Below are positions 1 through 64,000 of a DNA stretch of 64,000 nt, in pieces (position 1 is the stretch's first letter; every line of letters begins with the position of its first letter). The notes under the pieces were generated by a model that had not been told where the DNA came from, did not search any database, and saw only the letters and a list, made by a program, of their open reading frames with translations. Source of the DNA: Sphaerochaetaceae bacterium (GTDB lineage Bacteria > Spirochaetota > Spirochaetia > Sphaerochaetales > Sphaerochaetaceae). The position numbers were made by a program, and so were the translations under genes. The stretch lies in NCBI GenBank assembly GCA_028532765.1, contig JAQQAR010000093.1, positions 62,001-126,000 on the forward strand, written 5' to 3'.

Positions 1-10
1 AAGGTATCCT

Positions 11-841
11 ATGTCCATTGAAATCACCACCCTTATTGAGAATACCCAAGGAGAACATACCGGCCTAATCACCGAGCATGGACTCTCTTTTTTAATTGAA
101 ACGGAAATAACAAGCGTCCTCTTTGATACAGGACGCAGTAATGCTTTTCTCAAAAATGCCAAACTGTTAAGAAAACAATTGGATAGCGTAGATCATGTGG
201 TACTCAGTCATGGTCATTATGACCATAGTGGTGGGTTCCAATCATTTGTCCAATCACGGGAAGATAGGGCCTTTACCCTCCATACAGGACAGGGGTTCTT
301 TGCAGAAAAGTATGCACGTTTCAACGCTTCATACCAGTATCTTGGCAATGATTTTAGCCAGGACTACATCAAGGAACAGGGAATCACCCACAATACCATT
401 ACCGGGAAAACAGAAATTGCTCCTGGGGTATGGGCGCTTACCCATTTCAAACGAAATCATGCAGAGGAGACCATTCATCCAAGATTTGTTCTCAGGGAGC
501 AAGCAGGTTGGGTTGAAGACCGCTTTGATGATGAGGTGTTGTTGGTAGTTGAGACTAAAAAGGGTCTTGTCATGCTGGTGGGTTGTTCCCACCCAGGGAT
601 CCTGAACATGCTGGACTCTGTGCAACAAACCTTCAACAAGCCAGTTTATGCACTGCTGGGAGGGACTCACTTGGTCGAGGCAGATAGTTCAAGGACTGCT
701 CGAAGCATCCAGGTATTCCAGGAGAAGGGAATTGAGGTACTGGGTATCAACCATTGTTCTGGGGCAGAAGCCATCAATCTAGCTACCGAACATTCATCAA
801 TTCATTTCCATAATGGTACAGGTTCTTGCCTTATCCTGTAA
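11..841 (+). CDS. MBL-fold metallo-hydrolase
   Basis: A 276-residue protein of the metallo-beta-lactamase fold, in the branch often annotated as dihydropterin/ribofuranosylaminobenzene phosphate synthase-like. The metal-binding motif is H67-G-H69-Y-D71-H72 (SHGHYDHSGG). Further conserved histidines are H194 (GCSHPG), H220 (GGTH) and H248 (INHCSG). There is no signal peptide, so it should be a cytoplasmic di-zinc or di-iron hydrolase. The substrate cannot be read from sequence. A short AAGG lies before the ATG. The start of any operon lies left of the window. The GntP permease follows after 37 nt and is probably co-transcribed. Confidence 0.85.
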   Translation: MSIEITTLIENTQGEHTGLITEHGLSFLIETEITSVLFDTGRSNAFLKNAKLLRKQLDSVDHVVLSHGHYDHSGGFQSFVQSREDRAFTLHTGQGFFAEKYARFNASYQYLGNDFSQDYIKEQGITHNTITGKTEIAPGVWALTHFKRNHAEETIHPRFVLREQAGWVEDRFDDEVLLVVETKKGLVMLVGCSHPGILNMLDSVQQTFNKPVYALLGGTHLVEADSSRTARSIQVFQEKGIEVLGINHCSGAEAINLATEHSSIHFHNGTGSCLIL

Positions 842-878
842 GGATAGGGAAAACGATAGAGAGAGTAGGAGGAACGAT

Positions 879-2222
879 ATGGCAGGATGGTATTTATTTC
901 TGGTCATTATTGTCGCAGTTGTAGGAATGGTGCTTTTGATTTCACGGTTCAAGTGGCATCCATTCATTGTTCTGTTGCTTGCGGGATACTTTGTTGGAAT
1001 ACTGGGTGGAATGTCTGTTGATGATTTGATCAACACGCTCACCAGTGGTTTTGGCTCAATCCTTGGCAGCATCGGTATTGTCATCATTGCTGGTACCATC
1101 ATCGGTACAATTCTGGAAAAGACCGGTGCAGCACTGACGATGGCAAATTCAATTCTGGGACTGGTTGGAAAGAAGCGAGCTCCCCTGACCATGAGCCTAA
1201 CCGGCTACATTGTCAGTATCCCGGTTTTCTGTGACTCGGGCTTTGTAATCCTTTCCCCCATTAACCGCGCCCTTGCTGCAAAAAGTGGAGTTTCCCTGGC
1301 CGTCATGGCAACCTGCTTGAGTTCTGGCCTCTATGCAACCCACTGCCTTGTACCACCAACCCCGGGACCGATTATCATGGCAGGTACGTTGAATGCAGAT
1401 TTGGGCTTGGTAATTTTGGTAGGATTGCTGGTTTCCATTCCTGTTATGTTGGTTGGGTACCTCTATTCACTGAAGATTTCCAGCAAGTTCGATATCCCTG
1501 CAAACCCAGAGGTCTCTCTGGAAGAGTTGGTTGAAAAGTACGGAAAGCTACCCAATGCAATGCGTTCATTTGCTCCCATTCTGCTTCCCATCATCCTCAT
1601 TGCCCTTAAGTCTGTTGCAGATTTCCCCTCAGCACCGTTTGGAGAGAATGGGGCAAAGGCATTCTTTGACTTCATTGGCAACCCGGTAACCGCTCTCATT
1701 TTTGGTGTCGGCCTTGCAGTCACCTTGATACCCAAGAATGAAGGAAAGGGAACTGCTTTCTCCTGGATCAGTGATGGTATCCACAGTTCAGCCAGCATTC
1801 TGGCAATAACAGGTGCAGGTGGTGCTTTTGGTGCAGTTCTTAAGACCCTCCCGATTGCAGAAGTGCTCTCAGGTAGCTTGATGCAGTTGAATGCAGGTCT
1901 TCTCATTCCATTCATCATTGCAGCACTGCTCAAGAGCGCCATGGGTGCTTCCACGGTTGCCATGATTGTTACCAGTGCCATGCTCGCTCCCTTGATGGGA
2001 CAGCTTGGATGGACCAGTGAGATTGCAAAGGTGTTGGCTCTGCTGTCAATCGGAGCTGGATCAATGACGGTTTCCCATGCGAACGACAGTTACTTCTGGG
2101 TTGTGTCTCAGTTCTCCGATATGGACACTGCAACGGCATACAAGACGCAAACCGGTGTGACCTTGGTACAGGGTGTGACGACCATCACTATATTGATGAT
2201 CATCGGACTCTTTGTCCTTTAA
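879..2222 (+). CDS. GntP-family permease (gluconate/organic acid:H+ symporter type)
   Basis: A 447-residue polytopic inner-membrane protein of the GntP family. It has about 12 hydrophobic segments, a typical N-terminus (LISRFKWHPFIVLLLAGYFVGIL) and the family signature around TMSLTGYIVSIPVFCDSGFVIL. The start is the ATG directly after AGGAGGAACGAT; a longer in-frame extension upstream overlaps the previous gene and has no ribosome site. GntP members import gluconate, fructuronate, glycerate or related hydroxy-acids, and the substrate here is not determinable. It follows an MBL hydrolase, which might act in the same catabolic unit (inference). Confidence 0.88.
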   Translation: MAGWYLFLVIIVAVVGMVLLISRFKWHPFIVLLLAGYFVGILGGMSVDDLINTLTSGFGSILGSIGIVIIAGTIIGTILEKTGAALTMANSILGLVGKKRAPLTMSLTGYIVSIPVFCDSGFVILSPINRALAAKSGVSLAVMATCLSSGLYATHCLVPPTPGPIIMAGTLNADLGLVILVGLLVSIPVMLVGYLYSLKISSKFDIPANPEVSLEELVEKYGKLPNAMRSFAPILLPIILIALKSVADFPSAPFGENGAKAFFDFIGNPVTALIFGVGLAVTLIPKNEGKGTAFSWISDGIHSSASILAITGAGGAFGAVLKTLPIAEVLSGSLMQLNAGLLIPFIIAALLKSAMGASTVAMIVTSAMLAPLMGQLGWTSEIAKVLALLSIGAGSMTVSHANDSYFWVVSQFSDMDTATAYKTQTGVTLVQGVTTITILMIIGLFVL

Positions 2223-2279
2223 TGACTGAGAAAAGTGGTGGTGTTGGGCTGATACCCAGCATCACTATCTGGGGGAATT

Positions 2280-2912
2280 ATGGATCCAATAAAATGGTAT
2301 TATCAGCGAAGGATGCTTAATGCAATGGTGCAGAACAAATGGGAGGAGGCTGAGAGCTTCACCCACAAGCTCATAAACCATGAGGGGCCCTCCATGGGGT
2401 TGCATTATAATCTTGCCCTGATAGCGCTTGGCTCGGGGGACAAGGAAAAAGCCTATGATGTTTTGGTAAAGGCCGCCCTACGCTACGGAGAGAGCTTGCG
2501 TCTATGCCGTTTGCTTGGAGATATCGCCTACCTTTCCGGAAAAGGGGAGGAAGCAATACACTGGTATGCATCCGCCTTGGCCGATGATCCATCTGAAAAA
2601 GAGGAATACCTGATGAGGCTCCGCTTGGATTTGCTCTCCTCTGAAAAAAACTATACCAAGGCTTTAGATGCATGTGCCCTTCTTCCTGAGGCTGAAAAAC
2701 GTATGGTCTCTGATCCTGAAGATGCGCGTTCATTATATGAACGCATCGTAAAAGAGGACCCCTCACAGGCGGAAGCATGGAACAGTCTTGGATGCCTGGC
2801 ACTTGATCACTTCAATGACAAGAGGTCAGCAATTGAGTTCTTCACCAGAACTTTGGAGTTGGTTGATCATCAAGGAGCAGCCAAGAACCTGGCACGTGCC
2901 CGGAAAGCCTGA
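2280..2912 (+). CDS. TPR-repeat protein
   Basis: A 210-residue soluble protein made of tetratricopeptide-like helical repeats. Examples are LHYNLALIALGSGDKEKAYDVL, LCRLLGDIAYLSGKGEEAIHWY and AWNSLGCLALDHFNDKRSAIEFF. No signal peptide or catalytic domain is visible, so it is probably a protein-protein interaction scaffold. GGGGGA precedes the ATG. It ends one base before the stop of the convergent rlmE. Function unknown. Confidence 0.8.
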   Translation: MDPIKWYYQRRMLNAMVQNKWEEAESFTHKLINHEGPSMGLHYNLALIALGSGDKEKAYDVLVKAALRYGESLRLCRLLGDIAYLSGKGEEAIHWYASALADDPSEKEEYLMRLRLDLLSSEKNYTKALDACALLPEAEKRMVSDPEDARSLYERIVKEDPSQAEAWNSLGCLALDHFNDKRSAIEFFTRTLELVDHQGAAKNLARARKA

Positions 2913-3518
2913 TCAGGAATCCTTCCTGTCCAACCCCACCAGATAAATCTCAAATGAGTCATCCCTACAGGCCTTTGGCTTGTAGGGTTTTACTTTATTG
3001 AAGAGAGTTCTCATCAATTGCAGGAGTTCAACCTGTCCTCCACCCTGAAAGATCTTCACTACAAGATTTCCATGGGGCTTCAGATGGTCTTTTGCAAGAT
3101 AGATGACCTGTTCTGCGAGGTTCTCACTCCTGGCCGTATCGACACTTCTGTTTCCCATCGTCATAGGAGCTGCATCGCTGATGATTGCATTATACGGACC
3201 ATGTTGCACCAAGATTTCCCTGATATCCTTCGAGAACGCATCACCCACATACGCGGTGACCGTTGGAGGTACTGGATTCAGGTTCAAGGGATTCAAGTCA
3301 ACAGCTATGATGCTTCCTTTTCCCTTGATGAGGTTTCTGTGTGTATATAATGTCCACGATCCGGGAGCTGCTCCGACATCCAATACGGAGTCCCCACTCT
3401 TGACCAGGTTAAAGTGCTGTTGTAGCTCTTCCAGTTTATAGACGGAGCGAGCTGGATAGCCTTCCTTGTGTGCTCGTTTAGTATAGGAGTCTGCACGGTC
3501 TCTTCTGCTTGTTGCCAT
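2913..3518 (-). CDS. rlmE: 23S rRNA 2'-O-ribose U2552 methyltransferase RlmE (FtsJ/RrmJ)
   Basis: A 201-residue FtsJ-family methyltransferase. The catalytic tetrad K28-D115-K155-E190 is intact (YKLEEL, ISDAAP, VKIFQGG, SFEIYL). The SAM-binding motif is LDVGAAPGSW at 46-55. The length is typical of RlmE, which methylates U2552 of 23S rRNA during late 50S assembly. No Shine-Dalgarno is seen. A TATAGT box ends 6 nt before the ATG, so the mRNA may be leaderless. The gene lies directly downstream of the two sRNA genes on the same strand, so read-through from them is possible. Confidence 0.93.
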   Translation of the reverse strand: MATSRRDRADSYTKRAHKEGYPARSVYKLEELQQHFNLVKSGDSVLDVGAAPGSWTLYTHRNLIKGKGSIIAVDLNPLNLNPVPPTVTAYVGDAFSKDIREILVQHGPYNAIISDAAPMTMGNRSVDTARSENLAEQVIYLAKDHLKPHGNLVVKIFQGGGQVELLQLMRTLFNKVKPYKPKACRDDSFEIYLVGLDRKDS

Positions 3519-3524
3519 GATCCA

Positions 3525-3553
3525 ACTATACCAAACTATTGAAAGAGTCGGAA
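3525..3553 (-). promoter_or_regulatory. rlmE promoter, leaderless type
   Basis: On the minus strand: a weak -35 TTCCGA, a 17-nt spacer and a -10 TATAGT, then 6 nt to the ATG. The expected start point coincides with the start codon. Confidence 0.5.
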
Positions 3554-3556
3554 GAG

Positions 3557-3660
3557 CATAAAGATGGTGCCAGCGGTATTGTGGGGTGGGGAGAGAGAAC
3601 CGCTGGCACCAAAGAAATCACACTTTAAGGAGGTTTGAAAAAAACTGTTGCTCTGTTCTG
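3557..3660 (-). ncRNA. Candidate sigma-54-dependent sRNA, copy 1
   Basis: Predicted transcript of about 104 nt. It begins about 12 nt after a -12 element (start near 3660) and ends at a perfect 11-bp stem (GGTGCCAGCGG at 3610-3600 with its complement at 3576-3566) followed by AUCUUU. The first ~35 nt (AGAACAGAGCAACAG, a U7 run, then CCUCCUU) are nearly identical to copy 2. The hairpin loop of 23 nt is C-rich (CUCUCCCCACCCC). The reverse complement of the 5' part resembles an SD plus start codon plus AAA codons. No conserved ORF exists on either strand. The 3' U-tract is weak, so the exact end is uncertain. Confidence 0.6.
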
Positions 3661-3670
3661 TCTATAGTAA

Positions 3671-3687
3671 TGCAACTAGTGTGCCAA
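3671..3687 (-). promoter_or_regulatory. Sigma-54 (-24/-12) promoter of sRNA copy 1
   Basis: The minus strand reads TTGGCACACTAGTTGCA. The GG and GC doublets have the required 10-bp spacing, and the match to TGGCAC-N5-TTGCA is very close. It lies at the same position relative to the sRNA 5' end as the promoter of copy 2. Confidence 0.75.
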
Positions 3688-3762
3688 TTATAAAAAACAT
3701 TACAAAAAGTAGTTAAATATCACTATTGGTAAATATACTTATAAGTGCAAGCGAGTGCAACG

Positions 3763-3781
3763 GTGTGAAAAATTGTTACAC
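3763..3781. promoter_or_regulatory. Putative enhancer (UAS) palindrome for sRNA copy 1
   Basis: GTGTGAAAAATTGTTACAC is 19 bp long, with half sites GTGTG and (C/T)ACAC. It is centred about 112 bp upstream of the predicted start. The same GTGTG-N9-YACAC architecture recurs upstream of copy 2. It differs from the Psp-type palindromes, so a different enhancer-binding protein is expected. Confidence 0.45.
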
Positions 3782-3809
3782 TATTTCAAAATTTCACAGA
3801 TGTTGGTCC

Positions 3810-3902
3810 AAAAAGTAGGGTGCCAAAAGAGGTTTGGGGAAAATCTCTTGGCACCCTGTCGGTATAAAAGGAGGAGTATGAAAAAAATGTTGCTCTGTTC
3901 TA
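3810..3902 (-). ncRNA. Candidate sigma-54-dependent sRNA, copy 2
   Basis: Predicted transcript of about 93 nt from a start near 3902 to a strong intrinsic terminator. The stem pairs GGGTGCCAAGAG (3855-3844) with 3831-3818 and is followed by UACUUUUU. The 5' region is near-identical to copy 1: AGAACAGAGCAACA, U7, then CAUACUCCUCCUUUU. The hairpin loop again carries UUUUCCCC. On the opposite strand the same DNA looks like AAAAGGAGGAGT-ATG-AAAAAAA. The reading frame after that ATG is not shared with copy 1, which carries a 1-nt difference, so I favour an RNA product over a peptide. Confidence 0.65.
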
Positions 3903-3910
3903 CTCATAAC

Positions 3911-3929
3911 AATGCAATAAGCGTGCCAA
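3911..3929 (-). promoter_or_regulatory. Sigma-54 (-24/-12) promoter of sRNA copy 2
   Basis: The minus strand reads TTGGCACGCTTATTGCATT, a perfect match to the TGGCACG-N4-TTGCA consensus with correct GG-N10-GC spacing. Confidence 0.85.
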
Positions 3930-3979
3930 GAGCAAAACCGGGAATAGAGCGTTCAAATGGGAGTAGTGGTGGGAAAAGA

Positions 3980-3998
3980 GTGTGCATTGCTTTCACAC
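3980..3998. promoter_or_regulatory. Putative enhancer (UAS) palindrome for sRNA copy 2
   Basis: GTGTGCATTGCTTTCACAC sits inside the longer perfect inverted repeat GAGTGTG-N9-CACACTC (3978-4000). It is centred about 87 bp upstream of the predicted sRNA start. It has the same spacing and half sites as the palindrome upstream of copy 1. Confidence 0.5.
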
Positions 3999-4027
3999 TC
4001 ACAAAAAGGTGTGCAAATTTTGCTCAA

Positions 4028-4054
4028 TTGACGTTGGCTCCTTCCCTATATACT
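4028..4054 (+). promoter_or_regulatory. Rhomboid gene promoter
   Basis: TTGACG, a 15-nt spacer, then TATACT. The -10 box ends 2 nt before one possible ATG (4057) and 8 nt before the other (4063). No SD is present, so the message has little or no leader. Confidence 0.45.
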
Positions 4055-4062
4055 GTATGTTT

Positions 4063-4701
4063 ATGAAAAAGAGTACTATTTTAAACCGGAGATTCCGGGA
4101 TACTACCTATAAAAATGTTACGCTCAAGTTGGTTATCATCAACGTCTTGGTGTATTTCCTCACATCGATGGTCTACCCAAGGCTTACCTACTATCTTGCA
4201 ATGATACCTTCCCTGGTGTTGGGTGGATATCTCTGGCAACCTTTTACCTACATGTTTGTGCATGGAGGGTTCAGTCATCTGCTATTCAACATGCTGAGCC
4301 TTTTCATCTTTGGTTCGATGGTTGAACGTAGGGTAGGAAGCAAGGAGTTTCTCCTGTTCTATCTCCTGACTGGTTTGTTTAGTGGCATTGTCAGTTTCTT
4401 CAGTTACTATCTTGCCGGAACAAATGTCATCCTTGTGGGTGCATCGGGAGCTATCTACGGGGTGCTCTTGATGTTCGCAGTCTTCTATCCTTACTCGGTA
4501 ATCTTCGTCTTTGGTCTCATTCCCATCAGAGCCCCGATTCTGGTCATCTTGTATGCTCTCATTGAGCTTTCCAGCCATGTATTTGGAGCTGGGGGAAATG
4601 TGGCACACCTTACCCATCTCAGTGGTTTGATATTCGGGTACCTGTACTGCAGGATCCGTATGAGGATCAATCCTCTGGAAGTATTCAGGCGAACGCTTTA
4701 G
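4063..4701 (+). CDS. Rhomboid family intramembrane serine protease
   Basis: A 212-residue membrane protein with six hydrophobic segments. The catalytic pair is visible: S128 in GASGA and H185 in AHLTHLSGLIFG. An oxyanion-type N76 lies in HLLFNMLSL. It cleaves transmembrane segments of membrane proteins; the substrate is unknown. A second in-frame ATG lies 6 nt upstream. A longer GTG start at 3982 would add a hydrophilic His/Cys-rich extension lying over the sRNA control region, and is rejected. The stop overlaps the convergent adenosine deaminase stop by 4 nt. Confidence 0.88.
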   Translation: MKKSTILNRRFRDTTYKNVTLKLVIINVLVYFLTSMVYPRLTYYLAMIPSLVLGGYLWQPFTYMFVHGGFSHLLFNMLSLFIFGSMVERRVGSKEFLLFYLLTGLFSGIVSFFSYYLAGTNVILVGASGAIYGVLLMFAVFYPYSVIFVFGLIPIRAPILVILYALIELSSHVFGAGGNVAHLTHLSGLIFGYLYCRIRMRINPLEVFRRTL

Positions 4702-5783
4702 TCCTGAAGATTGTACTTCTGGCGAATCTCAGCATATTGTTGCTTGATCACATCATAGATGATTGAGAGTTTCTGGTCATGATGGATGAAAGCGGACTTC
4801 ATCGCATTGATCGTGATCTTCTCAAGGTCCCGGATGGTCAGGTTGTAGTATTGGACTGCAAGCTCCATCTCCTTGGTTAGCGTGGTATCACTCATCAAGC
4901 GGTTATCACTGCAGAGGAATACCCTGAACTTGTTTCTGAAGAGGATGGGGAAGGGGTGACTGTCATAATCCTTCACAGCCCCTGTCCCAACATTGCTGGT
5001 AAGACACATCTCCATCGGTATTCTCCGGTCAAGGATGAAGGCTGCAAGAGAACCCATTTTCTCGATTCTTGTTCCTTCAATCCCCATATCCTCCACCAAG
5101 CGTACGCCATGCCCGATACGGTGAGCGCCACACAGTTGCACAGCTTGCCAGATGGATTCTACCCCAAAGGCTTCTCCTGCATGGATGGTTATATTGAAGT
5201 TCTTGCTTCTGATGAATTGAAATGCATCAAGATGCTTCTTGGCAGGGTAGCCAATCTCATCGCCGGCAAGGTCGAATCCAACAACACCACGGTCTGCAAA
5301 GGCCACAGCAAGTTCTGCAATGCTCTTGCTGACACTCGGTGATTGGTTGCGCATGGCGCAAAGGATCAGTCCAGTGGGCATTCCCGTTTTTCGTGTTCCT
5401 TGTTGTAGGCCGTCAAGTACAGCTTGTACCGCTTCTTCCAAGGACAGTCCGTCCTCTGTGTGAAGGATTGGAGCAAACCGGATCTCTGCATAGCATACGT
5501 TTTCAGCAGCAAGATCTTCTACAGCCTCAAAGGCAACACGATGCAATGCTGCACTGTTCTGCATGACCTTGGTGGTCAAGGCAAAAGACTCAAGGTATAG
5601 GGAAAGACTTTTCTGTTTGCCTCCCCTGACAAACCACTGGTGGAGTTCTTCTGGGTCCTCAGTGGGAAGGGTAATGCCTTGTGACTTGGCCAGGCTAATA
5701 ATGGTCTGGATTCTCAACCCTCCATCAAGGTGGTCATGGAGTTCTACTTTTGGGACTTGTTTAATGATTTCCTTGGTTACCAT
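4698..5783 (-). CDS. add: Adenosine deaminase
   Basis: A ~361-residue metallo-deaminase that converts adenosine to inosine in purine salvage. The zinc and catalytic motifs are all present: HDHLDGGLR near the N-terminus, HAGEAFG, HRIGHGVRL, and the C-terminal CSDNRLMSDTTL in place of the usual TDDP motif. Start choice is uncertain: no SD is visible, the TTG at 5825 and the ATGs at 5801 and 5783 are all in frame, and family alignment begins near KEIIKQVPKVELHDH. I use 5783. Monocistronic between two convergent or divergent neighbours. Confidence 0.9.
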   Translation of the reverse strand: MVTKEIIKQVPKVELHDHLDGGLRIQTIISLAKSQGITLPTEDPEELHQWFVRGGKQKSLSLYLESFALTTKVMQNSAALHRVAFEAVEDLAAENVCYAEIRFAPILHTEDGLSLEEAVQAVLDGLQQGTRKTGMPTGLILCAMRNQSPSVSKSIAELAVAFADRGVVGFDLAGDEIGYPAKKHLDAFQFIRSKNFNITIHAGEAFGVESIWQAVQLCGAHRIGHGVRLVEDMGIEGTRIEKMGSLAAFILDRRIPMEMCLTSNVGTGAVKDYDSHPFPILFRNKFRVFLCSDNRLMSDTTLTKEMELAVQYYNLTIRDLEKITINAMKSAFIHHDQKLSIIYDVIKQQYAEIRQKYNLQD

Positions 5784-5899
5784 GGGTTTATCATACTGCA
5801 TATATGTGTGATGAATCAAATCCAAAAGAATGCAAAAGGATCACAGAGCGATGAAATTAGGTGAAAACTGGGTACAAGACTGTACAATTTTGAGAAAAA

Positions 5900-5927
5900 T
5901 TGGGATACTGCCTATAGTAAGTATAAT
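5900..5927 (+). promoter_or_regulatory. Promoter of the ankyrin gene
   Basis: TTGGGA, a 16-nt spacer, then TATAAT. It is followed by an AAGGAG ribosome site (5941-5946) before the ATG at 5958. Confidence 0.65.
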
Positions 5928-5957
5928 TCAAATAATGAGTAAGGAGATATTCTGCAT

Positions 5958-6470
5958 ATGTCAAAACGAGAAGAGACTCTGAACAAAAAATTGCTGGCGG
6001 CATCAGTTTCTGCTACCAAAGTGAAGGAAGTGAAAAGTCTACTTGAACAGGGTGCAGACATTCATACCCAGAATGAGTGGGGTCTTACTCCTATTATGCT
6101 GGCTTCTCAATATAATTCGTCAGTGAATGTACTGAAGGTATTGTTGGAAGCAGGGGCAGATATTCAGGAGGCTGAACCCAAGTATCGCTCGAATGCACTT
6201 CACCTTGCAGCCAACAAGAGTACCAGTCCCAAGATCATTGAAGAATTGCTGAAAGCCGGTGCTGACCTGAATGCGCGAAACTATCTTGGGGAGACTGCCT
6301 TGATCATGGCAGTAAACACCAACCCTGAGACACGTGTTGTAACAGCCTTGCTGAAAGCCGGTGCTGATATCAATGCCCGTGACTACCAGGGCCACTCAGT
6401 GCTTGAATATGCCAAAGCAGCAAAGCGCACCTATATTATCAATCAGTTGAAGAAGATGGGTGCCAACTAA
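5958..6470 (+). CDS. Ankyrin-repeat protein
   Basis: A 170-residue soluble protein built of about four ankyrin repeats of ~33 residues. Examples are VKSLLEQGADIHTQNEWGLTPIM, LKVLLEAGADIQ, IEELLKAGADLNARNYLGETAL and VTALLKAGADINARDYQGHS. No signal peptide and no enzymatic domain. It is a protein-binding module with an unknown partner. It has its own promoter, SD and terminator, so it is monocistronic. Confidence 0.9.
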   Translation: MSKREETLNKKLLAASVSATKVKEVKSLLEQGADIHTQNEWGLTPIMLASQYNSSVNVLKVLLEAGADIQEAEPKYRSNALHLAANKSTSPKIIEELLKAGADLNARNYLGETALIMAVNTNPETRVVTALLKAGADINARDYQGHSVLEYAKAAKRTYIINQLKKMGAN

Positions 6471-6496
6471 CACATTTTCATCCCAGAAATACAACA

Positions 6497-6535
6497 ATCC
6501 CCTGATCAATGCATATTGACCAGGGGATATTTATT
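6497..6535 (+). terminator. Terminator of the ankyrin gene
   Basis: ATCCCCTG pairs with CAGGGGAT, with an inner TCAAT/ATTGA pairing, followed by ATTTATTT. It may also serve the convergent proS. Confidence 0.75.
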
Positions 6536-6551
6536 TCTCTAGGTTCTCGAT

Positions 6552-8318
6552 TTAGTTGTTCTGCCACTCAGTCTCTACAATCTGGGAGGCCAATTCATCC
6601 TTGAGTTTCGCGATCAGGCTGAGGGTTTCCTCTACTACGGTATCGACACCGAAGGAGAAAGACTCTTCAAGATTGCTTCTGAGTTTCACCTCTACCTTTC
6701 CTTCCTTCAGAGAACGGTTCCCCAAGGTAATGCGAACCGGGAGGCCGATAAGATCAGCATCAGCAAACTTAACACCAGCAGACTCCTTTCGGTCATCATA
6801 GAGAACCTCAACACCTGCCTGGGTGAGTGACTGATAGATGGTTTCAGCTACTTGGGCGTCCTTTACCAGACTCACCAAGTGTACCTGCAACGGAGCAACG
6901 CTGATCGGTAAGCTGAGTCCCTTCTCATCACTGTAGTTCTCTGCAAGACAGGCAAGCAGACGTCCAACTCCAATACCATACGATCCCATGATCACAGGTC
7001 GGCGGACACCGTTCTCATCTTGGTAGGTACAGTTCATGCTCTCACTGTATCGGGTGTTCAACTGGAAGATATTCCCTACTTCCACGCCCTTTGAAGCAAC
7101 CAGGGGTTCTCCGCATTCAGGACAGGCATGGCCACCACTTGCACTTGCAATATCAGCAACTTCTCCCTGGTAGTCCCTGCCGAAGTTGGTATTAAGCAGG
7201 TGATATCCCTCTTCATTTGCACCAGCGACCAGGTTGTTGCTTTTTGCCACTGAGTCATCAACCACAACAAGAACATCATCCGCGCAACCAATGGCTGAAC
7301 CATAGCCGGGAACCATTTTCTTTGCAGTAATTTCCTCTGGGTGGGCAGGCCTGAGGGAGTTTGCCTTGACTGCATTCTGAAGTTTGTTCTCTTCTACCTC
7401 GAGGTCCCCTCTGATGATACCTATAATGAGTTTTTCCTCTTCCTCCCCGTTGGTATCATTGATGAAGGTCCCTACCAGGAATACGGCCTTTGCCGTTTGG
7501 CATTTCTCTATCTTGAGGAATGCAGCAAGCTCCTCGATGGTCTTGCAATCAGGGGTAAGCACCTTCTCTGTTTCCTTCATTTCCTCACTGTAGTAGGTTT
7601 TCTTGAAGGTAGCCACCTGGCGGTTTGCTGTATAATGGCATGCAGGACAGGTAATGATGGTGTCCTCTCCAATGGGTGAGAGGTACATATATTCGTGGCT
7701 GATCTTGCCACCCATCATGCCGCTGTCTGCACCTACGACGATAACGGGTAAGCCACAGCGACTGAAAATCCTGAAATAGGCTTTATAATGTTCAGCATAC
7801 TGTTTATCCAGCCCTTCCTGGTCAATATCGAAGGAATAGCTGTCCTTCATGGTGAACTCTCTCACCCTGATAAGACCTGCACGAGGACGGGGATCATCCC
7901 GCCACTTGGTCTGGATCTGATACACAAGCAGGGGAAGCCGCTTGTAGCTGTCAATCTCTCCACGGGCGAGATCAGTGACAGCTTCCTCATGGGTCATGGC
8001 AAGGACCATATCCCTTCCCGCGCGGTCATTGAACCTACTCATCTCTCGGTCGATGCTGTAGAATCGGCCGGTTTCCTTCCAGATATCCGCAGGATTGACC
8101 AGCGGCATCAGGATCTCTTGTCCCCCGATTGCATTCATCTCTTCACGAATGACTTGTTCTATCTTCTTGGTCGCACTGAACCCAAAGGGGAGCAAGGTGA
8201 AGATGCCAGCTCCCAACTGGCGGATAAAGCCTGCTCGCAGCAGATATTCATACCCCTTGCTATCAGCACCGTTTGGGGCTTCTCTCAGGGTTTTGGAAAA
8301 GAGTTTGGACATCCTCAT
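6552..8318 (-). CDS. proS: Prolyl-tRNA synthetase
   Basis: A 588-residue bacterial-type class II ProRS that charges tRNA-Pro. Order of parts: class II catalytic core (motif around LPFGFSATKKIEQVIREEM, RAGLIRVREFTMKDSYSFD), the YbaK-like editing insertion (about residues 230-390, TIEELAAFLKIEKCQTAKAVFLV), motif 3 (GSYGIGVGRLLAC), and the anticodon-binding domain. The start is the ATG 10 nt after AAGGAG. The longer extension to 8381 would begin upstream of the promoter -10 box and is rejected. Confidence 0.95.
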   Translation of the reverse strand: MRMSKLFSKTLREAPNGADSKGYEYLLRAGFIRQLGAGIFTLLPFGFSATKKIEQVIREEMNAIGGQEILMPLVNPADIWKETGRFYSIDREMSRFNDRAGRDMVLAMTHEEAVTDLARGEIDSYKRLPLLVYQIQTKWRDDPRPRAGLIRVREFTMKDSYSFDIDQEGLDKQYAEHYKAYFRIFSRCGLPVIVVGADSGMMGGKISHEYMYLSPIGEDTIITCPACHYTANRQVATFKKTYYSEEMKETEKVLTPDCKTIEELAAFLKIEKCQTAKAVFLVGTFINDTNGEEEEKLIIGIIRGDLEVEENKLQNAVKANSLRPAHPEEITAKKMVPGYGSAIGCADDVLVVVDDSVAKSNNLVAGANEEGYHLLNTNFGRDYQGEVADIASASGGHACPECGEPLVASKGVEVGNIFQLNTRYSESMNCTYQDENGVRRPVIMGSYGIGVGRLLACLAENYSDEKGLSLPISVAPLQVHLVSLVKDAQVAETIYQSLTQAGVEVLYDDRKESAGVKFADADLIGLPVRITLGNRSLKEGKVEVKLRSNLEESFSFGVDTVVEETLSLIAKLKDELASQIVETEWQNN

Positions 8319-8352
8319 CTTGATACATCTCCTTAGTATTCGAACAGGGGCC

Positions 8353-8381
8353 ATTGTAGCAAAAGCATCTTGCCTTCTCAA
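8353..8381 (-). promoter_or_regulatory. proS promoter
   Basis: On the minus strand: TTGAGA, 17 nt, TACAAT. The predicted start near 8346 gives a leader of about 28 nt containing the AAGGAG site. Confidence 0.7.
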
Positions 8382-8428
8382 GGTACCAGCAATGAGGTTT
8401 TGCGTTCCCTAACCTTGGCCTCTCATGG

Positions 8429-8434
8429 TATACT
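8429..8434 (+). promoter_or_regulatory. -10 box of aldolase gene, leaderless type
   Basis: TATACT ends 6 nt before the ATG at 8441, and no SD exists between them. The -35 is weak. Confidence 0.45.
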
Positions 8435-8440
8435 CGCTGT

Positions 8441-9109
8441 ATGGAAACCAAAAAATATGAAAAATACCGCAGGCAGGTAGCTTCTTTCATGACCCGCCTG
8501 TACGATCGACAACTCACCACCGCCAGTGGTGGCAATATTAGCATGCGGATCAGCAAGGATCTTTTTTGCATCACCCCCAGTGCGCTCGACAAAGGACTGC
8601 TCACTCCTGATGACATTGCTGTAGTGACCTTGGATGGGAAGAATCTGACACCGAATCTACCTCTCAGTATCGAAACTGAGATGCATCGCCTGATCCTCGT
8701 GGCACGTCCAGACGTCCAAGCAATTGTGCACGCACATCCAACCTATGTTTCTGCGTTCACTGCCATCACAAAGGATGGAAAATGCGCCATCAACACGCAT
8801 CTGATCGCAGAGTCCTATTATATCCTCGAGGATCCAGCGTATGTTGAGTATCGACTGATGGGAACAGTGGACCTTGCCGAGCAAGTTGCTGCCAGCTCCT
8901 TTGACCATGATGTACTGCTCTTGGAAAACCATGGGGCGGTAGCCCTTGGGCGAACGATGCTGGAGGCTTTTGACAAGATGGAATTGCTCGAGCGTGCAGC
9001 GCAGATGACCGTCATCACCAAGCAGATGGGTGGCGGGGAGTATGAGGTGAGGGAATTGCCGGAACCAAGACTGAAACAGCTGATGCACATGAAGTATGGG
9101 TCAAAATAG
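8441..9109 (+). CDS. Class II aldolase/adducin family protein (L-fuculose-phosphate aldolase-like)
   Basis: A 222-residue zinc-dependent aldolase of the FucA/AraD family. The metal ligands H97, H99 (HAHP) and H164 (ENHG), the acidic catalytic region near E78/E80, and the phosphate loop ASGGNIS (29-34) are all present. Length matches FucA. The exact sugar phosphate is not determinable. The next gene starts 1 nt after the stop, so the two are one transcription unit. Confidence 0.88.
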   Translation: METKKYEKYRRQVASFMTRLYDRQLTTASGGNISMRISKDLFCITPSALDKGLLTPDDIAVVTLDGKNLTPNLPLSIETEMHRLILVARPDVQAIVHAHPTYVSAFTAITKDGKCAINTHLIAESYYILEDPAYVEYRLMGTVDLAEQVAASSFDHDVLLLENHGAVALGRTMLEAFDKMELLERAAQMTVITKQMGGGEYEVRELPEPRLKQLMHMKYGSK

Positions 9110-9110
9110 T

Positions 9111-9842
9111 ATGAAGATTGAATTGGAGACAATTCCTGTTTGGGATGGCGTGCAGGAAAACTGTGAATGTTTCATCTGCAGCCTTATGGCAGAGGCACAG
9201 AAGGATGCAATCAACTTCTATCTGGGCAACTCTGTCATGAACCCAGAGACCAGGGTACGGGTGAATGAGCATGGTTTCTGTCCCAAACACTGGCGTATGC
9301 TTGCCACAGCCAACAAGCCCCAGGGAGTTGCCTTGATGGGGGATACCTACCTTGAAACAACAAGAGTCAAGGCTGAGGCTGCGATCAATGGGCTTCTGTC
9401 AGCAAGCAATCCACGGCAGGCGAAGAAAGCGGTAGGAGCTTTTCATGCGGTAATTGCTTCACGAGAGAAAGGGTGCCTTGTCTGTTCAGCTATGGAAGAG
9501 CGGCTCCAGCGGTACCTGTATACGACCTGTTATCTATGGGGAGAGGACCCTTCCTTCCGTGAGGCCCTCTCACATGGGAAAGGGTTCTGTCTTCATCACT
9601 TTACCCTCCTGCTGGAGATTGGGCAGAAAGCGCTTTCCTCCAAATTATATCCAGAGTTTGTACGAGCAATGGCTCAACTCGAGGTTGCCAACCTCGATAG
9701 GATGGCAAAAGATGTGCATTGGATGACACAGAAATACAAGTCGGAGAATGCAGACAAACCTTGGCATGGCTGTGAGGATGCCCATAAACGGACAGTGGAT
9801 AAAATGACAGGACGAAGCAGGGTTATAGATCCCGTTCGCTGA
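9111..9842 (+). CDS. DUF6062-like cysteine-rich protein
   Basis: A 243-residue protein with a duplicated Cys/His pattern. The N-terminal half has C18-x-C20-x2-C23 then GFCPKHW; the C-terminal half has GCLVC then GFCLHHF. This suggests two metal (zinc or iron) binding modules. No signal peptide. The family is found in Firmicutes and spirochaetes without known function. The start is the ATG immediately after the aldolase stop. The 3' end overlaps the convergent gene by about 20 nt. Confidence 0.7.
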   Translation: MKIELETIPVWDGVQENCECFICSLMAEAQKDAINFYLGNSVMNPETRVRVNEHGFCPKHWRMLATANKPQGVALMGDTYLETTRVKAEAAINGLLSASNPRQAKKAVGAFHAVIASREKGCLVCSAMEERLQRYLYTTCYLWGEDPSFREALSHGKGFCLHHFTLLLEIGQKALSSKLYPEFVRAMAQLEVANLDRMAKDVHWMTQKYKSENADKPWHGCEDAHKRTVDKMTGRSRVIDPVR

Positions 9843-10410
9843 CCTGTTTCTTTCGCTTCCTTTTCCGTTCCTTGATACCCAACAACAGTTGCAAGGTATC
9901 CTCCTCTCCGTCCACATCTTTCTGTTTGAGATGTGTCGTGGTGCCATCAGCCTTGTTGAAATGATAGTACTCCAAGCTATCTTGCTTTGGGCTATAGAGC
10001 AGAATGTACTCCCTTTGGGGGAGGAAGGATACTCCCAGTATAAGTTGGCATCCCTCCTCCTGCACCTGGAGAAGATGGTTCTGCTGACCCTTGGAAAGAT
10101 AATCATTACCAAGAATGATTCCCAGGAGCTTGGTTCCTTTCCTGTTATGGACAAGCACATCAAGCCCATCCCGCTGGATATCCACCTTGATGTTTCCCGG
10201 AAGGGAGAAAAAATTGGGATTTGCTGCATCCTCAGAAAGGCTGAGTACTTTTCTTAGGCTTAATTGCAACTGGGAGGCCAAGCAGTGGGCAAGACTTGTC
10301 TTTGCCTTCGGCCAGGACAGCACTATCTCATCTTCCGCTAAGAGTTGTCGTAGGGCACTCTCGAATGCCTCAAAGAGAAGAATATTGGTATATCGGGCGT
10401 TGCTTGCCAT
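9823..10410 (-). CDS. Uncharacterised protein
   Basis: A 195-residue soluble protein that I do not recognise. The N-terminal half is predicted helical (NILLFEAFESALRQLLAEDE). A beta-rich middle (VDIQRDGLDVLVHNRKGTKLLGIILGND, QLILGVSFLP) follows, and the C-terminus is very basic (ERKRKRKKQ). The D-x9-D-strand arrangement faintly recalls restriction-endonuclease-like folds, but a proper E-x-K is missing. The start is the ATG just after the OsmC stop, so it forms an operon with that gene. Confidence 0.65.
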   Translation of the reverse strand: MASNARYTNILLFEAFESALRQLLAEDEIVLSWPKAKTSLAHCLASQLQLSLRKVLSLSEDAANPNFFSLPGNIKVDIQRDGLDVLVHNRKGTKLLGIILGNDYLSKGQQNHLLQVQEEGCQLILGVSFLPQREYILLYSPKQDSLEYYHFNKADGTTTHLKQKDVDGEEDTLQLLLGIKERKRKRKKQVSERDL

Positions 10411-10414
10411 GGTA

Positions 10415-10801
10415 CTATTGGAAATCCACTGAGTAATCCATCTCACTTACCTGTGATATGGTCTGGTAGATAGAACAGTACCGGGAAGCCGTTTCAAAGG
10501 CTTTCAGGAATTTCTTCTGGTTGTCCACTCCAGTGGCTTGTACCGTGATATGTAGTGATTTAAGCGTGGTAGGGGGATCGTCTCGCTTCTCGCCATCAAC
10601 ATCAAAGCTGATATGTTCCCAGCTGATTCGCATTTTTGTAGCAAGTTCCACAAATGTAGCAAACAGACAACCACTCAATGCACCTAACAGGTAATCATAG
10701 GGCGCGCTGGAAGGGCCAATTTCAAAACTGGATCCCTTGTCTGTAACGAACTGGTAGTGTCCAGGTACAAAGTCGGCACGAACATGTTTCTTCTCACCCA
10801 T
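10415..10801 (-). CDS. OsmC family protein
   Basis: A 128-residue OsmC/Ohr-like protein. It has the two family cysteines (GALSGCLFATF and ASRYCSIYQT) and the central helix FVELATKMRISWEHISFDVDGEKR. OsmC proteins reduce organic hydroperoxides through the paired cysteines. AGGAGAT precedes the ATG. It is followed closely by an uncharacterised gene on the same strand. Confidence 0.85.
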   Translation of the reverse strand: MGEKKHVRADFVPGHYQFVTDKGSSFEIGPSSAPYDYLLGALSGCLFATFVELATKMRISWEHISFDVDGEKRDDPPTTLKSLHITVQATGVDNQKKFLKAFETASRYCSIYQTISQVSEMDYSVDFQ

Positions 10802-10868
10802 GAGGTATCTCCTATGCCCATAGCATAGCCCATGTAGAATGATTTTTCTAGGATGAGAATCATTTGTG

Positions 10869-11750
10869 TTACTGCTTTTTATGCTTGTAGGGATTTACAT
10901 GCACCATACAGTGTTTGACTTGGGGGAAACTGGTTTCAATGGCGTGGTGGACCCGTTCGGCGATGCAGTGAGCTTCAACGAGGCTTTGTGACCCTTCTGC
11001 TGAAATCTCAACATCCACATAGGCACGAGAACCAAATCTACGGGTTCTCAATAAATCGATTCCCTTGACCCCTTCCTGATCGAGAATGATGAGACGAATC
11101 TCTTCCACCGTCTTTTCAGGGCAAGCGTGGTCAACCATCTTGTAGATGCCATCACGGAATATTTCGATTCCTACCCGAATAATAAAGAGAGAGATGATGA
11201 TTGCTGCGATGGAATCAGCGATGGGGTAGCCCAATCGTGAGGCGATGATTCCTATCAGACCACCTGTGGTTGCCAATACATCACTCTGGGAGTCCCATGC
11301 AGAGGCCATCAAGGCAGAGGAGTCAGTCTTCTTTCCTGCCCAACGAGTATAGAGAAACATGCACTGCTTGATAACGATGGAAACAATTGCCGCTATTACA
11401 GCAAGGATGCCAGGTAGTGGGGTCTCTCGATACCCGCCGGTGATGATGGTTGAAATCCCATCGACAAGGAGGCCGAATCCTACAACCATGATGATTCCCG
11501 AGAGTAGTATTGCAGCAACCGATTCTAATCGTTCATGTCCATACTGATGATCCTCGTCAGACTCCTTGGAGGCAGCTGAGATACCGATCATGGCAATGAT
11601 TGAACTTACCACATCCCCTGCGTTGTTGATTCCATCATTAAGCAAGGCAGAAGAGTGAGCGATAAAGCCAATCGTGGTCTTGCTGATGGCAAGAACTATA
11701 TTGCTGAATATATTGAGATAGGAAACTTTCAAGGCAAGATTTTTCTTCAT
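10869..11750 (-). CDS. Cation diffusion facilitator (CDF) metal exporter
   Basis: A 293-residue inner-membrane transporter with six transmembrane segments and a C-terminal cytoplasmic dimerisation domain rich in His (HCIAERVHHAIE, KHCMVHVNPYKHKKQ). Intramembrane metal sites read N-x3-D in TM2 (DGINNAGD) and D-x3-D in TM5 (AWDSQSDV). They replace the H-x3-D of zinc exporters, which favours manganese or iron (family knowledge). DEDHQYGHERLE is the usual TM2-TM3 loop. The start is the ATG at 11750; a small hairpin lies just upstream. Confidence 0.9.
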   Translation of the reverse strand: MKKNLALKVSYLNIFSNIVLAISKTTIGFIAHSSALLNDGINNAGDVVSSIIAMIGISAASKESDEDHQYGHERLESVAAILLSGIIMVVGFGLLVDGISTIITGGYRETPLPGILAVIAAIVSIVIKQCMFLYTRWAGKKTDSSALMASAWDSQSDVLATTGGLIGIIASRLGYPIADSIAAIIISLFIIRVGIEIFRDGIYKMVDHACPEKTVEEIRLIILDQEGVKGIDLLRTRRFGSRAYVDVEISAEGSQSLVEAHCIAERVHHAIETSFPQVKHCMVHVNPYKHKKQ

Positions 11751-11760
11751 GTCCAAAATT

Positions 11761-11779
11761 CACACCTACGTTCGGTGTG
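11761..11779 (-). promoter_or_regulatory. Hairpin in the CDF gene leader
   Basis: CACACC pairs with GGTGTG around a 7-nt loop, 10 nt before the CDF start codon. The GGTG that could act as SD lies inside the stem. Cis-regulation is possible but unproven. Confidence 0.3.
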
Positions 11780-11792
11780 CCTCCTTGGTAAG

Positions 11793-11816
11793 AAAAGGCC
11801 CCGGTTTCCCGGGGCT
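11793..11816 (-). terminator. aspS terminator
   Basis: Minus strand: GCCCCGG, loop GAAA, CCGGGGC, then CTTTT, directly after the aspS stop codon. Confidence 0.85.
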
Positions 11817-11821
11817 CTCTG

Positions 11822-13618
11822 TCAGCTCTTTGGCTCAGGATACTTGACGATCAAGTGTAGGTCTTCAAGTTGCTTCTCGTCAACTAGTGACGGAGAATCA
11901 TCCATTGGTGATATCCCGGCAGTATTCTTCGGGAAAGCAATGACTTCATGGATTGAGGTTTCCTCTGCCATGATCATGATCATTCTATCAACTCCCGGTG
12001 CAATACCTCCATGGGGAGGGGCTCCGTATCTAAAGGCATTGAGCAGGAAGCCGAAGCGCTCCTCTGCAGTCTCGTCATCAAAATTACAGATGCGGAAAAT
12101 TCGCTTCTGGAGTTCAACGTCATGAATACGGATTGAGCCACTGGCCACCTCATATCCATTGAGGACCAAGTCATACAGGTCACCCTTTACGCTACCGGGA
12201 TCAGACTCAAGGGTATCGAGATACTCTGCCTGAGGCATACTGAACATATGGTGTGCAGCTTCCCAGTGTCCTTCATCCTCATTGTACTCAAAGAGGGGGA
12301 AGTCAACGATCCAGCAGAACTCAAAACTCTTCCTGATCAGGTTCAGGTCCTTGCCCAACTTTGTGCGAACTGCACTAAGGCTGGCACAACATTTCTTCCA
12401 GTCCTGATGGGCAACAAAGAGGATCATATCCCCTTCCTTTGCATCAACTGTTGAAACGAGTTCCTCTTCAAGTCCAGCGAAGAACTTGCTCACCCCACCG
12501 GTGAATGTGTTGTTCTCCCCAACCTTGATCCAAGCCAATCCCTGGGCACCGTAAATCTTTGCAGCATCCTCGAGGCTGGTAATATACTTGCGTGAGAAGT
12601 CAACTGTTTCACTCTTTGGAGCACAGATAGCCTTTACATATCCACCCTGGGAAACAATGTCCTTGAAGGTGGCAAAGCTACTCTTCAGGGCCAATTCATT
12701 GACATCTGAGAGGGGAAGGTCGAAGCGAAGATCTGGTTTGTCACAACCATAGGTATTCAGTGCATCATGGTAACTGAGTCTCCTGAATCGAGCAGGGAGG
12801 TCATAATCCATGACTTCCTTGAATACGGAACCGAAGAGGTCCTCCATAAGAGAGAGGACATCGTCACGTTTGACAAAACTCATCTCCAGGTCAAGCTGGG
12901 TGAATTCCAGCTGTCTATCCCCCCTGGCATCCTCATCACGATAACAGCGAGCAATCTGGAAGTACTTATCCATACCACCGACCATCAGGATCTGCTTAAA
13001 GAGCTGTGGGCTTTGGGGGAGCGCATAGAACTTACCAGGGTAAATTCTACTGGGTACCAAGAAGTCTCGAGCCCCTTCTGGGGTGCTCTTGATCATGGTA
13101 GGGGTTTCAATCTCATAGAAGTCACGACTGGTGAGGAACTTGCGGCAGGCGAAAATGAAGTCATGACGAAGCTTCATCCGCTTCTGCATTCCCTGGGTAC
13201 GGAGATCGAGATAGCGATACTTAAGCCTGAGGTCTTCCCTCGGCTCATTGCCATCATCAATCTGGAATGGAAGTGGGGCACACTTACTGAGTATTTCAAT
13301 CTTCTCAGCTTTAACTTCAACTTCTCCGGTTACCATTTCTGGATTGACCATTGAATCGGGCCTGAGACGTACCACCCCTGACACTGCAATGCAGTACTCC
13401 AAGTGCAGTTCATTTGCAACTGCCTGAAGTTCGTTGCTGGCATCGTCATCCACTACCACCTGGGTAATACCGTAGCGGTCACGGAGGTTGATAAAATGCA
13501 GGGCCCCATGATTGCGGTCACGGTGTACCCATCCGTTGAGAACCACTTTAGCTCCATTATCAGCTTTGGTCAGTGATCCACAGGTAGTTGTTCGTTGGGA
13601 AAATACTTCTTCTGCCAT
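11822..13618 (-). CDS. aspS: Aspartyl-tRNA synthetase
   Basis: A 598-residue bacterial-type class IIb AspRS. It has an N-terminal OB-fold anticodon domain (GWVHRDRNHGALHFINLRDRYG), motif 2 (FQIARCYRDEDARGDRQLEFTQLD), the bacterial GAD insertion domain in the middle, and motif 3 near the C-terminus (FRYGAPPHGGIAPGVDRMIM). It charges tRNA-Asp, or tRNA-Asp/Asn if non-discriminating. SD sequences AAGGAGA and AAAGGGA precede the ATG, with a TATAGT -10 box nearby. Terminated by its own hairpin. Confidence 0.96.
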   Translation of the reverse strand: MAEEVFSQRTTTCGSLTKADNGAKVVLNGWVHRDRNHGALHFINLRDRYGITQVVVDDDASNELQAVANELHLEYCIAVSGVVRLRPDSMVNPEMVTGEVEVKAEKIEILSKCAPLPFQIDDGNEPREDLRLKYRYLDLRTQGMQKRMKLRHDFIFACRKFLTSRDFYEIETPTMIKSTPEGARDFLVPSRIYPGKFYALPQSPQLFKQILMVGGMDKYFQIARCYRDEDARGDRQLEFTQLDLEMSFVKRDDVLSLMEDLFGSVFKEVMDYDLPARFRRLSYHDALNTYGCDKPDLRFDLPLSDVNELALKSSFATFKDIVSQGGYVKAICAPKSETVDFSRKYITSLEDAAKIYGAQGLAWIKVGENNTFTGGVSKFFAGLEEELVSTVDAKEGDMILFVAHQDWKKCCASLSAVRTKLGKDLNLIRKSFEFCWIVDFPLFEYNEDEGHWEAAHHMFSMPQAEYLDTLESDPGSVKGDLYDLVLNGYEVASGSIRIHDVELQKRIFRICNFDDETAEERFGFLLNAFRYGAPPHGGIAPGVDRMIMIMAEETSIHEVIAFPKNTAGISPMDDSPSLVDEKQLEDLHLIVKYPEPKS

Positions 13619-13689
13619 AGTCGGTCCCTTTGGTCTCCTTAAGAAAGTATTCCCATACTATACGATAGAAGTTCAAAAGGCAATTGCCC

Positions 13690-16600
13690 CTAAGAGGTTA
13701 GCTCACGAACAACAACCTGGTTTTTCTGCAGGTATTCAATTGCTTCAACAGCTGCCACAGCAGCACTTGTGGTGGTGGTATAGGGAATTTTCATACGCAT
13801 GGCAATGCTTCGTATCTCATCATCACTCTGGTGGGCATGGAACCCCATCGGTGTGTTTATGACCAAAGCAACCTGTTTTTTCTGTAGATAGTCAGTAATG
13901 TTTGGGTGTCCTTCATGGACCTTCTGCATTACCTCAACAAGGATTCCTTGCTCGAAGAGGAAGGCTGCAGTCCCTTGTGTTGCTGCAATTGAGAAACCGA
14001 GAGATACCAGCTTTCTTACTACAGGAAGAATGGTCTTACGATCCTTCTTGTTGACACTGATAAACACCTTTCCCGAGACGGGAAGACGGTTTCCACTGCT
14101 GATCTGGCTCTTTGCGAAGGCTTCCCCGAAGGTCTTTCCCAATCCGATCGACTCCCCGGTCGACCTCATCTCAGGTCCAAGTGCTGGATCTACATTGCTG
14201 AACCGATCGAAGCTGAATACCGCCTCTTTCACTGCCCAACCCACCTTACAGGTACCCAAGGCTCTCTCTCCAGGTTTTTTTACCAGCCCTTGTTTTACCA
14301 AGGTTTCTCCTTCCCAGACCCGAACCGCGGCTTCAACGAGGTCTACCGCACTGGTCTTGCAGATGAAGGGTACTGTTCGCGATGCCCGTGGGTTTACCTC
14401 GATGAGATAGAGCTTCCCATCCTTGGCTGCAAACTGGATATTCATCAATCCTTTCACATGGAGGGCAAGGGCAAGTTTGTGCGCCCACTCCTGCATCTGA
14501 GCAAGGAGTTCTGGGGTACTCTTGTACGGAGGGAACACTGCAGCAGAGTCCCCGCTGTGGATTCCTGCTGCCTCAATATGCTGAAGAATGCCTCCTACAT
14601 AGAGACTCTCTCCGTCAGATACTGCATCAAGGTCGTATTCAAAGGCATCCTCGAGGAACTGATCCACCAATACAGGTGCTTCAACTGATGCCTCAATCCC
14701 CTCAATGGAGGTAAGCCCTGCTTCATCGTACACGATGTACATTCCCCGTCCACCCAATACATGGCTGGGCCGGATGAGAACAGGAAAACCAATCTCGCGA
14801 GCGGTGATGAGAATATCCTCATTCTTTGTGACGGCCTTGTTTTTTGGTTGCCTGAGTCCAAGCTGAGAGACCAAGGCTGAGAACTTTCCACGGTCCCCTG
14901 CATCCAGAAGCCCTTCCAGGCTAGTTCCTTCCAATCTTGCCCCTGCACGGGTGAGGGAAGGGGCAAGGTTCAGTGGAGTCTGGCCTCCCAGTTGTACCAC
15001 TACCCGCTGGGTCTGTTCATGGCGTAGAATTTCCTTCACTTCCTCAGCAGTGAGGCCTTGCAGGTACAGTCGATCGCTGATGTTGAAATCCGTGGAGACT
15101 GTCTCTGGATTACTGTTAACCATGATGGTCTTTCGCCCCAGTTTCCGATAAGCCATGGAGGCAAGGGTACAACAGGTATCGAACTCAAGTCCCTGCCCGA
15201 TCCTGTTTGGACCGCTTGCAAGGATTACCACCGCATCCCCTCCCATGGGTTCTGCTTCCTCCGTTTCTCCGTAGGTGGTATAGAGATAGGGAGTAAGTGC
15301 ATCAAACTCCCCACTGCAGGTGTCAACATGATGGGTTACAGGGTGCATCTCATAGGCATAACGTAGCCGTTCGATATCCTCAGCACTCCTTCCACTCAGC
15401 ATCGCGATATATACATCGCTCATTCCAGCCTTTTTTGCCTTGAGGAGGGTCTCCTCATCTAGGTGAAATGCAACTTCCTTCTCGATAGCCTGCTGCTGTA
15501 CCAGAAGATTGAGAAACCAGGGATCAAATTGTGTAATCTCCTGAATTCGAGGTAATGCTCCCATGCCTTCCCTGCAGAGCGTGGTATAGGCAGCAACCAA
15601 GCGCAATGGGTGTGCACTGTTGAGGAATCCTGCAACCTCCTCTTCATCATACAGGCCAATACCAATGAGATTGCATAATCCTTCGAGTTTTCTCTCTGAG
15701 CTCCTGATCCCCTTGTTCAATGCCTCCAAGGCAGTTCTTCCCAGTGCCAAGGCTTCCCCGATGCTGCGCATCTGTGTTCCCAAGGCAGAGATGGGAAGTG
15801 GAAATTTCTCCAGCTCAAAGCGCGGTACCTTTACCGCACAGTAGTCGAGTACCGGCTCAAAGCAGGATACTGATTGGCCGGTTATTTCGTTGACTACCTC
15901 ATCAAGGGTATAGCCGACCGCCAACTTGGCAGAGCAGCGGGCAATAGGAAATCCTGTTGCCTTGCTTGCAAGGGCTGAGGAACGGGAGACACGGGGGTTC
16001 ATCTCTATGACCACCATCCTCCCTGTTTCGGGGTGCACTGCGAATTGGACATTACTTCCGCCGCAGTCGACCCCGATTGCGCGTAAAATGGCAATTGATG
16101 CGTCCCTCATCTTCTGGTAGCTTCCTTCATCGAGGGTCTGGATGGGGGCGATGGTGATGCTGTCCCCGGTATGGACTCCCATTGGGTCAACATTCTCGAT
16201 GGAACAGACGATAATTGCATTATCCTTCTTGTCACGCATCACCTCCATTTCGAACTCTTTCCAACCAATGAGCGATTCCTCAATGAGGACTTCGTGGGTT
16301 GGACTGGTTTCCATGGCGTGCTCAAGTAATGAGGGGTACTCTTCCCTGTTGTAGGCGATGGATCCTCCCATACCCCCTAACGTGTAGGAGGGCCGGATGA
16401 TCAGGGGGAAGGGGAAATCCTCAAGGAGTCCCATTCCCTCCTCCATGTTGTGGACGATTGAGCTTTTTGCGCTTTCCAATCCCAAGCCTTCGATGACCTG
16501 CTTGAAAGCTCCACGGTCCTCTGCGAGTTTGATGGATGCGATGGAGGAACCAATTACTTCCACCCCATACTGGTCGAGCAACCCCGACTCATCAAGCTCG

Positions 16601-16899
16601 AGTGCCAGGTTGAGTCCGCTTTGCCCTCCCATGGTAGTGAGGATGGCATCGGGGCGTTCCCTTTGGAAGATTTGTTCAACATATTCGACTCTTAGTGGGT
16701 CGAGATAAATATGGTCTGCCATGCCGGGGGTAGTCATGACGGTCGCCGGATTGGGGTTGAGCAGAATGACCTCATACCCTTCCTCTTTCAAAGCCTTCAC
16801 GGCTTGTGTGCCACTATAGTCGAACTCGCAGGCTTGCCCGATGACAATGGGGCCGCTGCCGATAACCAGGATTCTTTGAATATCACGTCTTGCACTCAT
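13690..16899 (-). CDS. carB: Carbamoyl-phosphate synthase large subunit
   Basis: A 1069-residue protein with the canonical duplicated ATP-grasp architecture (halves starting RILVIGSGPIVIGQACEFDYSG and VVILASGPNRIGQGLEFD) and a C-terminal MGS-like regulatory domain. It uses ammonia tunnelled from CarA, bicarbonate and two ATP to make carbamoyl phosphate for pyrimidine and arginine synthesis. It overlaps carA by 4 nt, so the two are translationally coupled. Confidence 0.97.
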   Translation of the reverse strand: MSARRDIQRILVIGSGPIVIGQACEFDYSGTQAVKALKEEGYEVILLNPNPATVMTTPGMADHIYLDPLRVEYVEQIFQRERPDAILTTMGGQSGLNLALELDESGLLDQYGVEVIGSSIASIKLAEDRGAFKQVIEGLGLESAKSSIVHNMEEGMGLLEDFPFPLIIRPSYTLGGMGGSIAYNREEYPSLLEHAMETSPTHEVLIEESLIGWKEFEMEVMRDKKDNAIIVCSIENVDPMGVHTGDSITIAPIQTLDEGSYQKMRDASIAILRAIGVDCGGSNVQFAVHPETGRMVVIEMNPRVSRSSALASKATGFPIARCSAKLAVGYTLDEVVNEITGQSVSCFEPVLDYCAVKVPRFELEKFPLPISALGTQMRSIGEALALGRTALEALNKGIRSSERKLEGLCNLIGIGLYDEEEVAGFLNSAHPLRLVAAYTTLCREGMGALPRIQEITQFDPWFLNLLVQQQAIEKEVAFHLDEETLLKAKKAGMSDVYIAMLSGRSAEDIERLRYAYEMHPVTHHVDTCSGEFDALTPYLYTTYGETEEAEPMGGDAVVILASGPNRIGQGLEFDTCCTLASMAYRKLGRKTIMVNSNPETVSTDFNISDRLYLQGLTAEEVKEILRHEQTQRVVVQLGGQTPLNLAPSLTRAGARLEGTSLEGLLDAGDRGKFSALVSQLGLRQPKNKAVTKNEDILITAREIGFPVLIRPSHVLGGRGMYIVYDEAGLTSIEGIEASVEAPVLVDQFLEDAFEYDLDAVSDGESLYVGGILQHIEAAGIHSGDSAAVFPPYKSTPELLAQMQEWAHKLALALHVKGLMNIQFAAKDGKLYLIEVNPRASRTVPFICKTSAVDLVEAAVRVWEGETLVKQGLVKKPGERALGTCKVGWAVKEAVFSFDRFSNVDPALGPEMRSTGESIGLGKTFGEAFAKSQISSGNRLPVSGKVFISVNKKDRKTILPVVRKLVSLGFSIAATQGTAAFLFEQGILVEVMQKVHEGHPNITDYLQKKQVALVINTPMGFHAHQSDDEIRSIAMRMKIPYTTTTSAAVAAVEAIEYLQKNQVVVRELTS

Positions 16900-18041
16900 A
16901 CGCTTGCCTCCTTGGCTTCCAGGATGAACCGGTCAAAAATCCAGGTTGCGTCATGAGGGCCTGGAGATGCTTCTGGGTGAAACTGGACACAGCTTACTCT
17001 CTTGTCTGTGCAGAACAGCCCTTCGATGGAGTTGTCATTTGCATTCCTGAACCATACTGTTGCAGAAGGGGGAAGTGTCTTCGTCTCACTGGCGTAACTG
17101 TGGTTCTGGCTCGTGACAAAGCAGGCACCAGTTTGGGTATCCACTACAGGGTGGTTACCCCCATGGTGTCCATATTTCATTTTCTTTGTGCTTCCACCCA
17201 GTGCCCAGGTGATTAACTGGTGTCCGAGACAGATACCAAAGACAGGAAATCCTGCTTCTATGACCTGTTCGGTCATCGATACAACGTCCTGCAATCGTTC
17301 AGGATCTCCCGGTCCGTTTGAGAGCAGCATTGCACTACATCCTGAGCGGAGAATGTCCTCAGCCAGTACGGTAGGCGGAAAGAGGGTGACTGCCACCCCT
17401 CGACGATACAGTTCGGTGACAATTGACCGCTTGATCCCAAAGTCCACTACTGCAAATCGTTGTGAAGCATCCTTTGGCGCCCCAGGGAGAGGGTCCTTGA
17501 CCACGCGCTTGGTGCTTACCCCTTCGATTAGATCGAGCTCACTGACTGATGGATAGGCCCTCACCAAGGAGAGGGCATGTTCATGTTCTGAACGTGAAAG
17601 TGTCTTGCCTTCAGTCCTGAATATGATTGCCCTCTGGGCTCCCTTGTTTCGTATATGGATGGTTAATGCACGTGTATCCACCCCACATAGCCCGACTATT
17701 CCGTGGGTGAGTAGATAATCATGTAAAGAGACCCTCTTTGGGGGAAGAGGGCCTGTATACACAGAATGAACAAGTAATGCTGTACAGCTGATGGGCTTTG
17801 GTAACCCCAGATGCTCCTCAAAGGAGGCTTCGCACCCATAGTTTCCAATATGGGGGTAGGTCATTACGACCATTTGTCCATGATAGGAAGGATCAGTAAG
17901 GATTTCTTGGTAGCCACACATGCTGGTGTTGAAGACCACCTCTGCTATGGGAGCCTTTTTGCCAAGCAAGGGCGCGGGTGTTCCAAATCCAGTTGCGGTG
18001 AATACGGTTCCGTCCTCAAGAAGAAGAAAGCTTGTGTTCAT
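16896..18041 (-). CDS. carA: Carbamoyl-phosphate synthase small (glutaminase) subunit
   Basis: A 381-residue class I glutamine amidotransferase subunit. The catalytic Cys lies in FGICLGHQLITWALGG and the His/Glu in QFHPEASPGPHD. The N-terminal CarA-specific domain is complete (GTVFTATGFG). It supplies ammonia to CarB. It is the first gene of the carAB operon, under a promoter overlapped by two ARG boxes, so arginine repression through ArgR (encoded at 55.0-55.5 kb) is likely. Confidence 0.97.
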   Translation of the reverse strand: MNTSFLLLEDGTVFTATGFGTPAPLLGKKAPIAEVVFNTSMCGYQEILTDPSYHGQMVVMTYPHIGNYGCEASFEEHLGLPKPISCTALLVHSVYTGPLPPKRVSLHDYLLTHGIVGLCGVDTRALTIHIRNKGAQRAIIFRTEGKTLSRSEHEHALSLVRAYPSVSELDLIEGVSTKRVVKDPLPGAPKDASQRFAVVDFGIKRSIVTELYRRGVAVTLFPPTVLAEDILRSGCSAMLLSNGPGDPERLQDVVSMTEQVIEAGFPVFGICLGHQLITWALGGSTKKMKYGHHGGNHPVVDTQTGACFVTSQNHSYASETKTLPPSATVWFRNANDNSIEGLFCTDKRVSCVQFHPEASPGPHDATWIFDRFILEAKEASV

Positions 18042-18069
18042 AGGTTCTCCATCAGTTCAAATTGTAGGG

Positions 18070-18098
18070 ATAATACCGGATACTGAAAATTTATGCAA
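18070..18098 (-). promoter_or_regulatory. carAB promoter
   Basis: Minus strand: TTGCAT, 17 nt, TATTAT. The predicted start lies near 18063, about 22 nt before the carA ATG. Confidence 0.7.
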
Positions 18099-18119
18099 CA
18101 GTATCTGTATGTTTATGCA
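18084..18119. promoter_or_regulatory. Tandem ARG boxes (ArgR operator) at carAB
   Basis: TGTATGTTTATGCA (18106-18119) matches TGNAT-N4-ATNCA exactly. TGAAAATTTATGCA (18084-18097) matches with one mismatch. The two 18-bp boxes are separated by 4 bp (22 bp centre to centre), as expected for an ArgR hexamer, and the proximal one covers the -35. A third TATGCAACA half site lies at 18144-18152. Confidence 0.65.
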
Positions 18120-18182
18120 ACAAAAATCTGATAGAATATTGAATATGCAACACATTATAGAACATATGTTGTAATATTGTTG

Positions 18183-18563
18183 TTATTTCTTCCCGATACT
18201 AAATTTTTCTGGATTGAATGCATCACTTCCAAGCCAGAGATCAATCCTCAGCCCGCTATCGGAATTGTCAACATCTGCATGTTTGATCTGCCATCCAATG
18301 AGCTTCAGCCGGGAGTCCCAGGTCACATCGTGTCCTGCCATCAATCCATAGTATTCGGCAAGCTCAGGCCGCTCTTGTTTTGGGTGCAGGGCCTTGTTGA
18401 TGTTTTTAAGTTCCTCTTCGCTTCTTTTCTTATCATCAAAGAAGGTCAAATGAGCTCCATCCTCTTCCTGGTGGAGAGAGACCACCAAGCGAAGCGGATT
18501 GCCGTCCAGAAGGAAGTTCGTAACCTCCCCAATCAATCGTCCTAGTAGTTCCTTGCGTTTCAT
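18183..18563 (-). CDS. Uncharacterised protein coupled to DUF1576 gene
   Basis: A 126-residue soluble, charged protein that I do not recognise, containing conserved-looking acidic and tryptophan positions (TWDSRLKLIGWQIKHADVDNSD, LRIDLWLGSDAFNPEKF). GAGGAGG precedes the ATG, and its ATG overlaps the TGA of the membrane protein upstream (4 nt). The pair is therefore translationally coupled and probably acts together. Confidence 0.75.
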   Translation of the reverse strand: MKRKELLGRLIGEVTNFLLDGNPLRLVVSLHQEEDGAHLTFFDDKKRSEEELKNINKALHPKQERPELAEYYGLMAGHDVTWDSRLKLIGWQIKHADVDNSDSGLRIDLWLGSDAFNPEKFSIGKK

Positions 18564-19822
18564 TGTATGAAATCCTCCTCGGGGCGGTTGGTTTTGTACC
18601 ACTGTAAGATTGCAACAAACAAGCTTGCCGTCAGCCCACCGGCAAAGCCATTGTTATACAGATCAAGTCCTCCATGCCAGGAGGCGGTTACTTCTACCAT
18701 CACCAGATGCAGGAATCCAGCTAACAGACCTGCTATAAATCCGAACTGACCAGCTATTGGAGCCAAGGTGGTGGCGAAGAGGGTTGCCAAGAGGGGGCCT
18801 GGAGCAACCAGAGACTTGTCAAACAGAAGTGTAGAGAGAATAACGCCCAACACTACAGGAAAGGTGTTTTTCAAGGTTTTTCCGAACCCCCCGAAGGCTA
18901 TGATGGTAAACAAGGCTCCGATGGTTGGTCCATTGATAGGTGCTCCAATGAGAATTAGATACGCCCAGAAGACCAAGCCAAGCAACCCAATATTCAAGAG
19001 AGTACCAGAGGTGTATCCGGTGTCAAAAAAGTCATAGGGGAGACGCCCAGAGAGCTTTTGCACTTCCAACAACCCTTGAAAACCCTGCTTTGGTTTTTCA
19101 ATGAAGAAGGCGGTCACTATCAATAATAGGGAGAATACGGGTATTACCAGAAAGAGAGGGAGTGAGAACTCCTCACTCCAGGTAATGGACAATGGTTCCA
19201 TTTTCCCCGCTGCAATGAGTAGGTTGGATGCAAACAGACCGATGAACCCACAACTGAAACCTACGTTGTAAAGATTATAGCCTTGATGAAGCTGCAACAT
19301 GGATCCTGCTACAGCAGGGAGGATAAAGCCGGCGGCAAGGCCTGCTACAATTCCCAGTGGAATGGAGAGAGGCAAGGGCAAGTCGGTTGAGAACATCAGA
19401 AAGGTCACCAAGGGGCCGAGCGCTGTACCAAAAAGGGCAATCAAGCTGTATGAACCGAAGGTCTTGCGTGCAAGCTTGCTTGCCAGCCAGACCCCAAGGA
19501 TGAGTGGGATGCTGTTGAGCAATGTATTGCCGAAGAATGAGAACCCCATCATGGTCAGAATTGCTGAAATGGTTGGCCCAGAAAGACTGACTGATGCATA
19601 GAAGATGAGGACCAATGCCAACAATCCTACCGTGGCTGCATTGAACATAGCTGTTCCCACACCATGCAACGTAAAGTCGCTGATCAGGCGAGCTGCATGA
19701 GTCTGCAGTCGTAGGGTATTCTGTAAGACAGTGAGCGGACCCTCAAGTATCATGGCTACGAGCATGAGGGAGCAGATAAGTACAATGAGTAGAGCATAGA
19801 GGATGCGTTCACTTCGTTCCAT
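18560..19822 (-). CDS. DUF1576 polytopic membrane protein
   Basis: A 420-residue inner-membrane protein with about 12 hydrophobic segments, matching the DUF1576 family of unknown function. It contains an internal duplication: LHQGYNLYNVGFSCGFIG in the first half corresponds to WHGGLDLYNNGFAGGLTAS in the second, and GPTISAILTMMGFSFFGNTL to GPTIGALFTIIAFGGFGKTL. The inverted-repeat layout is typical of transporters, but no substrate is known. First gene of a two-gene unit. Confidence 0.82.
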   Translation of the reverse strand: MERSERILYALLIVLICSLMLVAMILEGPLTVLQNTLRLQTHAARLISDFTLHGVGTAMFNAATVGLLALVLIFYASVSLSGPTISAILTMMGFSFFGNTLLNSIPLILGVWLASKLARKTFGSYSLIALFGTALGPLVTFLMFSTDLPLPLSIPLGIVAGLAAGFILPAVAGSMLQLHQGYNLYNVGFSCGFIGLFASNLLIAAGKMEPLSITWSEEFSLPLFLVIPVFSLLLIVTAFFIEKPKQGFQGLLEVQKLSGRLPYDFFDTGYTSGTLLNIGLLGLVFWAYLILIGAPINGPTIGALFTIIAFGGFGKTLKNTFPVVLGVILSTLLFDKSLVAPGPLLATLFATTLAPIAGQFGFIAGLLAGFLHLVMVEVTASWHGGLDLYNNGFAGGLTASLFVAILQWYKTNRPEEDFIQ

Positions 19823-19921
19823 CGTGCCTCCTTGATAGCAGTATGCTACCTATAGATTCGGGAGAATAGCAAGTAAGCAAGGTATGAAAATAAGAAAATG
19901 CATGTATATAGCAAGGAATGC

Positions 19922-19958
19922 AAAAAAAAATAGGCAGAGCTTTTTGCACTCTGCCTAT
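19922..19958 (-). terminator. Terminator of the pspA1 operon
   Basis: Minus strand: ATAGGCAGAG, 9-nt loop, CTCTGCCTAT, followed by a run of 8 T. Confidence 0.9.
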
Positions 19959-19978
19959 GTGTATTTATAATGGAAAAA

Positions 19979-20854
19979 TTAGTATAACAAATCGATTTCC
20001 CCGCTTACCGATGAAAGTCTTACTAGGTTGCTTGCCTCTCCTGTCTGTAAGCTGGCCTCATTCCCGGTTTGTCGTTCGTCGTTGAACTCGATTGAACCAC
20101 TGACCGTTGACGCTGTCACCTTGAGGTTCTCACTTGAGCGAAGGTTCAATTCAATTGCTCCGCTGGTGGTCTTGGCCTCAACAGAGCTCCCTTCAGGAAG
20201 GCGAATTTCTCCCTCTATCCTGGAACTCACTGTCTTGAGGGTGGTCTTGGCCGCAGAAATCTGCTGGACCTCCACCGTACCGCTCGTTGATGAGAGCGTT
20301 ACATCTCCATCAGAGGAGGCTTCTTTTCCAGAGATGTCTCCACTGATGGTACGCAACTCCAGATTGTCAGATGCCCAGAGAGTGAGAAAGTCAACCTCGC
20401 CACTTACGCCAGAAACCTTCGTCGAGTTGGTTTTCATGGGGTGCATCAAGGTGATGTCCCCACTGGTGGAAGTGACTTCCAAGCGTCCCAGGTCCTCACT
20501 GGGGAGTGTGACCATCAAGGGAGAAGGATTGTAGGAGAAGAAACGGATGAACCAACGTTTGATCGGGGTGACTGAAACAGTTACCAGGGAACCTCGTTTT
20601 GAAACCTTGAGCTCTTCATTGTCATGCTTGCCAAGAGAAATACTGGCTTGCCTCACTCCATCATCAACCTCAATGATAATATCATTGCTGATGGTTGATA
20701 CCTCAAGGGAGTCTCCCTCCTGGAAGTCTATCTGCTGGTCCCTGCGCTGCTCGATACCCCGCTTCTCCCATCCCTTATAGAGGGAGAAGGAGAGAGCGAG
20801 TATAATCACCAGGATGATCAGGAAGATTTTGTTTGCGTTGGTGTCCTTCAGCAT
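19979..20854 (-). CDS. Toastrack-type (DUF4097) envelope-stress protein
   Basis: A 291-residue protein with one N-terminal membrane segment (IFLIILVIILALSFSLY) and a long repetitive beta-strand domain of the DUF4097/toastrack type (repeats such as EVTSTSGDITL, GVSGEVDFL, TISGDISG, STSGTVEVQ, TTSGAIELN). Such domains occur with PspC/LiaF in envelope-stress systems. The ATG overlaps the upstream PspC stop region. Last gene of the sigma-54-driven pspA1 operon. Confidence 0.85.
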   Translation of the reverse strand: MLKDTNANKIFLIILVIILALSFSLYKGWEKRGIEQRRDQQIDFQEGDSLEVSTISNDIIIEVDDGVRQASISLGKHDNEELKVSKRGSLVTVSVTPIKRWFIRFFSYNPSPLMVTLPSEDLGRLEVTSTSGDITLMHPMKTNSTKVSGVSGEVDFLTLWASDNLELRTISGDISGKEASSDGDVTLSSTSGTVEVQQISAAKTTLKTVSSRIEGEIRLPEGSSVEAKTTSGAIELNLRSSENLKVTASTVSGSIEFNDERQTGNEASLQTGEASNLVRLSSVSGEIDLLY

Positions 20855-20855
20855 A

Positions 20856-21209
20856 TCAGTTTCCTTGGTGGAATCGGTCGTCCCAGTCGCGTTCCTTGTT
20901 GAACATCTCACTCTCCATTTTTTCCACTTTGCGCTTGAGACGTTCATACTCAGCCTTCAGTTCCTCTTCACTCGAATCTGGTGCATTGTTTGTATAGATG
21001 GTCGAGTCATAAGAGCCTTCAGGATTCATTGGTATTATGAGCGCAGCAAGCAGGTAGATGAGTGCTCCTGGAAAGATGCCTGTTGCGAGTACCACAAGAA
21101 ATACAATCAGGCGGACCGGGTCAGCGGGAAGGTCCCTCCACTCGGCAAGGCCGGTGCAAACCCCGAAAATTTTTCCCCGAGGGGATCTGTACAATCGTTT
21201 GGTAGCCAT
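20856..21209 (-). CDS. pspC: PspC-domain protein with coiled-coil tail
   Basis: A 117-residue protein. The PspC domain (RLYRSPRGKIFGVCTGLAEWRDLPADPVRLIVFLVVLATGI) is followed by a second hydrophobic stretch and a charged coiled-coil tail (SEEELKAEYERLKRKVEKMESEMF). PspC is an inner-membrane sensor of envelope stress. The start chosen is the ATG at 21209, 9 nt after AAGGA; two upstream ATGs are less well placed. Confidence 0.88.
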   Translation of the reverse strand: MATKRLYRSPRGKIFGVCTGLAEWRDLPADPVRLIVFLVVLATGIFPGALIYLLAALIIPMNPEGSYDSTIYTNNAPDSSEEELKAEYERLKRKVEKMESEMFNKERDWDDRFHQGN

Positions 21210-21223
21210 AGTAGTCATTCCTT

Positions 21224-21559
21224 TCATTCCTTATCTTCAAAGCCTTCAGATGAGTTTTTCCGGCTCTTTGTAATCGTCTCAAGGTTAGCAAGCCGCTCCT
21301 GCAGCTCATCAATCCCTTTTCTTAGTTCCGCCCTATTGGTTCCCTGTCGCCACTCGGTAAAGCTGGCTTCAGAGGCAGTCCCCTTCTTTCGCTTTTTGTA
21401 CTTTGTGTCGCTATAGGTCCCTGGTGGGTACCCCATCTCCATTTCACGCATCCGAAGGGCTGCCTCGATCTTTTTCTTTCTCAGGCTGTAGCGATGATCA
21501 AGGGTAGATACGACAATAATGAAGGTAAATATAACTGTTAAGATCCAGATTGCTTCCAT
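21224..21559 (-). CDS. PspB-like membrane/coiled-coil protein
   Basis: A 111-residue protein with an N-terminal membrane anchor (IWILTVIFTFIIVVSTLDH) followed by a basic stretch and a predicted coiled coil (NRAELRKGIDELQERLANLETI). The topology and place between pspA and pspC recall PspB, but the identity is weak. It is somewhat longer than PspB of enterobacteria (~75 aa). Confidence 0.7.
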   Translation of the reverse strand: MEAIWILTVIFTFIIVVSTLDHRYSLRKKKIEAALRMREMEMGYPPGTYSDTKYKKRKKGTASEASFTEWRQGTNRAELRKGIDELQERLANLETITKSRKNSSEGFEDKE

Positions 21560-21574
21560 GCCTTACCCCTTTGC

Positions 21575-22228
21575 TCACAGGCCGGCGCGTTTGCGCAATT
21601 CCTCGATCTCAGCATCGATGTCATCCATCTCCTCGAGGTCTCGGAATTTCTCGTCCAAGGTAGAGCCACTGCGGTTCAGGTCATTGTCAGCCTGCATACG
21701 GTCTATCTTCTCTTCCATATCATTGAAGCGGTGGAGTGTGTTTCCCTCGCTTGCACGTCTCAGGGTTTCCTGGGCAGCTTGTTCTTCTCTGGCCCGTTTC
21801 GCCCTCTCAACCATCATCTGGTACTTTTGCTTCACGGTGGATAGCTTGTCCTCAATCTGGTTGATTTCACTCTTTGCGGTTTTGATTACCTCATCATAGG
21901 TGGCAAGTTCCTCTTTGAGGCGATCAAGTGTTGCTTTTGCCTGCTTCTTCTCAAGTAGTGCCTCCCGTGCCAAATCTTCGCGTCCCTTGCTGATAGCCAG
22001 TTCTGCTCGGCTCTGCCAGCGTTCTACTGCATTGAGCGCTTCTTTATAGGTACGGTCGGTCTTTGCCCTGCTGGCCATTTTTGCGGCGCAGGAACTCTTG
22101 AGTTCAATCAGGGTATCTTCCATCTCCTGCATCATCAACTTGATCATCTTTTCGGGATCTTCTGCCTTATCGAGCAGTGAGTTGATATTTGCATTTACAA
22201 TATCCAAGAATCTTGAAAAAACTCCCAT
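21575..22228 (-). CDS. pspA: Phage shock protein A (PspA/IM30 family), copy 1
   Basis: A 217-residue, almost entirely coiled-coil ESCRT-III-like protein. It has an N-terminal amphipathic helix (MGVFSRFLDIVNANINSLLDKAEDPEKMIK) and the family motif LALEEKKQAKATLDRLKEEL-like region. It binds stressed membrane and usually inhibits PspF. AAGGAGAGAT precedes the ATG. First gene of an operon with pspB-like, pspC and toastrack genes, behind a sigma-54 promoter. Confidence 0.95.
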   Translation of the reverse strand: MGVFSRFLDIVNANINSLLDKAEDPEKMIKLMMQEMEDTLIELKSSCAAKMASRAKTDRTYKEALNAVERWQSRAELAISKGREDLAREALLEKKQAKATLDRLKEELATYDEVIKTAKSEINQIEDKLSTVKQKYQMMVERAKRAREEQAAQETLRRASEGNTLHRFNDMEEKIDRMQADNDLNRSGSTLDEKFRDLEEMDDIDAEIEELRKRAGL

Positions 22229-22276
22229 AATATCTCTCCTTAGGTAGTAGTACCATCTCTGTTTCTATAAGTCTAG

Positions 22277-22294
22277 TTGCACTATTCGTGCCAA
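22277..22294 (-). promoter_or_regulatory. Sigma-54 promoter of the pspA1 operon
   Basis: Minus strand: TTGGCACGAATAGTGCAA. The -24 TGGCACG is perfect, the -12 is GTGCA, and GG-N10-GC spacing is correct. The predicted start is near 22267, a leader of about 39 nt. Confidence 0.88.
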
Positions 22295-22390
22295 CTCCAA
22301 TATATCTATGAAAAATTTGATAAATCACCATTTTAGCAAGGATTGGAGCTACACGGCTTTTCTTGTCTGCTGAGCTGTGCTACCCTGTTT

Positions 22391-22426
22391 CTGGCAAATC
22401 ATACCAAGGATGGCAAAATTTACCAA
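22391..22426. promoter_or_regulatory. Two PspF-type upstream activating palindromes
   Basis: CTGGCAAATCATACCAAG (22391-22408) and TGGCAAAATTTACCAA (22411-22426) share the form TTGGTA-N5/6-TGCCA. They lie 130-150 bp upstream of the pspA1 start and immediately before the pspF SD. They can serve both activation of pspA1 and autocontrol of pspF, as in enterobacteria. Confidence 0.6.
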
Positions 22427-22440
22427 CAGAGGAGCACCGA

Positions 22441-23445
22441 ATGGATTCCCCACAGGGCGGAGGATACAACCAGCAACCACTAGGAGAGAGCGAAGTTTTT
22501 CTGGATTTCCAGAGCAAGCTGAGCCGTGCAGCTACCGTGAATCGTTCTGTCCTTCTGGTAGGGGAGCGTGGCAGCGGCAAGGAGATTGCAGCAAGAAGAT
22601 TGCACTTTCTCTCTCCTCGATGGCAGCAGAGCTTGGTAACCGTCAACTGTGCTGCTCTTCCACCTTCCTTGATCGAGACCGAACTTTTCGGTTATGAGCA
22701 GGGAGCGTTCACCGGAGCCCAGAAGACCCGCAAGGGGCGATTTGAAGAGGCTGAGGGAGGTACGCTTTTCTTGGATGAGATCGGGCTCATCCCTCTGGAG
22801 GTACAAGAGAAGATCCTTCGTGTAGTGGAATATGGGACCTATGAACGGGTCGGATCCTCTGTCACCCATGAGGTGAATGTGAAGATCATCGGTGCTACCA
22901 ATGCAGACCTTCCCACGCTCTGCAATGAAGGAAAGTTTAAGGAAGACCTTCTGGACCGACTCTCTTTTGAAGTGTTGTTTCTTCCTCCGCTTCGTGAGCG
23001 TGGAGAGGATATCCTGTTGCTTGCCTCATATTTTGCCTCAAAAATGGCTCTTGAGTGTGGCAGGAGCGAGATGCCGGTTTTCTCAGAGGAAGTGGAAGCT
23101 TCCCTGCAATCCTATCCCTGGCCTGGTAATGTGCGTGAATTGAAGAATGTGATTGAGAGGGCTGTCTACCGCAGCGATACTCCAGAAATTGAACACCTCG
23201 ATTTCAATCCATTTGATAACCCTTTCACCCAAAGAGAGATGGAGAGAGAGGAAGGCGTTGTCACTGAAAAGCAGAAACAACTGGACTTGTCGCAGTTTGG
23301 ACAAGCTCGTATTGATCTCGATGTCTCTTACCTTGCCGAGGCCTTGAAGCAGGCAGGGGGGAACCAGAGGGAGGCAGCCAAGCTCCTTGGCCTTACCTAC
23401 GACCAGCTCAGGGGATTGTACAGGAAATATCAGGATCTGCTGTAA
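22441..23445 (+). CDS. pspF: Sigma-54 activator PspF
   Basis: A 334-residue AAA+ enhancer-binding protein without an N-terminal receiver or sensor domain, as in PspF. Visible are Walker A GERGSGKE (41-48), the sigma-54-contacting GAFTGA loop (88-93), Walker [11 protein letters not shown] (106-115), and the C-terminal Fis-type helix-turn-helix ending [14 protein letters not shown], close to the PspF C-terminus. The start is the ATG after GAGGAGC; the 26-codon upstream extension covers the UAS sites and is rejected. It lies between the two sigma-54-driven pspA operons that it presumably activates. Confidence 0.92.
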
Positions 23446-23460
23446 TACACCATTTGATGG

Positions 23461-23536
23461 TCTTTTCATACACTCTGTATATGAAAAGAGGGCTGCTTCT
23501 CTGTCTGATTTTCAGTCAGACTTGTAAAGCAGCCCT
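23461..23536. terminator. Double hairpin between pspF and pspC2
   Basis: TCTTTTCATA pairs with TATGAAAAGA (23461-23489). Then AGGGCTGCTT pairs with AAGCAGCCCT (23489-23536), with an inner GTCTGA/TCAGAC stem. Both convergent genes end here, so it is probably a bidirectional terminator, though neither side has a long T-run. Confidence 0.6.
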
Positions 23537-23568
23537 GAGGAAGAAATACCATCTATGTCATGAAAAAA

Positions 23569-23763
23569 CTATCGTGAGGGGAGGATGAGGGCTGTGCCCA
23601 GGTAGGCGATTACCATCGGGATGAACCCCACAGAGAAAAGTAGGATGATTCCAACGATTCTCAACAGGAGTACGGGAAGCCCTGACCACGTTGCCAGTCC
23701 CTGGAAAACTCCAAGAATCATACCTCTTCGCTCACGGTAGAGCGTCCTGTGGTAGTAGTCCAT
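23569..23763 (-). CDS. Minimal PspC-domain protein
   Basis: A 64-residue protein consisting only of a PspC domain (LYRERRGMILGVFQGLATWSGLPVLLLRIVGIILLFSVGF) with two hydrophobic segments and no tail. Its ATG overlaps the pspA2 stop. Second gene of the pspA2 operon; likely the membrane sensor partner of PspA copy 2. Confidence 0.9.
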   Translation of the reverse strand: MDYYHRTLYRERRGMILGVFQGLATWSGLPVLLLRIVGIILLFSVGFIPMVIAYLGTALILPSR

Positions 23764-24446
23764 TACTTCTGCTCCTTCTCTTTCTTCTTGCTCATCGATG
23801 CCTTCAGCTGTTCCATCTCTGCATCAATTTCATTTTCACTTTCCATTCTGCTGAACTCGTCGGCAGCACTGGTGGTACCATGATAGCCGGCCATTTCTGC
23901 GTCTGCTTCCATACGCTCGATCTTGCTCTCCAGTTCACTGAACTTGCGAGCCAAGTCAGTACTGTCGCTGCTCTTCAGGGTTTCAGCAACCTGCTTCTTT
24001 TCCTTTGCGCTTCTTGCTCTCTGGACAAGGATCTGTTGCTTGTCTTTCACTTCCTTGAGCTTGTCAGCAATCTGGGTGAGCTGGCTACTCTGACTGGCAA
24101 GAATGGTCTGCAGGTTTGTTTCAAGCTCTTCGATACGCTTGATTCTTGCTTTTGCATTATTCTTTTCGATCAAGGCTTCACGGGCGAGGTCTTCCCTGCC
24201 ATTGGTGATAGCCAGTTTGGCACGGTCATCCCAACGAAGAAGCGACTTCTCCAACTCTGCCTTCTCGCGCTCCAGACTTACCTGCTCAGCTTTTCTTGCT
24301 GCCATTGAAGAACGAGCCTTGCTCTGGGTTTCCTCAAGTTCTGTGATCATCAGGTTGATCATCTTTGCCGGATCTTCGAGTTTATCCAAAGCACTGTTTA
24401 CGTGGGAATTGAAGATATCGGCGATTCTCTTGAACATCTGCATCAT
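23763..24446 (-). CDS. Phage shock protein A (PspA/IM30 family), copy 2
   Basis: A 227-residue paralogue of the PspA at 21.6-22.2 kb. It has the same N-terminal amphipathic region (MFKRIADIFNSHVNSALDKLEDPAKMINLMI) and a long coiled coil, but a divergent C-terminus ending in a Lys/Glu-rich tail (MSKKKEKEQK). AAAGGAG precedes the ATG. It is controlled by its own sigma-54 promoter. Confidence 0.94.
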   Translation of the reverse strand: MMQMFKRIADIFNSHVNSALDKLEDPAKMINLMITELEETQSKARSSMAARKAEQVSLEREKAELEKSLLRWDDRAKLAITNGREDLAREALIEKNNAKARIKRIEELETNLQTILASQSSQLTQIADKLKEVKDKQQILVQRARSAKEKKQVAETLKSSDSTDLARKFSELESKIERMEADAEMAGYHGTTSAADEFSRMESENEIDAEMEQLKASMSKKKEKEQK

Positions 24447-24500
24447 TGTCTCCTTTCGCCACTAGGTGGCTGTTGTTTGCGTTTGTTTGTACGTAGACTA

Positions 24501-24520
24501 CTATGCATAAGGCGTGCCAA
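24501..24520 (-). promoter_or_regulatory. Sigma-54 promoter of the pspA2 operon
   Basis: Minus strand: TTGGCACGCCTTATGCATAG. The -24 is perfect, the -12 is ATGCAT, and GG-N10-GC spacing is correct. Predicted start near 24493, a leader of about 47 nt. Confidence 0.87.
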
Positions 24521-24582
24521 CTTTGATAATATGGGAATTATCCATAGAAAATCATTGCATATTCACTGTATTGCCACCAAGT

Positions 24583-24599
24583 TTGGTAAATTATGCCAA
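24583..24599. promoter_or_regulatory. PspF-type upstream activating palindrome for pspA2
   Basis: TTGGTAAATTATGCCAA is nearly identical (on the reverse strand) to the site at 22411-22426. It is centred about 98 bp upstream of the pspA2 start. Confidence 0.6.
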
Positions 24600-24631
24600 C
24601 TCCTATGGCCAATACTACCATCCCCATTGGC

Positions 24632-24660
24632 TTGTAAGGGGTACTAAGAGCGTGTAGACT
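24632..24660 (+). promoter_or_regulatory. rsmI promoter, leaderless type
   Basis: TTGTAA, 17 nt, TAGACT, then 6 nt to the ATG at 24667. No SD is present. Confidence 0.55.
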
Positions 24661-24666
24661 GCATCC

Positions 24667-25374
24667 ATGAGTACCTTGTATATGGTGGCAACACCCATTG
24701 GAAACCTAGATGATATTACCTACAGGGCAGTTGAGACGCTTAAAGGCGTTGAGATAATCGCCTGTGAGGACACCCGGCATACACAGCAGCTGTTGACCCA
24801 TTGGGGGATCAGCAAGCGTCTGATTGCCTGTCATGCACACAATGAGACCAACTCTGCAAAAGGCATCGTAGGCTTATTGGCAGAAGGTAAGGATGTTGCC
24901 TTTGTCAGTGATGCGGGCACCCCGGGTATCAGTGACCCGGGAGCGCGTGTGGTCAGTACTGTTCGCCAGGCTGGCTTTCCTGTTGTCCCTATTCCTGGTG
25001 TCTCTGCACAATCGGCTCTTGTCAGTGTAGCTGGGTATGTAGGAAAAACATTCACCTTTGAAGGATTTCTCAGCCCAAAGAAGGGACGAAGAAAGAAACG
25101 TCTGGAGGAGTTGCTCAGCCGTGATGAGGCGTTCATCATCTATGAGTCGCCCTTTAGAATTCTCAAGACCCTTGGTGAGCTGGCTGAGCTGGATGGGGAA
25201 CGTCAGATTGTATTGGGAAGGGAAATGACCAAGAAGTTTGAGGAGTTCTTGCAGGGAACTGCCTCCCAGGTGATGGAAATACTTGGTGCAAAGCCTTCGA
25301 TCAAGGGAGAGTTCGCCTTGTTGGTTGCGCCCTCCCAGGCACAGGAACGTGATGATCACACTGAAGAAGCTTAG
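24667..25374 (+). CDS. rsmI: 16S rRNA (cytidine1402-2'-O)-methyltransferase RsmI
   Basis: A 235-residue tetrapyrrole-methylase-fold enzyme. Family motifs are LYMVATPIGNLDDITYRA at the N-terminus, IIACEDTRHTQQLL, SDAGTPGISDPG and VPIPGVSAQSALVSVAG. It 2'-O-methylates C1402 of 16S rRNA in the P-site region. No ribosome site is visible and a -10 box abuts the start. The next gene starts inside its 3' end, overlapping by 23 nt. Confidence 0.94.
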   Translation: MSTLYMVATPIGNLDDITYRAVETLKGVEIIACEDTRHTQQLLTHWGISKRLIACHAHNETNSAKGIVGLLAEGKDVAFVSDAGTPGISDPGARVVSTVRQAGFPVVPIPGVSAQSALVSVAGYVGKTFTFEGFLSPKKGRRKKRLEELLSRDEAFIIYESPFRILKTLGELAELDGERQIVLGREMTKKFEEFLQGTASQVMEILGAKPSIKGEFALLVAPSQAQERDDHTEEA

Positions 25375-26149
25375 AAGCCTGAAAAGTCGGACTTGTGTAA
25401 GAAAATGCGCAAGCCTGTTTCATCAGTTGTCCCAGGAGATGGACACCTCGTATCTGTATGGACTGCTCACGCTCTCTGAAGAGCAGCAGTTTGCTGAGGT
25501 GTTGGATGAGGAACAAAGAAAGCAGTTACGTTCGCTGATAAGAAGAGTTCCCTTTGTCCAAGGAAGAGATTTGGCAATCCTTCTCGAGGATATCCACTAT
25601 TTTCTCCTTGGTGTCTTGGGAAGTGAACCCTCCGATTGGGACCTTACCGATGATCAGGGAGCGCTTGATGTGTCAGCTCGCCATATCCTTCCCCATATCC
25701 TGGTGCTCGACCGCCTTCGCTCTCCTTATAATATTGGATCCATATTCCGTAGTGCAGACTCCTTTGGAGTGCAGAAAATCTATTTGGTCGAAGGGTGTGC
25801 GAGGCTCGACCACCCCCGTACGATAAAAACCAGCAGAGGATGTATTGCTACAGTGGACCATGAGGTCCTGCCTGAGGACGTAGTGCTGCAGCGGATACAA
25901 TCCCTTCCCCTCTTTGCTTTGGAGACAGGTGGCACGGAACTCTCCCAGTTTCCCTTTCCGAGGGAAGGGGTAGGAATTATCGGTGGGGAGGAGCTGGGTG
26001 TCAGTCCCTCCTTGCTGAAGGCAAGTGAAGCCTCCCTTGGACGATTGACCCTCCCGATGGGAGGAACCAAGGGTTCCCTGAATGTAGCGGTAGCCACAGG
26101 GATTATGCTCTGCAGTTGGTACCAGATCACTAGCCCCGGTTGGATGTAA
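25352..26149 (+). CDS. TrmH/SpoU-family RNA methyltransferase
   Basis: A 265-residue protein with the SPOUT knot motifs: N-x-G-x3-R in RSPYNIGSIFRSADSFG, GIIGGEELGVS, and LPMGGTKGSLNVAVATGI at the C-terminus. These bind SAM and methylate 2'-O of tRNA or rRNA. The N-terminal ~110 residues are a helical extension of unknown role. The start is the ATG overlapping rsmI, after CAGGAACGTG. The target nucleotide cannot be assigned. The 3' end overlaps the convergent LonC-like gene by 20 nt. Confidence 0.88.
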   Translation: MITLKKLRSLKSRTCVRKCASLFHQLSQEMDTSYLYGLLTLSEEQQFAEVLDEEQRKQLRSLIRRVPFVQGRDLAILLEDIHYFLLGVLGSEPSDWDLTDDQGALDVSARHILPHILVLDRLRSPYNIGSIFRSADSFGVQKIYLVEGCARLDHPRTIKTSRGCIATVDHEVLPEDVVLQRIQSLPLFALETGGTELSQFPFPREGVGIIGGEELGVSPSLLKASEASLGRLTLPMGGTKGSLNVAVATGIMLCSWYQITSPGWM

Positions 26150-28166
26150 CTGCTACATACATTCGTTTCAGCTTATCTTCAATATCAAAGTTGAAATTCC
26201 CTGTACTCCAGTTGCCCTTTGCATTGCGAACACCGACACTCCTTCCGGTGAGTATCTGCATCGCTTCATCTATGGTACTGACCGGATAGATGAAGAATTG
26301 CTTCTCCTTGATGGCGTTCAGTACCTCATAGGGAAGGATAAGATTGCGGACATTTTGCTTTGGAATGATTACTCCCTGTTTTCCGGTGAGCCCTGTTGCC
26401 AAACAAGTACGGAAGAATCCCTCAATCTTTTCGTTGATTCCTCCAACAGGCTGGATCAAGCCCATTTGATTGACCGACCCGGTCACTGCGATATCCTGGC
26501 GGACAGGCAGCTCTCCGATTGCAGAGAGCAAGGCAAGCAGTTCGCTGGAGGATGCACTATCTCCATCAACCTCTGCATAGGATTGCTCGAAGGCGATGCC
26601 GGCGTAAATGGAGAGTGGGAAGGTACGGGCATAATGCTTGCGTAGGTATCCCTCCAGGATCAGGAGACCCTTGTCATGAATTTCCCCGCTGAGTCCGGCT
26701 TCATGTTCAATATTAACAATACCTTCATTTCCTGGGCTGGCCGTACAGGATATGACCGTAGGGGTTCCAAAGGAAGCACTGCCACGGTCCATGACGGCCA
26801 AGCCGTTGACTACCCCGACTTTTGTGCCGGAGAGGCTGATGATCATATCACCACTGAGAATCTCTTCATTGATCTTGCTCTCGCTGATGCCGTTGATGTA
26901 TCCCCGCTCCTCATTTACACGGAGAATGAGCTCCCCGTCGATGGATGCCTGGTTATGGTGCTTCGCCCACCAGTGAGCTTCCTCAATGACATCATACAGT
27001 GATGAGAAGTGCGTTGTCAGATGGGTGCGGGACTCCACATACCAGCAGGAGTACCGAAGCAACTGGCCAAAGGCGCTATCTTCAAGAGGGAGCATGTGAT
27101 GGCTCTTTGCATAGGCATCCAAGGCCCAGATGCTCTGGGCAATTGCCTCCTTGGAGAGTTTCATCGAATAATCGAACTGTGCGCAGATCTTGAAGAGCGT
27201 CAGGAATCGCTCATCCTCATCAGAGAGCATATCATAAACCTCTTCGCTACCGATCAGAATGACCTTGATCGGGAGAGGGACCACCTGGGGCCTGATCATC
27301 TTGCTTTTCAGCTCCCCCTTGGTGACAAGCCCTGCCTCATAAGCCAGGGCGTTTGCATCGAGATACCGTTTGAGTGATTCCCATAGGCCACTCTCTCCAA
27401 GGAGTTTTTCTGCCTCTATGACGATGAATCCACCTGCTGCCTCAAGCAGAGATCCTGCATGCAGACTGAGATGGGGTATTTTCTCATCTGTGTCCACTGA
27501 CCCAAAAAGGTTATCGAAGGTAGGGTAGGACTCGATGATCAGGGGCCGTTGTCTCGTCTGTGCGTGATTGACCAACAGGTTGGCTTGGTACTTCCGTGCT
27601 ATCGGGTCACTCTTGAGCATCTCTTGATCAAGGTGCTGGATATGGAGAGCTTCTCGGGCAAGGTCTGCCTTGAGATGGGCAAAGTATGAGGAGAGTTGCC
27701 GATTGTCGGGGAACTGTTGCTCCAGCTGGTCTACAAGATGCTCTGCTTTCTCGAGAAAGTGGTCGCTGTCTTGGGTAAGGGAGAGCAGTTCCTGATTGAA
27801 TGCACTACATGCATCACAGAAGCGTTCTCCTTCCCCTGGGCGGAATGTGAGGGCAGAGGGGCTGTCTGGCTGCTTGAAGTTGCACACATAGACAATGTCC
27901 CTGATAGCATCGATATTGTTTCTCTGGTGCTCGACACAGTACCGTACCGCCTCATGTCTCCCGCTTGTGGCTTCTCCGCTTACAAAGATGTTGTATCCAC
28001 ATTTCTGTAGACTGAGCCCAATCTCCAGGCTACGAAGAGCCCTTGGCTGGCCAACGATATGTTCCTTGCTGCCCAAGGCTCGGCATTCACTGATAAGCAA
28101 TGGATCAAAATCGAAGGAAGCTTCTTCATAGGTGAGCGGATGAACCCGCTTTTTGGTATCGGTCAT
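26130..28166 (-). CDS. LonC-like protease (AAA_32 + Lon proteolytic domain)
   Basis: A 678-residue protein with an N-terminal AAA-like region and a C-terminal Lon (S16) protease domain. The catalytic Ser lies in DGDSASSSELLALLSAIGELPVRQD and the Lys in LTGKQGVIIPKQNV. The nucleotide site looks degenerate: the P-loop reads SGEATSGRHEAV rather than GxxGxGKT, and the Walker B position reads GGFIVIEAEKLL. This resembles ATP-independent LonC proteases (inference). The start is the ATG at 28166 because a perfect promoter ends 6 nt upstream of it. Confidence 0.87.
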   Translation of the reverse strand: MTDTKKRVHPLTYEEASFDFDPLLISECRALGSKEHIVGQPRALRSLEIGLSLQKCGYNIFVSGEATSGRHEAVRYCVEHQRNNIDAIRDIVYVCNFKQPDSPSALTFRPGEGERFCDACSAFNQELLSLTQDSDHFLEKAEHLVDQLEQQFPDNRQLSSYFAHLKADLAREALHIQHLDQEMLKSDPIARKYQANLLVNHAQTRQRPLIIESYPTFDNLFGSVDTDEKIPHLSLHAGSLLEAAGGFIVIEAEKLLGESGLWESLKRYLDANALAYEAGLVTKGELKSKMIRPQVVPLPIKVILIGSEEVYDMLSDEDERFLTLFKICAQFDYSMKLSKEAIAQSIWALDAYAKSHHMLPLEDSAFGQLLRYSCWYVESRTHLTTHFSSLYDVIEEAHWWAKHHNQASIDGELILRVNEERGYINGISESKINEEILSGDMIISLSGTKVGVVNGLAVMDRGSASFGTPTVISCTASPGNEGIVNIEHEAGLSGEIHDKGLLILEGYLRKHYARTFPLSIYAGIAFEQSYAEVDGDSASSSELLALLSAIGELPVRQDIAVTGSVNQMGLIQPVGGINEKIEGFFRTCLATGLTGKQGVIIPKQNVRNLILPYEVLNAIKEKQFFIYPVSTIDEAMQILTGRSVGVRNAKGNWSTGNFNFDIEDKLKRMYVAVTSNRG

Positions 28167-28172
28167 GAAGGA

Positions 28173-28201
28173 ACTATAGGTGGTGGAACAAAAGGTGTCA
28201 A
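28173..28201 (-). promoter_or_regulatory. Promoter of the LonC-like gene, leaderless type
   Basis: Minus strand: TTGACA, 17 nt, TATAGT, then 6 nt to the ATG. A consensus sigma-70 promoter with no room for an SD. Confidence 0.75.
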
Positions 28202-28206
28202 CTCTA

Positions 28207-28212
28207 TATACT
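28207..28212 (+). promoter_or_regulatory. -10 box of nif3-like gene, leaderless type
   Basis: TATACT ends 6 nt before the ATG at 28219, and no SD follows. This divergent promoter overlaps the LonC promoter region. Confidence 0.5.
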
Positions 28213-28218
28213 AGGCTC

Positions 28219-28971
28219 ATGAAACGAAGCAAACTTGTTACCTATCTTGATACATATCTGGGACTTGGTTCATTTGAGGGTTTGGACCGATCCCTCAACG
28301 GTTTGGTTGTGGGAGGAGTGGATAAAGAGGTCCGTAAGGTGGCCTTTGCCGTTGATGCCTGCCAAGCTACCTTTGAGAAAGCCATAACAGAGGGAGCTGA
28401 TCTGCTTGTTGTGCACCATGGGCTCTACTGGGGAACCCCTCTGCCAATTACGGGATCACACCATACGCGCATCAGTACGTTGCTGAAAGGGGATCTGGAC
28501 CTGTATGCAGCTCATCTTCCCCTCGATGCACACCCGGAAGTGGGAAACAATGTGGTCATGGCTGAAAAGCTGGGCTTGCAGGATATTGAGCCCTTTGCTC
28601 CCTATAAAGGTACCCTGTTGGGGTACAAGGGTGTTCTCAAGGAAGGGAGAGACACCAAGTGGATTGCTGAACAGCTTGGGTTTGAGAATCCAGTGGTGCT
28701 TCCATTCGGTAAGGATTCCATTACAACGGTGGGTATCGTCAGTGGAGGGGCAAGCAGTGATGTGTATGCGGCTCTCACTGATGGACTGGACTGTTTTATC
28801 ACCGGGGAAGTGGAACATCAAATCTACCACGATGCACAGGAATCTGGTATCACGGTTATTGGTGGAGGACACTACCAAACGGAAATTTTCGGGGTTCAAG
28901 CGCTCTCAGAACATATAAGGGATACGTTCGACCTTGAGGTTTGTTTTATTGCCAACCCCACTGGCTTATAG
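28219..28971 (+). CDS. Nif3-like dinuclear metal centre protein (YbgI/DUF34)
   Basis: A 250-residue protein of the NIF3 family, which forms hexameric toroids with a di-metal site. Metal ligands are in LVVHHGLYWG, HLPLDAHPEVGNN and the C-terminal GGGHYQTE. Often annotated as GTP cyclohydrolase 1 type 2 homologue, but the true function is unsettled. Followed after 13 nt by lspA, which has its own promoter. Confidence 0.9.
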   Translation: MKRSKLVTYLDTYLGLGSFEGLDRSLNGLVVGGVDKEVRKVAFAVDACQATFEKAITEGADLLVVHHGLYWGTPLPITGSHHTRISTLLKGDLDLYAAHLPLDAHPEVGNNVVMAEKLGLQDIEPFAPYKGTLLGYKGVLKEGRDTKWIAEQLGFENPVVLPFGKDSITTVGIVSGGASSDVYAALTDGLDCFITGEVEHQIYHDAQESGITVIGGGHYQTEIFGVQALSEHIRDTFDLEVCFIANPTGL

Positions 28972-28977
28972 TATAGT
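28949..28977 (+). promoter_or_regulatory. lspA promoter, leaderless type
   Basis: TTGCCA, 17 nt, TATAGT, then 7 nt to the ATG at 28985. No SD. Confidence 0.6.
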
Positions 28978-28984
28978 CAACACC

Positions 28985-29515
28985 ATGGCACAGAAAGATA
29001 CCAGCAGATTCATCCCACTCATGCTCACCGTTTTTATTATTATCTCGGACCAGCTCAGCAAGGCATGGGTGGTCGCCACCATCCCAGAGAACACGATAGG
29101 GTTTCGCTATCTTGGTGATTTCCTTGCGATTGTACATGTACGCAATACTGCTATTGCTTTCAGTATGGGGGATGGGCTTCCGGTTGCTGTTAAGTTGCTG
29201 TTCTTCATCATCGTGCCAGTGATTTTGGTTATAGCGGTATGTGTAGTATACTTTTCACGGAAGATTCATCTTTCCGTTTTTCAGAGGTGGGTGCTTGCAC
29301 TCTTCTTGGGTGGCGGAACGGGGAATTTGATCGACCGAATTTTTAGGGGTTTTCGGGTAGTGGATTTTATCAGCGTAAAGGTCTATGGATTCCTTGGGTT
29401 TGAGCGATGGCCAACCTGGAACATTGCTGACGCTTCACTGGTTGTCAGTGGAATCCTCCTTGCCGCTAGTCTGCTCCTTGAAAGCTCTGAAACGAAGGAA
29501 GATAACAATGTCTAA
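28985..29515 (+). CDS. lspA: Lipoprotein signal peptidase (signal peptidase II)
   Basis: A 176-residue inner-membrane aspartyl protease with four hydrophobic segments. Catalytic aspartates lie in GNLIDRIFRGFRVVDFI and WNIADASLV; the NTAIAF motif is also present. It removes signal peptides from prolipoproteins after lipidation. The start is the ATG at 28985, just after a promoter. Its stop overlaps the start of the next gene by 8 nt. Confidence 0.94.
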   Translation: MAQKDTSRFIPLMLTVFIIISDQLSKAWVVATIPENTIGFRYLGDFLAIVHVRNTAIAFSMGDGLPVAVKLLFFIIVPVILVIAVCVVYFSRKIHLSVFQRWVLALFLGGGTGNLIDRIFRGFRVVDFISVKVYGFLGFERWPTWNIADASLVVSGILLAASLLLESSETKEDNNV

Positions 29516-29795
29516 GAAAATGAACACCGTTTGGTTTATGTTGGCAGCAACCGTACTGAACATTGTACTGATGATGGTTCTTTTTATCATCTGCTTTGTA
29601 CTCATCACCCGCTTTGTCGACCCGAACAGTTCCCTGATTCCTCTCTGGTTGGGTCTTACCTTCCTGGTAAGTATAGGAGGGAGTTTCTGGGTGTACTCGA
29701 GAATCATCAAGTGGATGAACAACAAGTTCAATCTGGAGGATAACCTCAGCCCACTTTTCAATAGAAAGAGAAAGCCAAAGCGCAGAGAGGACTGA
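29508..29795 (+). CDS. Small two-TM membrane protein downstream of lspA
   Basis: A 95-residue protein with two membrane segments (FMLAATVLNIVLMMVLFIICFVLI and LIPLWLGLTFLVSIGGSFWVYSRII) and a basic C-terminal tail (FNRKRKPKRRED). I do not recognise a named family. It starts inside the lspA 3' end, so it is coupled to it. AAGGAAG precedes the ATG. Longer in-frame starts within lspA are rejected. Confidence 0.8.
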   Translation: MSKKMNTVWFMLAATVLNIVLMMVLFIICFVLITRFVDPNSSLIPLWLGLTFLVSIGGSFWVYSRIIKWMNNKFNLEDNLSPLFNRKRKPKRRED

Positions 29796-29799
29796 GACC

Positions 29800-30816
29800 A
29801 TGAACCAGTCCCTCTCTACGTTCTCAAGATTATCTTGGTACCCATTCAGTGATGAACCGGTCATCAGGAGCCGCTGGTACATGCCGAGGCTCTGTGACCC
29901 ATTCTTCTTGTTTCCGGAGGAAAGCCCTGATGGGAAATGGCATCTTTTTGGCCATACCTGGGTGGGAATTGAACACTTCATCAGTGAGAATGGGATAAGC
30001 TGGGAACCAAGGAAGATGGTTGCCTTGCGGGGACACTCTCCCTCAATATACCAAGAGAATGGGGTGTATTACCTTATCTACGAAAAACATAATGCTTCCT
30101 TACCGAACCTGAAGAAGGGAAGGCTGAAACGAAGAGAGCAAGAGAAAGTACGGTATAGTCGATTTGAAATGTGCTCTTCCTCTGACTTGATTCTTTTCAG
30201 TGAGCCAAAGATCATCCTGGATAGTAGAGATGTTCCTTTTTCCTCAGATGGATTGAAGAAACCGCGGATCTCACGGCCGCAGATTATCAAGAATGGGGCG
30301 GGGTATCGGCTGTACTTTGGCTCTTCCCATCTTTTACTTCCTGATACCAAACAGAAAACCAGTCGCCATTTTGCGCTTGCAATCTCCTCAACCATTGAGG
30401 GGCCATATGCTCTTGCGAACGAGGGAGAACCACTGCTCTCCCCGGATCCTGATGATCCCTATCGGAGCATGGCGGTAGGAAGCATCAAGGTATTTCGTGC
30501 AGAGGACGGATATATCGGTTTTGAGTGTGCAATGTATTGGGACAAGAAGCAGGCAAAGACGGCTTCTGTGCTGATACAACTGGAAAGTAGCGATGGGGTG
30601 ACTTTCAGGCCGTCCTATCGCTCACCGCTTCTGGTACCTCCCCAGATGGGTTGGGCCAGTCGGTACATTGTCAGCTGTGATGTACACTATAAGAAGGAAG
30701 AGGCCTGCTGGTATTGCTACTACAGTGCCAATTCCAAGCATGGCTATTATCCTGTTAGGGAGTCCATTGGTTTGCTCTTGGGCAAGGACCCTTCCCTGCG
30801 GAAGGTCTTTATCTAA
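29800..30816 (+). CDS. Five-bladed beta-propeller glycoside hydrolase-like protein
   Basis: A 338-residue cytoplasmic protein with the repeated blade pattern of GH43/GH32/GH130-type propellers: DPFFLFPEESPDGKWHLFGHTW, GHSPSIYQENGVYYLIYEKHN, SRPQIIKNGAGYRLYFGSSH, YIVSCDVHYKKEEACWYCYYSAN. Acidic residues that could be catalytic are present (D in CDPFF, E in YEKH), but the exact family and substrate are uncertain. It follows the preceding gene by 4 nt, so it belongs to the lspA operon. Confidence 0.72.
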   Translation: MNQSLSTFSRLSWYPFSDEPVIRSRWYMPRLCDPFFLFPEESPDGKWHLFGHTWVGIEHFISENGISWEPRKMVALRGHSPSIYQENGVYYLIYEKHNASLPNLKKGRLKRREQEKVRYSRFEMCSSSDLILFSEPKIILDSRDVPFSSDGLKKPRISRPQIIKNGAGYRLYFGSSHLLLPDTKQKTSRHFALAISSTIEGPYALANEGEPLLSPDPDDPYRSMAVGSIKVFRAEDGYIGFECAMYWDKKQAKTASVLIQLESSDGVTFRPSYRSPLLVPPQMGWASRYIVSCDVHYKKEEACWYCYYSANSKHGYYPVRESIGLLLGKDPSLRKVFI

Positions 30817-31639
30817 GGTCTTTCCGCTTCTTCCACCTTGTGGAACCTGCCCAAACCACGGTCTCACTCCCGTCTTCCTCTTTCCTGATAATCCTATGGT
30901 GCAACAGTGGGGTATCCTTCTGCAGTGCATCAGGATCCTTGCTCTCGGTGTATACGACAACTGCATTTTCAAGAAAGGTCTGTCGGAGATACGAAACATC
31001 TACTTCTGCGACCTTACAGCGGTTTCGGAAGGCGGAGGGAAGGCTCTCCAAGGCCCAAGTGAGATAGGATATGTTGTTCACATGCAGATTCCGGTCAGTA
31101 TCAAGATAGGTGATCTTGGGGGTATGGACAGTCAATCGATGAAGAGGCTCATCTTCCCCATGACGATTGTTCTCAAGACGCATATCCACTGAGTGTTCTG
31201 TATCCTCAGATGGGGGAAGGCCGATGCGTAGGGACATGTCCTTGGGTCTGCATGGCCTGCCTCGTTCCAGATCAAGAATTGCCCAAAAGGTCTTGGCAAT
31301 GAACAGCAGCTTTTCCTCAGCATCGAATGCTCTGACAACACGGGGCAGATGCAACCTGATCGGGTCCTGTGCCCAGGTCTCCACCCTCAGTACTTCGGGC
31401 CAACGAGTATAGCGGAATACTTCCATCTGACTGCGGGTAATCACCCAAGTCTTGCCCTCTTTATGCATCTCAGGAATCGAGCACCCTCTGCTTGCTGCAT
31501 GGGTCCCGGCTGCTTCCTGTACTACCTGGAAATAGAAGGCAAGACGAGCATCAGTGAAACAATCGGTCTCATAGCTGTACGTGGCGAAGGAGCTGTGTGC
31601 CACGTTTTTTTCATCAATCGTAATCAGTTCATCATACAT
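30809..31639 (-). CDS. Acyl-ACP thioesterase (FatA/FatB type)
   Basis: A 276-residue double-hotdog enzyme that releases fatty acids from acyl carrier protein. The N-terminal part (SYETDCFTDARLAFYFQVVQEAAGTHA) and the catalytic-domain motif TYLDTDRNLHVNNISYLTWALESL (Asn/His region) fit the acyl-ACP thioesterase family. The start overlaps the rsmD stop by 8 nt, so it is the last gene of the dnaE-recG-rsmD string. The 3' end overlaps the convergent hydrolase by 8 nt. Confidence 0.87.
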   Translation of the reverse strand: MYDELITIDEKNVAHSSFATYSYETDCFTDARLAFYFQVVQEAAGTHAASRGCSIPEMHKEGKTWVITRSQMEVFRYTRWPEVLRVETWAQDPIRLHLPRVVRAFDAEEKLLFIAKTFWAILDLERGRPCRPKDMSLRIGLPPSEDTEHSVDMRLENNRHGEDEPLHRLTVHTPKITYLDTDRNLHVNNISYLTWALESLPSAFRNRCKVAEVDVSYLRQTFLENAVVVYTESKDPDALQKDTPLLHHRIIRKEEDGSETVVWAGSTRWKKRKDLR

Positions 31640-32192
31640 CTGTTAGGTCCTTGTCTTGGGTGTTTCGATAGAAGCGTAGGGTACTTCTTCCATATTTACG
31701 CTCATCATAACAAACCAAGGAACCTACCGTCTCTGGCCACTGTTTCTTCTCTTCGGATGGGTAGTGAATGATGAACAATCCTCCAGGGGTAAGGAGCTTC
31801 TGCTTATCAACAGCCTTTGCCAGATCGACCTTGCCCTGCATGGGAAAAGGAGGATCTGCATACACAATGTCATACTGCATTTTCGCGGTAGGAATGAAAC
31901 GTCGTACATCGGCCATGAAGAGCTTGATTTCGCTCTCAACCATGCTGATGTTATCCATGATGGTGGCTTTTTTTTGTCGGTCTTTTTCGACCAAGTGTAC
32001 CAGTCTTGCACCCCGGCTTGCTGCCTCGATTCCGACGCAACCACTTCCGGTGAATAAATCCAGCCAAGTTTTCTCTTCCAGACTTCCCAGGATGGAGAAG
32101 AGAGATTCTCTCATCATATCCATGGCTGGTCTGATGACCCCTGGTGGACATGCGACTGTCCTTCCCCGATACATTCCTCCGGTAATTCTCAT
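31632..32192 (-). CDS. rsmD: 16S rRNA (guanine966-N2)-methyltransferase RsmD
   Basis: A 186-residue Rossmann-fold methyltransferase. It has the RsmD N-terminus MRITGGMYRGRTVACP, the SAM motif WLDLFTGSGCVGIEAASRGA, and the catalytic DPPF motif (YADPPFPM). It methylates G966 of 16S rRNA. GAGG precedes the ATG. It lies 51 nt after recG and overlaps the thioesterase start. Confidence 0.92.
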   Translation of the reverse strand: MRITGGMYRGRTVACPPGVIRPAMDMMRESLFSILGSLEEKTWLDLFTGSGCVGIEAASRGARLVHLVEKDRQKKATIMDNISMVESEIKLFMADVRRFIPTAKMQYDIVYADPPFPMQGKVDLAKAVDKQKLLTPGGLFIIHYPSEEKKQWPETVGSLVCYDERKYGRSTLRFYRNTQDKDLTDV

Positions 32193-32243
32193 ATTCTGTG
32201 CCTCATGGGACTGATGATAGGTAATTGTGGTGAAATGTGCAAG

Positions 32244-34331
32244 TTACGCCTCACTTCCTTCAGCGCTGAAGGGAGGAGCATGGCGAAGCACTTCCCTGAT
32301 CACCATGAGAGAGGGGGCCAAGAACCCTGGGTCGGTGGCAAGGATCTGGTCAGCTTCTTCTCGTGCTATCTCGATAAGGGGGAGGTCCTCCGTCAGGGAT
32401 GCGTAGGAGAGCTTGAGGTAGCCAGACTGTTTGGTTCCTGTCAGTTCCCCTGGTCCCCTGATCAAGAGGTCTTGCTCTGCTATGTAGAAGCCGTCGTTCG
32501 ACTCCTTCATTACCTTGAGCCGTTGTTTTGCTTCATCGGTCAACTCATTTGAGAAAACGAGAAAACAGTAGGACTGCAACTGGGAACGGCCAACCCTTCC
32601 CCTGAGCTGGTGAAGGGCAGAGAGCCCGAATCGCTCGGCATGTTCAATGATCATGCAGGTTGCATTGGGTATGTCGATCCCGACCTCAACAACACTGGTG
32701 GAGACCAGATAGCCAAGCTTTCCGGCTTGGTAGTCCTTGAGGATGGTGACTTTCTCTTCCTCGTCCAGTTTGCTGTGGATCAGGGCTGAGGGAACATCAG
32801 GGTAAGATTGCTTGAGGAAATCATACATGGAAATGACATCCCTTAGTTCACTCTGGCCACTGTCGTCAATTCTCGGGTAAACGAAATATGCCTGGTGGCC
32901 ACGTTTGAACTCGACCCCTACCGATGCATACATCCTCCTCCTGCTCTGTTCATTGACCAGGTGGGTGATCACCGGCTTCCTTCCTGGTGGCATGGTTCTT
33001 AAGGTGGAAACATTGAGATTCCCGAATACGGTAAGGGAGAGGGTGCGGGGAATAGGGGTGGCTGTCATCAGCAACACGTCAGGAACCGTGCCTTTCTGGG
33101 TCAATGCAAGCCGTTGTTCCACCCCGAATCTGTGCTGCTCATCGATGATTACATAGGCCAGGTTCTTGAAACTGACCTCGGCAGAGAAGAGCGCATGGGT
33201 TCCGATGATGATATCTACCTCTCCTTCTGCAATTGCCTTAAGCAGTAGTCGCCTTTCCTTGCTCTTTACTGAACCGGTGAGGAAGGCCAGCCGGATACCC
33301 AGCTCTCCAAGCAGGCTTGCTGCTGACTCTGCATGCTGACGAGCCAACAACTCTGTGGGAGCCATAAACGCTACCTGCGCTCCATGGGAGAGTACATGCA
33401 GGGCACTGATCCAGGCAACTAGGGTCTTTCCACTGCCCACATCTCCTTGGAGCAGCCGGTTCATCGGCAGCTCCCCATCAAGATCTTCCCTGATCTCCTT
33501 CAAGCTGGTCATCTGGTCTTTGGTGAGACTGAAGGGGAGTTTCTCCATGAAGTGTAGTTCAAGCTTGGTAGGGATGCCCTGGCCTTGGTTGACGAGTCGT
33601 TGTTGCAGACCCTTGTGCCTGCGAGCTATCAACTGAAGGTAGAAGAGTTCAGTCAATGCGAGGGTTCTTCGTGCCTGCTTCAGGAGTTCAATTGTTGGGG
33701 GGAAGTGATAGCTACGAATAGCCTCGTCAGTGGAGAGCAGTTGGTATTTCTCTATCAATGTTTCAGGCAATTCTTCTTGGAAGTGGTGTATGCGTCTCAA
33801 GATCTCCTGTACATTCTTTCTGATCAGACGTTGGCTTAAGGACCCTCTCAGCGGATAAATGGGAAGTATCTTGCCGAACTGCGCTGGAAAGTCGCCATCC
33901 TCGGTAGCTGGGTAGAGTTCGAACTGGGAGCACTGCAGCTCCCCGCGATGCCAGCTCACATTCCCATAGAGGTAGTAGATCCTTCCAATCCTGATGGTCT
34001 TTTCCAGGAAGTTACGGCCAAAACAGAGCAAGCTCAAACGACCATCACCTAGGCCGGAGACATCACGTACAATAATTTTAAGGGTCCGCTTCTTGCCACT
34101 CCTCAACCCAAAGTACGAGTGAGAGAGTACTTCCACCAGGGTGTTTGCCATCTGGTTGTCCTGGATGCCTCCCAAGGGTTGGATACGGCTTCTGTCTTCC
34201 CATGTCCTTGGAGAGAGCAATAAGAGATCACTGAAAGTGGTAATCCCCAGTTCAGCATATGAGGTCTTTGCAGCAGGGCCCACCCCACTCAAGGTGGTGA
34301 TGGGCTGATGCAGGTTCCTCAAATACTCCAT
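32244..34331 (-). CDS. recG: ATP-dependent DNA helicase RecG
   Basis: A 695-residue superfamily 2 helicase for replication-fork reversal and recombination. It has the N-terminal wedge/OB region (GVGPAAKTSYAELGITTFSDLLLLSPR), Walker A LLQGDVGSGKTLVAW, the DEQH box VIIDEQHRFGVEQR, and C-terminal helicase motifs (QLRGRVGRSQLQSYCFL). The start lies 3 nt after the yggT stop, so they are co-transcribed. Confidence 0.96.
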   Translation of the reverse strand: MEYLRNLHQPITTLSGVGPAAKTSYAELGITTFSDLLLLSPRTWEDRSRIQPLGGIQDNQMANTLVEVLSHSYFGLRSGKKRTLKIIVRDVSGLGDGRLSLLCFGRNFLEKTIRIGRIYYLYGNVSWHRGELQCSQFELYPATEDGDFPAQFGKILPIYPLRGSLSQRLIRKNVQEILRRIHHFQEELPETLIEKYQLLSTDEAIRSYHFPPTIELLKQARRTLALTELFYLQLIARRHKGLQQRLVNQGQGIPTKLELHFMEKLPFSLTKDQMTSLKEIREDLDGELPMNRLLQGDVGSGKTLVAWISALHVLSHGAQVAFMAPTELLARQHAESAASLLGELGIRLAFLTGSVKSKERRLLLKAIAEGEVDIIIGTHALFSAEVSFKNLAYVIIDEQHRFGVEQRLALTQKGTVPDVLLMTATPIPRTLSLTVFGNLNVSTLRTMPPGRKPVITHLVNEQSRRRMYASVGVEFKRGHQAYFVYPRIDDSGQSELRDVISMYDFLKQSYPDVPSALIHSKLDEEEKVTILKDYQAGKLGYLVSTSVVEVGIDIPNATCMIIEHAERFGLSALHQLRGRVGRSQLQSYCFLVFSNELTDEAKQRLKVMKESNDGFYIAEQDLLIRGPGELTGTKQSGYLKLSYASLTEDLPLIEIAREEADQILATDPGFLAPSLMVIREVLRHAPPFSAEGSEA

Positions 34332-34334
34332 GGC

Positions 34335-34988
34335 TTAGAAGGAGAGATTCCCAAAGAAGTTAACAAGGAACCTGATTGCAAAGGATGCAGCAATATTGAG
34401 GACGATGAAGAAAACCAGGGCTGTAGTGACAAGCTGACGGTCGTTGATCGTGCGCTTTGGGTAGAACAATCTCTGGACCCAGTTCAGGACACCACCGATC
34501 AGTGAGTCCAGCATGGTGATGTAACTGATGGTTTTTGCACTTCGTTTGTAGCAGAAAAAGAGCCGGAAGCCCAAGAGGATGATCAAGAACCAGAAAATGG
34601 GACTGAGTAGGTACGACCAGAGTGTCTGGATGATTAGCGCAACAACCATACCAATGGTAATGGTTCCATATGCACCGTAGAAGCGGAGCATTGACTGCAC
34701 TACAGATAGGACAGCCAAGGCAACCAGTGGGGTAAGGTCGATATGACTGCGCCTAAGGCTGGATATCCCCCTAAACCATGAGAGATAGGGATCAACTACC
34801 TTGCCTATGTAGTAGGCAAGCGGGTTTTCCTGTGTCTGTCCAGGTACCCTGATCCAGGTAAGGATGATCCTGAGCCAGATCAGCAAGGAGTAGAATGAGA
34901 GCAGGGTTGCAGCAATCGAGGCAATGCTCATCAAGATATTTCCCCCGCCTGCTGTACTCATGCCGCTTTCATAATAGGTTTGGTTCAT
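34335..34988 (-). CDS. YggT family membrane protein
   Basis: A 217-residue membrane protein with about six hydrophobic segments and YggT-type repeats (LIWLRIILTWIRVPGQTQENPLAYYIGKVVDPYLSWFRGI and a second, weaker copy). YggT proteins are implicated in division or osmotic physiology, but the function is not settled. GGAGGAATGCG precedes the ATG. It sits between dnaE and recG. Confidence 0.85.
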   Translation of the reverse strand: MNQTYYESGMSTAGGGNILMSIASIAATLLSFYSLLIWLRIILTWIRVPGQTQENPLAYYIGKVVDPYLSWFRGISSLRRSHIDLTPLVALAVLSVVQSMLRFYGAYGTITIGMVVALIIQTLWSYLLSPIFWFLIILLGFRLFFCYKRSAKTISYITMLDSLIGGVLNWVQRLFYPKRTINDRQLVTTALVFFIVLNIAASFAIRFLVNFFGNLSF

Positions 34989-35028
34989 CGCATTCCTCCA
35001 CCTTAGTAAGATACCGAACTTTTTAGCG

Positions 35029-38000
35029 TTAGTCGAACCAAATATGCAAGATAGCAGGATTTTCCTTGGTTGCTTCTACCAATTCATCACAGTAGCGCAC
35101 ACTGAACTCTCTTCCACAGGCAACACTGAGAGGTGACTCCTGTCCCTCTTCCTTGAAATGGAGCAGGAGAGAGCAGGACCCGCCATAGGAGAGGCAGAGG
35201 TCCCTGAGCTGTGTGATATGTTCATTGTTGCAGAAGGATTTCTCCAGTTCAATATGGCATCTGCTTACCGCCACAGGGGCAAGCTGGGTTGGGTCAACGA
35301 GTATCTGCTCGATAAGATAGGAGATCTTGTCATTGCCCCGGGAGTTGTCGAACTTCCCTACAAATCCATAGATCCCATCCACTTTGAGAATGTCCCGATA
35401 CTGTTCATAGGTCTTTGGGAAAAGCGTTGCATCAAAGGTTGCATTCTTGTCGGTGAGCTGCAAGAATCCCATGACACTGCCCTTTTGGGTGGTGAATGGC
35501 CTGATTCCTGTAACCATGGCTATAATGTTGACCGGACGGCCAAAGGGAACCTGTTCCAGTTTTGCGGTATTGACAGTCACCCGCTGTGCAATTGCCTGGT
35601 TGAATGCATCCAGTGGGTGCCCAGAGATATAGAACCCGAGCAGTCCTTTTTCCATCTCCAATTTTTCAGGTAGGTTCCAGTCAGGCACCTCACGCATGGA
35701 AAACGTCTCCATGGCTGCTTCGGTCTCCTCATCGAAGAGAGAAATCTGCCCGAATGCGGTTGCTTCTTTTCGTTTCTGTACATAGGTGATGGCATCACTG
35801 AGATTCTCAAGCAGGGTGGGACGGTTGGTTCCCAGTGTATCGAATGCCCCTGCCTTGATCAGTGATTCAAGGAGTTTGGTATTCATCGCCTTGGTTTCCA
35901 GGCGGGTAAGGAAGTCAAGCAAGTCCTTGTAGGGTCCGCTCTCTTCCCTCTCCTTTACGATAAGTTCAACGATTCCTTCCCCCACATTCTTGATGCCTGC
36001 GAGTCCATACACAATCTTTCCCTCAACAACAGAGAAATGTTTGTCGGAGTAGTTGATCGATGGAGGGAGGATATCCAGCCCGTTATCCTTTGCAACTTGC
36101 AAATATTCGCTGAACTTATCTGGACTTCCCATCTCATTGGTGAGGTTGGCAGCCCAGAATTCAGCAGGGTAGTTTGCTTTCAGGTATGCTGTCTGGTAGG
36201 CCACCACCGAGTAGGCAACCGCATGGCTCTTATTGAATCCATAGCCTGCAAAGGGTTCCAGCATCTCAAAGATCTCAATGGCATGTTGCTCAGTTCTTCC
36301 AAGTGCCTTTGCCCCTTCAATGAACTTTACCTTCTCCTTTTCCAAGGCAGCAACTTTCTTCTTACCCATGATACGCCTGAGAATATCAGCATTGCCGAGA
36401 GAGTACCCAGCGATAATCTGGGCCACCTTCATTACCTGTTCCTGGTAGACGATGACACCGTAGGTGGTTTTCAGTTCTTCTTCCAGTTCAGGGTTCGCAT
36501 AGGTAATGGGTTGTTTGCCGAGTTTGCAGTTGATGAACTGCGGGATATAAGCCATTGGGCCAGGACGGTAGAGTGCATTCAAGGCAACCAGGTCCTCTAT
36601 ATCGTTGGGTTTTGCTTCCTTGAGGATGTTCTGCATTCCTTGGCTTTCAAACTGGAATACTGCGTTGCTCTCACCTCTACCAAGCATGGCAAAGGTCTTC
36701 TCATCTTGTTCGTCGATCTCACTTGCATTGAAGGTGGGATCCTTTTTCTTGATCAAGTCCTCGGTATGTTTAACCAAAGTGAGTGTCTTGAGTCCCAGGA
36801 AGTCCATCTTTACCAACCCACACTCCTCAATGAGGTCCATTGAGTACTGGGTGGAGATGGCTCCGGTCTTCGCGTCACGGTAGAGGGGGACATAGTTGAG
36901 TAGGTTCTCCTTGCCTATGACCACCCCTGCCGCATGGGTGGATGTGTGCCGGTTCAGACCTTCAAGACGGCGTGCTGCATCGAAGAGTTCAGCATAGACC
37001 CCTCCCTTCTTCTCCAGCTCTACCAGATCGTTGTTCTGCTCGAAGGCTTTTGTCAGATTCATCTTCGGGTCGTCAGGAATGAGTTTGCAGATGTTGTTCG
37101 ATTCCTCGAAAGGAATATCCAGTACCCTGGCAACATCCTTCACTACAGCCTTTGCTTTCAAGGTACCGAAGGTGGCAATCTGGGCAACTCGTTCGGTTCC
37201 GTAGTGCTCGGTGACATAATTGATGACTTCCTGCCTTCTCTCGTAGCAGAAGTCAATATCGAAGTCCGGCATACTTACCCGTTCCGGGTTGAGGAATCGT
37301 TCAAACAGCAGGTTGTATTTGATTGGATCGACATCAGTTATTCCCAGTGAGTAAGCCACAAGGGAACCCGCACCGGAGCCTCGCCCTGGGCCTACGGGGA
37401 TGTCGTGGTTCTTTGCCCACTGGATGTAGTCCATGACGATAAGGAAATACCCTTCGAACTGCATCTTGGTGATGATATCGAGTTCGTAATCAAGACGTTT
37501 CTGGAGTTCTTCAGTGATGGTATCATAGTGTGATCTCAAACCTTCGTTGGAGAGGTGGCGAAGATAGTCGGCTGTATCACTGAACTCGGGAGGAACTTCG
37601 AAGTTTGGAAGCAGGGGTCCGGGGAAGTGAATCTCCAGGTTGCATCGCTCTGCAATCTGGAGTGTATTCTCGATTGCCTCAGGACACCAACTGAAGAGCT
37701 CACTCATCTCCTGCTCACTCTTCATATAGAATTCCTGGTTGGGAAAACGCATCCGGTTCGGGTCATTCTTCTTGGAGTTTGTGCCAACACAGAGTAGGAG
37801 ATCCTGAGCGTTTGCATCACTCTTTTCGATGTAATGGATGTCATTGGTGCAAACCAGGGGGATACCGGTCTCATCACTGATCTGTTTCAGCAATGGATTG
37901 GTTTTCTTCTGTTCAGGCAGTCCATGGTCCTGCATTTCCAGGTAGTACCGTCCATCATCGAAGACAGAGGCAAACCACTGTGCCCTCTCCTTTGCCAGGT

Positions 38001-38511
38001 CATACTGGTCGTTGAGCAGATGTTGCAGAATCTCACCGCCAAGGCAGGCTGAGAGGCAAATCAAGCCTTCATTATGCTTGATAAGTAACTCGTCATCAAT
38101 TCGGGGTTTGAAGTAGAACCCTTCAGTATAGGAAATCGAGTTGAGTTCCATCAGGTTATGGTATCCCTTCTCATTCATTGCAAGCAAGATAAGGTGGTAC
38201 TGGTTGGGCTTTTTCCCCCCTGGAAGAGGGCGCTCTGTATGATCCTTTGGATTACTGTAGAACTCACACCCTATGATGGGGTTGATCCCTGCATCCTTTG
38301 CAGCGTAATAGAACCGTAGTGCTCCGAACATGTTCCCATGATCAGTGATGGCCAGGCTCTTCATCCCCAATTCTTTGGCTTTTTCCATGTAGCGGGGGAT
38401 CGGGGCTGCTCCATCGAGCAGGGAAAAATCGGTATGGTTGTGCAGGTGAATGAAGGTACTCTGCATCTCGGTGGATACTATTTCAGACTCAGCCATGTAC
38501 ATATGCTCCAA
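35029..38511 (-). CDS. dnaE: DNA polymerase III alpha subunit
   Basis: The 1160-residue replicative C-family polymerase. It has an N-terminal PHP domain (FIHLHNHTDFSLLDGAAPI, SLAITDHGNMFG), the palm catalytic aspartates (MPDFDIDFC near residue 405), the fingers/tau-binding regions, helix-hairpin-helix region, and a C-terminal OB domain (VTGIRPFTTQKGSVMGFLQLTDK). The start is 3 nt after the upstream FAD-subunit gene. It lacks its own obvious promoter and appears to depend on the operon starting near 41.9 kb. Confidence 0.97.
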   Translation of the reverse strand: MEHMYMAESEIVSTEMQSTFIHLHNHTDFSLLDGAAPIPRYMEKAKELGMKSLAITDHGNMFGALRFYYAAKDAGINPIIGCEFYSNPKDHTERPLPGGKKPNQYHLILLAMNEKGYHNLMELNSISYTEGFYFKPRIDDELLIKHNEGLICLSACLGGEILQHLLNDQYDLAKERAQWFASVFDDGRYYLEMQDHGLPEQKKTNPLLKQISDETGIPLVCTNDIHYIEKSDANAQDLLLCVGTNSKKNDPNRMRFPNQEFYMKSEQEMSELFSWCPEAIENTLQIAERCNLEIHFPGPLLPNFEVPPEFSDTADYLRHLSNEGLRSHYDTITEELQKRLDYELDIITKMQFEGYFLIVMDYIQWAKNHDIPVGPGRGSGAGSLVAYSLGITDVDPIKYNLLFERFLNPERVSMPDFDIDFCYERRQEVINYVTEHYGTERVAQIATFGTLKAKAVVKDVARVLDIPFEESNNICKLIPDDPKMNLTKAFEQNNDLVELEKKGGVYAELFDAARRLEGLNRHTSTHAAGVVIGKENLLNYVPLYRDAKTGAISTQYSMDLIEECGLVKMDFLGLKTLTLVKHTEDLIKKKDPTFNASEIDEQDEKTFAMLGRGESNAVFQFESQGMQNILKEAKPNDIEDLVALNALYRPGPMAYIPQFINCKLGKQPITYANPELEEELKTTYGVIVYQEQVMKVAQIIAGYSLGNADILRRIMGKKKVAALEKEKVKFIEGAKALGRTEQHAIEIFEMLEPFAGYGFNKSHAVAYSVVAYQTAYLKANYPAEFWAANLTNEMGSPDKFSEYLQVAKDNGLDILPPSINYSDKHFSVVEGKIVYGLAGIKNVGEGIVELIVKEREESGPYKDLLDFLTRLETKAMNTKLLESLIKAGAFDTLGTNRPTLLENLSDAITYVQKRKEATAFGQISLFDEETEAAMETFSMREVPDWNLPEKLEMEKGLLGFYISGHPLDAFNQAIAQRVTVNTAKLEQVPFGRPVNIIAMVTGIRPFTTQKGSVMGFLQLTDKNATFDATLFPKTYEQYRDILKVDGIYGFVGKFDNSRGNDKISYLIEQILVDPTQLAPVAVSRCHIELEKSFCNNEHITQLRDLCLSYGGSCSLLLHFKEEGQESPLSVACGREFSVRYCDELVEATKENPAILHIWFD

Positions 38512-38514
38512 GCA

Positions 38515-39402
38515 TCAGGAGGAGAGCGTCTGGGCGTTGAGTTCGTGCAGGAAGGATTCGAAGATTCTCCTGGCACGCTCAAGCTGTAGTTCGCTTATCG
38601 CTCCATGCATTTTTCTTAATTCAGATACCAGCTCATAGGAGAGCGTATTGACCCGTTCTGGATGAATCGGGAGGGTCTGCCCCGACAATTTCGAAACAAG
38701 GTCCTTGCTGATATGATAGGCCTTGTTTGGGAACGTCGTGCAAAACTGTACCTTGGAAATGGTATTTTGTGCACGGGTTGCTTGAAACGCAACTATAACA
38801 CATTCGTCAGTATTCCGGATAGGGTCTTCAACGATAATGAACCGTTGGAAATCGCCATATTCGAGCCCAATGCGAATTCTTGTCAGCAGGGCTTTCTGTG
38901 GGCCGAGCAACAGCTTCCCATCTTTGTCGTAGAGCTTGGCAATCGGGATCCAATGGGTTGTTGCCTTTCCCCCTTGGTAGTATTTTACCTCGGCGTTTGC
39001 GTCGAGAATGGCAAGAGTCGTTGACAACCCAAAGCGAATATCAGGGACACAGAGGCTTCCCCCTATGGTTGTCTGTTTTCTCACAATCTGGGAGGCTTGG
39101 CTTTGCAGGGTTTTCTGGAGAATCTCAGGGAGGACCAATTTTCCTGCATACAGCAACTGACTTGCAGTGACCATTGCCCCGATTTCAACGAAACGGTCAT
39201 TTCTAGTGATGCGTTTGAGCTCCTCAAGCTCATCAAGATTGATGATACCATCCTTGATCTCGCTAGGATAATAGTCCCTCTGGCTCATCAGATACGTTCC
39301 CCCTCCCCAGATGACAGCTTGGGGATAGCGATGGGCTATGGTTGCAAATTCGCTCAATGTCTTGGGGGTATGGATGACAGGAGACCTAATGCCTTCGTAC
39401 AC
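38515..39402 (-). CDS. Xanthine-dehydrogenase-type FAD-binding subunit
   Basis: A 295-residue protein of the CoxM/XdhB FAD-binding family. The two FAD loops are visible: AVIWGGGTYLM near residue 31 and TIGGSLCVPD near 113. The C-terminal CO-dehydrogenase-flavoprotein domain is present. Such subunits pass electrons from [2Fe-2S] clusters to NAD or quinone. It overlaps the [2Fe-2S] gene by 17 nt and runs into dnaE. Confidence 0.86.
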   Translation of the reverse strand: MYEGIRSPVIHTPKTLSEFATIAHRYPQAVIWGGGTYLMSQRDYYPSEIKDGIINLDELEELKRITRNDRFVEIGAMVTASQLLYAGKLVLPEILQKTLQSQASQIVRKQTTIGGSLCVPDIRFGLSTTLAILDANAEVKYYQGGKATTHWIPIAKLYDKDGKLLLGPQKALLTRIRIGLEYGDFQRFIIVEDPIRNTDECVIVAFQATRAQNTISKVQFCTTFPNKAYHISKDLVSKLSGQTLPIHPERVNTLSYELVSELRKMHGAISELQLERARRIFESFLHELNAQTLSS

Positions 39403-39937
39403 GTTTACGCCTCCTATAGGTGAGGGCTATCTCAACAATTTGTAGTAATTCAGCCATATCCATACACTGGCATGTATTCAGACTGAGTTCTTGGATAATT
39501 GCTTCCTTGTCCAAGGGAGCCTCATCATTTTGACCTCCAGCAATGGGTAGGTTGTTTCTTCCAAATGTGCGGTTGCGCGTGCTGTTGGTCATCTCTTGCA
39601 ATATGGATTCAATGATCAAGGTCTTGGATGCAAAACAATTGGGACACGGGGTATTTCCTGTGGCCTTGTAGGCACGCTCAATGTCTCGGTAGAGACGTGT
39701 TTTCTGGTAACTGTCAAAGGTCCTGACTGTCGCCTCCCTGAGGCGGAATGCAGGAATGACGCAGGAGAGTGTTGCCTCGTCATTGAGAAGGACGATGCAG
39801 TTTCCGCAGGCCTTCCCTCTGCAGTGGCTATTGATGCTGGTTATCCCTACATCCTCCATAAGAATAAGTGAGAGTGGCTTGTTTGAGTTGACTGACAGGG
39901 AGAGAGCCTTCCCGTCTATAGTACATTCTATCTTCAT
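39386..39937 (-). CDS. [2Fe-2S] iron-sulfur subunit, xanthine-dehydrogenase type
   Basis: A 183-residue ferredoxin-like protein with two cluster-binding sets. The plant-type set is C-x4-C-x2-C-x11-C (HCRGKACGNCIVLL ... LSC). The second set is CPNC ... CQC in the helical domain. An unusual ~35-residue linker (TNSTRNRTFGRNNLPIAGGQND) separates the halves of the second set. The start overlaps the large subunit by 4 nt. Confidence 0.84.
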   Translation of the reverse strand: MKIECTIDGKALSLSVNSNKPLSLILMEDVGITSINSHCRGKACGNCIVLLNDEATLSCVIPAFRLREATVRTFDSYQKTRLYRDIERAYKATGNTPCPNCFASKTLIIESILQEMTNSTRNRTFGRNNLPIAGGQNDEAPLDKEAIIQELSLNTCQCMDMAELLQIVEIALTYRRRKRVRRH

Positions 39938-41892
39938 ACATTACCTCTGAGTGCCTCAAGCAATGTCTCTCCGTCTACGGGGATTTTCCCGACCGGATAA
40001 CCAAGGGCTTGTTCAAGGGCTGAGATAAACACGCTGGTGATTACTCCTTTCAAAGCACTGGTGATTGAAGAAGAGATCTGTTGGCCCTCATCTTTTATGG
40101 TGATTTCAATATTGAATGTATCGCTATGGCTCAAGAGTGCTCCTGCCTCCCTGAGTGTAGTGACGATTGTGTGGCGGATCTTGCTTCTTAGGCTCTGTTC
40201 ATCAAAAACCCTGGAGAGGGATACTGCACACCAAACCCTTCTTACCAGAGGCTGCAAGGTGACCGAGTCAATCTCCAATTCCAAGGCAGTTGCCACCCAG
40301 CTATTGCTGAGAAACATGGATCCTTTCATCCCTGGTTGTTTCGGAGAGAGCACACTTTCACAGATAGGAAGGGGCTGGACAAATCGTTTCTCCTTGATCT
40401 GATTACAAGCTTTCTGAATCTGTTGCGGCATTCTCCCACTATTTGCGGTCAGTACAGAAGGACCACTGTCAAGCATCTCTTTTTGTTCCTCTACAAAGGT
40501 GATGTCACTTTTTGAAACCTGTAGTTCCTCACTGATGATCTGCTTCCAGATCTCTGCGCTTGATCCGATGGTATAGAAAGAGGTATTCACTTCGACCTTG
40601 TTGTTTGGGTTGAGGGTGATCTGTACAGGTTGGTGTGGTAGGGAACGGCATTCACTGCTGAATCCGCTTATTCCAGCTCCACAGGCGAGCGCAACCCCTC
40701 TGCTGTAGTTGAAGAAGGTCGAGAGTTTAACACGCATCTGGGCCTGCATCTCATAAGCGGCGTTTTTCCTCTGGAAGTCGCTGGAGTCGCTTACTGTGGT
40801 TATGAGTTCCTTGAGTTTCGCATATTTATCTGAACGGATGACCTGGCTGTGCGAGGTACTCTCTGAAGCAAATTTCAACCGCCAGGTGAGGGGATTGTAC
40901 CCGCTGAGTTTTGCCAGGGCACTATAGTGGGATTCTGTTGAGCAGAGTGCATCACTGTAACCCAGATCCCCAAAGAAGTGGGCTGGTCTTTTTCGAGAGG
41001 TGTTGAATGTAATGGATATGCTTAGCGACATCAGGCTATACAGCGGTACCAAGCCGGCAATCAGTTGATTGGCCATCTCATCACTGAACAGCGAAACACT
41101 CCCTTGGTCGACTTCTACCTCGATTGATTCAGCTTGGGTTCGACCGTCGCTGAAGAACCAGGTCTTTCGTTTGATGGTAAGGTCTGGGCGTATGCTCTCT
41201 GCATTGATGAGCATCTCGACCGGGCAGTTGCCTTTCAGGCAGGCAATGGATGCTATGGCACACATGGTGCTCGGTGTGATGAGCATCTCATCATGTGGGG
41301 CAAAGAACGGTTCGCGATGGATTACAATGCGGCGTTTGGGAATGCCGGTAACATCACTGACGGTCTCCCTGACATGGCTTGGCCACTGGGTAGGCGTGGT
41401 GATATGCAGTATATCTTCTTCAAGCACAACCTTGATTCTTGAGAGTGTATTGCTCTCATAATTGCTCCCACTATAGTGATAGGTACGCTCAAGCACTTCC
41501 AGCCCATCTTCCTTGATGGCTTCCTCTAGGTTGCCGAATTGGAAGGAGAAGGGTTTTGTTTCCACTGGTGGGGAAGCCTCCTCTCCACTGGGAAGCTGGT
41601 AGGAGATATTGATCTCCTTGCTTTTAAGTTGGACAGACTCAGTATCGTATCCAAAGAGTGCAAGAATGGGTTGGTGATAATACGAGATGACCGAGGAGGT
41701 GAGCAGGGGGGTGGATGCATCCAACACGCGCACGCGGTTTGTTCCCGGGATATCCCTGGTGGTGACCAGTACAAAGTTGTTGTCCAATGTAGGTAGTGAG
41801 ATTTCCTCTATTCGGCCGGCATCGACCGATGAGGTGACGATGTAGCCGTGGAGGGTGGTCACCTTGCCTGTCGATGATCGTTTTTCTGTCAT
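39934..41892 (-). CDS. Divergent xanthine-dehydrogenase-like large (molybdopterin) subunit
   Basis: A 652-residue protein placed where the Mo-binding subunit is expected. The overall layout is recognisable (TSSVISYYHQPILALFG corresponds to the usual GQP strand; a C-terminal ...LEALRGNV). However, the canonical Moco motifs (GGGFGGK, the QxxG loop, the catalytic GE...PP segment) are not evident. It may have lost molybdenum chemistry or be a remote homologue. The start is the ATG after GAGAGGAACATCGC. First gene of the leftward operon that also carries dnaE. Confidence 0.65.
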   Translation of the reverse strand: MTEKRSSTGKVTTLHGYIVTSSVDAGRIEEISLPTLDNNFVLVTTRDIPGTNRVRVLDASTPLLTSSVISYYHQPILALFGYDTESVQLKSKEINISYQLPSGEEASPPVETKPFSFQFGNLEEAIKEDGLEVLERTYHYSGSNYESNTLSRIKVVLEEDILHITTPTQWPSHVRETVSDVTGIPKRRIVIHREPFFAPHDEMLITPSTMCAIASIACLKGNCPVEMLINAESIRPDLTIKRKTWFFSDGRTQAESIEVEVDQGSVSLFSDEMANQLIAGLVPLYSLMSLSISITFNTSRKRPAHFFGDLGYSDALCSTESHYSALAKLSGYNPLTWRLKFASESTSHSQVIRSDKYAKLKELITTVSDSSDFQRKNAAYEMQAQMRVKLSTFFNYSRGVALACGAGISGFSSECRSLPHQPVQITLNPNNKVEVNTSFYTIGSSAEIWKQIISEELQVSKSDITFVEEQKEMLDSGPSVLTANSGRMPQQIQKACNQIKEKRFVQPLPICESVLSPKQPGMKGSMFLSNSWVATALELEIDSVTLQPLVRRVWCAVSLSRVFDEQSLRSKIRHTIVTTLREAGALLSHSDTFNIEITIKDEGQQISSSITSALKGVITSVFISALEQALGYPVGKIPVDGETLLEALRGNV

Positions 41893-41916
41893 GCGATGTT
41901 CCTCTCTCGAGTATGA

Positions 41917-41945
41917 AAGATACCATGTCCCGCCCTCGAGGGCAA
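41917..41945 (-). promoter_or_regulatory. Promoter of the XDH-like/dnaE operon
   Basis: Minus strand: TTGCCC, 17 nt, TATCTT. It is located about 25 nt before the large-subunit ATG and is divergent from the ligA promoter. Confidence 0.5.
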
Positions 41946-41967
41946 TGAGAGAAACCACCTACTCCGC

Positions 41968-41996
41968 TTGCAAGGCAAGGGTGCAAGCCGTACAAT
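41968..41996 (+). promoter_or_regulatory. ligA promoter, leaderless type
   Basis: TTGCAA, 17 nt, TACAAT, then 7 nt to the ATG at 42004. No SD is present. Confidence 0.65.
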
Positions 41997-42003
41997 TAGG
42001 GCT

Positions 42004-44109
42004 ATGAATACCCATGAATCATCACACCTCGATGAGGTTCGTTCCCTGATAGAACAGCTTTCACGCTACCAGAGGGCATACTATGTTGATAACCAGCCCT
42101 TGGTAAGCGATACAGAGTATGACCGTCTCTTCGACCGGTTACAGAATTTGGAGAGTCAGTATCCCTCCCTGCGTTTTCCAGATTCCCCCACCCAGAGGGT
42201 TGGCAGTGATCTGGATGCAACGTTTCCCGAAGTGCAACACACCATCCCGGTGCTGAGCCTTGACAAGGTGTATGCCGATAGTGAGCTGCTTTCCTGGATT
42301 GAGCGAACGGAAACAAAGGTTTCCCGTGATCTTGGGATTGTCATCGAGGAGAAGATTGATGGCATTTCCATTGTGCTCTATTACGAGGAAGGGTATCTGG
42401 TACGGGCTGTAACTCGAGGCAATGGGACCATTGGTAATGATGTAACGGCCAATGTGAAGACCATTGCTTCCATTCCATTGCGGTTGAGTGAATCGGTGAC
42501 TGTGGCTGTTAGGGGTGAGGTCTATCTTCCGAAAGACAAGTTTGAAACGATCAACTCCCAGATGGAGGTTCCCTATGCAAATCCAAGAAACCTTGCTGCC
42601 GGGACTATCAGAAGGATCAAGAGCAGTGAGGTTGCAAAAGTTCCCCTCCAGATATTTGTCTATGAAGGCTTCTGGGATGGTGAGACTGAGATCAAGGATC
42701 ATCTCTCCATTCTCAGCAGGCTGGTTCACTATGGTTTTCGGGTGAATCCAAACTTCGGTTACTTTACCAAATCTGCAGAGAGGGCAAAGGCACATCTACA
42801 AGAGGCACATCTGGATGGATTTGGTGGCAGCTATGATGATATCGCCACCTATATTCAGCACCATACCAACAGACGTGCTTCACTCGGGTATGAAATAGAC
42901 GGCCTGGTGGCCAAGGTAAATGAACTTGAGGTCCGTTCTCAACTCGGTTATACAGCCCATCATCCACGATGGGCAATGGCTTACAAGTTTGAATCTCCAC
43001 AGGCTCAGACAACCTTGCTTTCCATCGATCTGCAGGTTGGGAGAACGGGACGGGTCACCCCGGTTGCACGGGTAAAGCCTGTTCAGGTTGCTGGTTCCAC
43101 CATCAGCAATATCACACTCCACAACCAGGATTACATCAATATGTTGGAATTGGCACTTGGGGATGTGGTGGAGATTTCCCGTAGAGGGGATGTCATTCCA
43201 GCTGTAGAGCGGGTGATTGAGAAGAATGAGAACTCTGAGGGAGTCTATACGATGGATCCCTTCTGCCCTGTATGCGGTACGGGATTGGTGGAGAAGGGAG
43301 CACATACCTTTTGTCCCAACCCCCAGTGCCCTGCGCAGGTACGGGGTCGTATAGAGTTTTTTATCTCCAAGGGGGGAATGGATATCGACAACTTCGGTCC
43401 TGAGACGGCAGCTGTTCTTATTGAGCAAGGAGTCTTGCAGGATATCCCGGATATCTACCGGATTGATTATAGAAAGGTCCTTGGTGAGTTGAGTGGTTTT
43501 GGGGAGAAGAAGATTCTCCTGCTTGAAAAGGGTGTTGAAGAATCCAAAAAAAGGAGCTTCACCCAGGTGCTTATCTCCTTGGGCATCCCTGAGCTTGGCA
43601 AAAAAGGTGCCCAAATCTTGATTGAGTCTGGTCTGGACAGCATGGAAAAGCTCCTTGATGTAGCCAGGCGTCAGGATATGGAGCGGCTTACCAGCATCAA
43701 GCAGATCGGGGAGAAGAGTGCAAAGCTCTATATTGATGCATTGAATGATCCCACGATGCAGGAGCGTATTGCTGCGTTGGCGAGTTTCGGCTTGGCAATG
43801 GAGGAGAAGGAAGATGCACATGCCTTGGTGAATGAAAGCTTTTCTGGCCAGGTGTGGTGCGTTACCGGTTCCTTCGAACACTTCAATCCTCGATCCAAGG
43901 CAATGGATGAAGTACTTAAGCGGGGTGGGAGAACGGTCAGTGCTGTTACAAGCAAGACAACCCACCTGCTTGCCGGTAGTGGAGGGGGCAGCAAGCTCAA
44001 GAAGGCACAGGAAATCGGGATAACCATTGTGGATGAGCCAACCTTCCTTGCCATGTTGGGAGGAGAAGAGAAGAAGAGGGAAGAAATGCAAGGCGAATTC
44101 TCTTTTTAG
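42004..44109 (+). CDS. ligA: NAD-dependent DNA ligase
   Basis: A 701-residue LigA, complete: Ia domain, adenylation domain with the lysine motif EEKIDGIS, OB-fold (VGRTGRVTPVARVKPVQ), four-cysteine zinc finger (CPVCGTGL ... FCPNPQCPAQ), HhH repeats, and a C-terminal BRCT domain (GQVWCVTGSFEHFNPRSKAMDEVLKRGGRTVS). It seals nicks in replication and repair. The start is the ATG 7 nt after the -10 box; the upstream 12-codon extension would lie over the promoter. Confidence 0.97.
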   Translation: MNTHESSHLDEVRSLIEQLSRYQRAYYVDNQPLVSDTEYDRLFDRLQNLESQYPSLRFPDSPTQRVGSDLDATFPEVQHTIPVLSLDKVYADSELLSWIERTETKVSRDLGIVIEEKIDGISIVLYYEEGYLVRAVTRGNGTIGNDVTANVKTIASIPLRLSESVTVAVRGEVYLPKDKFETINSQMEVPYANPRNLAAGTIRRIKSSEVAKVPLQIFVYEGFWDGETEIKDHLSILSRLVHYGFRVNPNFGYFTKSAERAKAHLQEAHLDGFGGSYDDIATYIQHHTNRRASLGYEIDGLVAKVNELEVRSQLGYTAHHPRWAMAYKFESPQAQTTLLSIDLQVGRTGRVTPVARVKPVQVAGSTISNITLHNQDYINMLELALGDVVEISRRGDVIPAVERVIEKNENSEGVYTMDPFCPVCGTGLVEKGAHTFCPNPQCPAQVRGRIEFFISKGGMDIDNFGPETAAVLIEQGVLQDIPDIYRIDYRKVLGELSGFGEKKILLLEKGVEESKKRSFTQVLISLGIPELGKKGAQILIESGLDSMEKLLDVARRQDMERLTSIKQIGEKSAKLYIDALNDPTMQERIAALASFGLAMEEKEDAHALVNESFSGQVWCVTGSFEHFNPRSKAMDEVLKRGGRTVSAVTSKTTHLLAGSGGGSKLKKAQEIGITIVDEPTFLAMLGGEEKKREEMQGEFSF

Positions 44110-44171
44110 GGTCGTTTTAGTGACATTTCTCCAGAAAACGTATATACATACCCATGACTGGAGGACAGAAT

Positions 44172-45470
44172 ATGCATGTACTAGCAAAAGAACTGAATGA
44201 GACGTTGCAGGGAACTATCGTGGACGCAATGCTCTCCGACGTAGGACGAAGGATGTTTTTCCCCAAGGGGATCGTCGCCCAAAGCGCCGAAGCCGGCAAA
44301 AAAGCCACTCGGTTCAATGCCACCATCGGGATGGCTACATCCGGTGGGCAACCGATGTATTTGACGGACATTTATCATCAGTTTACTGATAACGCCTTCA
44401 AGCCCTCCGAATTGTTTTCCTATGCACCAGGTGGCGGGGATCCCGCTCTCAGGGCTTTATGGAAAGAACAGATGTTGGTCAAGAATCCAACCCTGCAAGG
44501 AAAGACCTTCAGCCTTCCGGCTGTAACCGCTGGACTGACACATGGGCTGCAGATGATGGCTCAGCTTTTTGTCCAGGATGGAGACACCTTGGTGATTCCC
44601 AACCTTGCCTGGGATAACTATGAGCTGATCTTTGCCCATCAAACAGGAGCTTCCATCAAGACCTTCGACCTCTATACTGCTGAAGGTGGCTTCAATGTGG
44701 ATGGTATGCGGGAAGTATTGGCCGGAATACCCGATAAGAAGGCACGAATTCTACTCAACTTCCCCAACAACCCGACCGGATATACCCCAACCAAGCATGA
44801 GATGCAGGCTATCGCAGACACCCTTGTTTCGCTTGCTGAAGAGGGCATGCAGCTGATGGTACTCAGTGATGATGCCTACTTTGGCCTCTTCTTTGAGGAT
44901 GACTCGGCCACTGAGAGCTTGTTCTCTCTGCTTTGTGATGCCCATCCAAATATTCTTGCTGTCAAGTGTGATGCTGCCACCAAGGAAGATATGGTCTGGG
45001 GTTTTCGCATTGGATTCATTACCTATGGAAGCAAGGACCTAAGTGAAGAACACTATGATGCCTTGAACAAGAAGACGTTGGGTATCATTAGAAGTACCGT
45101 TTCCAACTGTGACCGCCCAGGTCAGAGTTTACTGCTCAAGGCGATGCGTTCTGGAGCGCAGTATGAATCTGATAAGTTGGCAGCCAAGGTGGAGATGGAG
45201 AGACGCTACCGTACGCTCAAGGAAGCCTTGAAGAAGCATGAAGGTAACGATTTACTCAAACCTCATCCGTTCAACAGTGGGTACTTCATGGCATTTGATT
45301 GCAAGGGAAGTGCAGAGCAACTACGTAGGCATTTACTTGATAAATATCAGGTTGGATGCATCAATATTGCCGATGTTACCCTAAGACTCGCCTATTGTTC
45401 AGTAGAATGTGATAGAATAGCTGAACTGGTGGATATCGTGTACCAAGCGGCAGGAGAGGCATGGAACTAA
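44172..45470 (+). CDS. PLP-dependent aminotransferase, class I/II
   Basis: A 432-residue fold-type I aminotransferase. The PLP loop motif NFPNNPTGYTP and a lysine-containing region DAATKEDMVWGFRIGF (expected Schiff-base Lys) are present. Substrate specificity is unclear; it is close to aspartate/aromatic aminotransferases. The start is the ATG 7 nt after GGAGG; an ATG 18 nt upstream lacks an SD. The following regulator gene begins inside its 3' end. Confidence 0.87.
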   Translation: MHVLAKELNETLQGTIVDAMLSDVGRRMFFPKGIVAQSAEAGKKATRFNATIGMATSGGQPMYLTDIYHQFTDNAFKPSELFSYAPGGGDPALRALWKEQMLVKNPTLQGKTFSLPAVTAGLTHGLQMMAQLFVQDGDTLVIPNLAWDNYELIFAHQTGASIKTFDLYTAEGGFNVDGMREVLAGIPDKKARILLNFPNNPTGYTPTKHEMQAIADTLVSLAEEGMQLMVLSDDAYFGLFFEDDSATESLFSLLCDAHPNILAVKCDAATKEDMVWGFRIGFITYGSKDLSEEHYDALNKKTLGIIRSTVSNCDRPGQSLLLKAMRSGAQYESDKLAAKVEMERRYRTLKEALKKHEGNDLLKPHPFNSGYFMAFDCKGSAEQLRRHLLDKYQVGCINIADVTLRLAYCSVECDRIAELVDIVYQAAGEAWN

Positions 45471-45841
45471 AAGCGAAGCTCTACCTCGTCGATGAGGAAG
45501 GCAACAAATTCATGGGAATCGGGGTGCTGTGGTTGCTCGAGCAAGTTGAGCAGCAGAACTCGTTGAGGAAGGCTGCCTCTGCTTTGGGCATTTCCTACTC
45601 CAAGGCCTTTGCCATGGTCCAAAACCTGGAAAAGGGTCTTGGCGTTCCCGTCCTCAATCGACGAAAAGGTGGAGCCAACCGTGAAGGTGCGACACTGACG
45701 GAGTTTGCTGTACAGTTTCTTGCACTATATCGAGAATTCAACAAGCGGGCCAAAGGGAGTCTTTCCTCTCCTTTTTCCAGGTTCAAGGAAGAATTGGGTT
45801 CGTTGCTTGAAGAGTATGATGAACATGGAGGCGAGGTCTAA
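45461..45841 (+). CDS. ModE-type winged helix-turn-helix protein
   Basis: A 126-residue DNA-binding protein matching the N-terminal domain of ModE. LRKAASALGISYSKAFAMVQNLEKGLG is the HTH, and the wing LNRRKGGANREGATLTEFAVQFL is typical. The C-terminal molybdate-binding (MOP) domain is absent, so any ligand sensing must be different. Overlaps the aminotransferase by 10 nt and pfk by 1 nt, so all three are translationally coupled. Confidence 0.82.
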   Translation: MELKAKLYLVDEEGNKFMGIGVLWLLEQVEQQNSLRKAASALGISYSKAFAMVQNLEKGLGVPVLNRRKGGANREGATLTEFAVQFLALYREFNKRAKGSLSSPFSRFKEELGSLLEEYDEHGGEV

Positions 45842-47178
45842 TGAATAAGAAGATGGATTTTTCCATACCTAGTTTGGGAGTAGCAAAGATTTCCTCCCCG
45901 ATTATCATGAGTACATCCCAGAATGATGGGCAGGCTGATTATGTGGATGATAGTGACCATATTCTCTATGGCATCGATACTGATATTGATAAGGATGGCC
46001 ATCCAGTCCCTCGCCATGAGGAGACGGTAGAGCTTGCCGGTCCACGCTCCAAAATCTACTTCAACCCTGCCCATGTACATGCGGCTATTGCCACCTGTGG
46101 TGGTATCTGCCCAGGTTTGAATAATGTTATAAGGGCTGTGGTTCGTTGTTTTTGGTATCGCTATGGGGTCAGGAGGATCAGTGGTATCCAGTTTGGTTAT
46201 CAGGGACTACTTGAGAACAGCCCCTGGCCTTTGATCCCCCTTGATCCGGATGTTGTTGATGACATACAGGAGAAAGGTGGGACCATTCTTGGCTCTGCTC
46301 GTGGTGGTGGAAAGCAGGTTGAAGAGATTGTCGACTCCCTGGAGCGGCTGAATATCAATATTCTGGTAACCGTCGGAGGAGATGGTACGCTCAGAGGTGC
46401 ATGGGAAATTTATGAAGAGGTCAAGAAACGAGGATTGAAGATTTCAATCATTGGAATTCCGAAGACCATCGACAATGATCTCTCATTCATCCAGAGCTCC
46501 TTTGGAGTGGACACTGCTGTCCAGATGGCTGTTCCTGTAGTGCGTAGTGCCCACGTGGAAGCGAAGAACTCCATTCACGGTATTGGCTTGGTTAAGGTGA
46601 TGGGCCGTGAGTCTGGCTTTATCGCCGCCCAGACAGCCCTTGCACAGAGTGATGTAAACTTCTGTCTGATTCCCGAGAACCCGTTTGACCTGTATGGACC
46701 CAATGGATTGCTCGAGCATCTCAGGAGAAGAGTCCTTGACCGCGGACATGCGGTTATCCTGGTCAGTGAAGGGGCAGGACAGGACTTGGTTCCTGAAACT
46801 GGAGAGAAAGATGCCTCTGGGAATGTTAAGTACCATGATATTGGGGTGTTCCTGAAGGATAAGATCATTGAGTATTTCAAGAATGAGGGCATTGAGACCA
46901 ATGTGAAGTACATTGATCCTTCCTACATCATTCGTAGTGCTTCTGCTGATTCCTATGATTCCATTTACTGTGCTCGTCTCGGTGCTCATGCCGTACACGC
47001 AGCAATGGCAGGGAAGACCCAGGCCTTGATCGGACTGCTTCATAATCGATTCGTTCACCTACCTATCAGCTTGGCGGTTTCCAGCCGCAACCATGTGGAT
47101 CTGGAAGGTTCCTTGTGGAGGGATGTACTGGAAAATACCCGCCAGCCGATGTCAATGAAGAACTTCAATTTCGACTAG
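45841..47178 (+). CDS. 6-phosphofructokinase, long PKTIDND-type
   Basis: A 445-residue phosphofructokinase of the long clade found in spirochaetes, plants and trypanosomatids. The nucleotide site reads TVGGDGTLRGA near residue 178, with Gly as in ATP-using enzymes rather than the Asp of PPi enzymes. The next loop is PKTIDNDL with Lys, as in both PPi-PFK and trypanosome ATP-PFK. It phosphorylates fructose 6-phosphate in glycolysis. I favour ATP as donor. Terminated by a hairpin at 47.2 kb. Confidence 0.9.
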   Translation: MNKKMDFSIPSLGVAKISSPIIMSTSQNDGQADYVDDSDHILYGIDTDIDKDGHPVPRHEETVELAGPRSKIYFNPAHVHAAIATCGGICPGLNNVIRAVVRCFWYRYGVRRISGIQFGYQGLLENSPWPLIPLDPDVVDDIQEKGGTILGSARGGGKQVEEIVDSLERLNINILVTVGGDGTLRGAWEIYEEVKKRGLKISIIGIPKTIDNDLSFIQSSFGVDTAVQMAVPVVRSAHVEAKNSIHGIGLVKVMGRESGFIAAQTALAQSDVNFCLIPENPFDLYGPNGLLEHLRRRVLDRGHAVILVSEGAGQDLVPETGEKDASGNVKYHDIGVFLKDKIIEYFKNEGIETNVKYIDPSYIIRSASADSYDSIYCARLGAHAVHAAMAGKTQALIGLLHNRFVHLPISLAVSSRNHVDLEGSLWRDVLENTRQPMSMKNFNFD

Positions 47179-47196
47179 GGCGAAAACCGGCAGGAA

Positions 47197-47229
47197 AAGA
47201 GGGAGGCTTTCAGGGGCTTCCCTTTTTTA
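47197..47229 (+). terminator. pfk terminator
   Basis: AGGGAGGC pairs with GCTTCCCT (one G-U), followed by TTTTTT. Confidence 0.8.
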
Positions 47230-47394
47230 TGCTCCAACGCAAGATGTGTTCCATGCAACAGATTTTCAAGACAATATGTAAAGAATTTTTACAAACCTTG
47301 GATAATTTTTAGAAATTGTGCAGGTTTATGACATAACTTTCTATCCAGTAATTAAAAAGAAAGTTAAAAAAATGTAAAAACTTCAAAAACCCTC

Positions 47395-47424
47395 TTGATT
47401 AAAATATTAGTTATGTACTATTGT
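47395..47424 (+). promoter_or_regulatory. Putative promoter of sRNA candidate 3
   Basis: TTGATT with either TACTAT after 15 nt or TATTGT after 18 nt, in an A/T-rich tract. Spacing is imperfect, so the assignment is tentative. Confidence 0.35.
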
Positions 47425-47426
47425 CT

Positions 47427-47548
47427 GACTCAGAAAGAGAACGACATGCTTCTGCACCCGTTGGGTCGGTTAGCAACGAAATCGGATTTTTTCTAACCTC
47501 CTTTTGTTCCCCCTAGGGTTTAACCTCCTTTTCCCTGGGGGGTTTTTA
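47427..47548 (+). ncRNA. Candidate sRNA 3 with repeated AACCTCCTTTT motif
   Basis: The 414-nt gap between pfk and the HAD gene holds a predicted ~120-nt transcript ending in a strong terminator: CCCCCTAGGG (47509-47518), a 14-nt loop and CCCTGGGGGG (47533-47542), then TTTTT. The motif AACCTCCTTTT occurs twice, once single-stranded at 47495-47505 and once inside the terminator loop. It is complementary to Shine-Dalgarno sequences. A GGTTAG/CTAACC pairing lies upstream. A 16-codon ORF (47446-47496, MLLHPLGRLATKSDFF) with an AGAG before it could be a leader peptide instead. The rest of the gap (47230-47394) is A/T-rich with no visible gene. Confidence 0.5.
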
Positions 47549-47554
47549 TATTCA

Positions 47555-47583
47555 TTGACGCCTTCTGGTAAAGAGCGTATCAT
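47555..47583 (+). promoter_or_regulatory. Promoter of the HAD gene
   Basis: TTGACG, 17 nt, TATCAT, then 9 nt to the ATG; the leader is at most a few nucleotides and there is no SD. Confidence 0.6.
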
Positions 47584-47592
47584 CTGCGAACA

Positions 47593-48324
47593 ATGACAAG
47601 ACAACCTATCAATACAATACTCTTTGATCTTGATGGAACCTTGCTGCCACTTGATCAAGATCAATTCATCCAGGATTACTTCTCTCGTTTTGTAATAAAA
47701 GGACAAGAGCTCGGGTATTCCCCTGAGTTGCTCTTGGCTGCATTACAGCGAGGTATTACCGCCATGGTCTTGAATGATGGATCCCTGTCCAACAAGGAAC
47801 GGTTCGACCAAGTGTTTGAAGAGGCAAGTGGCATTGCGGCTGCTGAATTCAATGAGCGGTTCGCCCCATTCTATGAGCATGAGTTTGGTCTTCTACGTAG
47901 ACATGCATCTCCCTCCTTATTGGCAAGGGAAATCGTGCAGGAGGTCAAGAGAAAGGGATATACTGTGGTGCTTGCAACCAATCCTCTCTTCCCCTGGCAG
48001 GCAACAGAGGCTCGCCTTGGTTGGGCTTATCTTGTATCCTCGCAATTCTCACTCGTAACTACCTATGAAGACTTTCACTATGCAAAGCCAAATCTCGGCT
48101 ACTATCGTCAGATACTGCAGACCCTTGGCAAGGAAGCTTCCTCGTGTCTCATGGTCGGTAACGATGTTGAAGAGGATATGGTTGCCCGAGAGTTGGGCAT
48201 GGAGGCCTATCTGGTTACTGACTACTTGATAAACAACAAGAACAAGGATATTGCCAGTTATCGCACCGGGTCCCTTGAGGACCTGGCTACCTTTTTCAAG
48301 GAGATTCCCCCATGCAATCAATGA
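47593..48324 (+). CDS. HAD-superfamily hydrolase
   Basis: A 243-residue haloacid-dehalogenase-type phosphatase. The four HAD motifs are present: FDLDGTLLP (Asp nucleophile region), VLATNP, the Lys in AKPNLGYY, and MVGNDVEEDM. A helical cap follows motif I. The substrate is unknown. The next gene starts within its last codons. Confidence 0.88.
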   Translation: MTRQPINTILFDLDGTLLPLDQDQFIQDYFSRFVIKGQELGYSPELLLAALQRGITAMVLNDGSLSNKERFDQVFEEASGIAAAEFNERFAPFYEHEFGLLRRHASPSLLAREIVQEVKRKGYTVVLATNPLFPWQATEARLGWAYLVSSQFSLVTTYEDFHYAKPNLGYYRQILQTLGKEASSCLMVGNDVEEDMVARELGMEAYLVTDYLINNKNKDIASYRTGSLEDLATFFKEIPPCNQ

Positions 48325-49256
48325 AACCGTCCCCATTAAGCCGTCCCTTGGTGGCCTCTCTGCTTGCAAGTCTCTGTGCAATGCTTTGGGGTAGCGCCTA
48401 TCCTTCAATCAAGTTGGGATATGAGCTGTTTCTGGTTGGTCCTGATGACACTGCTGCAAAAATGGCTTTTGCAGGGTTGCGATTTACCTTTGCAGGACTC
48501 CTGGTCCTTCTCTTCAGATACTTCCAGCAGGGGGAGAAACAACAATTTAGAACCTTGGACGGTAAGGCCTGGATCCAGATTCTTATGCTTGGCTTGTTAC
48601 AGACAACTATCCATTATGCTTTCTTCTATATCGGGGTATCCTATACCACTGGTGCCAAGAGTTCGATCCTGAACTCCTCATCAGTCTTCTTCAGTGCATT
48701 GCTTGCGCACTGGGTATATGCAAATGACCATATCAGTATGCGAAAGGGATTGGGAATTCTCTTGGGATTTATCTCGGTGGTCATGGTCAACTTTGAGCCC
48801 AATCTAGGAATTACATTTTCTTTGAAAGGGGAGGGATTTGTGGTAATTGCTGCTTTCCTTACCAGTGCAAGTGCGCTGTACAGCAAACGAGTGAGCAGGA
48901 AAATTGATCCAGTGCTGCTTACCAGTATGCAGCTCTTCCTTGGTGGACTTATCTTGCTTGCGCTAGCGTTGTCACAGGGAGCATCCTTTCCCACCAGCAG
49001 TTTTGGTGGATATGTCCTGCTACTCTATATGGCCTCGCTAAGTGCAGTTGCCTTCTCTATCTGGACGACCCTGCTCAAGCACAACAAGGTCAGTTCCATC
49101 ACAGTATTCAACTTTCTTATACCCGTGGTAGGAACCTTCCTCTCTGCACTGCTTTTAGGGGAGTCCATTTTCCGTTTGCAGTATCTTTTGGCACTCCCCT
49201 TGGTGGTATCAGGTATTGTCCTGGTGACTTACTCCAGTTCAAAAACACCGGTATAG
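48312..49256 (+). CDS. EamA/DMT-family transporter
   Basis: A 314-residue inner-membrane protein with ten hydrophobic segments arranged as two EamA repeats (ASLLASLCAMLWGSAYPSIKLG in the first; VVIAAFLTSASALYSKRVSRK in the second). DMT transporters export or import metabolites and drugs; specificity unknown. The start is the ATG 7 nt after AAGGAG, overlapping the HAD 3' end. Its own 3' end overlaps the convergent ABC exporter by 28 nt. Confidence 0.87.
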   Translation: MQSMKPSPLSRPLVASLLASLCAMLWGSAYPSIKLGYELFLVGPDDTAAKMAFAGLRFTFAGLLVLLFRYFQQGEKQQFRTLDGKAWIQILMLGLLQTTIHYAFFYIGVSYTTGAKSSILNSSSVFFSALLAHWVYANDHISMRKGLGILLGFISVVMVNFEPNLGITFSLKGEGFVVIAAFLTSASALYSKRVSRKIDPVLLTSMQLFLGGLILLALALSQGASFPTSSFGGYVLLLYMASLSAVAFSIWTTLLKHNKVSSITVFNFLIPVVGTFLSALLLGESIFRLQYLLALPLVVSGIVLVTYSSSKTPV

Positions 49257-51094
49257 AGACGGTAGTATTGACCTTTAAGAGCCATCAGCTCTGCGTGGGT
49301 TCCCTTCTCGATGATCTCTCCCATTTGCAGCACCATGATAAGATCCGCGTTGTGGATGGTTGAAAGGCGGTGGGCAATGACAAAGACCGTCCTGCCTTCC
49401 ATTAGTGCATCCATCCCTTTCTGGACTACCTCCTCTGTATGGGTATCGATGCTGCTTGTTGCCTCATCAAGTACCAATACTGGGGGGTCTGCCACAATGG
49501 CACGTGCAATGGAGATCAGCTGTCGCTGTCCTTGGGAGAGCGTGGACCCATCCCCACTGAGCTGGGTTTGATACCCTTGCGGGAGGTGTGCGATGAAGGA
49601 GTCTGCATTGGCCAGTTTTGCTGCCTTGATCACCTCATCATCACTTGCTTCCAGGTTGCCGTAGCGAATATTGTCCATGACCGTTCCACTGAACAGATGT
49701 ACATCCTGAAGAACTACCCCCAAGGAACGACGTAGGTCAGCCTTGCATATCTTGTTGATGTTGATGCCATCATAGCGAATTTTCCCATCCGCAAGATCGT
49801 AGAAGCGATTGATCAGGTTGGTGATGGTCGTCTTTCCTGCTCCGGTAGCACCGACCAAGGCAATCTTCTGCCCAGGTTCTGCGTGTATGGTGATATTCTT
49901 GAGTACCAAGGTCTCCTCTGTGTATCCAAAGTCTACATCAGTGAGCGAGACCCGACCTTGTAACTCAGTGAGCGTTCCTGTTCGAGTATCTTTCCATGCC
50001 CAACGTTCAGTTCTCTCTTCAGTCTCTTCCCCTGTATCGGAAAGATTGACCAGGGTGATATATCCCTCATCACCTTCGGTTTCCTCATCGAGCAGCGCAA
50101 AGATACGCTTGGTACCTGCAAGTGCCATTACAACGGCATTCAACTGGTTGGCCATCTGGTTGATCGGCATATTGATCGTTCTGCTCAGTTGGAGGAAGGC
50201 AGCGATAATGCCAAGGGTCAATGCTCCAATGCCGTGAATCGCCAACATGCCCCCGGCAATTGCGACCAATACGTACTGGATGTAACTGATATTGCCCATG
50301 ATCGGCATGAGGATGTTGGCAAAACGGTTGGCGTTGAATGCGTGGTTATTAAGCTCATCATTCAATGCATCAAAATGCTCTTTTGCCTTCTCTTCATAGG
50401 TGAAAACCTTAATGATCTTCTGTCCGTTGATCATCTCTTCTATATACCCATTGGTTTTCCCGATAGCCTTCTGCTGTTCAATAAAGTATGCACCGCTTTT
50501 GCCTGCAACAAAGGAGGAGATGCGTAGCATGATTGCAAGTGAGAATAAAACAACCAAGGTCAGCTGCCAGCTGGTAAACAGCATGGCAAAGAAAATAGCC
50601 AGCACTGTGATGATCGAGTTGACGAAGTTAGGTATTGATTGACTCACCATCTGCCTGAGCGTATCGGTGTCGTTGGTATAGAGACTCATCAGGTCTCCGT
50701 GGGATTGTGTGTCAAAGAACCGAATCGAAAGCTTCTGCATATGGGTGAACATCCCATCACGAAGGGTCTTTAGTGTTCCCTGGGCAATGGTGATCATCAA
50801 ACGGTTGTACATAAAGGTAGCAATGACACCTGCAGCATATATCGTTGCCATCACCAGAAGCGCCTGTATCAGCGGTGTGAAAGAAGCTGTTTCAGGGTTC
50901 TGTGCCATTGGTACGATATAGGTATCGATCAGGAGGCGCAGGAACAAGGAACCTGCAACTGAAGCAAGTGCACTGACAAGGATACAGCATAGGACAACAA
51001 GGAAACGCAGTTTATACGGTACAAAGATGTAGGTGAAGAGACGTTTCAGGGTTGGCCAGTCAAACTTTGGCATCTTGGAGTGGGGTTTGTTCAT
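49229..51094 (-). CDS. ABC exporter half-transporter, subunit 2 (canonical ATP site)
   Basis: A 621-residue type IV ABC exporter half. Six transmembrane helices are followed by a nucleotide-binding domain with Walker A GATGAGKTTI, signature LSQGQRQLIS, and Walker B with catalytic Glu VLVLDEATSSID. It pairs with the upstream half-transporter to form a heterodimer of the TM287/288 or BmrCD kind. The start is the ATG after AAGGAGG, in 4-nt overlap with subunit 1. Last gene of the marR operon. Confidence 0.92.
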   Translation of the reverse strand: MNKPHSKMPKFDWPTLKRLFTYIFVPYKLRFLVVLCCILVSALASVAGSLFLRLLIDTYIVPMAQNPETASFTPLIQALLVMATIYAAGVIATFMYNRLMITIAQGTLKTLRDGMFTHMQKLSIRFFDTQSHGDLMSLYTNDTDTLRQMVSQSIPNFVNSIITVLAIFFAMLFTSWQLTLVVLFSLAIMLRISSFVAGKSGAYFIEQQKAIGKTNGYIEEMINGQKIIKVFTYEEKAKEHFDALNDELNNHAFNANRFANILMPIMGNISYIQYVLVAIAGGMLAIHGIGALTLGIIAAFLQLSRTINMPINQMANQLNAVVMALAGTKRIFALLDEETEGDEGYITLVNLSDTGEETEERTERWAWKDTRTGTLTELQGRVSLTDVDFGYTEETLVLKNITIHAEPGQKIALVGATGAGKTTITNLINRFYDLADGKIRYDGININKICKADLRRSLGVVLQDVHLFSGTVMDNIRYGNLEASDDEVIKAAKLANADSFIAHLPQGYQTQLSGDGSTLSQGQRQLISIARAIVADPPVLVLDEATSSIDTHTEEVVQKGMDALMEGRTVFVIAHRLSTIHNADLIMVLQMGEIIEKGTHAELMALKGQYYRLYTGVFELE

Positions 51095-52821
51095 GCTCGT
51101 TCCTCCTTGTGCATCTGGCTGCAATACATCTCTTTATAACGTGAACAACGATCCATCAGTTCTTGATGGGTACCTGTATCATGTATTCTTCCGTCATCGA
51201 GCATGATGATCCTGTCAGCATCCATTACCGAAGTTACTCGCTGAGCAATGATGATCTTCGTGGTTTCTGGAAGCTCACTGAGCAAGCTCTCCCTTATAGC
51301 GGCATCTGTCTTGGTATCGACAGCACTGGTTGAGTCGTCAAAGATGAGAATCTTTGGATGCTTGAGCAATGCTCTTGCGATACACAACCTCTGCTTCTGC
51401 CCTCCAGAAACATTGGAACCATCTTGTTCAATATAGGTGTCATAACCCTTGGGGAACTGCTGGATGAATCCATCTGCTTGGGCAATACGGCAAGCCCACC
51501 TAAGCTCCTCATCACTCGCATGCTCATTCCCCCAGCGGAGATTTTCTGCAATTGTTCCACTGAAAAGAAGATTCTTCTGCAGTACCATACCGACCTCTTT
51601 CCTGAGAGTCTCCAGCGCATAGTCTCTTACATCCACTCCTCCAACCTTTACTGATCCACTGAAGGTGTCATAGAGGCGCGGGATCAACTGGACGAGGGAA
51701 CTTTTTGCACTACCAGTTGGACCAAGGATACCAATGGTCTGTCCACTTCCGATATCGAGGTTGATATCGTAGAGACATCGCTTTTCCTTGGTCTTGGTAT
51801 AGCTGAAGTCTACATGGGAAAAGGTAATTGACCCATCAGCGACTGAGGTAATGGCATCCTTCTTCTCGGTTAGGTCGCTCTTTTCGGTGAGCACTTCCTC
51901 GATCCGTACTGCTGAGGCTCTGCTTATGGTAATCATGACTACAACCATGGAGAACATCATCAGGCTCATAAGAATCTGGGATGTGTAGGTGATGAAGCTC
52001 ATCAGCTCACCTGCCGTCATCGAGGAGGCGACAATCAAGCGGGCTGCAATATAGCTGATCGAGAGCAGGCTGAGGTACATCATTCCCTGCATCAGGGGAC
52101 TGTTGAAGGCAATGATCTTCTCAGCCTTGCTGAAGTCATCATAGATATCGGAAGAAACCACTTCAAATTTCTTTACTTCATGCGCTTCCCTGACAAACGA
52201 CTTAACCACCCTGATCCCCCTGATATTCTCCTGAACCACGGTATTGAGCCGATCATATGTCTTGAATACCCGGGTGAAAATGGGATAGGCGGCCCTGATC
52301 AGGAAAAAGAGACCGATACCCAGGAGGGGGAGTGCAACAAGGTACACCAAGCTCAGGGTCCTGTTGATGGATACTGCCATGAAGAAGGCAAATACCAGCA
52401 TCCCCGGGCTACGTACTGCGATACGGATAAGCATCTGATAAGCACGCTGTACATTGGTGACATCGGTGGTGAGACGGGTTACCAAACTGCTGGTGGAGAA
52501 CTTGTCGATATTGGCAAATGAGAAATCTTGTGTGTGATGATAGAGCTTTCTACGTACATTCTTCGCAAAGCCCGTAGATGCCTCTGCAGCATAATGACCT
52601 GAGAGTACCCCAAAAAGCAGCGCAATTGATGCACAAAGAAGGAGCAAAAAACCCCATTTGAGGATTTCATTAAAATTTCCTGCATCAATACCGCGGTCTA
52701 TGAGGAATGCCATGAGAAAAGGGATGATGACATCCATGATCACTTCCAAGGTAACAAAGACCATGGTAAGGATGGTAGAGCGTCGATATCCTACTGTTTG
52801 TTTTCGTAGTTCTGTAAACAT
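51091..52821 (-). CDS. ABC exporter half-transporter, subunit 1 (degenerate ATP site)
   Basis: A 576-residue ABC exporter half with six transmembrane helices and a nucleotide-binding domain. Walker A reads GPTGSAKSSL and the signature is VSGGQKQRL. The residue after the Walker B Asp is Asp rather than Glu (ILIFDDSTSAVD), which makes one of the two heterodimer ATP sites non-hydrolytic, as in TM287. Start at ATG 52821 inside the marR 3' end. Drug or lipid export is expected. Confidence 0.92.
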   Translation of the reverse strand: MFTELRKQTVGYRRSTILTMVFVTLEVIMDVIIPFLMAFLIDRGIDAGNFNEILKWGFLLLLCASIALLFGVLSGHYAAEASTGFAKNVRRKLYHHTQDFSFANIDKFSTSSLVTRLTTDVTNVQRAYQMLIRIAVRSPGMLVFAFFMAVSINRTLSLVYLVALPLLGIGLFFLIRAAYPIFTRVFKTYDRLNTVVQENIRGIRVVKSFVREAHEVKKFEVVSSDIYDDFSKAEKIIAFNSPLMQGMMYLSLLSISYIAARLIVASSMTAGELMSFITYTSQILMSLMMFSMVVVMITISRASAVRIEEVLTEKSDLTEKKDAITSVADGSITFSHVDFSYTKTKEKRCLYDINLDIGSGQTIGILGPTGSAKSSLVQLIPRLYDTFSGSVKVGGVDVRDYALETLRKEVGMVLQKNLLFSGTIAENLRWGNEHASDEELRWACRIAQADGFIQQFPKGYDTYIEQDGSNVSGGQKQRLCIARALLKHPKILIFDDSTSAVDTKTDAAIRESLLSELPETTKIIIAQRVTSVMDADRIIMLDDGRIHDTGTHQELMDRCSRYKEMYCSQMHKEERA

Positions 52822-53261
52822 ATTGTTTCCAAATTCCTTCTGATTGTATCTGCGATTGTGAAGAACTGCTGCAGTTGTTCCTCATTGAGGTCTTGCCTCA
52901 TGGCCAGCTCGAACTCTTGTACCAGATGAAAGTGTTCTGCACACTTCTGTTCCGCCAAATCTGTCAAAACAACCCACTTCTGTCGTTTATCTTCTTCCGA
53001 TTCTTCCCGCACGATCAATCCGTCCCTCTCCATTCCCTTGAGAATATTGGTCATGGTTGAACGGCGAATACCCAAATGCTGCTGTAGTTCGCTTTGCAAC
53101 ATTCGCTTTTTCTGATGATGAGCGAAGTATCCTAGAAGATGACTCTGCACAACAGAGCCGCTGGACTCTTCTTCGAGTTTCAGCAGCTTCGTCATACTCC
53201 GATGGAGGAGGTGTGAGAGTGTTTTTATGGTATGTCCAATATGTCGTGGTTCTTCTTTCAA
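52791..53261 (-). CDS. MarR-family transcriptional regulator
   Basis: A 156-residue winged-helix repressor. The HTH (LQQHLGIRRSTMTNILKGMERDGLIVREESEEDKRQKWVVLT) is typical of MarR. It starts with TTG at 53261, about 25 nt downstream of its operator/promoter; no better ATG lies upstream. It is the first gene of an operon with the heterodimeric ABC exporter and very likely represses it until a ligand, probably an exported compound, is bound. Confidence 0.9.
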   Translation of the reverse strand: MKEEPRHIGHTIKTLSHLLHRSMTKLLKLEEESSGSVVQSHLLGYFAHHQKKRMLQSELQQHLGIRRSTMTNILKGMERDGLIVREESEEDKRQKWVVLTDLAEQKCAEHFHLVQEFELAMRQDLNEEQLQQFFTIADTIRRNLETICLQNYENKQ

Positions 53262-53274
53262 TCGCCTGTCTCTT

Positions 53275-53292
53275 TTGTTAGGTTGCTAACAA
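53275..53292. promoter_or_regulatory. MarR operator palindrome
   Basis: TTGTTAG-GTTG-CTAACAA is a perfect 7-bp inverted repeat. It overlaps the end of the -10 box and the transcription start of the marR operon, the expected place for an autorepressor. Confidence 0.7.
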
Positions 53293-53320
53293 TAATACCT
53301 ATCTCCTTTCTGAAAGGCAA
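53292..53320 (-). promoter_or_regulatory. marR operon promoter
   Basis: Minus strand: TTGCCT, 17 nt, TATTAT. Confidence 0.7.
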
Positions 53321-53353
53321 GCAGGTTGGATGAAGAAGTGTGGAGAATAATGA

Positions 53354-53371
53354 GGCCCCCAAACGGGGGCC
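53354..53371 (-). terminator. pgi terminator
   Basis: GGCCCCC, 4-nt loop, GGGGGCC, just after the pgi stop; the following T content is moderate. Confidence 0.65.
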
Positions 53372-53385
53372 GAAAAGGAAACGTA

Positions 53386-54957
53386 CTAGAGAAGGTCTGT
53401 GAAAGCCTTGAGGACCTCATCACCTTCGCATCCATTGAGTACCTTGGTTGCGAGTACCTTGCCCAACTGTACCCCTTCCTGGTCAAAGCTATTAAGATTC
53501 CAGATAAAGCCTTGGAACATTACCTTGTTCTCATAGTGTGCCAACAAGGAGCCGAGGACTACAGGATCAAGCTGTTTTGCAAAGAGCAAGCTACTTGGCC
53601 GGTTTCCACAGAACTGTTTGTTCGGATTTGCATCATCCTTTCCACGGGCGAAGGCAACAATCTGAGCAACGAGATTGGCATTGAGCTTCTCTTGGCTGCT
53701 CGATCCTTCTACCAGGATGTCTTTCTCATATTGAGATGTAGAGAATCCGATGAACTGCAGGGGAACGATATCAGTCCCTTGGTGAAGCAATTGGTAGAAG
53801 GAGTGCTGCCCATTGGTTCCTGGTTCCCCAAAGATAACCGGACCGGTGGGATAGGAGAGCTTTTCTCCATCTCTGTTTACGTGTTTCCCGTTGCTCTCCA
53901 TATCCAGCTGTTGCAGGTGAGCCGGGAAACGACTCAATGCCTGTGAATAGGGCAGAATGGCAGTGCTGGGATAGTGAAGTACATTGCGCAGGTAGACACC
54001 GAGTAGAGCATCAAGAAGTGCAGCATTCTCTGTGATCTTGGGCGAGCGAGCTGTCATGTCACCTTGGTGGGCACCATCGAGGAACATCCTAACCGTTTCA
54101 AAGCCATAAGCAAGGGAGAGAATGACGGCACCCACTGCGCTGGTGGAACTGTACCTTCCTCCGATGTAGTCATCGATGAAGAAGGCATCGAGGACAGAGG
54201 ATGAGGATGCAAGGGGACTGCTCTTGCTGGTCACAGCAACCATATGATCGGAAGGATTGATACCGTTGATACCGCTCTTCTTGATGGCTTCAATGACCAA
54301 ATCCCTGTTGGTCAGGGTTTCAAGCGTTGTCCCGCTCTTGGACACCAGGATGAAGAGTGTACGTTCCAGGTCCAGTTGATCGATTACAGCCTGGGCGTCA
54401 TCGGGGTCGACATTACTGATGAACTGCGCGTCCAATTGCTCAATTCCTTCCCGGGTGCACCAGCCTTTCAATGCCAGATAGATGGCTCTTGGTCCCAGGT
54501 CGCTTCCCCCGATTCCTATCTGCACTACCGTGGTGAATCGTTTTCCTGTTGAACCGACGATTTTCCCACTGCGAACTGCATCGGAAAAGGTCTTGATCCT
54601 GGAAAGCTGCTCTTCGTAGAATGCCCCTTTGTCTTCACCGTCTGCCTCTACCGTTTTTCCTACCTGACCACGGGTGAGATGGTGTAGTACGAGTCTTTTC
54701 TCCCCGGTATTCATGACTTCGCCATCAACGAGTGCTTGGTATTTCTCGGTAAGCTGGAGTTCGTCACTCAGCTGCTGGAGGGCTGAAAGATGGTTCTCGT
54801 CAACGGGCATGGCTGCATAATTATAAACCAATTTTTCGCTGGCATTGACTTGGTAGGATTTGATGCGCTCTGGATGCAGGATTTGTGTCAGGTCACTTGC
54901 CTCCAGGTTCTTCAGCGCTTGGAATGAAGTGCTTGTATCGAGATTCTTGTATGTCAT
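53386..54957 (-). CDS. pgi: Glucose-6-phosphate isomerase
   Basis: A 523-residue phosphoglucose isomerase that interconverts glucose 6-phosphate and fructose 6-phosphate. Family motifs are VQIGIGGSDLGPRAIYLAL, SKSGTTLETLTN, GGRYSSTSAVG and the C-terminal FDQEGVQLGKVLATKVL. It is flanked by terminators on both sides and so is probably transcribed alone. Confidence 0.96.
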   Translation of the reverse strand: MTYKNLDTSTSFQALKNLEASDLTQILHPERIKSYQVNASEKLVYNYAAMPVDENHLSALQQLSDELQLTEKYQALVDGEVMNTGEKRLVLHHLTRGQVGKTVEADGEDKGAFYEEQLSRIKTFSDAVRSGKIVGSTGKRFTTVVQIGIGGSDLGPRAIYLALKGWCTREGIEQLDAQFISNVDPDDAQAVIDQLDLERTLFILVSKSGTTLETLTNRDLVIEAIKKSGINGINPSDHMVAVTSKSSPLASSSSVLDAFFIDDYIGGRYSSTSAVGAVILSLAYGFETVRMFLDGAHQGDMTARSPKITENAALLDALLGVYLRNVLHYPSTAILPYSQALSRFPAHLQQLDMESNGKHVNRDGEKLSYPTGPVIFGEPGTNGQHSFYQLLHQGTDIVPLQFIGFSTSQYEKDILVEGSSSQEKLNANLVAQIVAFARGKDDANPNKQFCGNRPSSLLFAKQLDPVVLGSLLAHYENKVMFQGFIWNLNSFDQEGVQLGKVLATKVLNGCEGDEVLKAFTDLL

Positions 54958-54983
54958 ATCTGTTCGCTCCTTATGGTAGATGA

Positions 54984-55012
54984 ACGCCCCTCCATTGTAT
55001 GCGGAGGGGCGT
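54984..55012 (-). terminator. argR terminator
   Basis: ACGCCCCTCC pairs with GGAGGGGCGT around a 9-nt loop, between argR and pgi. Confidence 0.75.
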
Positions 55013-55029
55013 ATCTGAACAAGGTGTAA

Positions 55030-55500
55030 TTACTCTTCTATGTCGGGGATGCGTGTCTTGAAGCTCTCTTGCAGATCTTCCTTGGTCATTCCCTCTCGGA
55101 GGATGACAAATATGGTGTCATCACCGGCCAAGGTTCCAAGGATCTCAGGGATTGCCAACACGTCCAAGGCAATACCGACCGAATTGGCATGTCCCGGTCT
55201 GGTCTTGATAACGCCGAAGTTTCCTGAAAATTCAATAGACAGGATTCCTCTTCGTACATCTTGGATGTAGCTTTTCTCTGATTCACTGATCAGGTCGTTT
55301 TCCGGCAAGCTGTAGTAGTAGCCGGACCAACCATCGGAAATTTTTCCGACTTTGAGCATCTTCAAGTCGCGGGATAGTGTGGCCTGTGTGACTGTATATC
55401 CCTCGGTTTTCAGCATCTCCAGCAGCGTATCCTGGTTGTCGATCCTATTGTTCTTGATAAGTTCCTTGACGACCGCCAACCGGTTGTGTCGTTCCCTCAT
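55030..55500 (-). CDS. argR: Arginine repressor ArgR/AhrC
   Basis: A 156-residue ArgR. The N-terminal winged helix (TQATLSRDLKMLKVGK) binds DNA. The C-terminal arginine-binding hexamerisation domain carries LGTLAGDDTIFVIL. AGGAGAATCCAAACC precedes the ATG. A weak ARG-box-like sequence (GGAATATTTATGCG, 55521-55534) lies upstream and could mean autorepression. Its clear target in this window is carAB. Confidence 0.94.
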   Translation of the reverse strand: MRERHNRLAVVKELIKNNRIDNQDTLLEMLKTEGYTVTQATLSRDLKMLKVGKISDGWSGYYYSLPENDLISESEKSYIQDVRRGILSIEFSGNFGVIKTRPGHANSVGIALDVLAIPEILGTLAGDDTIFVILREGMTKEDLQESFKTRIPDIEE

Positions 55501-55663
55501 GGTTTGGATTCTCCTGGAATGGAATATTTATGCGTTTTACACGAATAAAGATACAGTACTATTGACTCCTTTGCAAGCTTCATGGCTTCTTTTTGTCGAA
55601 CTCTTGACCGGCGACCTCGCTTATAGCATGCTACACAATAGTATGGAGTAAAGGGAGGATTGT

Positions 55664-56215
55664 ATGATAATTGTCTATATCTTGATTGTATTGGTGCTTC
55701 TGCTTGCCCTCTATGGGATTAGTGTCTATAACCGGTATGTCCGGCTTCGCAACCAGGCTGAAGAGGCAGAATCAGCAATTGATGCTCATCTGAAACAACG
55801 CTATGACTTGGTTCCCAACCTTGTGGAGACGGTTAAGGGGTACGCAAAGCATGAGGAAGAGACCTTTACTAAGGTTATTGAGGCCAGGAATATGGCGATG
55901 AATGCATCAGGGATGGTAGACAAGAATGAGGCAAATAATGCCTTCAGTTCCACCCTTAAATCACTGTTTGCACTCAGTGAGGCATATCCAGATCTGAAGG
56001 CTAACCAAGGCTTCCTGGATCTCCAAGCCCAGTTGCAGAAGATTGAAGAGCAGTTGTTGAGTGCCCGTAAGTATTACAATGCAATTATCAAGCAATTGAA
56101 TACCATCTGCGAGGTATTTCCTTCTTCAATCATCGCCTCGATGGCCCATTTCTCCAAGAAACCCTATCTGGAAATCGAGGAGGAGGCCCGTTCTCGTGTA
56201 GAGGTGAAGTTTTAA
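55664..56215 (+). CDS. lemA: LemA family protein
   Basis: A 183-residue protein with one N-terminal membrane helix (IIVYILIVLVLLLALYGISVYN) and a four-helix LemA domain containing LKQRYDLVPNLVETVKGYAKHEEETF. Function is unknown. It overlaps the DUF2207 gene by 1 nt; lemA-DUF2207 pairs recur in many bacteria (family knowledge). GGGAGGATTGT precedes the ATG. Confidence 0.92.
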   Translation: MIIVYILIVLVLLLALYGISVYNRYVRLRNQAEEAESAIDAHLKQRYDLVPNLVETVKGYAKHEEETFTKVIEARNMAMNASGMVDKNEANNAFSSTLKSLFALSEAYPDLKANQGFLDLQAQLQKIEEQLLSARKYYNAIIKQLNTICEVFPSSIIASMAHFSKKPYLEIEEEARSRVEVKF

Positions 56216-58077
56216 TGGCAAAGAAAACACTCCTGATACTTTTTGTTCTTGTTCTAAGTCTTACCGCGTTGTCTGCACAGGACTATCAATTTGATTCGTA
56301 TGCATTGGAAGTTGATGTGAGGTTGGACAATAGTTATGCAATGCAGGAACACATTGTTGTCGATTTCTCATCTCCCAGACATGGCATCTTCAGGGAAATT
56401 CCGGTTCTCTTTGGCCGACAGAGAGTCAAGCTTACCAATCTGGAAGCAAACGTGCCGATCATCAAGGATTCGGTATCCTCTGGATATGCCACATTCCGCC
56501 TCGGCTCTGAGGACAGGACAGTCACAGGTATTCAGGAGTACCAGATCAGGTATGACTACGCCATCGGCGATGACAGAAACGATGAATATGATGAGTTCTA
56601 CTACAATATTGTAGGAGTAGGGTGGCAAGCTCCCATTGAGCATGTCTCTTTTACGGTGAACTTTCCCAAGCCTATTGATCCTTCCATGGTATTCCTCACC
56701 GGAGGGGTATATGGCACCACTGCACAGCGTGGGAGCTTCGTGGTCAGTGCTGATGGAAAGACCATAACAGGGGAGGCTGAGGACCTGTACCCAGGAGAAG
56801 CACTTACCCTGCGTGTGCAAATGGAGGAAGGGTACTATTCCGATGTACGCCCTTTTATTGATTTCACCATTCCCGCCTCAATCATTGCACTGCTGGTCTC
56901 CCTTGCTGCCTCCGTGCATGCCACGCTTCTCTTCCGCCGCTATGGCAAAGAGGAGCTCTTTATCCCGGTGGTTCGTTTCGACCCTCCCGAGGATCTCTCG
57001 CCCATGCAAGTGGGCTACTTGGCTGATGGGGTTGTGGATAACAAAGATCTTACCAGTATGATTTTCTATTGGGCTGACCAAGGTTGCCTGACCATCAGCG
57101 AACTCGGCAAGAAGGAGTTCACCTTCACCAAGATCAAGGAACCTGATACCATCAAGGCTCACGAGAAACACCTATTCTCTGCTTTGTTTGCCTGTGGTGA
57201 TGGTACAGAAGTAACGCTCAAGCAGTTGGAGAAGAGCTCATTCAGTAAAGATCTTGAGAAGGCAAAGACTGAAGTACGTGCCTATTTCAAGGGAGAGCGG
57301 GAACTCAAGGATGGCAAGGCTGAAAGAAAGCGTATTGCAGCCATGCTTTATGGCGCTCTTTCCGTGGTGTTGATAGCAATTTCCTCTACCATTTCCTATA
57401 TTGGTGCTGAAACGGTGGTGTTCTTGGTTGTTGGGTTCTTCAGCCTTGGCACGTTTGCTTTGGTTGCCAGTCGACTGGATGCCATCTGGGAGACTTCTTC
57501 CGCTTTCAAGAAGGGATTCAAGTTTTTCCTCTTGGGTGTTTCGGCACTCTTCCTCTTCACTTTCGCCTTTCTATTCATGAACCCAGTATTCGGACATGGA
57601 ACAATTTACTCGCTTGTCATGGCGTTTTTCCTCGTGGCCTTTCCTGGGTATCTTGGCTTCCTTGCCATTGTAACGGGAAAACGTAGTGCATATGCACAGA
57701 AGAAGCTTGAGGAGATTGTGGGATATCGAGAATTCATCAGCAAGGTGGAAATGGACAAGCTGAAAATGATGATCGACAGTGATCCTTCACTGTTCTACCA
57801 CGTACTCAGCTATGCCGTCGTACTTGGGCTGGAAGATGTCTGGGCAAAGAAGTTCGCGAAAATTGCGCTTGCAGAACCCCAGTGGTATGTTGGGAACCGA
57901 CCGATCAGAAATGCATTGTTCTATAGTGCGCTGAGCCATAGGATGCATACCAGCGTTATGGAAAAAGCAGTATATGCCCAGGCAAAGAGTGGCTCCAGGT
58001 CCCCTGTACGATCCTCATTTGGATCGGGTGGATTCTCCGGTGGAGGTTTTGGCGGCGGAGGCGGTGGGGCATGGTAA
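56215..58077 (+). CDS. DUF2207 membrane protein
   Basis: A 620-residue protein with an N-terminal signal peptide (cleavage likely after LSAQ) and an extracytoplasmic beta-rich DUF2207 domain. Membrane segments follow near 222-240 and in the 380-490 region. The C-terminus is a cytoplasmic tail ending in a Gly-rich stretch (FSGGGFGGGGGGAW). Typical partner of LemA; function unknown. Confidence 0.9.
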   Translation: MAKKTLLILFVLVLSLTALSAQDYQFDSYALEVDVRLDNSYAMQEHIVVDFSSPRHGIFREIPVLFGRQRVKLTNLEANVPIIKDSVSSGYATFRLGSEDRTVTGIQEYQIRYDYAIGDDRNDEYDEFYYNIVGVGWQAPIEHVSFTVNFPKPIDPSMVFLTGGVYGTTAQRGSFVVSADGKTITGEAEDLYPGEALTLRVQMEEGYYSDVRPFIDFTIPASIIALLVSLAASVHATLLFRRYGKEELFIPVVRFDPPEDLSPMQVGYLADGVVDNKDLTSMIFYWADQGCLTISELGKKEFTFTKIKEPDTIKAHEKHLFSALFACGDGTEVTLKQLEKSSFSKDLEKAKTEVRAYFKGERELKDGKAERKRIAAMLYGALSVVLIAISSTISYIGAETVVFLVVGFFSLGTFALVASRLDAIWETSSAFKKGFKFFLLGVSALFLFTFAFLFMNPVFGHGTIYSLVMAFFLVAFPGYLGFLAIVTGKRSAYAQKKLEEIVGYREFISKVEMDKLKMMIDSDPSLFYHVLSYAVVLGLEDVWAKKFAKIALAEPQWYVGNRPIRNALFYSALSHRMHTSVMEKAVYAQAKSGSRSPVRSSFGSGGFSGGGFGGGGGGAW

Positions 58078-58304
58078 TCCCCCAGGAAATACAAAAGGGT
58101 TGGTATCGGCATTTCAAGGGTGGGCTGTACCAGGTGGTGGATACGGTCATAGAAAGTGAATCGCTTACCACCATGGTGCTCTACCGCCCTAAGGATAGCG
58201 ATTACTTGTGGGTTCGTCCCTACCAGATGTTTATCTCTGATATTACACGTGAAGGAAAAACTTATAAACGATTCACGTTTATCGGCGAGAACCTGCCAGA
58301 CTGA
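58071..58304 (+). CDS. DUF1653 protein
   Basis: A 77-residue protein matching DUF1653: GWYRHFKGGLYQVVDTVIES, VLYRPKDSDYLWVRPYQMF, YKRFTFIGEN. Function unknown. Its ATG overlaps the DUF2207 stop region, so it is co-translated. Confidence 0.86.
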   Translation: MVIPQEIQKGWYRHFKGGLYQVVDTVIESESLTTMVLYRPKDSDYLWVRPYQMFISDITREGKTYKRFTFIGENLPD

Positions 58305-58330
58305 AAAAACGGAGCCATCTTGGCTCCGTT
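58304..58330 (-). terminator. Terminator of the RRM gene
   Basis: Minus strand: ACGGAGCC, 5-nt loop, GGCTCCGT, then TTTTTT. It also faces the DUF1653 gene from the other side. Confidence 0.88.
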
Positions 58331-58356
58331 CCCGTTACTGAATCATGGTGGTTGGT

Positions 58357-58635
58357 TTAGTGGCGATAACTGCCGTGTGCCGGTCTGGGTTTTGCGATTG
58401 CTTCATTCACACGAAGGTTTCGCCCACCGAAATCCTTGCCATCCAGCTCGGAAATCGCAGCATCGGCAGATGCATCCTCTTCCATTTCCACGAAGGCGAA
58501 CCCTTTGGGGCGTCGGGTTTCGCGGTCAATGATGATATTGGCACTGAGTACAGTACCGTACTGTGCGAACAGGTCCCGAAGTTCTTCTTCGGTTGTCCGG
58601 TAACTCATGTTTCCGACATAAATTTTCTTTGCCAT
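58357..58635 (-). CDS. RNA-binding protein with a single RRM domain
   Basis: A 92-residue protein consisting of one RRM: RNP2 is KIYVGNMSY and RNP1 is KGFAFVEM, with a short basic tail (AKPRPAHGSYRH). Similar small RRM proteins in cyanobacteria are cold-induced. AAGGATGCTTTGA precedes the ATG. It has a ~150-nt untranslated leader from a TTGACA promoter, which could carry post-transcriptional control. Confidence 0.93.
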   Translation of the reverse strand: MAKKIYVGNMSYRTTEEELRDLFAQYGTVLSANIIIDRETRRPKGFAFVEMEEDASADAAISELDGKDFGGRNLRVNEAIAKPRPAHGSYRH

Positions 58636-58784
58636 TCAAAGCATCCTTCACAGGCAGCGCCTGTCATTCAATATTGCTTCATGTGGCGCAGTCTTTAACT
58701 CTTACCTGTCTGCGGGAGCGATTCAGTAACGCACGCGTGCGAACATTAGGAATTACGTATCAGCTGCAACACAAAAACGAAAGC
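58636..58784 (-). promoter_or_regulatory. Long structured leader of the RRM gene
   Basis: The leader contains the palindromes CGCACGCGTGCG (near 58731-58742) and ACAGGC-GCT-GCCTGT just before the SD (near 58650-58664). Both could form hairpins. It resembles cold-shock-type leaders in length. Confidence 0.45.
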
Positions 58785-58790
58785 AATCAA

Positions 58791-58819
58791 ACGGTATCAC
58801 GGCCCATTTTGGCTGTCAA
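58791..58819 (-). promoter_or_regulatory. RRM gene promoter
   Basis: Minus strand: TTGACA (consensus), 17 nt, TACCGT. Predicted start near 58784. Confidence 0.6.
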
Positions 58820-58894
58820 TTATCACACTCACCCAAAAGCGTGAATTGCCCTATGTCAGCCGGTGGGTTCTTGCATTTATTGAACATTCTTAGC

Positions 58895-59575
58895 ATGATG
58901 TCGGTTATGAATAGCAATATACTTGGGTTGGCATTGTCATTTCCCTTTTTAGCGCTCGTCATCTTGGTAGGGATCCTCTTGAGGCGGTATGCTTCTCTCT
59001 CCAGTGAGGCGATGCGAAAGTTTGTGCATATTGGTGTTTCGAATTGGTGGTTCATTGAAGTGAATTTTTTCACTTCAATTTCCTATGCCCTCATCGGCCC
59101 AATTCTCTTCATTATCCTTAACAGCTTGTTTACCTTCCTGGATTGGGGTAAAGCCCTTGGAATGGATGACAAGAAACGAAATTATGGGCTGATTTACTTC
59201 CCCATCACCCTCCTGATCTTGGTTGTGTTGCAATATCAGGGAGTTGTTTCCAGCTTGGCTTGTAGCATTGCTGTGTTCGTCATGGGTTATGGTGATGGAT
59301 TGGCTGCCCTGGTGGGTACCAAATGGGGAAAGAAAAAGTTACCGGTCCCCGGTATGGTCAAGAGCTGGGCAGGTACGATAACCATGGCTTCTGTAAGTAC
59401 CTTGGTTGCTCTCATTGGATTGGGCTTTTTCTCTGCTCTCTCTTTTTCCGCTGTCCTTGGAATCTCTCTGCTGATCGGGCTTTCTGCTGCGGTGATGGAG
59501 GCAGTAACTCCTCTTGGTCTGGATAATATCACCGTACCATTTGTGGTAGTGCTCCTTCTTGGAGTGTTCTTATGA
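58895..59575 (+). CDS. Phytol-kinase/dolichol-kinase-like CTP-dependent kinase (VTE5/SEC59 family)
   Basis: A ~226-residue polytopic membrane protein of the SEC59/VTE5/DGK1 family. Signatures are RKFVHIGVSNWW, the nucleotide region GYGDGLAALVGTKWGKKKLPVPG, KSWAGTITM and MEAVTPLGLDN. Family members phosphorylate isoprenoid alcohols with CTP. Starts at 58841, 58895/58898 and 58907 are possible; none has an SD. Its stop overlaps the DUF92 gene start (ATGA). Confidence 0.82.
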   Translation: MMSVMNSNILGLALSFPFLALVILVGILLRRYASLSSEAMRKFVHIGVSNWWFIEVNFFTSISYALIGPILFIILNSLFTFLDWGKALGMDDKKRNYGLIYFPITLLILVVLQYQGVVSSLACSIAVFVMGYGDGLAALVGTKWGKKKLPVPGMVKSWAGTITMASVSTLVALIGLGFFSALSFSAVLGISLLIGLSAAVMEAVTPLGLDNITVPFVVVLLLGVFL

Positions 59576-60450
59576 GTGAATACGCGAACCTGGTTCCCCC
59601 TAGTGGGTCACTGGCATCGCACTTCAATACCTTCTTCTTTGCACTCCCTCCTGCCTTCTGGTTGTTGGTGGGTATCATGGCCGTGGTGGCAACAGCAAGT
59701 TATTTTGCCAAACAACTCACCCCTGGTGGAGCTGTGGCTGCTTTCTTGGTTGGGTTTGGCACTACTTGGATTCTTGGTTTCGGTGCACTGGCAACCTTGT
59801 TGCTTTTCTTCCTTTCTGCTGGGGTATTGGGTAAGATTGCAAAGCGTGCGCTGGTCTTCGATGTGATGAAAATCCATAAGAAGGGTGGTAGGCGTGACGC
59901 TTCCCAGGTTTATGCCAATGGATTGATGGCATTGGTCAGTGCTCTGCTCTATGCCTTGAATCCTTCCATCCCCTTCCTGGTAATGTTTGGCTCTTCGGTA
60001 GGGGAGGCTGCAAGCGATACCTTCGCAAGTGAGGTCGGAATCCTCTCCAAAACCAAGCCAGTTTCCATCATTACTGGGCGACCTATGACTCCGGGCCTCA
60101 GCGGTGCGGTCAGTCCGCTGGGTCTTGCCAGTGGATTATTGGGAGCAATACTGGTTGCTCTTTGTGTCTGGGGGTGTTTCCTGCCTGTCACAGGTAAGAG
60201 TGCTCTCTATGTTTCAGTAATCGCATTAAGTTCCTTTTTTGGGTGTTTGCTCGATAGTGTACTAGGTGCTACTGTTCAGGCTCACTACTATGATGAGGTG
60301 AGTGACCGCATTACCGAGCATGCAGTAGTGGATGGAAGAATCCTTCCACTTGAGAGAGGGATCCGTTGGGTCGATAATGATGTGGTTAACCTACTGAGCA
60401 ATGTGGCCTCAGCCCTGTTTGGCATGTCACTTACCCTGATAATTGGGTAA
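59572..60450 (+). CDS. DUF92 (TMEM19/VTE6-like) membrane protein
   Basis: A 292-residue polytopic membrane protein of the DUF92 family: LTPGGAVAAFLVGFGTTWILGFGALATLLLFF, GSSVGEAASDTFASEVGILSKTKP, and SLFGCLLDSVLGATVQ-like region. The plant member VTE6 converts phytyl phosphate to phytyl diphosphate. Here it is translationally coupled to a VTE5-like kinase, which supports a two-step isoprenoid alcohol salvage route (inference). Confidence 0.83.
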   Translation: MSEYANLVPPSGSLASHFNTFFFALPPAFWLLVGIMAVVATASYFAKQLTPGGAVAAFLVGFGTTWILGFGALATLLLFFLSAGVLGKIAKRALVFDVMKIHKKGGRRDASQVYANGLMALVSALLYALNPSIPFLVMFGSSVGEAASDTFASEVGILSKTKPVSIITGRPMTPGLSGAVSPLGLASGLLGAILVALCVWGCFLPVTGKSALYVSVIALSSFFGCLLDSVLGATVQAHYYDEVSDRITEHAVVDGRILPLERGIRWVDNDVVNLLSNVASALFGMSLTLIIG

Positions 60451-60464
60451 TCTGTATTTTTTAC

Positions 60465-60493
60465 TTGCTTCTCCGCATTTTTCTTTGTATTTT
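60465..60493 (+). promoter_or_regulatory. Possible groEL promoter
   Basis: TTGCTT, 17 nt, TATTTT. No CIRCE (TTAGCACTC-N9-GAGTGCTAA) element is seen between this and groEL. Confidence 0.4.
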
Positions 60494-60550
60494 ACATGTC
60501 GGTAGGCCTAAAGAGGTCTGCTATGTGTAATCGCACCACATATTCTTTAA

Positions 60551-62197
<1,647 letters not shown>

Positions 62198-62210
62198 TCC
62201 TGCGCACTGC

Positions 62211-62240
62211 AAAAGGGGTCGCTTTCCGGCGACCCTTTTT
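62211..62240 (+). terminator. groEL terminator
   Basis: GGGTCGC, 6-nt loop, GCGACCC, then TTTTT. Confidence 0.88.
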
Positions 62241-62268
62241 GCCGTCTTATGGCTTCTGATACTGAAAC

Positions 62269-62298
62269 TTGACTAGTGGATAGCGAACGTGCTACTTT
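62269..62298 (+). promoter_or_regulatory. yajC-secD promoter
   Basis: TTGACT, 18 nt, TACTTT, about 80 nt before yajC. Confidence 0.55.
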
Positions 62299-62379
62299 AA
62301 TCGATACTTGGAAAATTGGATGCGAAGTTTTCTTCCGCCTCTTTTCTGCATCCGATTTTATGCAAAGTGAGGATTACCA

Positions 62380-62832
62380 ATGCTTTCATTGATTAGTGCT
62401 ATGGCAGCCCCTGAAACGGCCGGCGCCGCAGGTTCAACCGGTTCGATGATGACGACCTTTGTTACGTTCGGTCTCATCATTGTTATCTTCTATTTCTTGA
62501 TTATCCGTCCGCAAAAGAAGCGGGACAAGGAAACCAAGGAGATGCTCGCCTCTATTAAGAAGGGGGATAAGGTTGTCTCGATTGGTGGAATTCATGGAAC
62601 CGTTGTTGTGGTGAAAGAGACTACCGTGGTGGTCAAGGTTGACGACAACACGCGTATGGAGTTCTCCAGAAATGCTATCAGCAGCATCGTAAACAGAAAG
62701 GGCGATGGTGCAACTGCTTCCAGCAAGAAGAAGAGCAAAAAAGAAGAGCAGGTATCTGCTCCTGAGAAGAGTGTTGAGGCTCCCGTTGAGGAAGTCCCTG
62801 CTGAAGCTGAAGCTGAGAAGAAAGACAAATAA
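62380..62832 (+). CDS. yajC: Preprotein translocase subunit YajC
   Basis: A 150-residue YajC. It has one membrane helix (FVTFGLIIVIFYFLIIRPQKKR) followed by the conserved soluble segment (MLASIKKGDKVVSIGGIHGTVVVVKETTVVVKVD). The C-terminal ~40 residues are a charged Lys/Glu/Ala-rich tail that makes it longer than the usual ~110 residues. GAGGATTACCA precedes the ATG. It forms the SecDF-YajC complex with the following secD. Confidence 0.94.
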   Translation: MLSLISAMAAPETAGAAGSTGSMMTTFVTFGLIIVIFYFLIIRPQKKRDKETKEMLASIKKGDKVVSIGGIHGTVVVVKETTVVVKVDDNTRMEFSRNAISSIVNRKGDGATASSKKKSKKEEQVSAPEKSVEAPVEEVPAEAEAEKKDK

Positions 62833-62859
62833 TTCTATAAAAGACATCTGGAGAGTATC

Positions 62860-64000
62860 ATGAAAAAACGGAGTCGTCTGGTGGTCGTTCTGGTGGTCGT
62901 CTTGTTGTGCGGGTTCTTCCTCTATCCCACGATTGCTTGGTATGGATTCGTATCGCAGGACACCAAGGAACTTGCAACAGGCTCAAATGTACAGATTAAG
63001 GAGTATTCCCGTGGACAGGCTTCACGCGATCTCCGCTCGCTTAAGGAGTTGGTCGCTGAGGACCCACAGGCAACCCTGCCTTCTGAGTTCTCCTATCTAA
63101 AGGATTACGCGAAGGAAAATTACAAAGCCATGAAGCGTTCAGTTCCCCGTAATTGGACTCTTGAAGCATTGTTTGCTGGGTTCTATAACGAACAGGATAT
63201 GTTCGATTCAGCTGAGTCCTACTACCGCACGTCCTCGCTTGATCTGAAGGCTTTGGGAAACAAAGCACTGCAGCTTGGCTTAGACCTTGAAGGTGGTATG
63301 AGTATTCTCTTGGAGGCTGATGTTGCTTCCTATGAGGATAAGATTGGCAAGACTGCATCTTCGGGTGAGATTTCTGAGGCAATTCGCCAGGATATCGAAA
63401 TTCTCGAGAAACGAATTGACCAGTTTGGTGTCAGTGAGCCTGTCATCCGTTTACAAGGTGATGACCAGATTCTCATTGAGATTCCAGGTGCTGCAGACCC
63501 AGAGCGTGTTAACTCCTTCCTCCGTGGTAAGGGTTCCCTCGTCTTCAAGATCGTAGACACCACCCTTACCGCTGAGTTGAATGCTTTCTACGCCGAGAAT
63601 CCTTCTGAGGTTTATACCGATACTGGTGCACTGAAGCAGCCTGACTTCTTACCTGCTGGTAAGATTGCTACAGGTTACTATGTCAGTGACGAGTATGGTA
63701 TCGATGAATTGCAAAGCTATGTAGTAGTAGAGGATGAGATCGGCCTTGATGGAATCCACCTTGAGAGTGCAACCACCGCAACCGATGGGATCACCGGTCG
63801 ACCAGTGGTCAACTTCCAGTTGGACAGCCTTGGTGGCGATATCTTCTACAAGCTCACATCTACCCACGTTGGGGATACCATGGCAGTTGTGATGGATGGC
63901 AAGGTTAAAGCCATGGCCACCATCAATGAAGGGATCAGGAGCAACGTTCAGATTTCCGGGTTCGATGCTGAGGAAGCAGCTGACCTTGCAATTGTTCTGC
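62860..64000 (+). CDS. secD: Protein translocase subunit SecD (3' end beyond window)
   Basis: The first 380 codons of SecD, open to the window end. It begins MKKRSRLVVVLVVVLLCGFFLYP (membrane helix 1). The family motif LGLDLEGGMSILLE follows near residue 147, then the P1 periplasmic domain (IEILEKRIDQFGVSEPVIRLQGDDQILIEIPG). SecD with SecF uses the proton gradient to pull proteins across the membrane. CTGGAGAGTATC precedes the ATG, 27 nt after yajC. Confidence 0.94.
   Translation, partial: MKKRSRLVVVLVVVLLCGFFLYPTIAWYGFVSQDTKELATGSNVQIKEYSRGQASRDLRSLKELVAEDPQATLPSEFSYLKDYAKENYKAMKRSVPRNWTLEALFAGFYNEQDMFDSAESYYRTSSLDLKALGNKALQLGLDLEGGMSILLEADVASYEDKIGKTASSGEISEAIRQDIEILEKRIDQFGVSEPVIRLQGDDQILIEIPGAADPERVNSFLRGKGSLVFKIVDTTLTAELNAFYAENPSEVYTDTGALKQPDFLPAGKIATGYYVSDEYGIDELQSYVVVEDEIGLDGIHLESATTATDGITGRPVVNFQLDSLGGDIFYKLTSTHVGDTMAVVMDGKVKAMATINEGIRSNVQISGFDAEEAADLAIVL

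Follow-up and report, generated by a model that had tools for sequence, protein, structure and literature searches.

What occupies the region between rlmE and a divergent rhomboid-family gene in this Sphaerochaetaceae genome (G000)? A preliminary description of the window, by which we mean the whole 64,000-nucleotide stretch of DNA analysed here, placed two head-to-tail cassettes on the minus strand upstream of rlmE and proposed that they are tandem sigma-54-dependent small RNA (sRNA) genes. Both cassettes are present at that place, and each of the tandem units combines a -24/-12 element with an unpaired 5' arm and a hairpin that is stable. We predict that the two units are very probably sigma-54-dependent sRNA genes. 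We also consider it probable that the account holds as a whole, with a sigma-54-driven pair of sRNAs blocking translation starts by means of an anti-Shine-Dalgarno (anti-SD) arm. The palindromes, the anti-SD element, the missing Hfq match and the family-wide spread are additions to the preliminary description.

Anatomy of the two units

The gene downstream of the units, rlmE (2913..3518, minus strand), encodes an FtsJ-like methyltransferase (Pfam PF01728) and lies outside the RNA; the closest named rlmE records are those of Sphaerochaeta sp. S2 (100% identity) and, next, S. halotolerans (94%). The divergent rhomboid-family gene (3982..4701, plus strand; Pfam PF01694), whose true start may be nearer 4063, completes the context. 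Copy 1, which we call type A, adjoins rlmE at 3557..3660 on the minus strand, with a predicted +1 at about 3660, reckoned from the -12 C at 3672, and a 3' end at about 3557. Our covariance model R1, which spans the RNA only and no promoter, matches it at 3557-3656 with 101 bits. Its -24/-12 element, TTGGCACACTAGTTGC (3687-3672, minus strand), agrees with TTGGCAC-N5-TTGC at 11 of 11 positions and has a conservation of 0.89 in the genus comparison, and its terminator-type hairpin with a C-rich loop lies at 3565..3611 (minus strand; inverted repeat, fold and covariation). Upstream is a palindrome, a putative enhancer site, at 3764..3780 (motif score 17.8; conservation 0.89). Copy 2, or type B, spans 3810..3902 on the minus strand, with a predicted +1 at about 3902 and an R1 match at 3810-3898 (75.9 bits). 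Its promoter, TTGGCACGCTTATTGC (3929-3914, minus strand; conservation 0.92), is likewise an 11 of 11 match, so that the exact TGGCAC-N5-TTGCA promoters of the preliminary description are found in both copies. The hairpin of copy 2, at 3817..3857 (minus strand; inverted repeat and fold), carries CCCC in its loop. Two palindromes lie upstream of this copy, a promoter-proximal one at 3981..3997 (score 16.8; conservation 0.89) and a distal one at 4010..4026 (score 20.3; conservation 0.88), which is also upstream of the rhomboid gene.

Terminator hairpins with C-rich loops had been proposed for both units. The inverted repeats are near-perfect (13 nt, 100% complementary, with a 21-nt loop, and 14 nt, 93%, with a 13-nt loop), and folding of each RNA beats 200 of 200 shuffles (z -5.17 for copy 1 and -4.68 for copy 2); the U-tracts that follow, AUCUUUAUG and UACUUUUU, are modest. 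The roughly 35 nt of near-identical 5' sequence first ascribed to the copies proved generous. Gap-free identity covers about 22 nt, AGAACAGAGCAACA(G)UUUUUUUCA, beyond which CCUCC is offset by 2-3 nt. Similarity between the copies had also been said to begin at the predicted +1, but it extends through the promoter (49 nt, 80%). That boundary does appear across genera, where the conserved block starts near the predicted +1, mostly at -1 to +5 and at about +10 at most (two loci). Within the genus, identity against 13 loci is highest in the RNA 5' arms (0.98-0.99), followed by the hairpins (0.92-0.98), promoters (0.89-0.92) and palindromes (0.88-0.89), and drops to 0.49-0.71 in the intervening sequence.

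An RNA family of Sphaerochaeta-like spirochaetes

Comparison across genomes shows that the hairpin covaries. Of 54 distinct rows, ten were removed by eye, seven of them spurious matches to the core and three (L010, L011 and L016) genuine but near-identical cassettes. The remaining 44 rows form alignment A1, and alignment A2 retains 41 of these, near-identical ones being omitted. In the 41 aligned cassettes, the stem has 11 pairs, and compensatory changes occur in 8 of them. Paired cells amount to 95.7% compared to 80.6% in shuffles, changes on both sides number 66 compared to 19, and pairing falls to 39-50% when the partner is slid by 1-3 columns.

These changes bear on two other readings of the locus. 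One is that the conserved element is a short peptide gene on the plus strand, with a Shine-Dalgarno (SD) sequence, ATG or TTG and AAAAAA. The reverse complement does give AAGGAGG-AUG-AAA-AAA, and an open reading frame at 3755-4066 exists, as does a frame from an inner ATG. Yet across 14 sequences the frame that begins at the aligned ATG has anywhere between 8 and 62 codons, and the U-run varies in length, while the stem covaries and promoter and hairpin on the minus strand are kept; we find a peptide gene scarcely credible. The comparison runs counter to the pattern that the preliminary description named as refuting, in which related genomes would lose promoter and hairpin but conserve a plus-strand frame. 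The other reading is a non-functional repeat or mobile element with a chance promoter, as the duplicated copies, up to four in tandem in G017, might suggest. We judge this to be just as improbable, given that the units sit mostly in one syntenic place, that genomes with an R1 match have only 1 to 4 copies, and that conservation is limited to functional-looking parts and accompanied by compensatory changes.

Model R1 matches 118 of 139 genomes of the family, in 17 of its 22 genera (E <=0.01), including 62 of the 75 better genomes. There was no R1 match in 21 of the 139, among them 13 of the 75 better ones, under strict filters that make these absences soft. A class-wide draw of 297 genomes gave matches in 38 (E <=0.001), of which 37 belong to the same family and one, G038, to another; in G038, a tandem pair of copies is flanked by a rhomboid gene and rlmE. 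Sixteen publicly named rlmE loci yielded 28 R1 matches, spread over 15 of the loci. A BLASTN search with a 381-nt query, one of the checks proposed at the outset, recovered the locus in 32 of 60 relatives; every one of the 25 genomes in the genus, with G000 counted, was among the positives. In the companion search, Rfam covariance models gave no match at the gathering score, consistent with the earlier view that the sequence is unrelated to Qrr or GlmY/GlmZ; the six Rfam matches at the locus up to E 5 include no bacterial sRNA. Among the matches listed from the open-licence literature, as far as their available text extends, no paper describes a Sphaerochaeta sRNA or a spirochaete sRNA transcribed by sigma-54. 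On this comparative evidence, the predicted RNA is an uncatalogued family kept across most of the sampled Sphaerochaeta-like spirochaetes.

The position of the units raises the further question of whether they form a sigma-54-driven leader or attenuator of rlmE and no independent RNA. Copy 1 stops about 40 nt short of the rlmE start, and rlmE is present in 26 of 43 RNA-bearing loci, one of them from another family. However, 17 of the 43 loci are without rlmE (4 of the 17 with the rhomboid gene alone, and some stretches being short), and L122, L117 and L119 carry about 0.9-5 kb of other sequence between a copy and rlmE. Moreover, the units number two to four, every one of them with a promoter, a palindrome and a hairpin of its own, and the stems resemble terminators. 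A leader is thus very unlikely in our view. The site next to rlmE looks ancestral, but the RNA is not confined to it.

Predicted sigma-54 promoters and the palindromes upstream of them

The 3.16 Mb of G000 contain six copies of the pattern TGGCAC-N5-TTGCA, two of them at the sRNA locus, compared to a single occurrence of a reversed control pattern. Another of the six sites lies upstream of a sigma-70-family gene. Of the remaining three, one apparently precedes an hsp20-like gene, one a possible gene for an outer-membrane protein, and one seems to fall inside a gene. Across relatives, a sigma-54 promoter, scored as at least 9 of 11 consensus bases no more than 36 nt upstream of the model match, precedes 49 of 50 matches outside the training set. 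With training sequences counted, the figure is 55 of 56 distinct matches in fetched loci, but six of these matches are training sequences, chosen earlier with a promoter-like filter, and 49 of 50 is the count without them. L077 was left out of this count, being the same place as L107. Only 16 of 1120 random 36-nt windows from the same loci scored as high, with true promoters possibly among them. The one match without a promoter within 36 nt upstream is among the three copies of L106. This third copy (L106:2165-2240) is weak, at 27 bits with a best promoter score of 5 of 11, and is perhaps decaying. The sigma-54 (RpoN) DNA-binding domain was found in 136 of 139 family genomes and in all 22 genera. 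The co-occurrence of promoter and RNA, the stem covariation, the presence of RpoN and the copy number support the proposal of tandem sigma-54-dependent sRNA genes. Comparison also establishes the anatomy and conservation of the units and ties both promoter and palindrome to the RNA, and transcription and sigma-54 dependence of both copies are strongly implied by the sequences.

A 17-bp palindrome, TGTGMAAAAATTTKCACA, is found in 86 of 97 upstream regions, with 113 of its 139 sites located 80-140 nt from +1. Letter-shuffled regions contain 0.8 on average and 3 at most (20 rounds). Because these same upstream regions, many of them from close relatives, served to derive the motif, the count overstates independence. 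A strict version, TGTGNAANNNTTNCACA, had one site in six genomes (both strands), upstream of the sRNAs of G005; this pattern is too strict and hence unsuitable for mapping a regulon. At a score of at least 14, the window and the own-genome pieces around six enhancer-binding-protein loci contain only the three sRNA sites. With palindromes confined to the sRNA sites in these pieces, no autoregulated activator was found there.

Which protein might bind the palindromes? The sigma-54 activator domain has seven strong matches and one weak match (in an 863-codon frame) in G000. Two of the proteins, C8 (453 aa) and C19, are of the NtrC type, with receiver, activator and Fis-type DNA-binding domains. 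Orthologs of C8 occur in nine sRNA-positive genomes (G029, G032, G146, G115, G081, G034, G129, G026 and G038) and also in two genomes with no model match, G031 and G033 (partial). Only the C19 type is found in G160 and G162, which have no model match, and, among the compared loci, in G112; the compared, partial loci of G026, G129 and G038 showed no C19 type. The comparison left out the loci of G144 and G145. This distribution weakly favours the C8 protein as a candidate activator of the sRNA promoters, and the palindrome offers an assayable handle on the enhancer-binding protein.

The family would supply a concrete non-coding output for sigma-54 in Sphaerochaeta-like spirochaetes. The RpoN-RpoS cascade of Borrelia is similar in that sigma-54 serves as a spirochaete switch, but its named direct output is rpoS, and no sigma-54-transcribed sRNA is named in the available text of the matches listed. 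Elsewhere in G000, the sigma-54 promoters before the sigma-70-family and hsp20-like genes (L124:5234, minus strand, and L142:1068, plus strand) share a different palindrome, GTGTCA-N3-TGACTC. These two sites are probably the regulon of another enhancer-binding protein and recall the Borrelia cascade from sigma-54 to RpoS. A 10 of 11 promoter at 22294 of the window (minus strand) is divergent from a short sigma-54 activator at about 22483 (plus strand), a 373-codon frame that is PspF-like by length only. Sigma-54-like promoters (10-11 of 11) also lie near other activator genes of the same genome, at L139:3500 (plus strand) and at L137:3513 (plus strand) and 1230 (minus strand).

The 5' arm, its candidate targets and known sRNAs

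The core of the 5' arm reads CAGAGCAACAG-U6/7-CA(U/A)ACCUCCUU. Over 57 matches, its most constant part is the U-run, CA and ACCUCCUU, preceded by CAGAGCAACAG. CCUCC lies inside the first 60 nt in 55 of the 57 matches, and a loose pattern finds a C-rich run past position 45 in 34. The anti-SD sequence is CCUCCUU, and the reverse complement of the arm resembles a gene start, AAGGAGGTATGAAAAAAACTGTTGCTCTG. In the interpretation that we favour, an enhancer-binding protein on TGTGMAAAAATTTKCACA-type palindromes, mostly 80-140 nt upstream, would activate sigma-54 RNA polymerase, and each copy, independently promoted, would give a transcript some 95-105 nt long, with a hairpin of the intrinsic-terminator type at its end. 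The unpaired 5' arm, joined in type A by the C-rich loop of the hairpin, would then serve as an anti-SD element, pairing with the translation-initiation regions of target mRNAs and barring ribosome entry. Such a block of translation at start sites is in our view the likeliest mechanism; the choice of target mRNAs, like that of the enhancer-binding protein, is weakly indicated. Pairing would proceed without canonical Hfq, and the best candidate targets would perhaps be secreted solute-binding proteins.

Pairing was predicted with 428 gene starts, taken by a simple script from 400 kb of G000 and the window. The type A arm paired better on average than 150 of 150 dinucleotide shuffles, a result that an anti-SD sequence would give any RNA. 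Among these starts, the one it paired with best belonged to G000:C87:1215 (GGAGGAAAGCAUGAAAAAAACUAUUGCUUUG), a gene for a solute-binding protein that matches Pfam PF13343 and other families of this kind. The pairing energy of -37.8 kcal/mol was reached by 2 of 150 shuffles, and the runner-up start had -32.5. Among 19 orthologs of this gene in the genus, pairing was strong in 7, intermediate in 2 and weak in 10. The first 21 nt of type A alone paired no better on average (100 of 200 shuffles as good) and again had the C87 gene as best partner (1 of 200 shuffles); for type B, the best partner was ordinary (46 of 200 shuffles). A search of G000 for AGGAGGNNNGAAAAAAACTGTTGC as one long antisense target, with at most 3 mismatches allowed, hit only the sRNA locus itself.

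A broader proposal is that this lineage-wide family, driven by sigma-54 and an enhancer and working without canonical Hfq, carries an arm antisense to the generic start of secreted-protein genes, which would comprise SD, AUG, AAAAAA and hydrophobic codons. If true, a single signal would turn down production of an entire class of exported transport proteins with no need of an RNA chaperone. The whole type A arm paired 1.1 kcal/mol better with signal-peptide starts, and 1 of 150 shuffles had as large a gap, but a direct rank test of this bias was not significant (p 0.12). The first 21 nt of type A had no such bias (133 of 200 shuffles as biased), compared to 14 of 200 for type B. A degenerate target pattern occurred at 86 places in six genomes (11 of them sRNA loci) compared to 53 for the reversed pattern, and at 14 compared to 13 in G000 alone, a modest excess. 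Of thirty pattern loci examined, 22 lay elsewhere than at the sRNAs, and seven of the 22 (L218, L224, L228, L230, L233, L239 and L241) resemble by eye the starts of genes for signal-peptide proteins. Signal-peptide starts naturally read AUGAAAAA, so these seven look-alikes weigh little. Because of the rank test and the order of the pattern controls, we regard the broader proposal as doubtful.

The sRNAs could also be real and sigma-54-dependent but bind a protein, as a sponge or decoy, instead of mRNAs. In favour of this, the 5' arm hardly changes across many genera while the leading candidate target does, the evidence for targets is mixed, and the U-run and C-rich loop could serve as protein sites. 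Nevertheless, the most constant block is the anti-SD sequence, and Hfq, the usual binder of U-runs, was not found in G000 with the Pfam model. We think protein binding unlikely and continue to favour pairing with mRNAs.

In the available text of PMC11607428, Hfq is reported absent from Borrelia, where a protein once so called is not Hfq, and Leptospira and Turneriella are said to possess it. Among 40 relatives, the Pfam Hfq model matched one, G004 (L211; G004:C20:2187-2375). The G004 assembly is 86% complete and in about 330 contigs, and its match is possibly contamination. Spirochaete RNA regulation is poorly known, and widely conserved, multi-copy, probably sigma-54-driven sRNAs from a lineage with almost no Hfq match offer a tractable case of how such RNAs may pair in its absence.

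Several sRNAs of other bacteria share parts of this arrangement. Qrr RNAs use Hfq. GlmY and GlmZ of enterobacteria are homologous RNAs with sigma-54-type promoters that bind RapZ, unlike which the RNAs here have no Rfam match and one short arm with one hairpin. The seed of GcvB is GU-rich, and GcvB has a dedicated regulator, GcvA; the likeness is the proposed block of solute-binding protein mRNAs close to the SD, and the difference again the lack of an Rfam match. As far as the available text of PMC10162802 describes them, the Qrr RNAs of Vibrionaceae have a sigma-54 promoter requiring an enhancer-binding protein, and they resemble the present pair in this promoter logic, in their multiple copies and in being short sRNAs with a terminator hairpin. 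The sequence here is nevertheless unrelated, has no Rfam match and comes from another phylum. According to the available text of PMC8844928, AbcR1 and AbcR2 of rhizobia are tandem homologous sRNAs of about 115-120 nt in one intergenic region, with one anti-SD motif in a loop and a second between stem-loops; they interact with Hfq, and their targets include periplasmic parts of ABC transporters. Tandem homologs and two anti-SD motifs are found here too, a resemblance in apparent working only, and solute-binding protein targets, which here are candidates only, are a further likeness. The differences from what that text describes are another sequence, a sigma-54 promoter with palindromes and no Pfam Hfq match in G000. 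No Rfam family matched, a result that is meaningful for kinship with AbcR1/AbcR2 (alpha-r15) only if the library includes that family. The pair would thus appear to work most like AbcR1/2 with the promoter logic of Qrr, and by Rfam it belongs to neither. The RNAs of G038, the genome from another family, differ at the 5' end and keep UUUUUUCAUACCUCCUCU; these tandem relatives (L141:2005-2500) have a diverged 5' end, CAATGCAGTCGATTTTTTTCATACCTCCTCT, and retain the U-run and anti-SD block.
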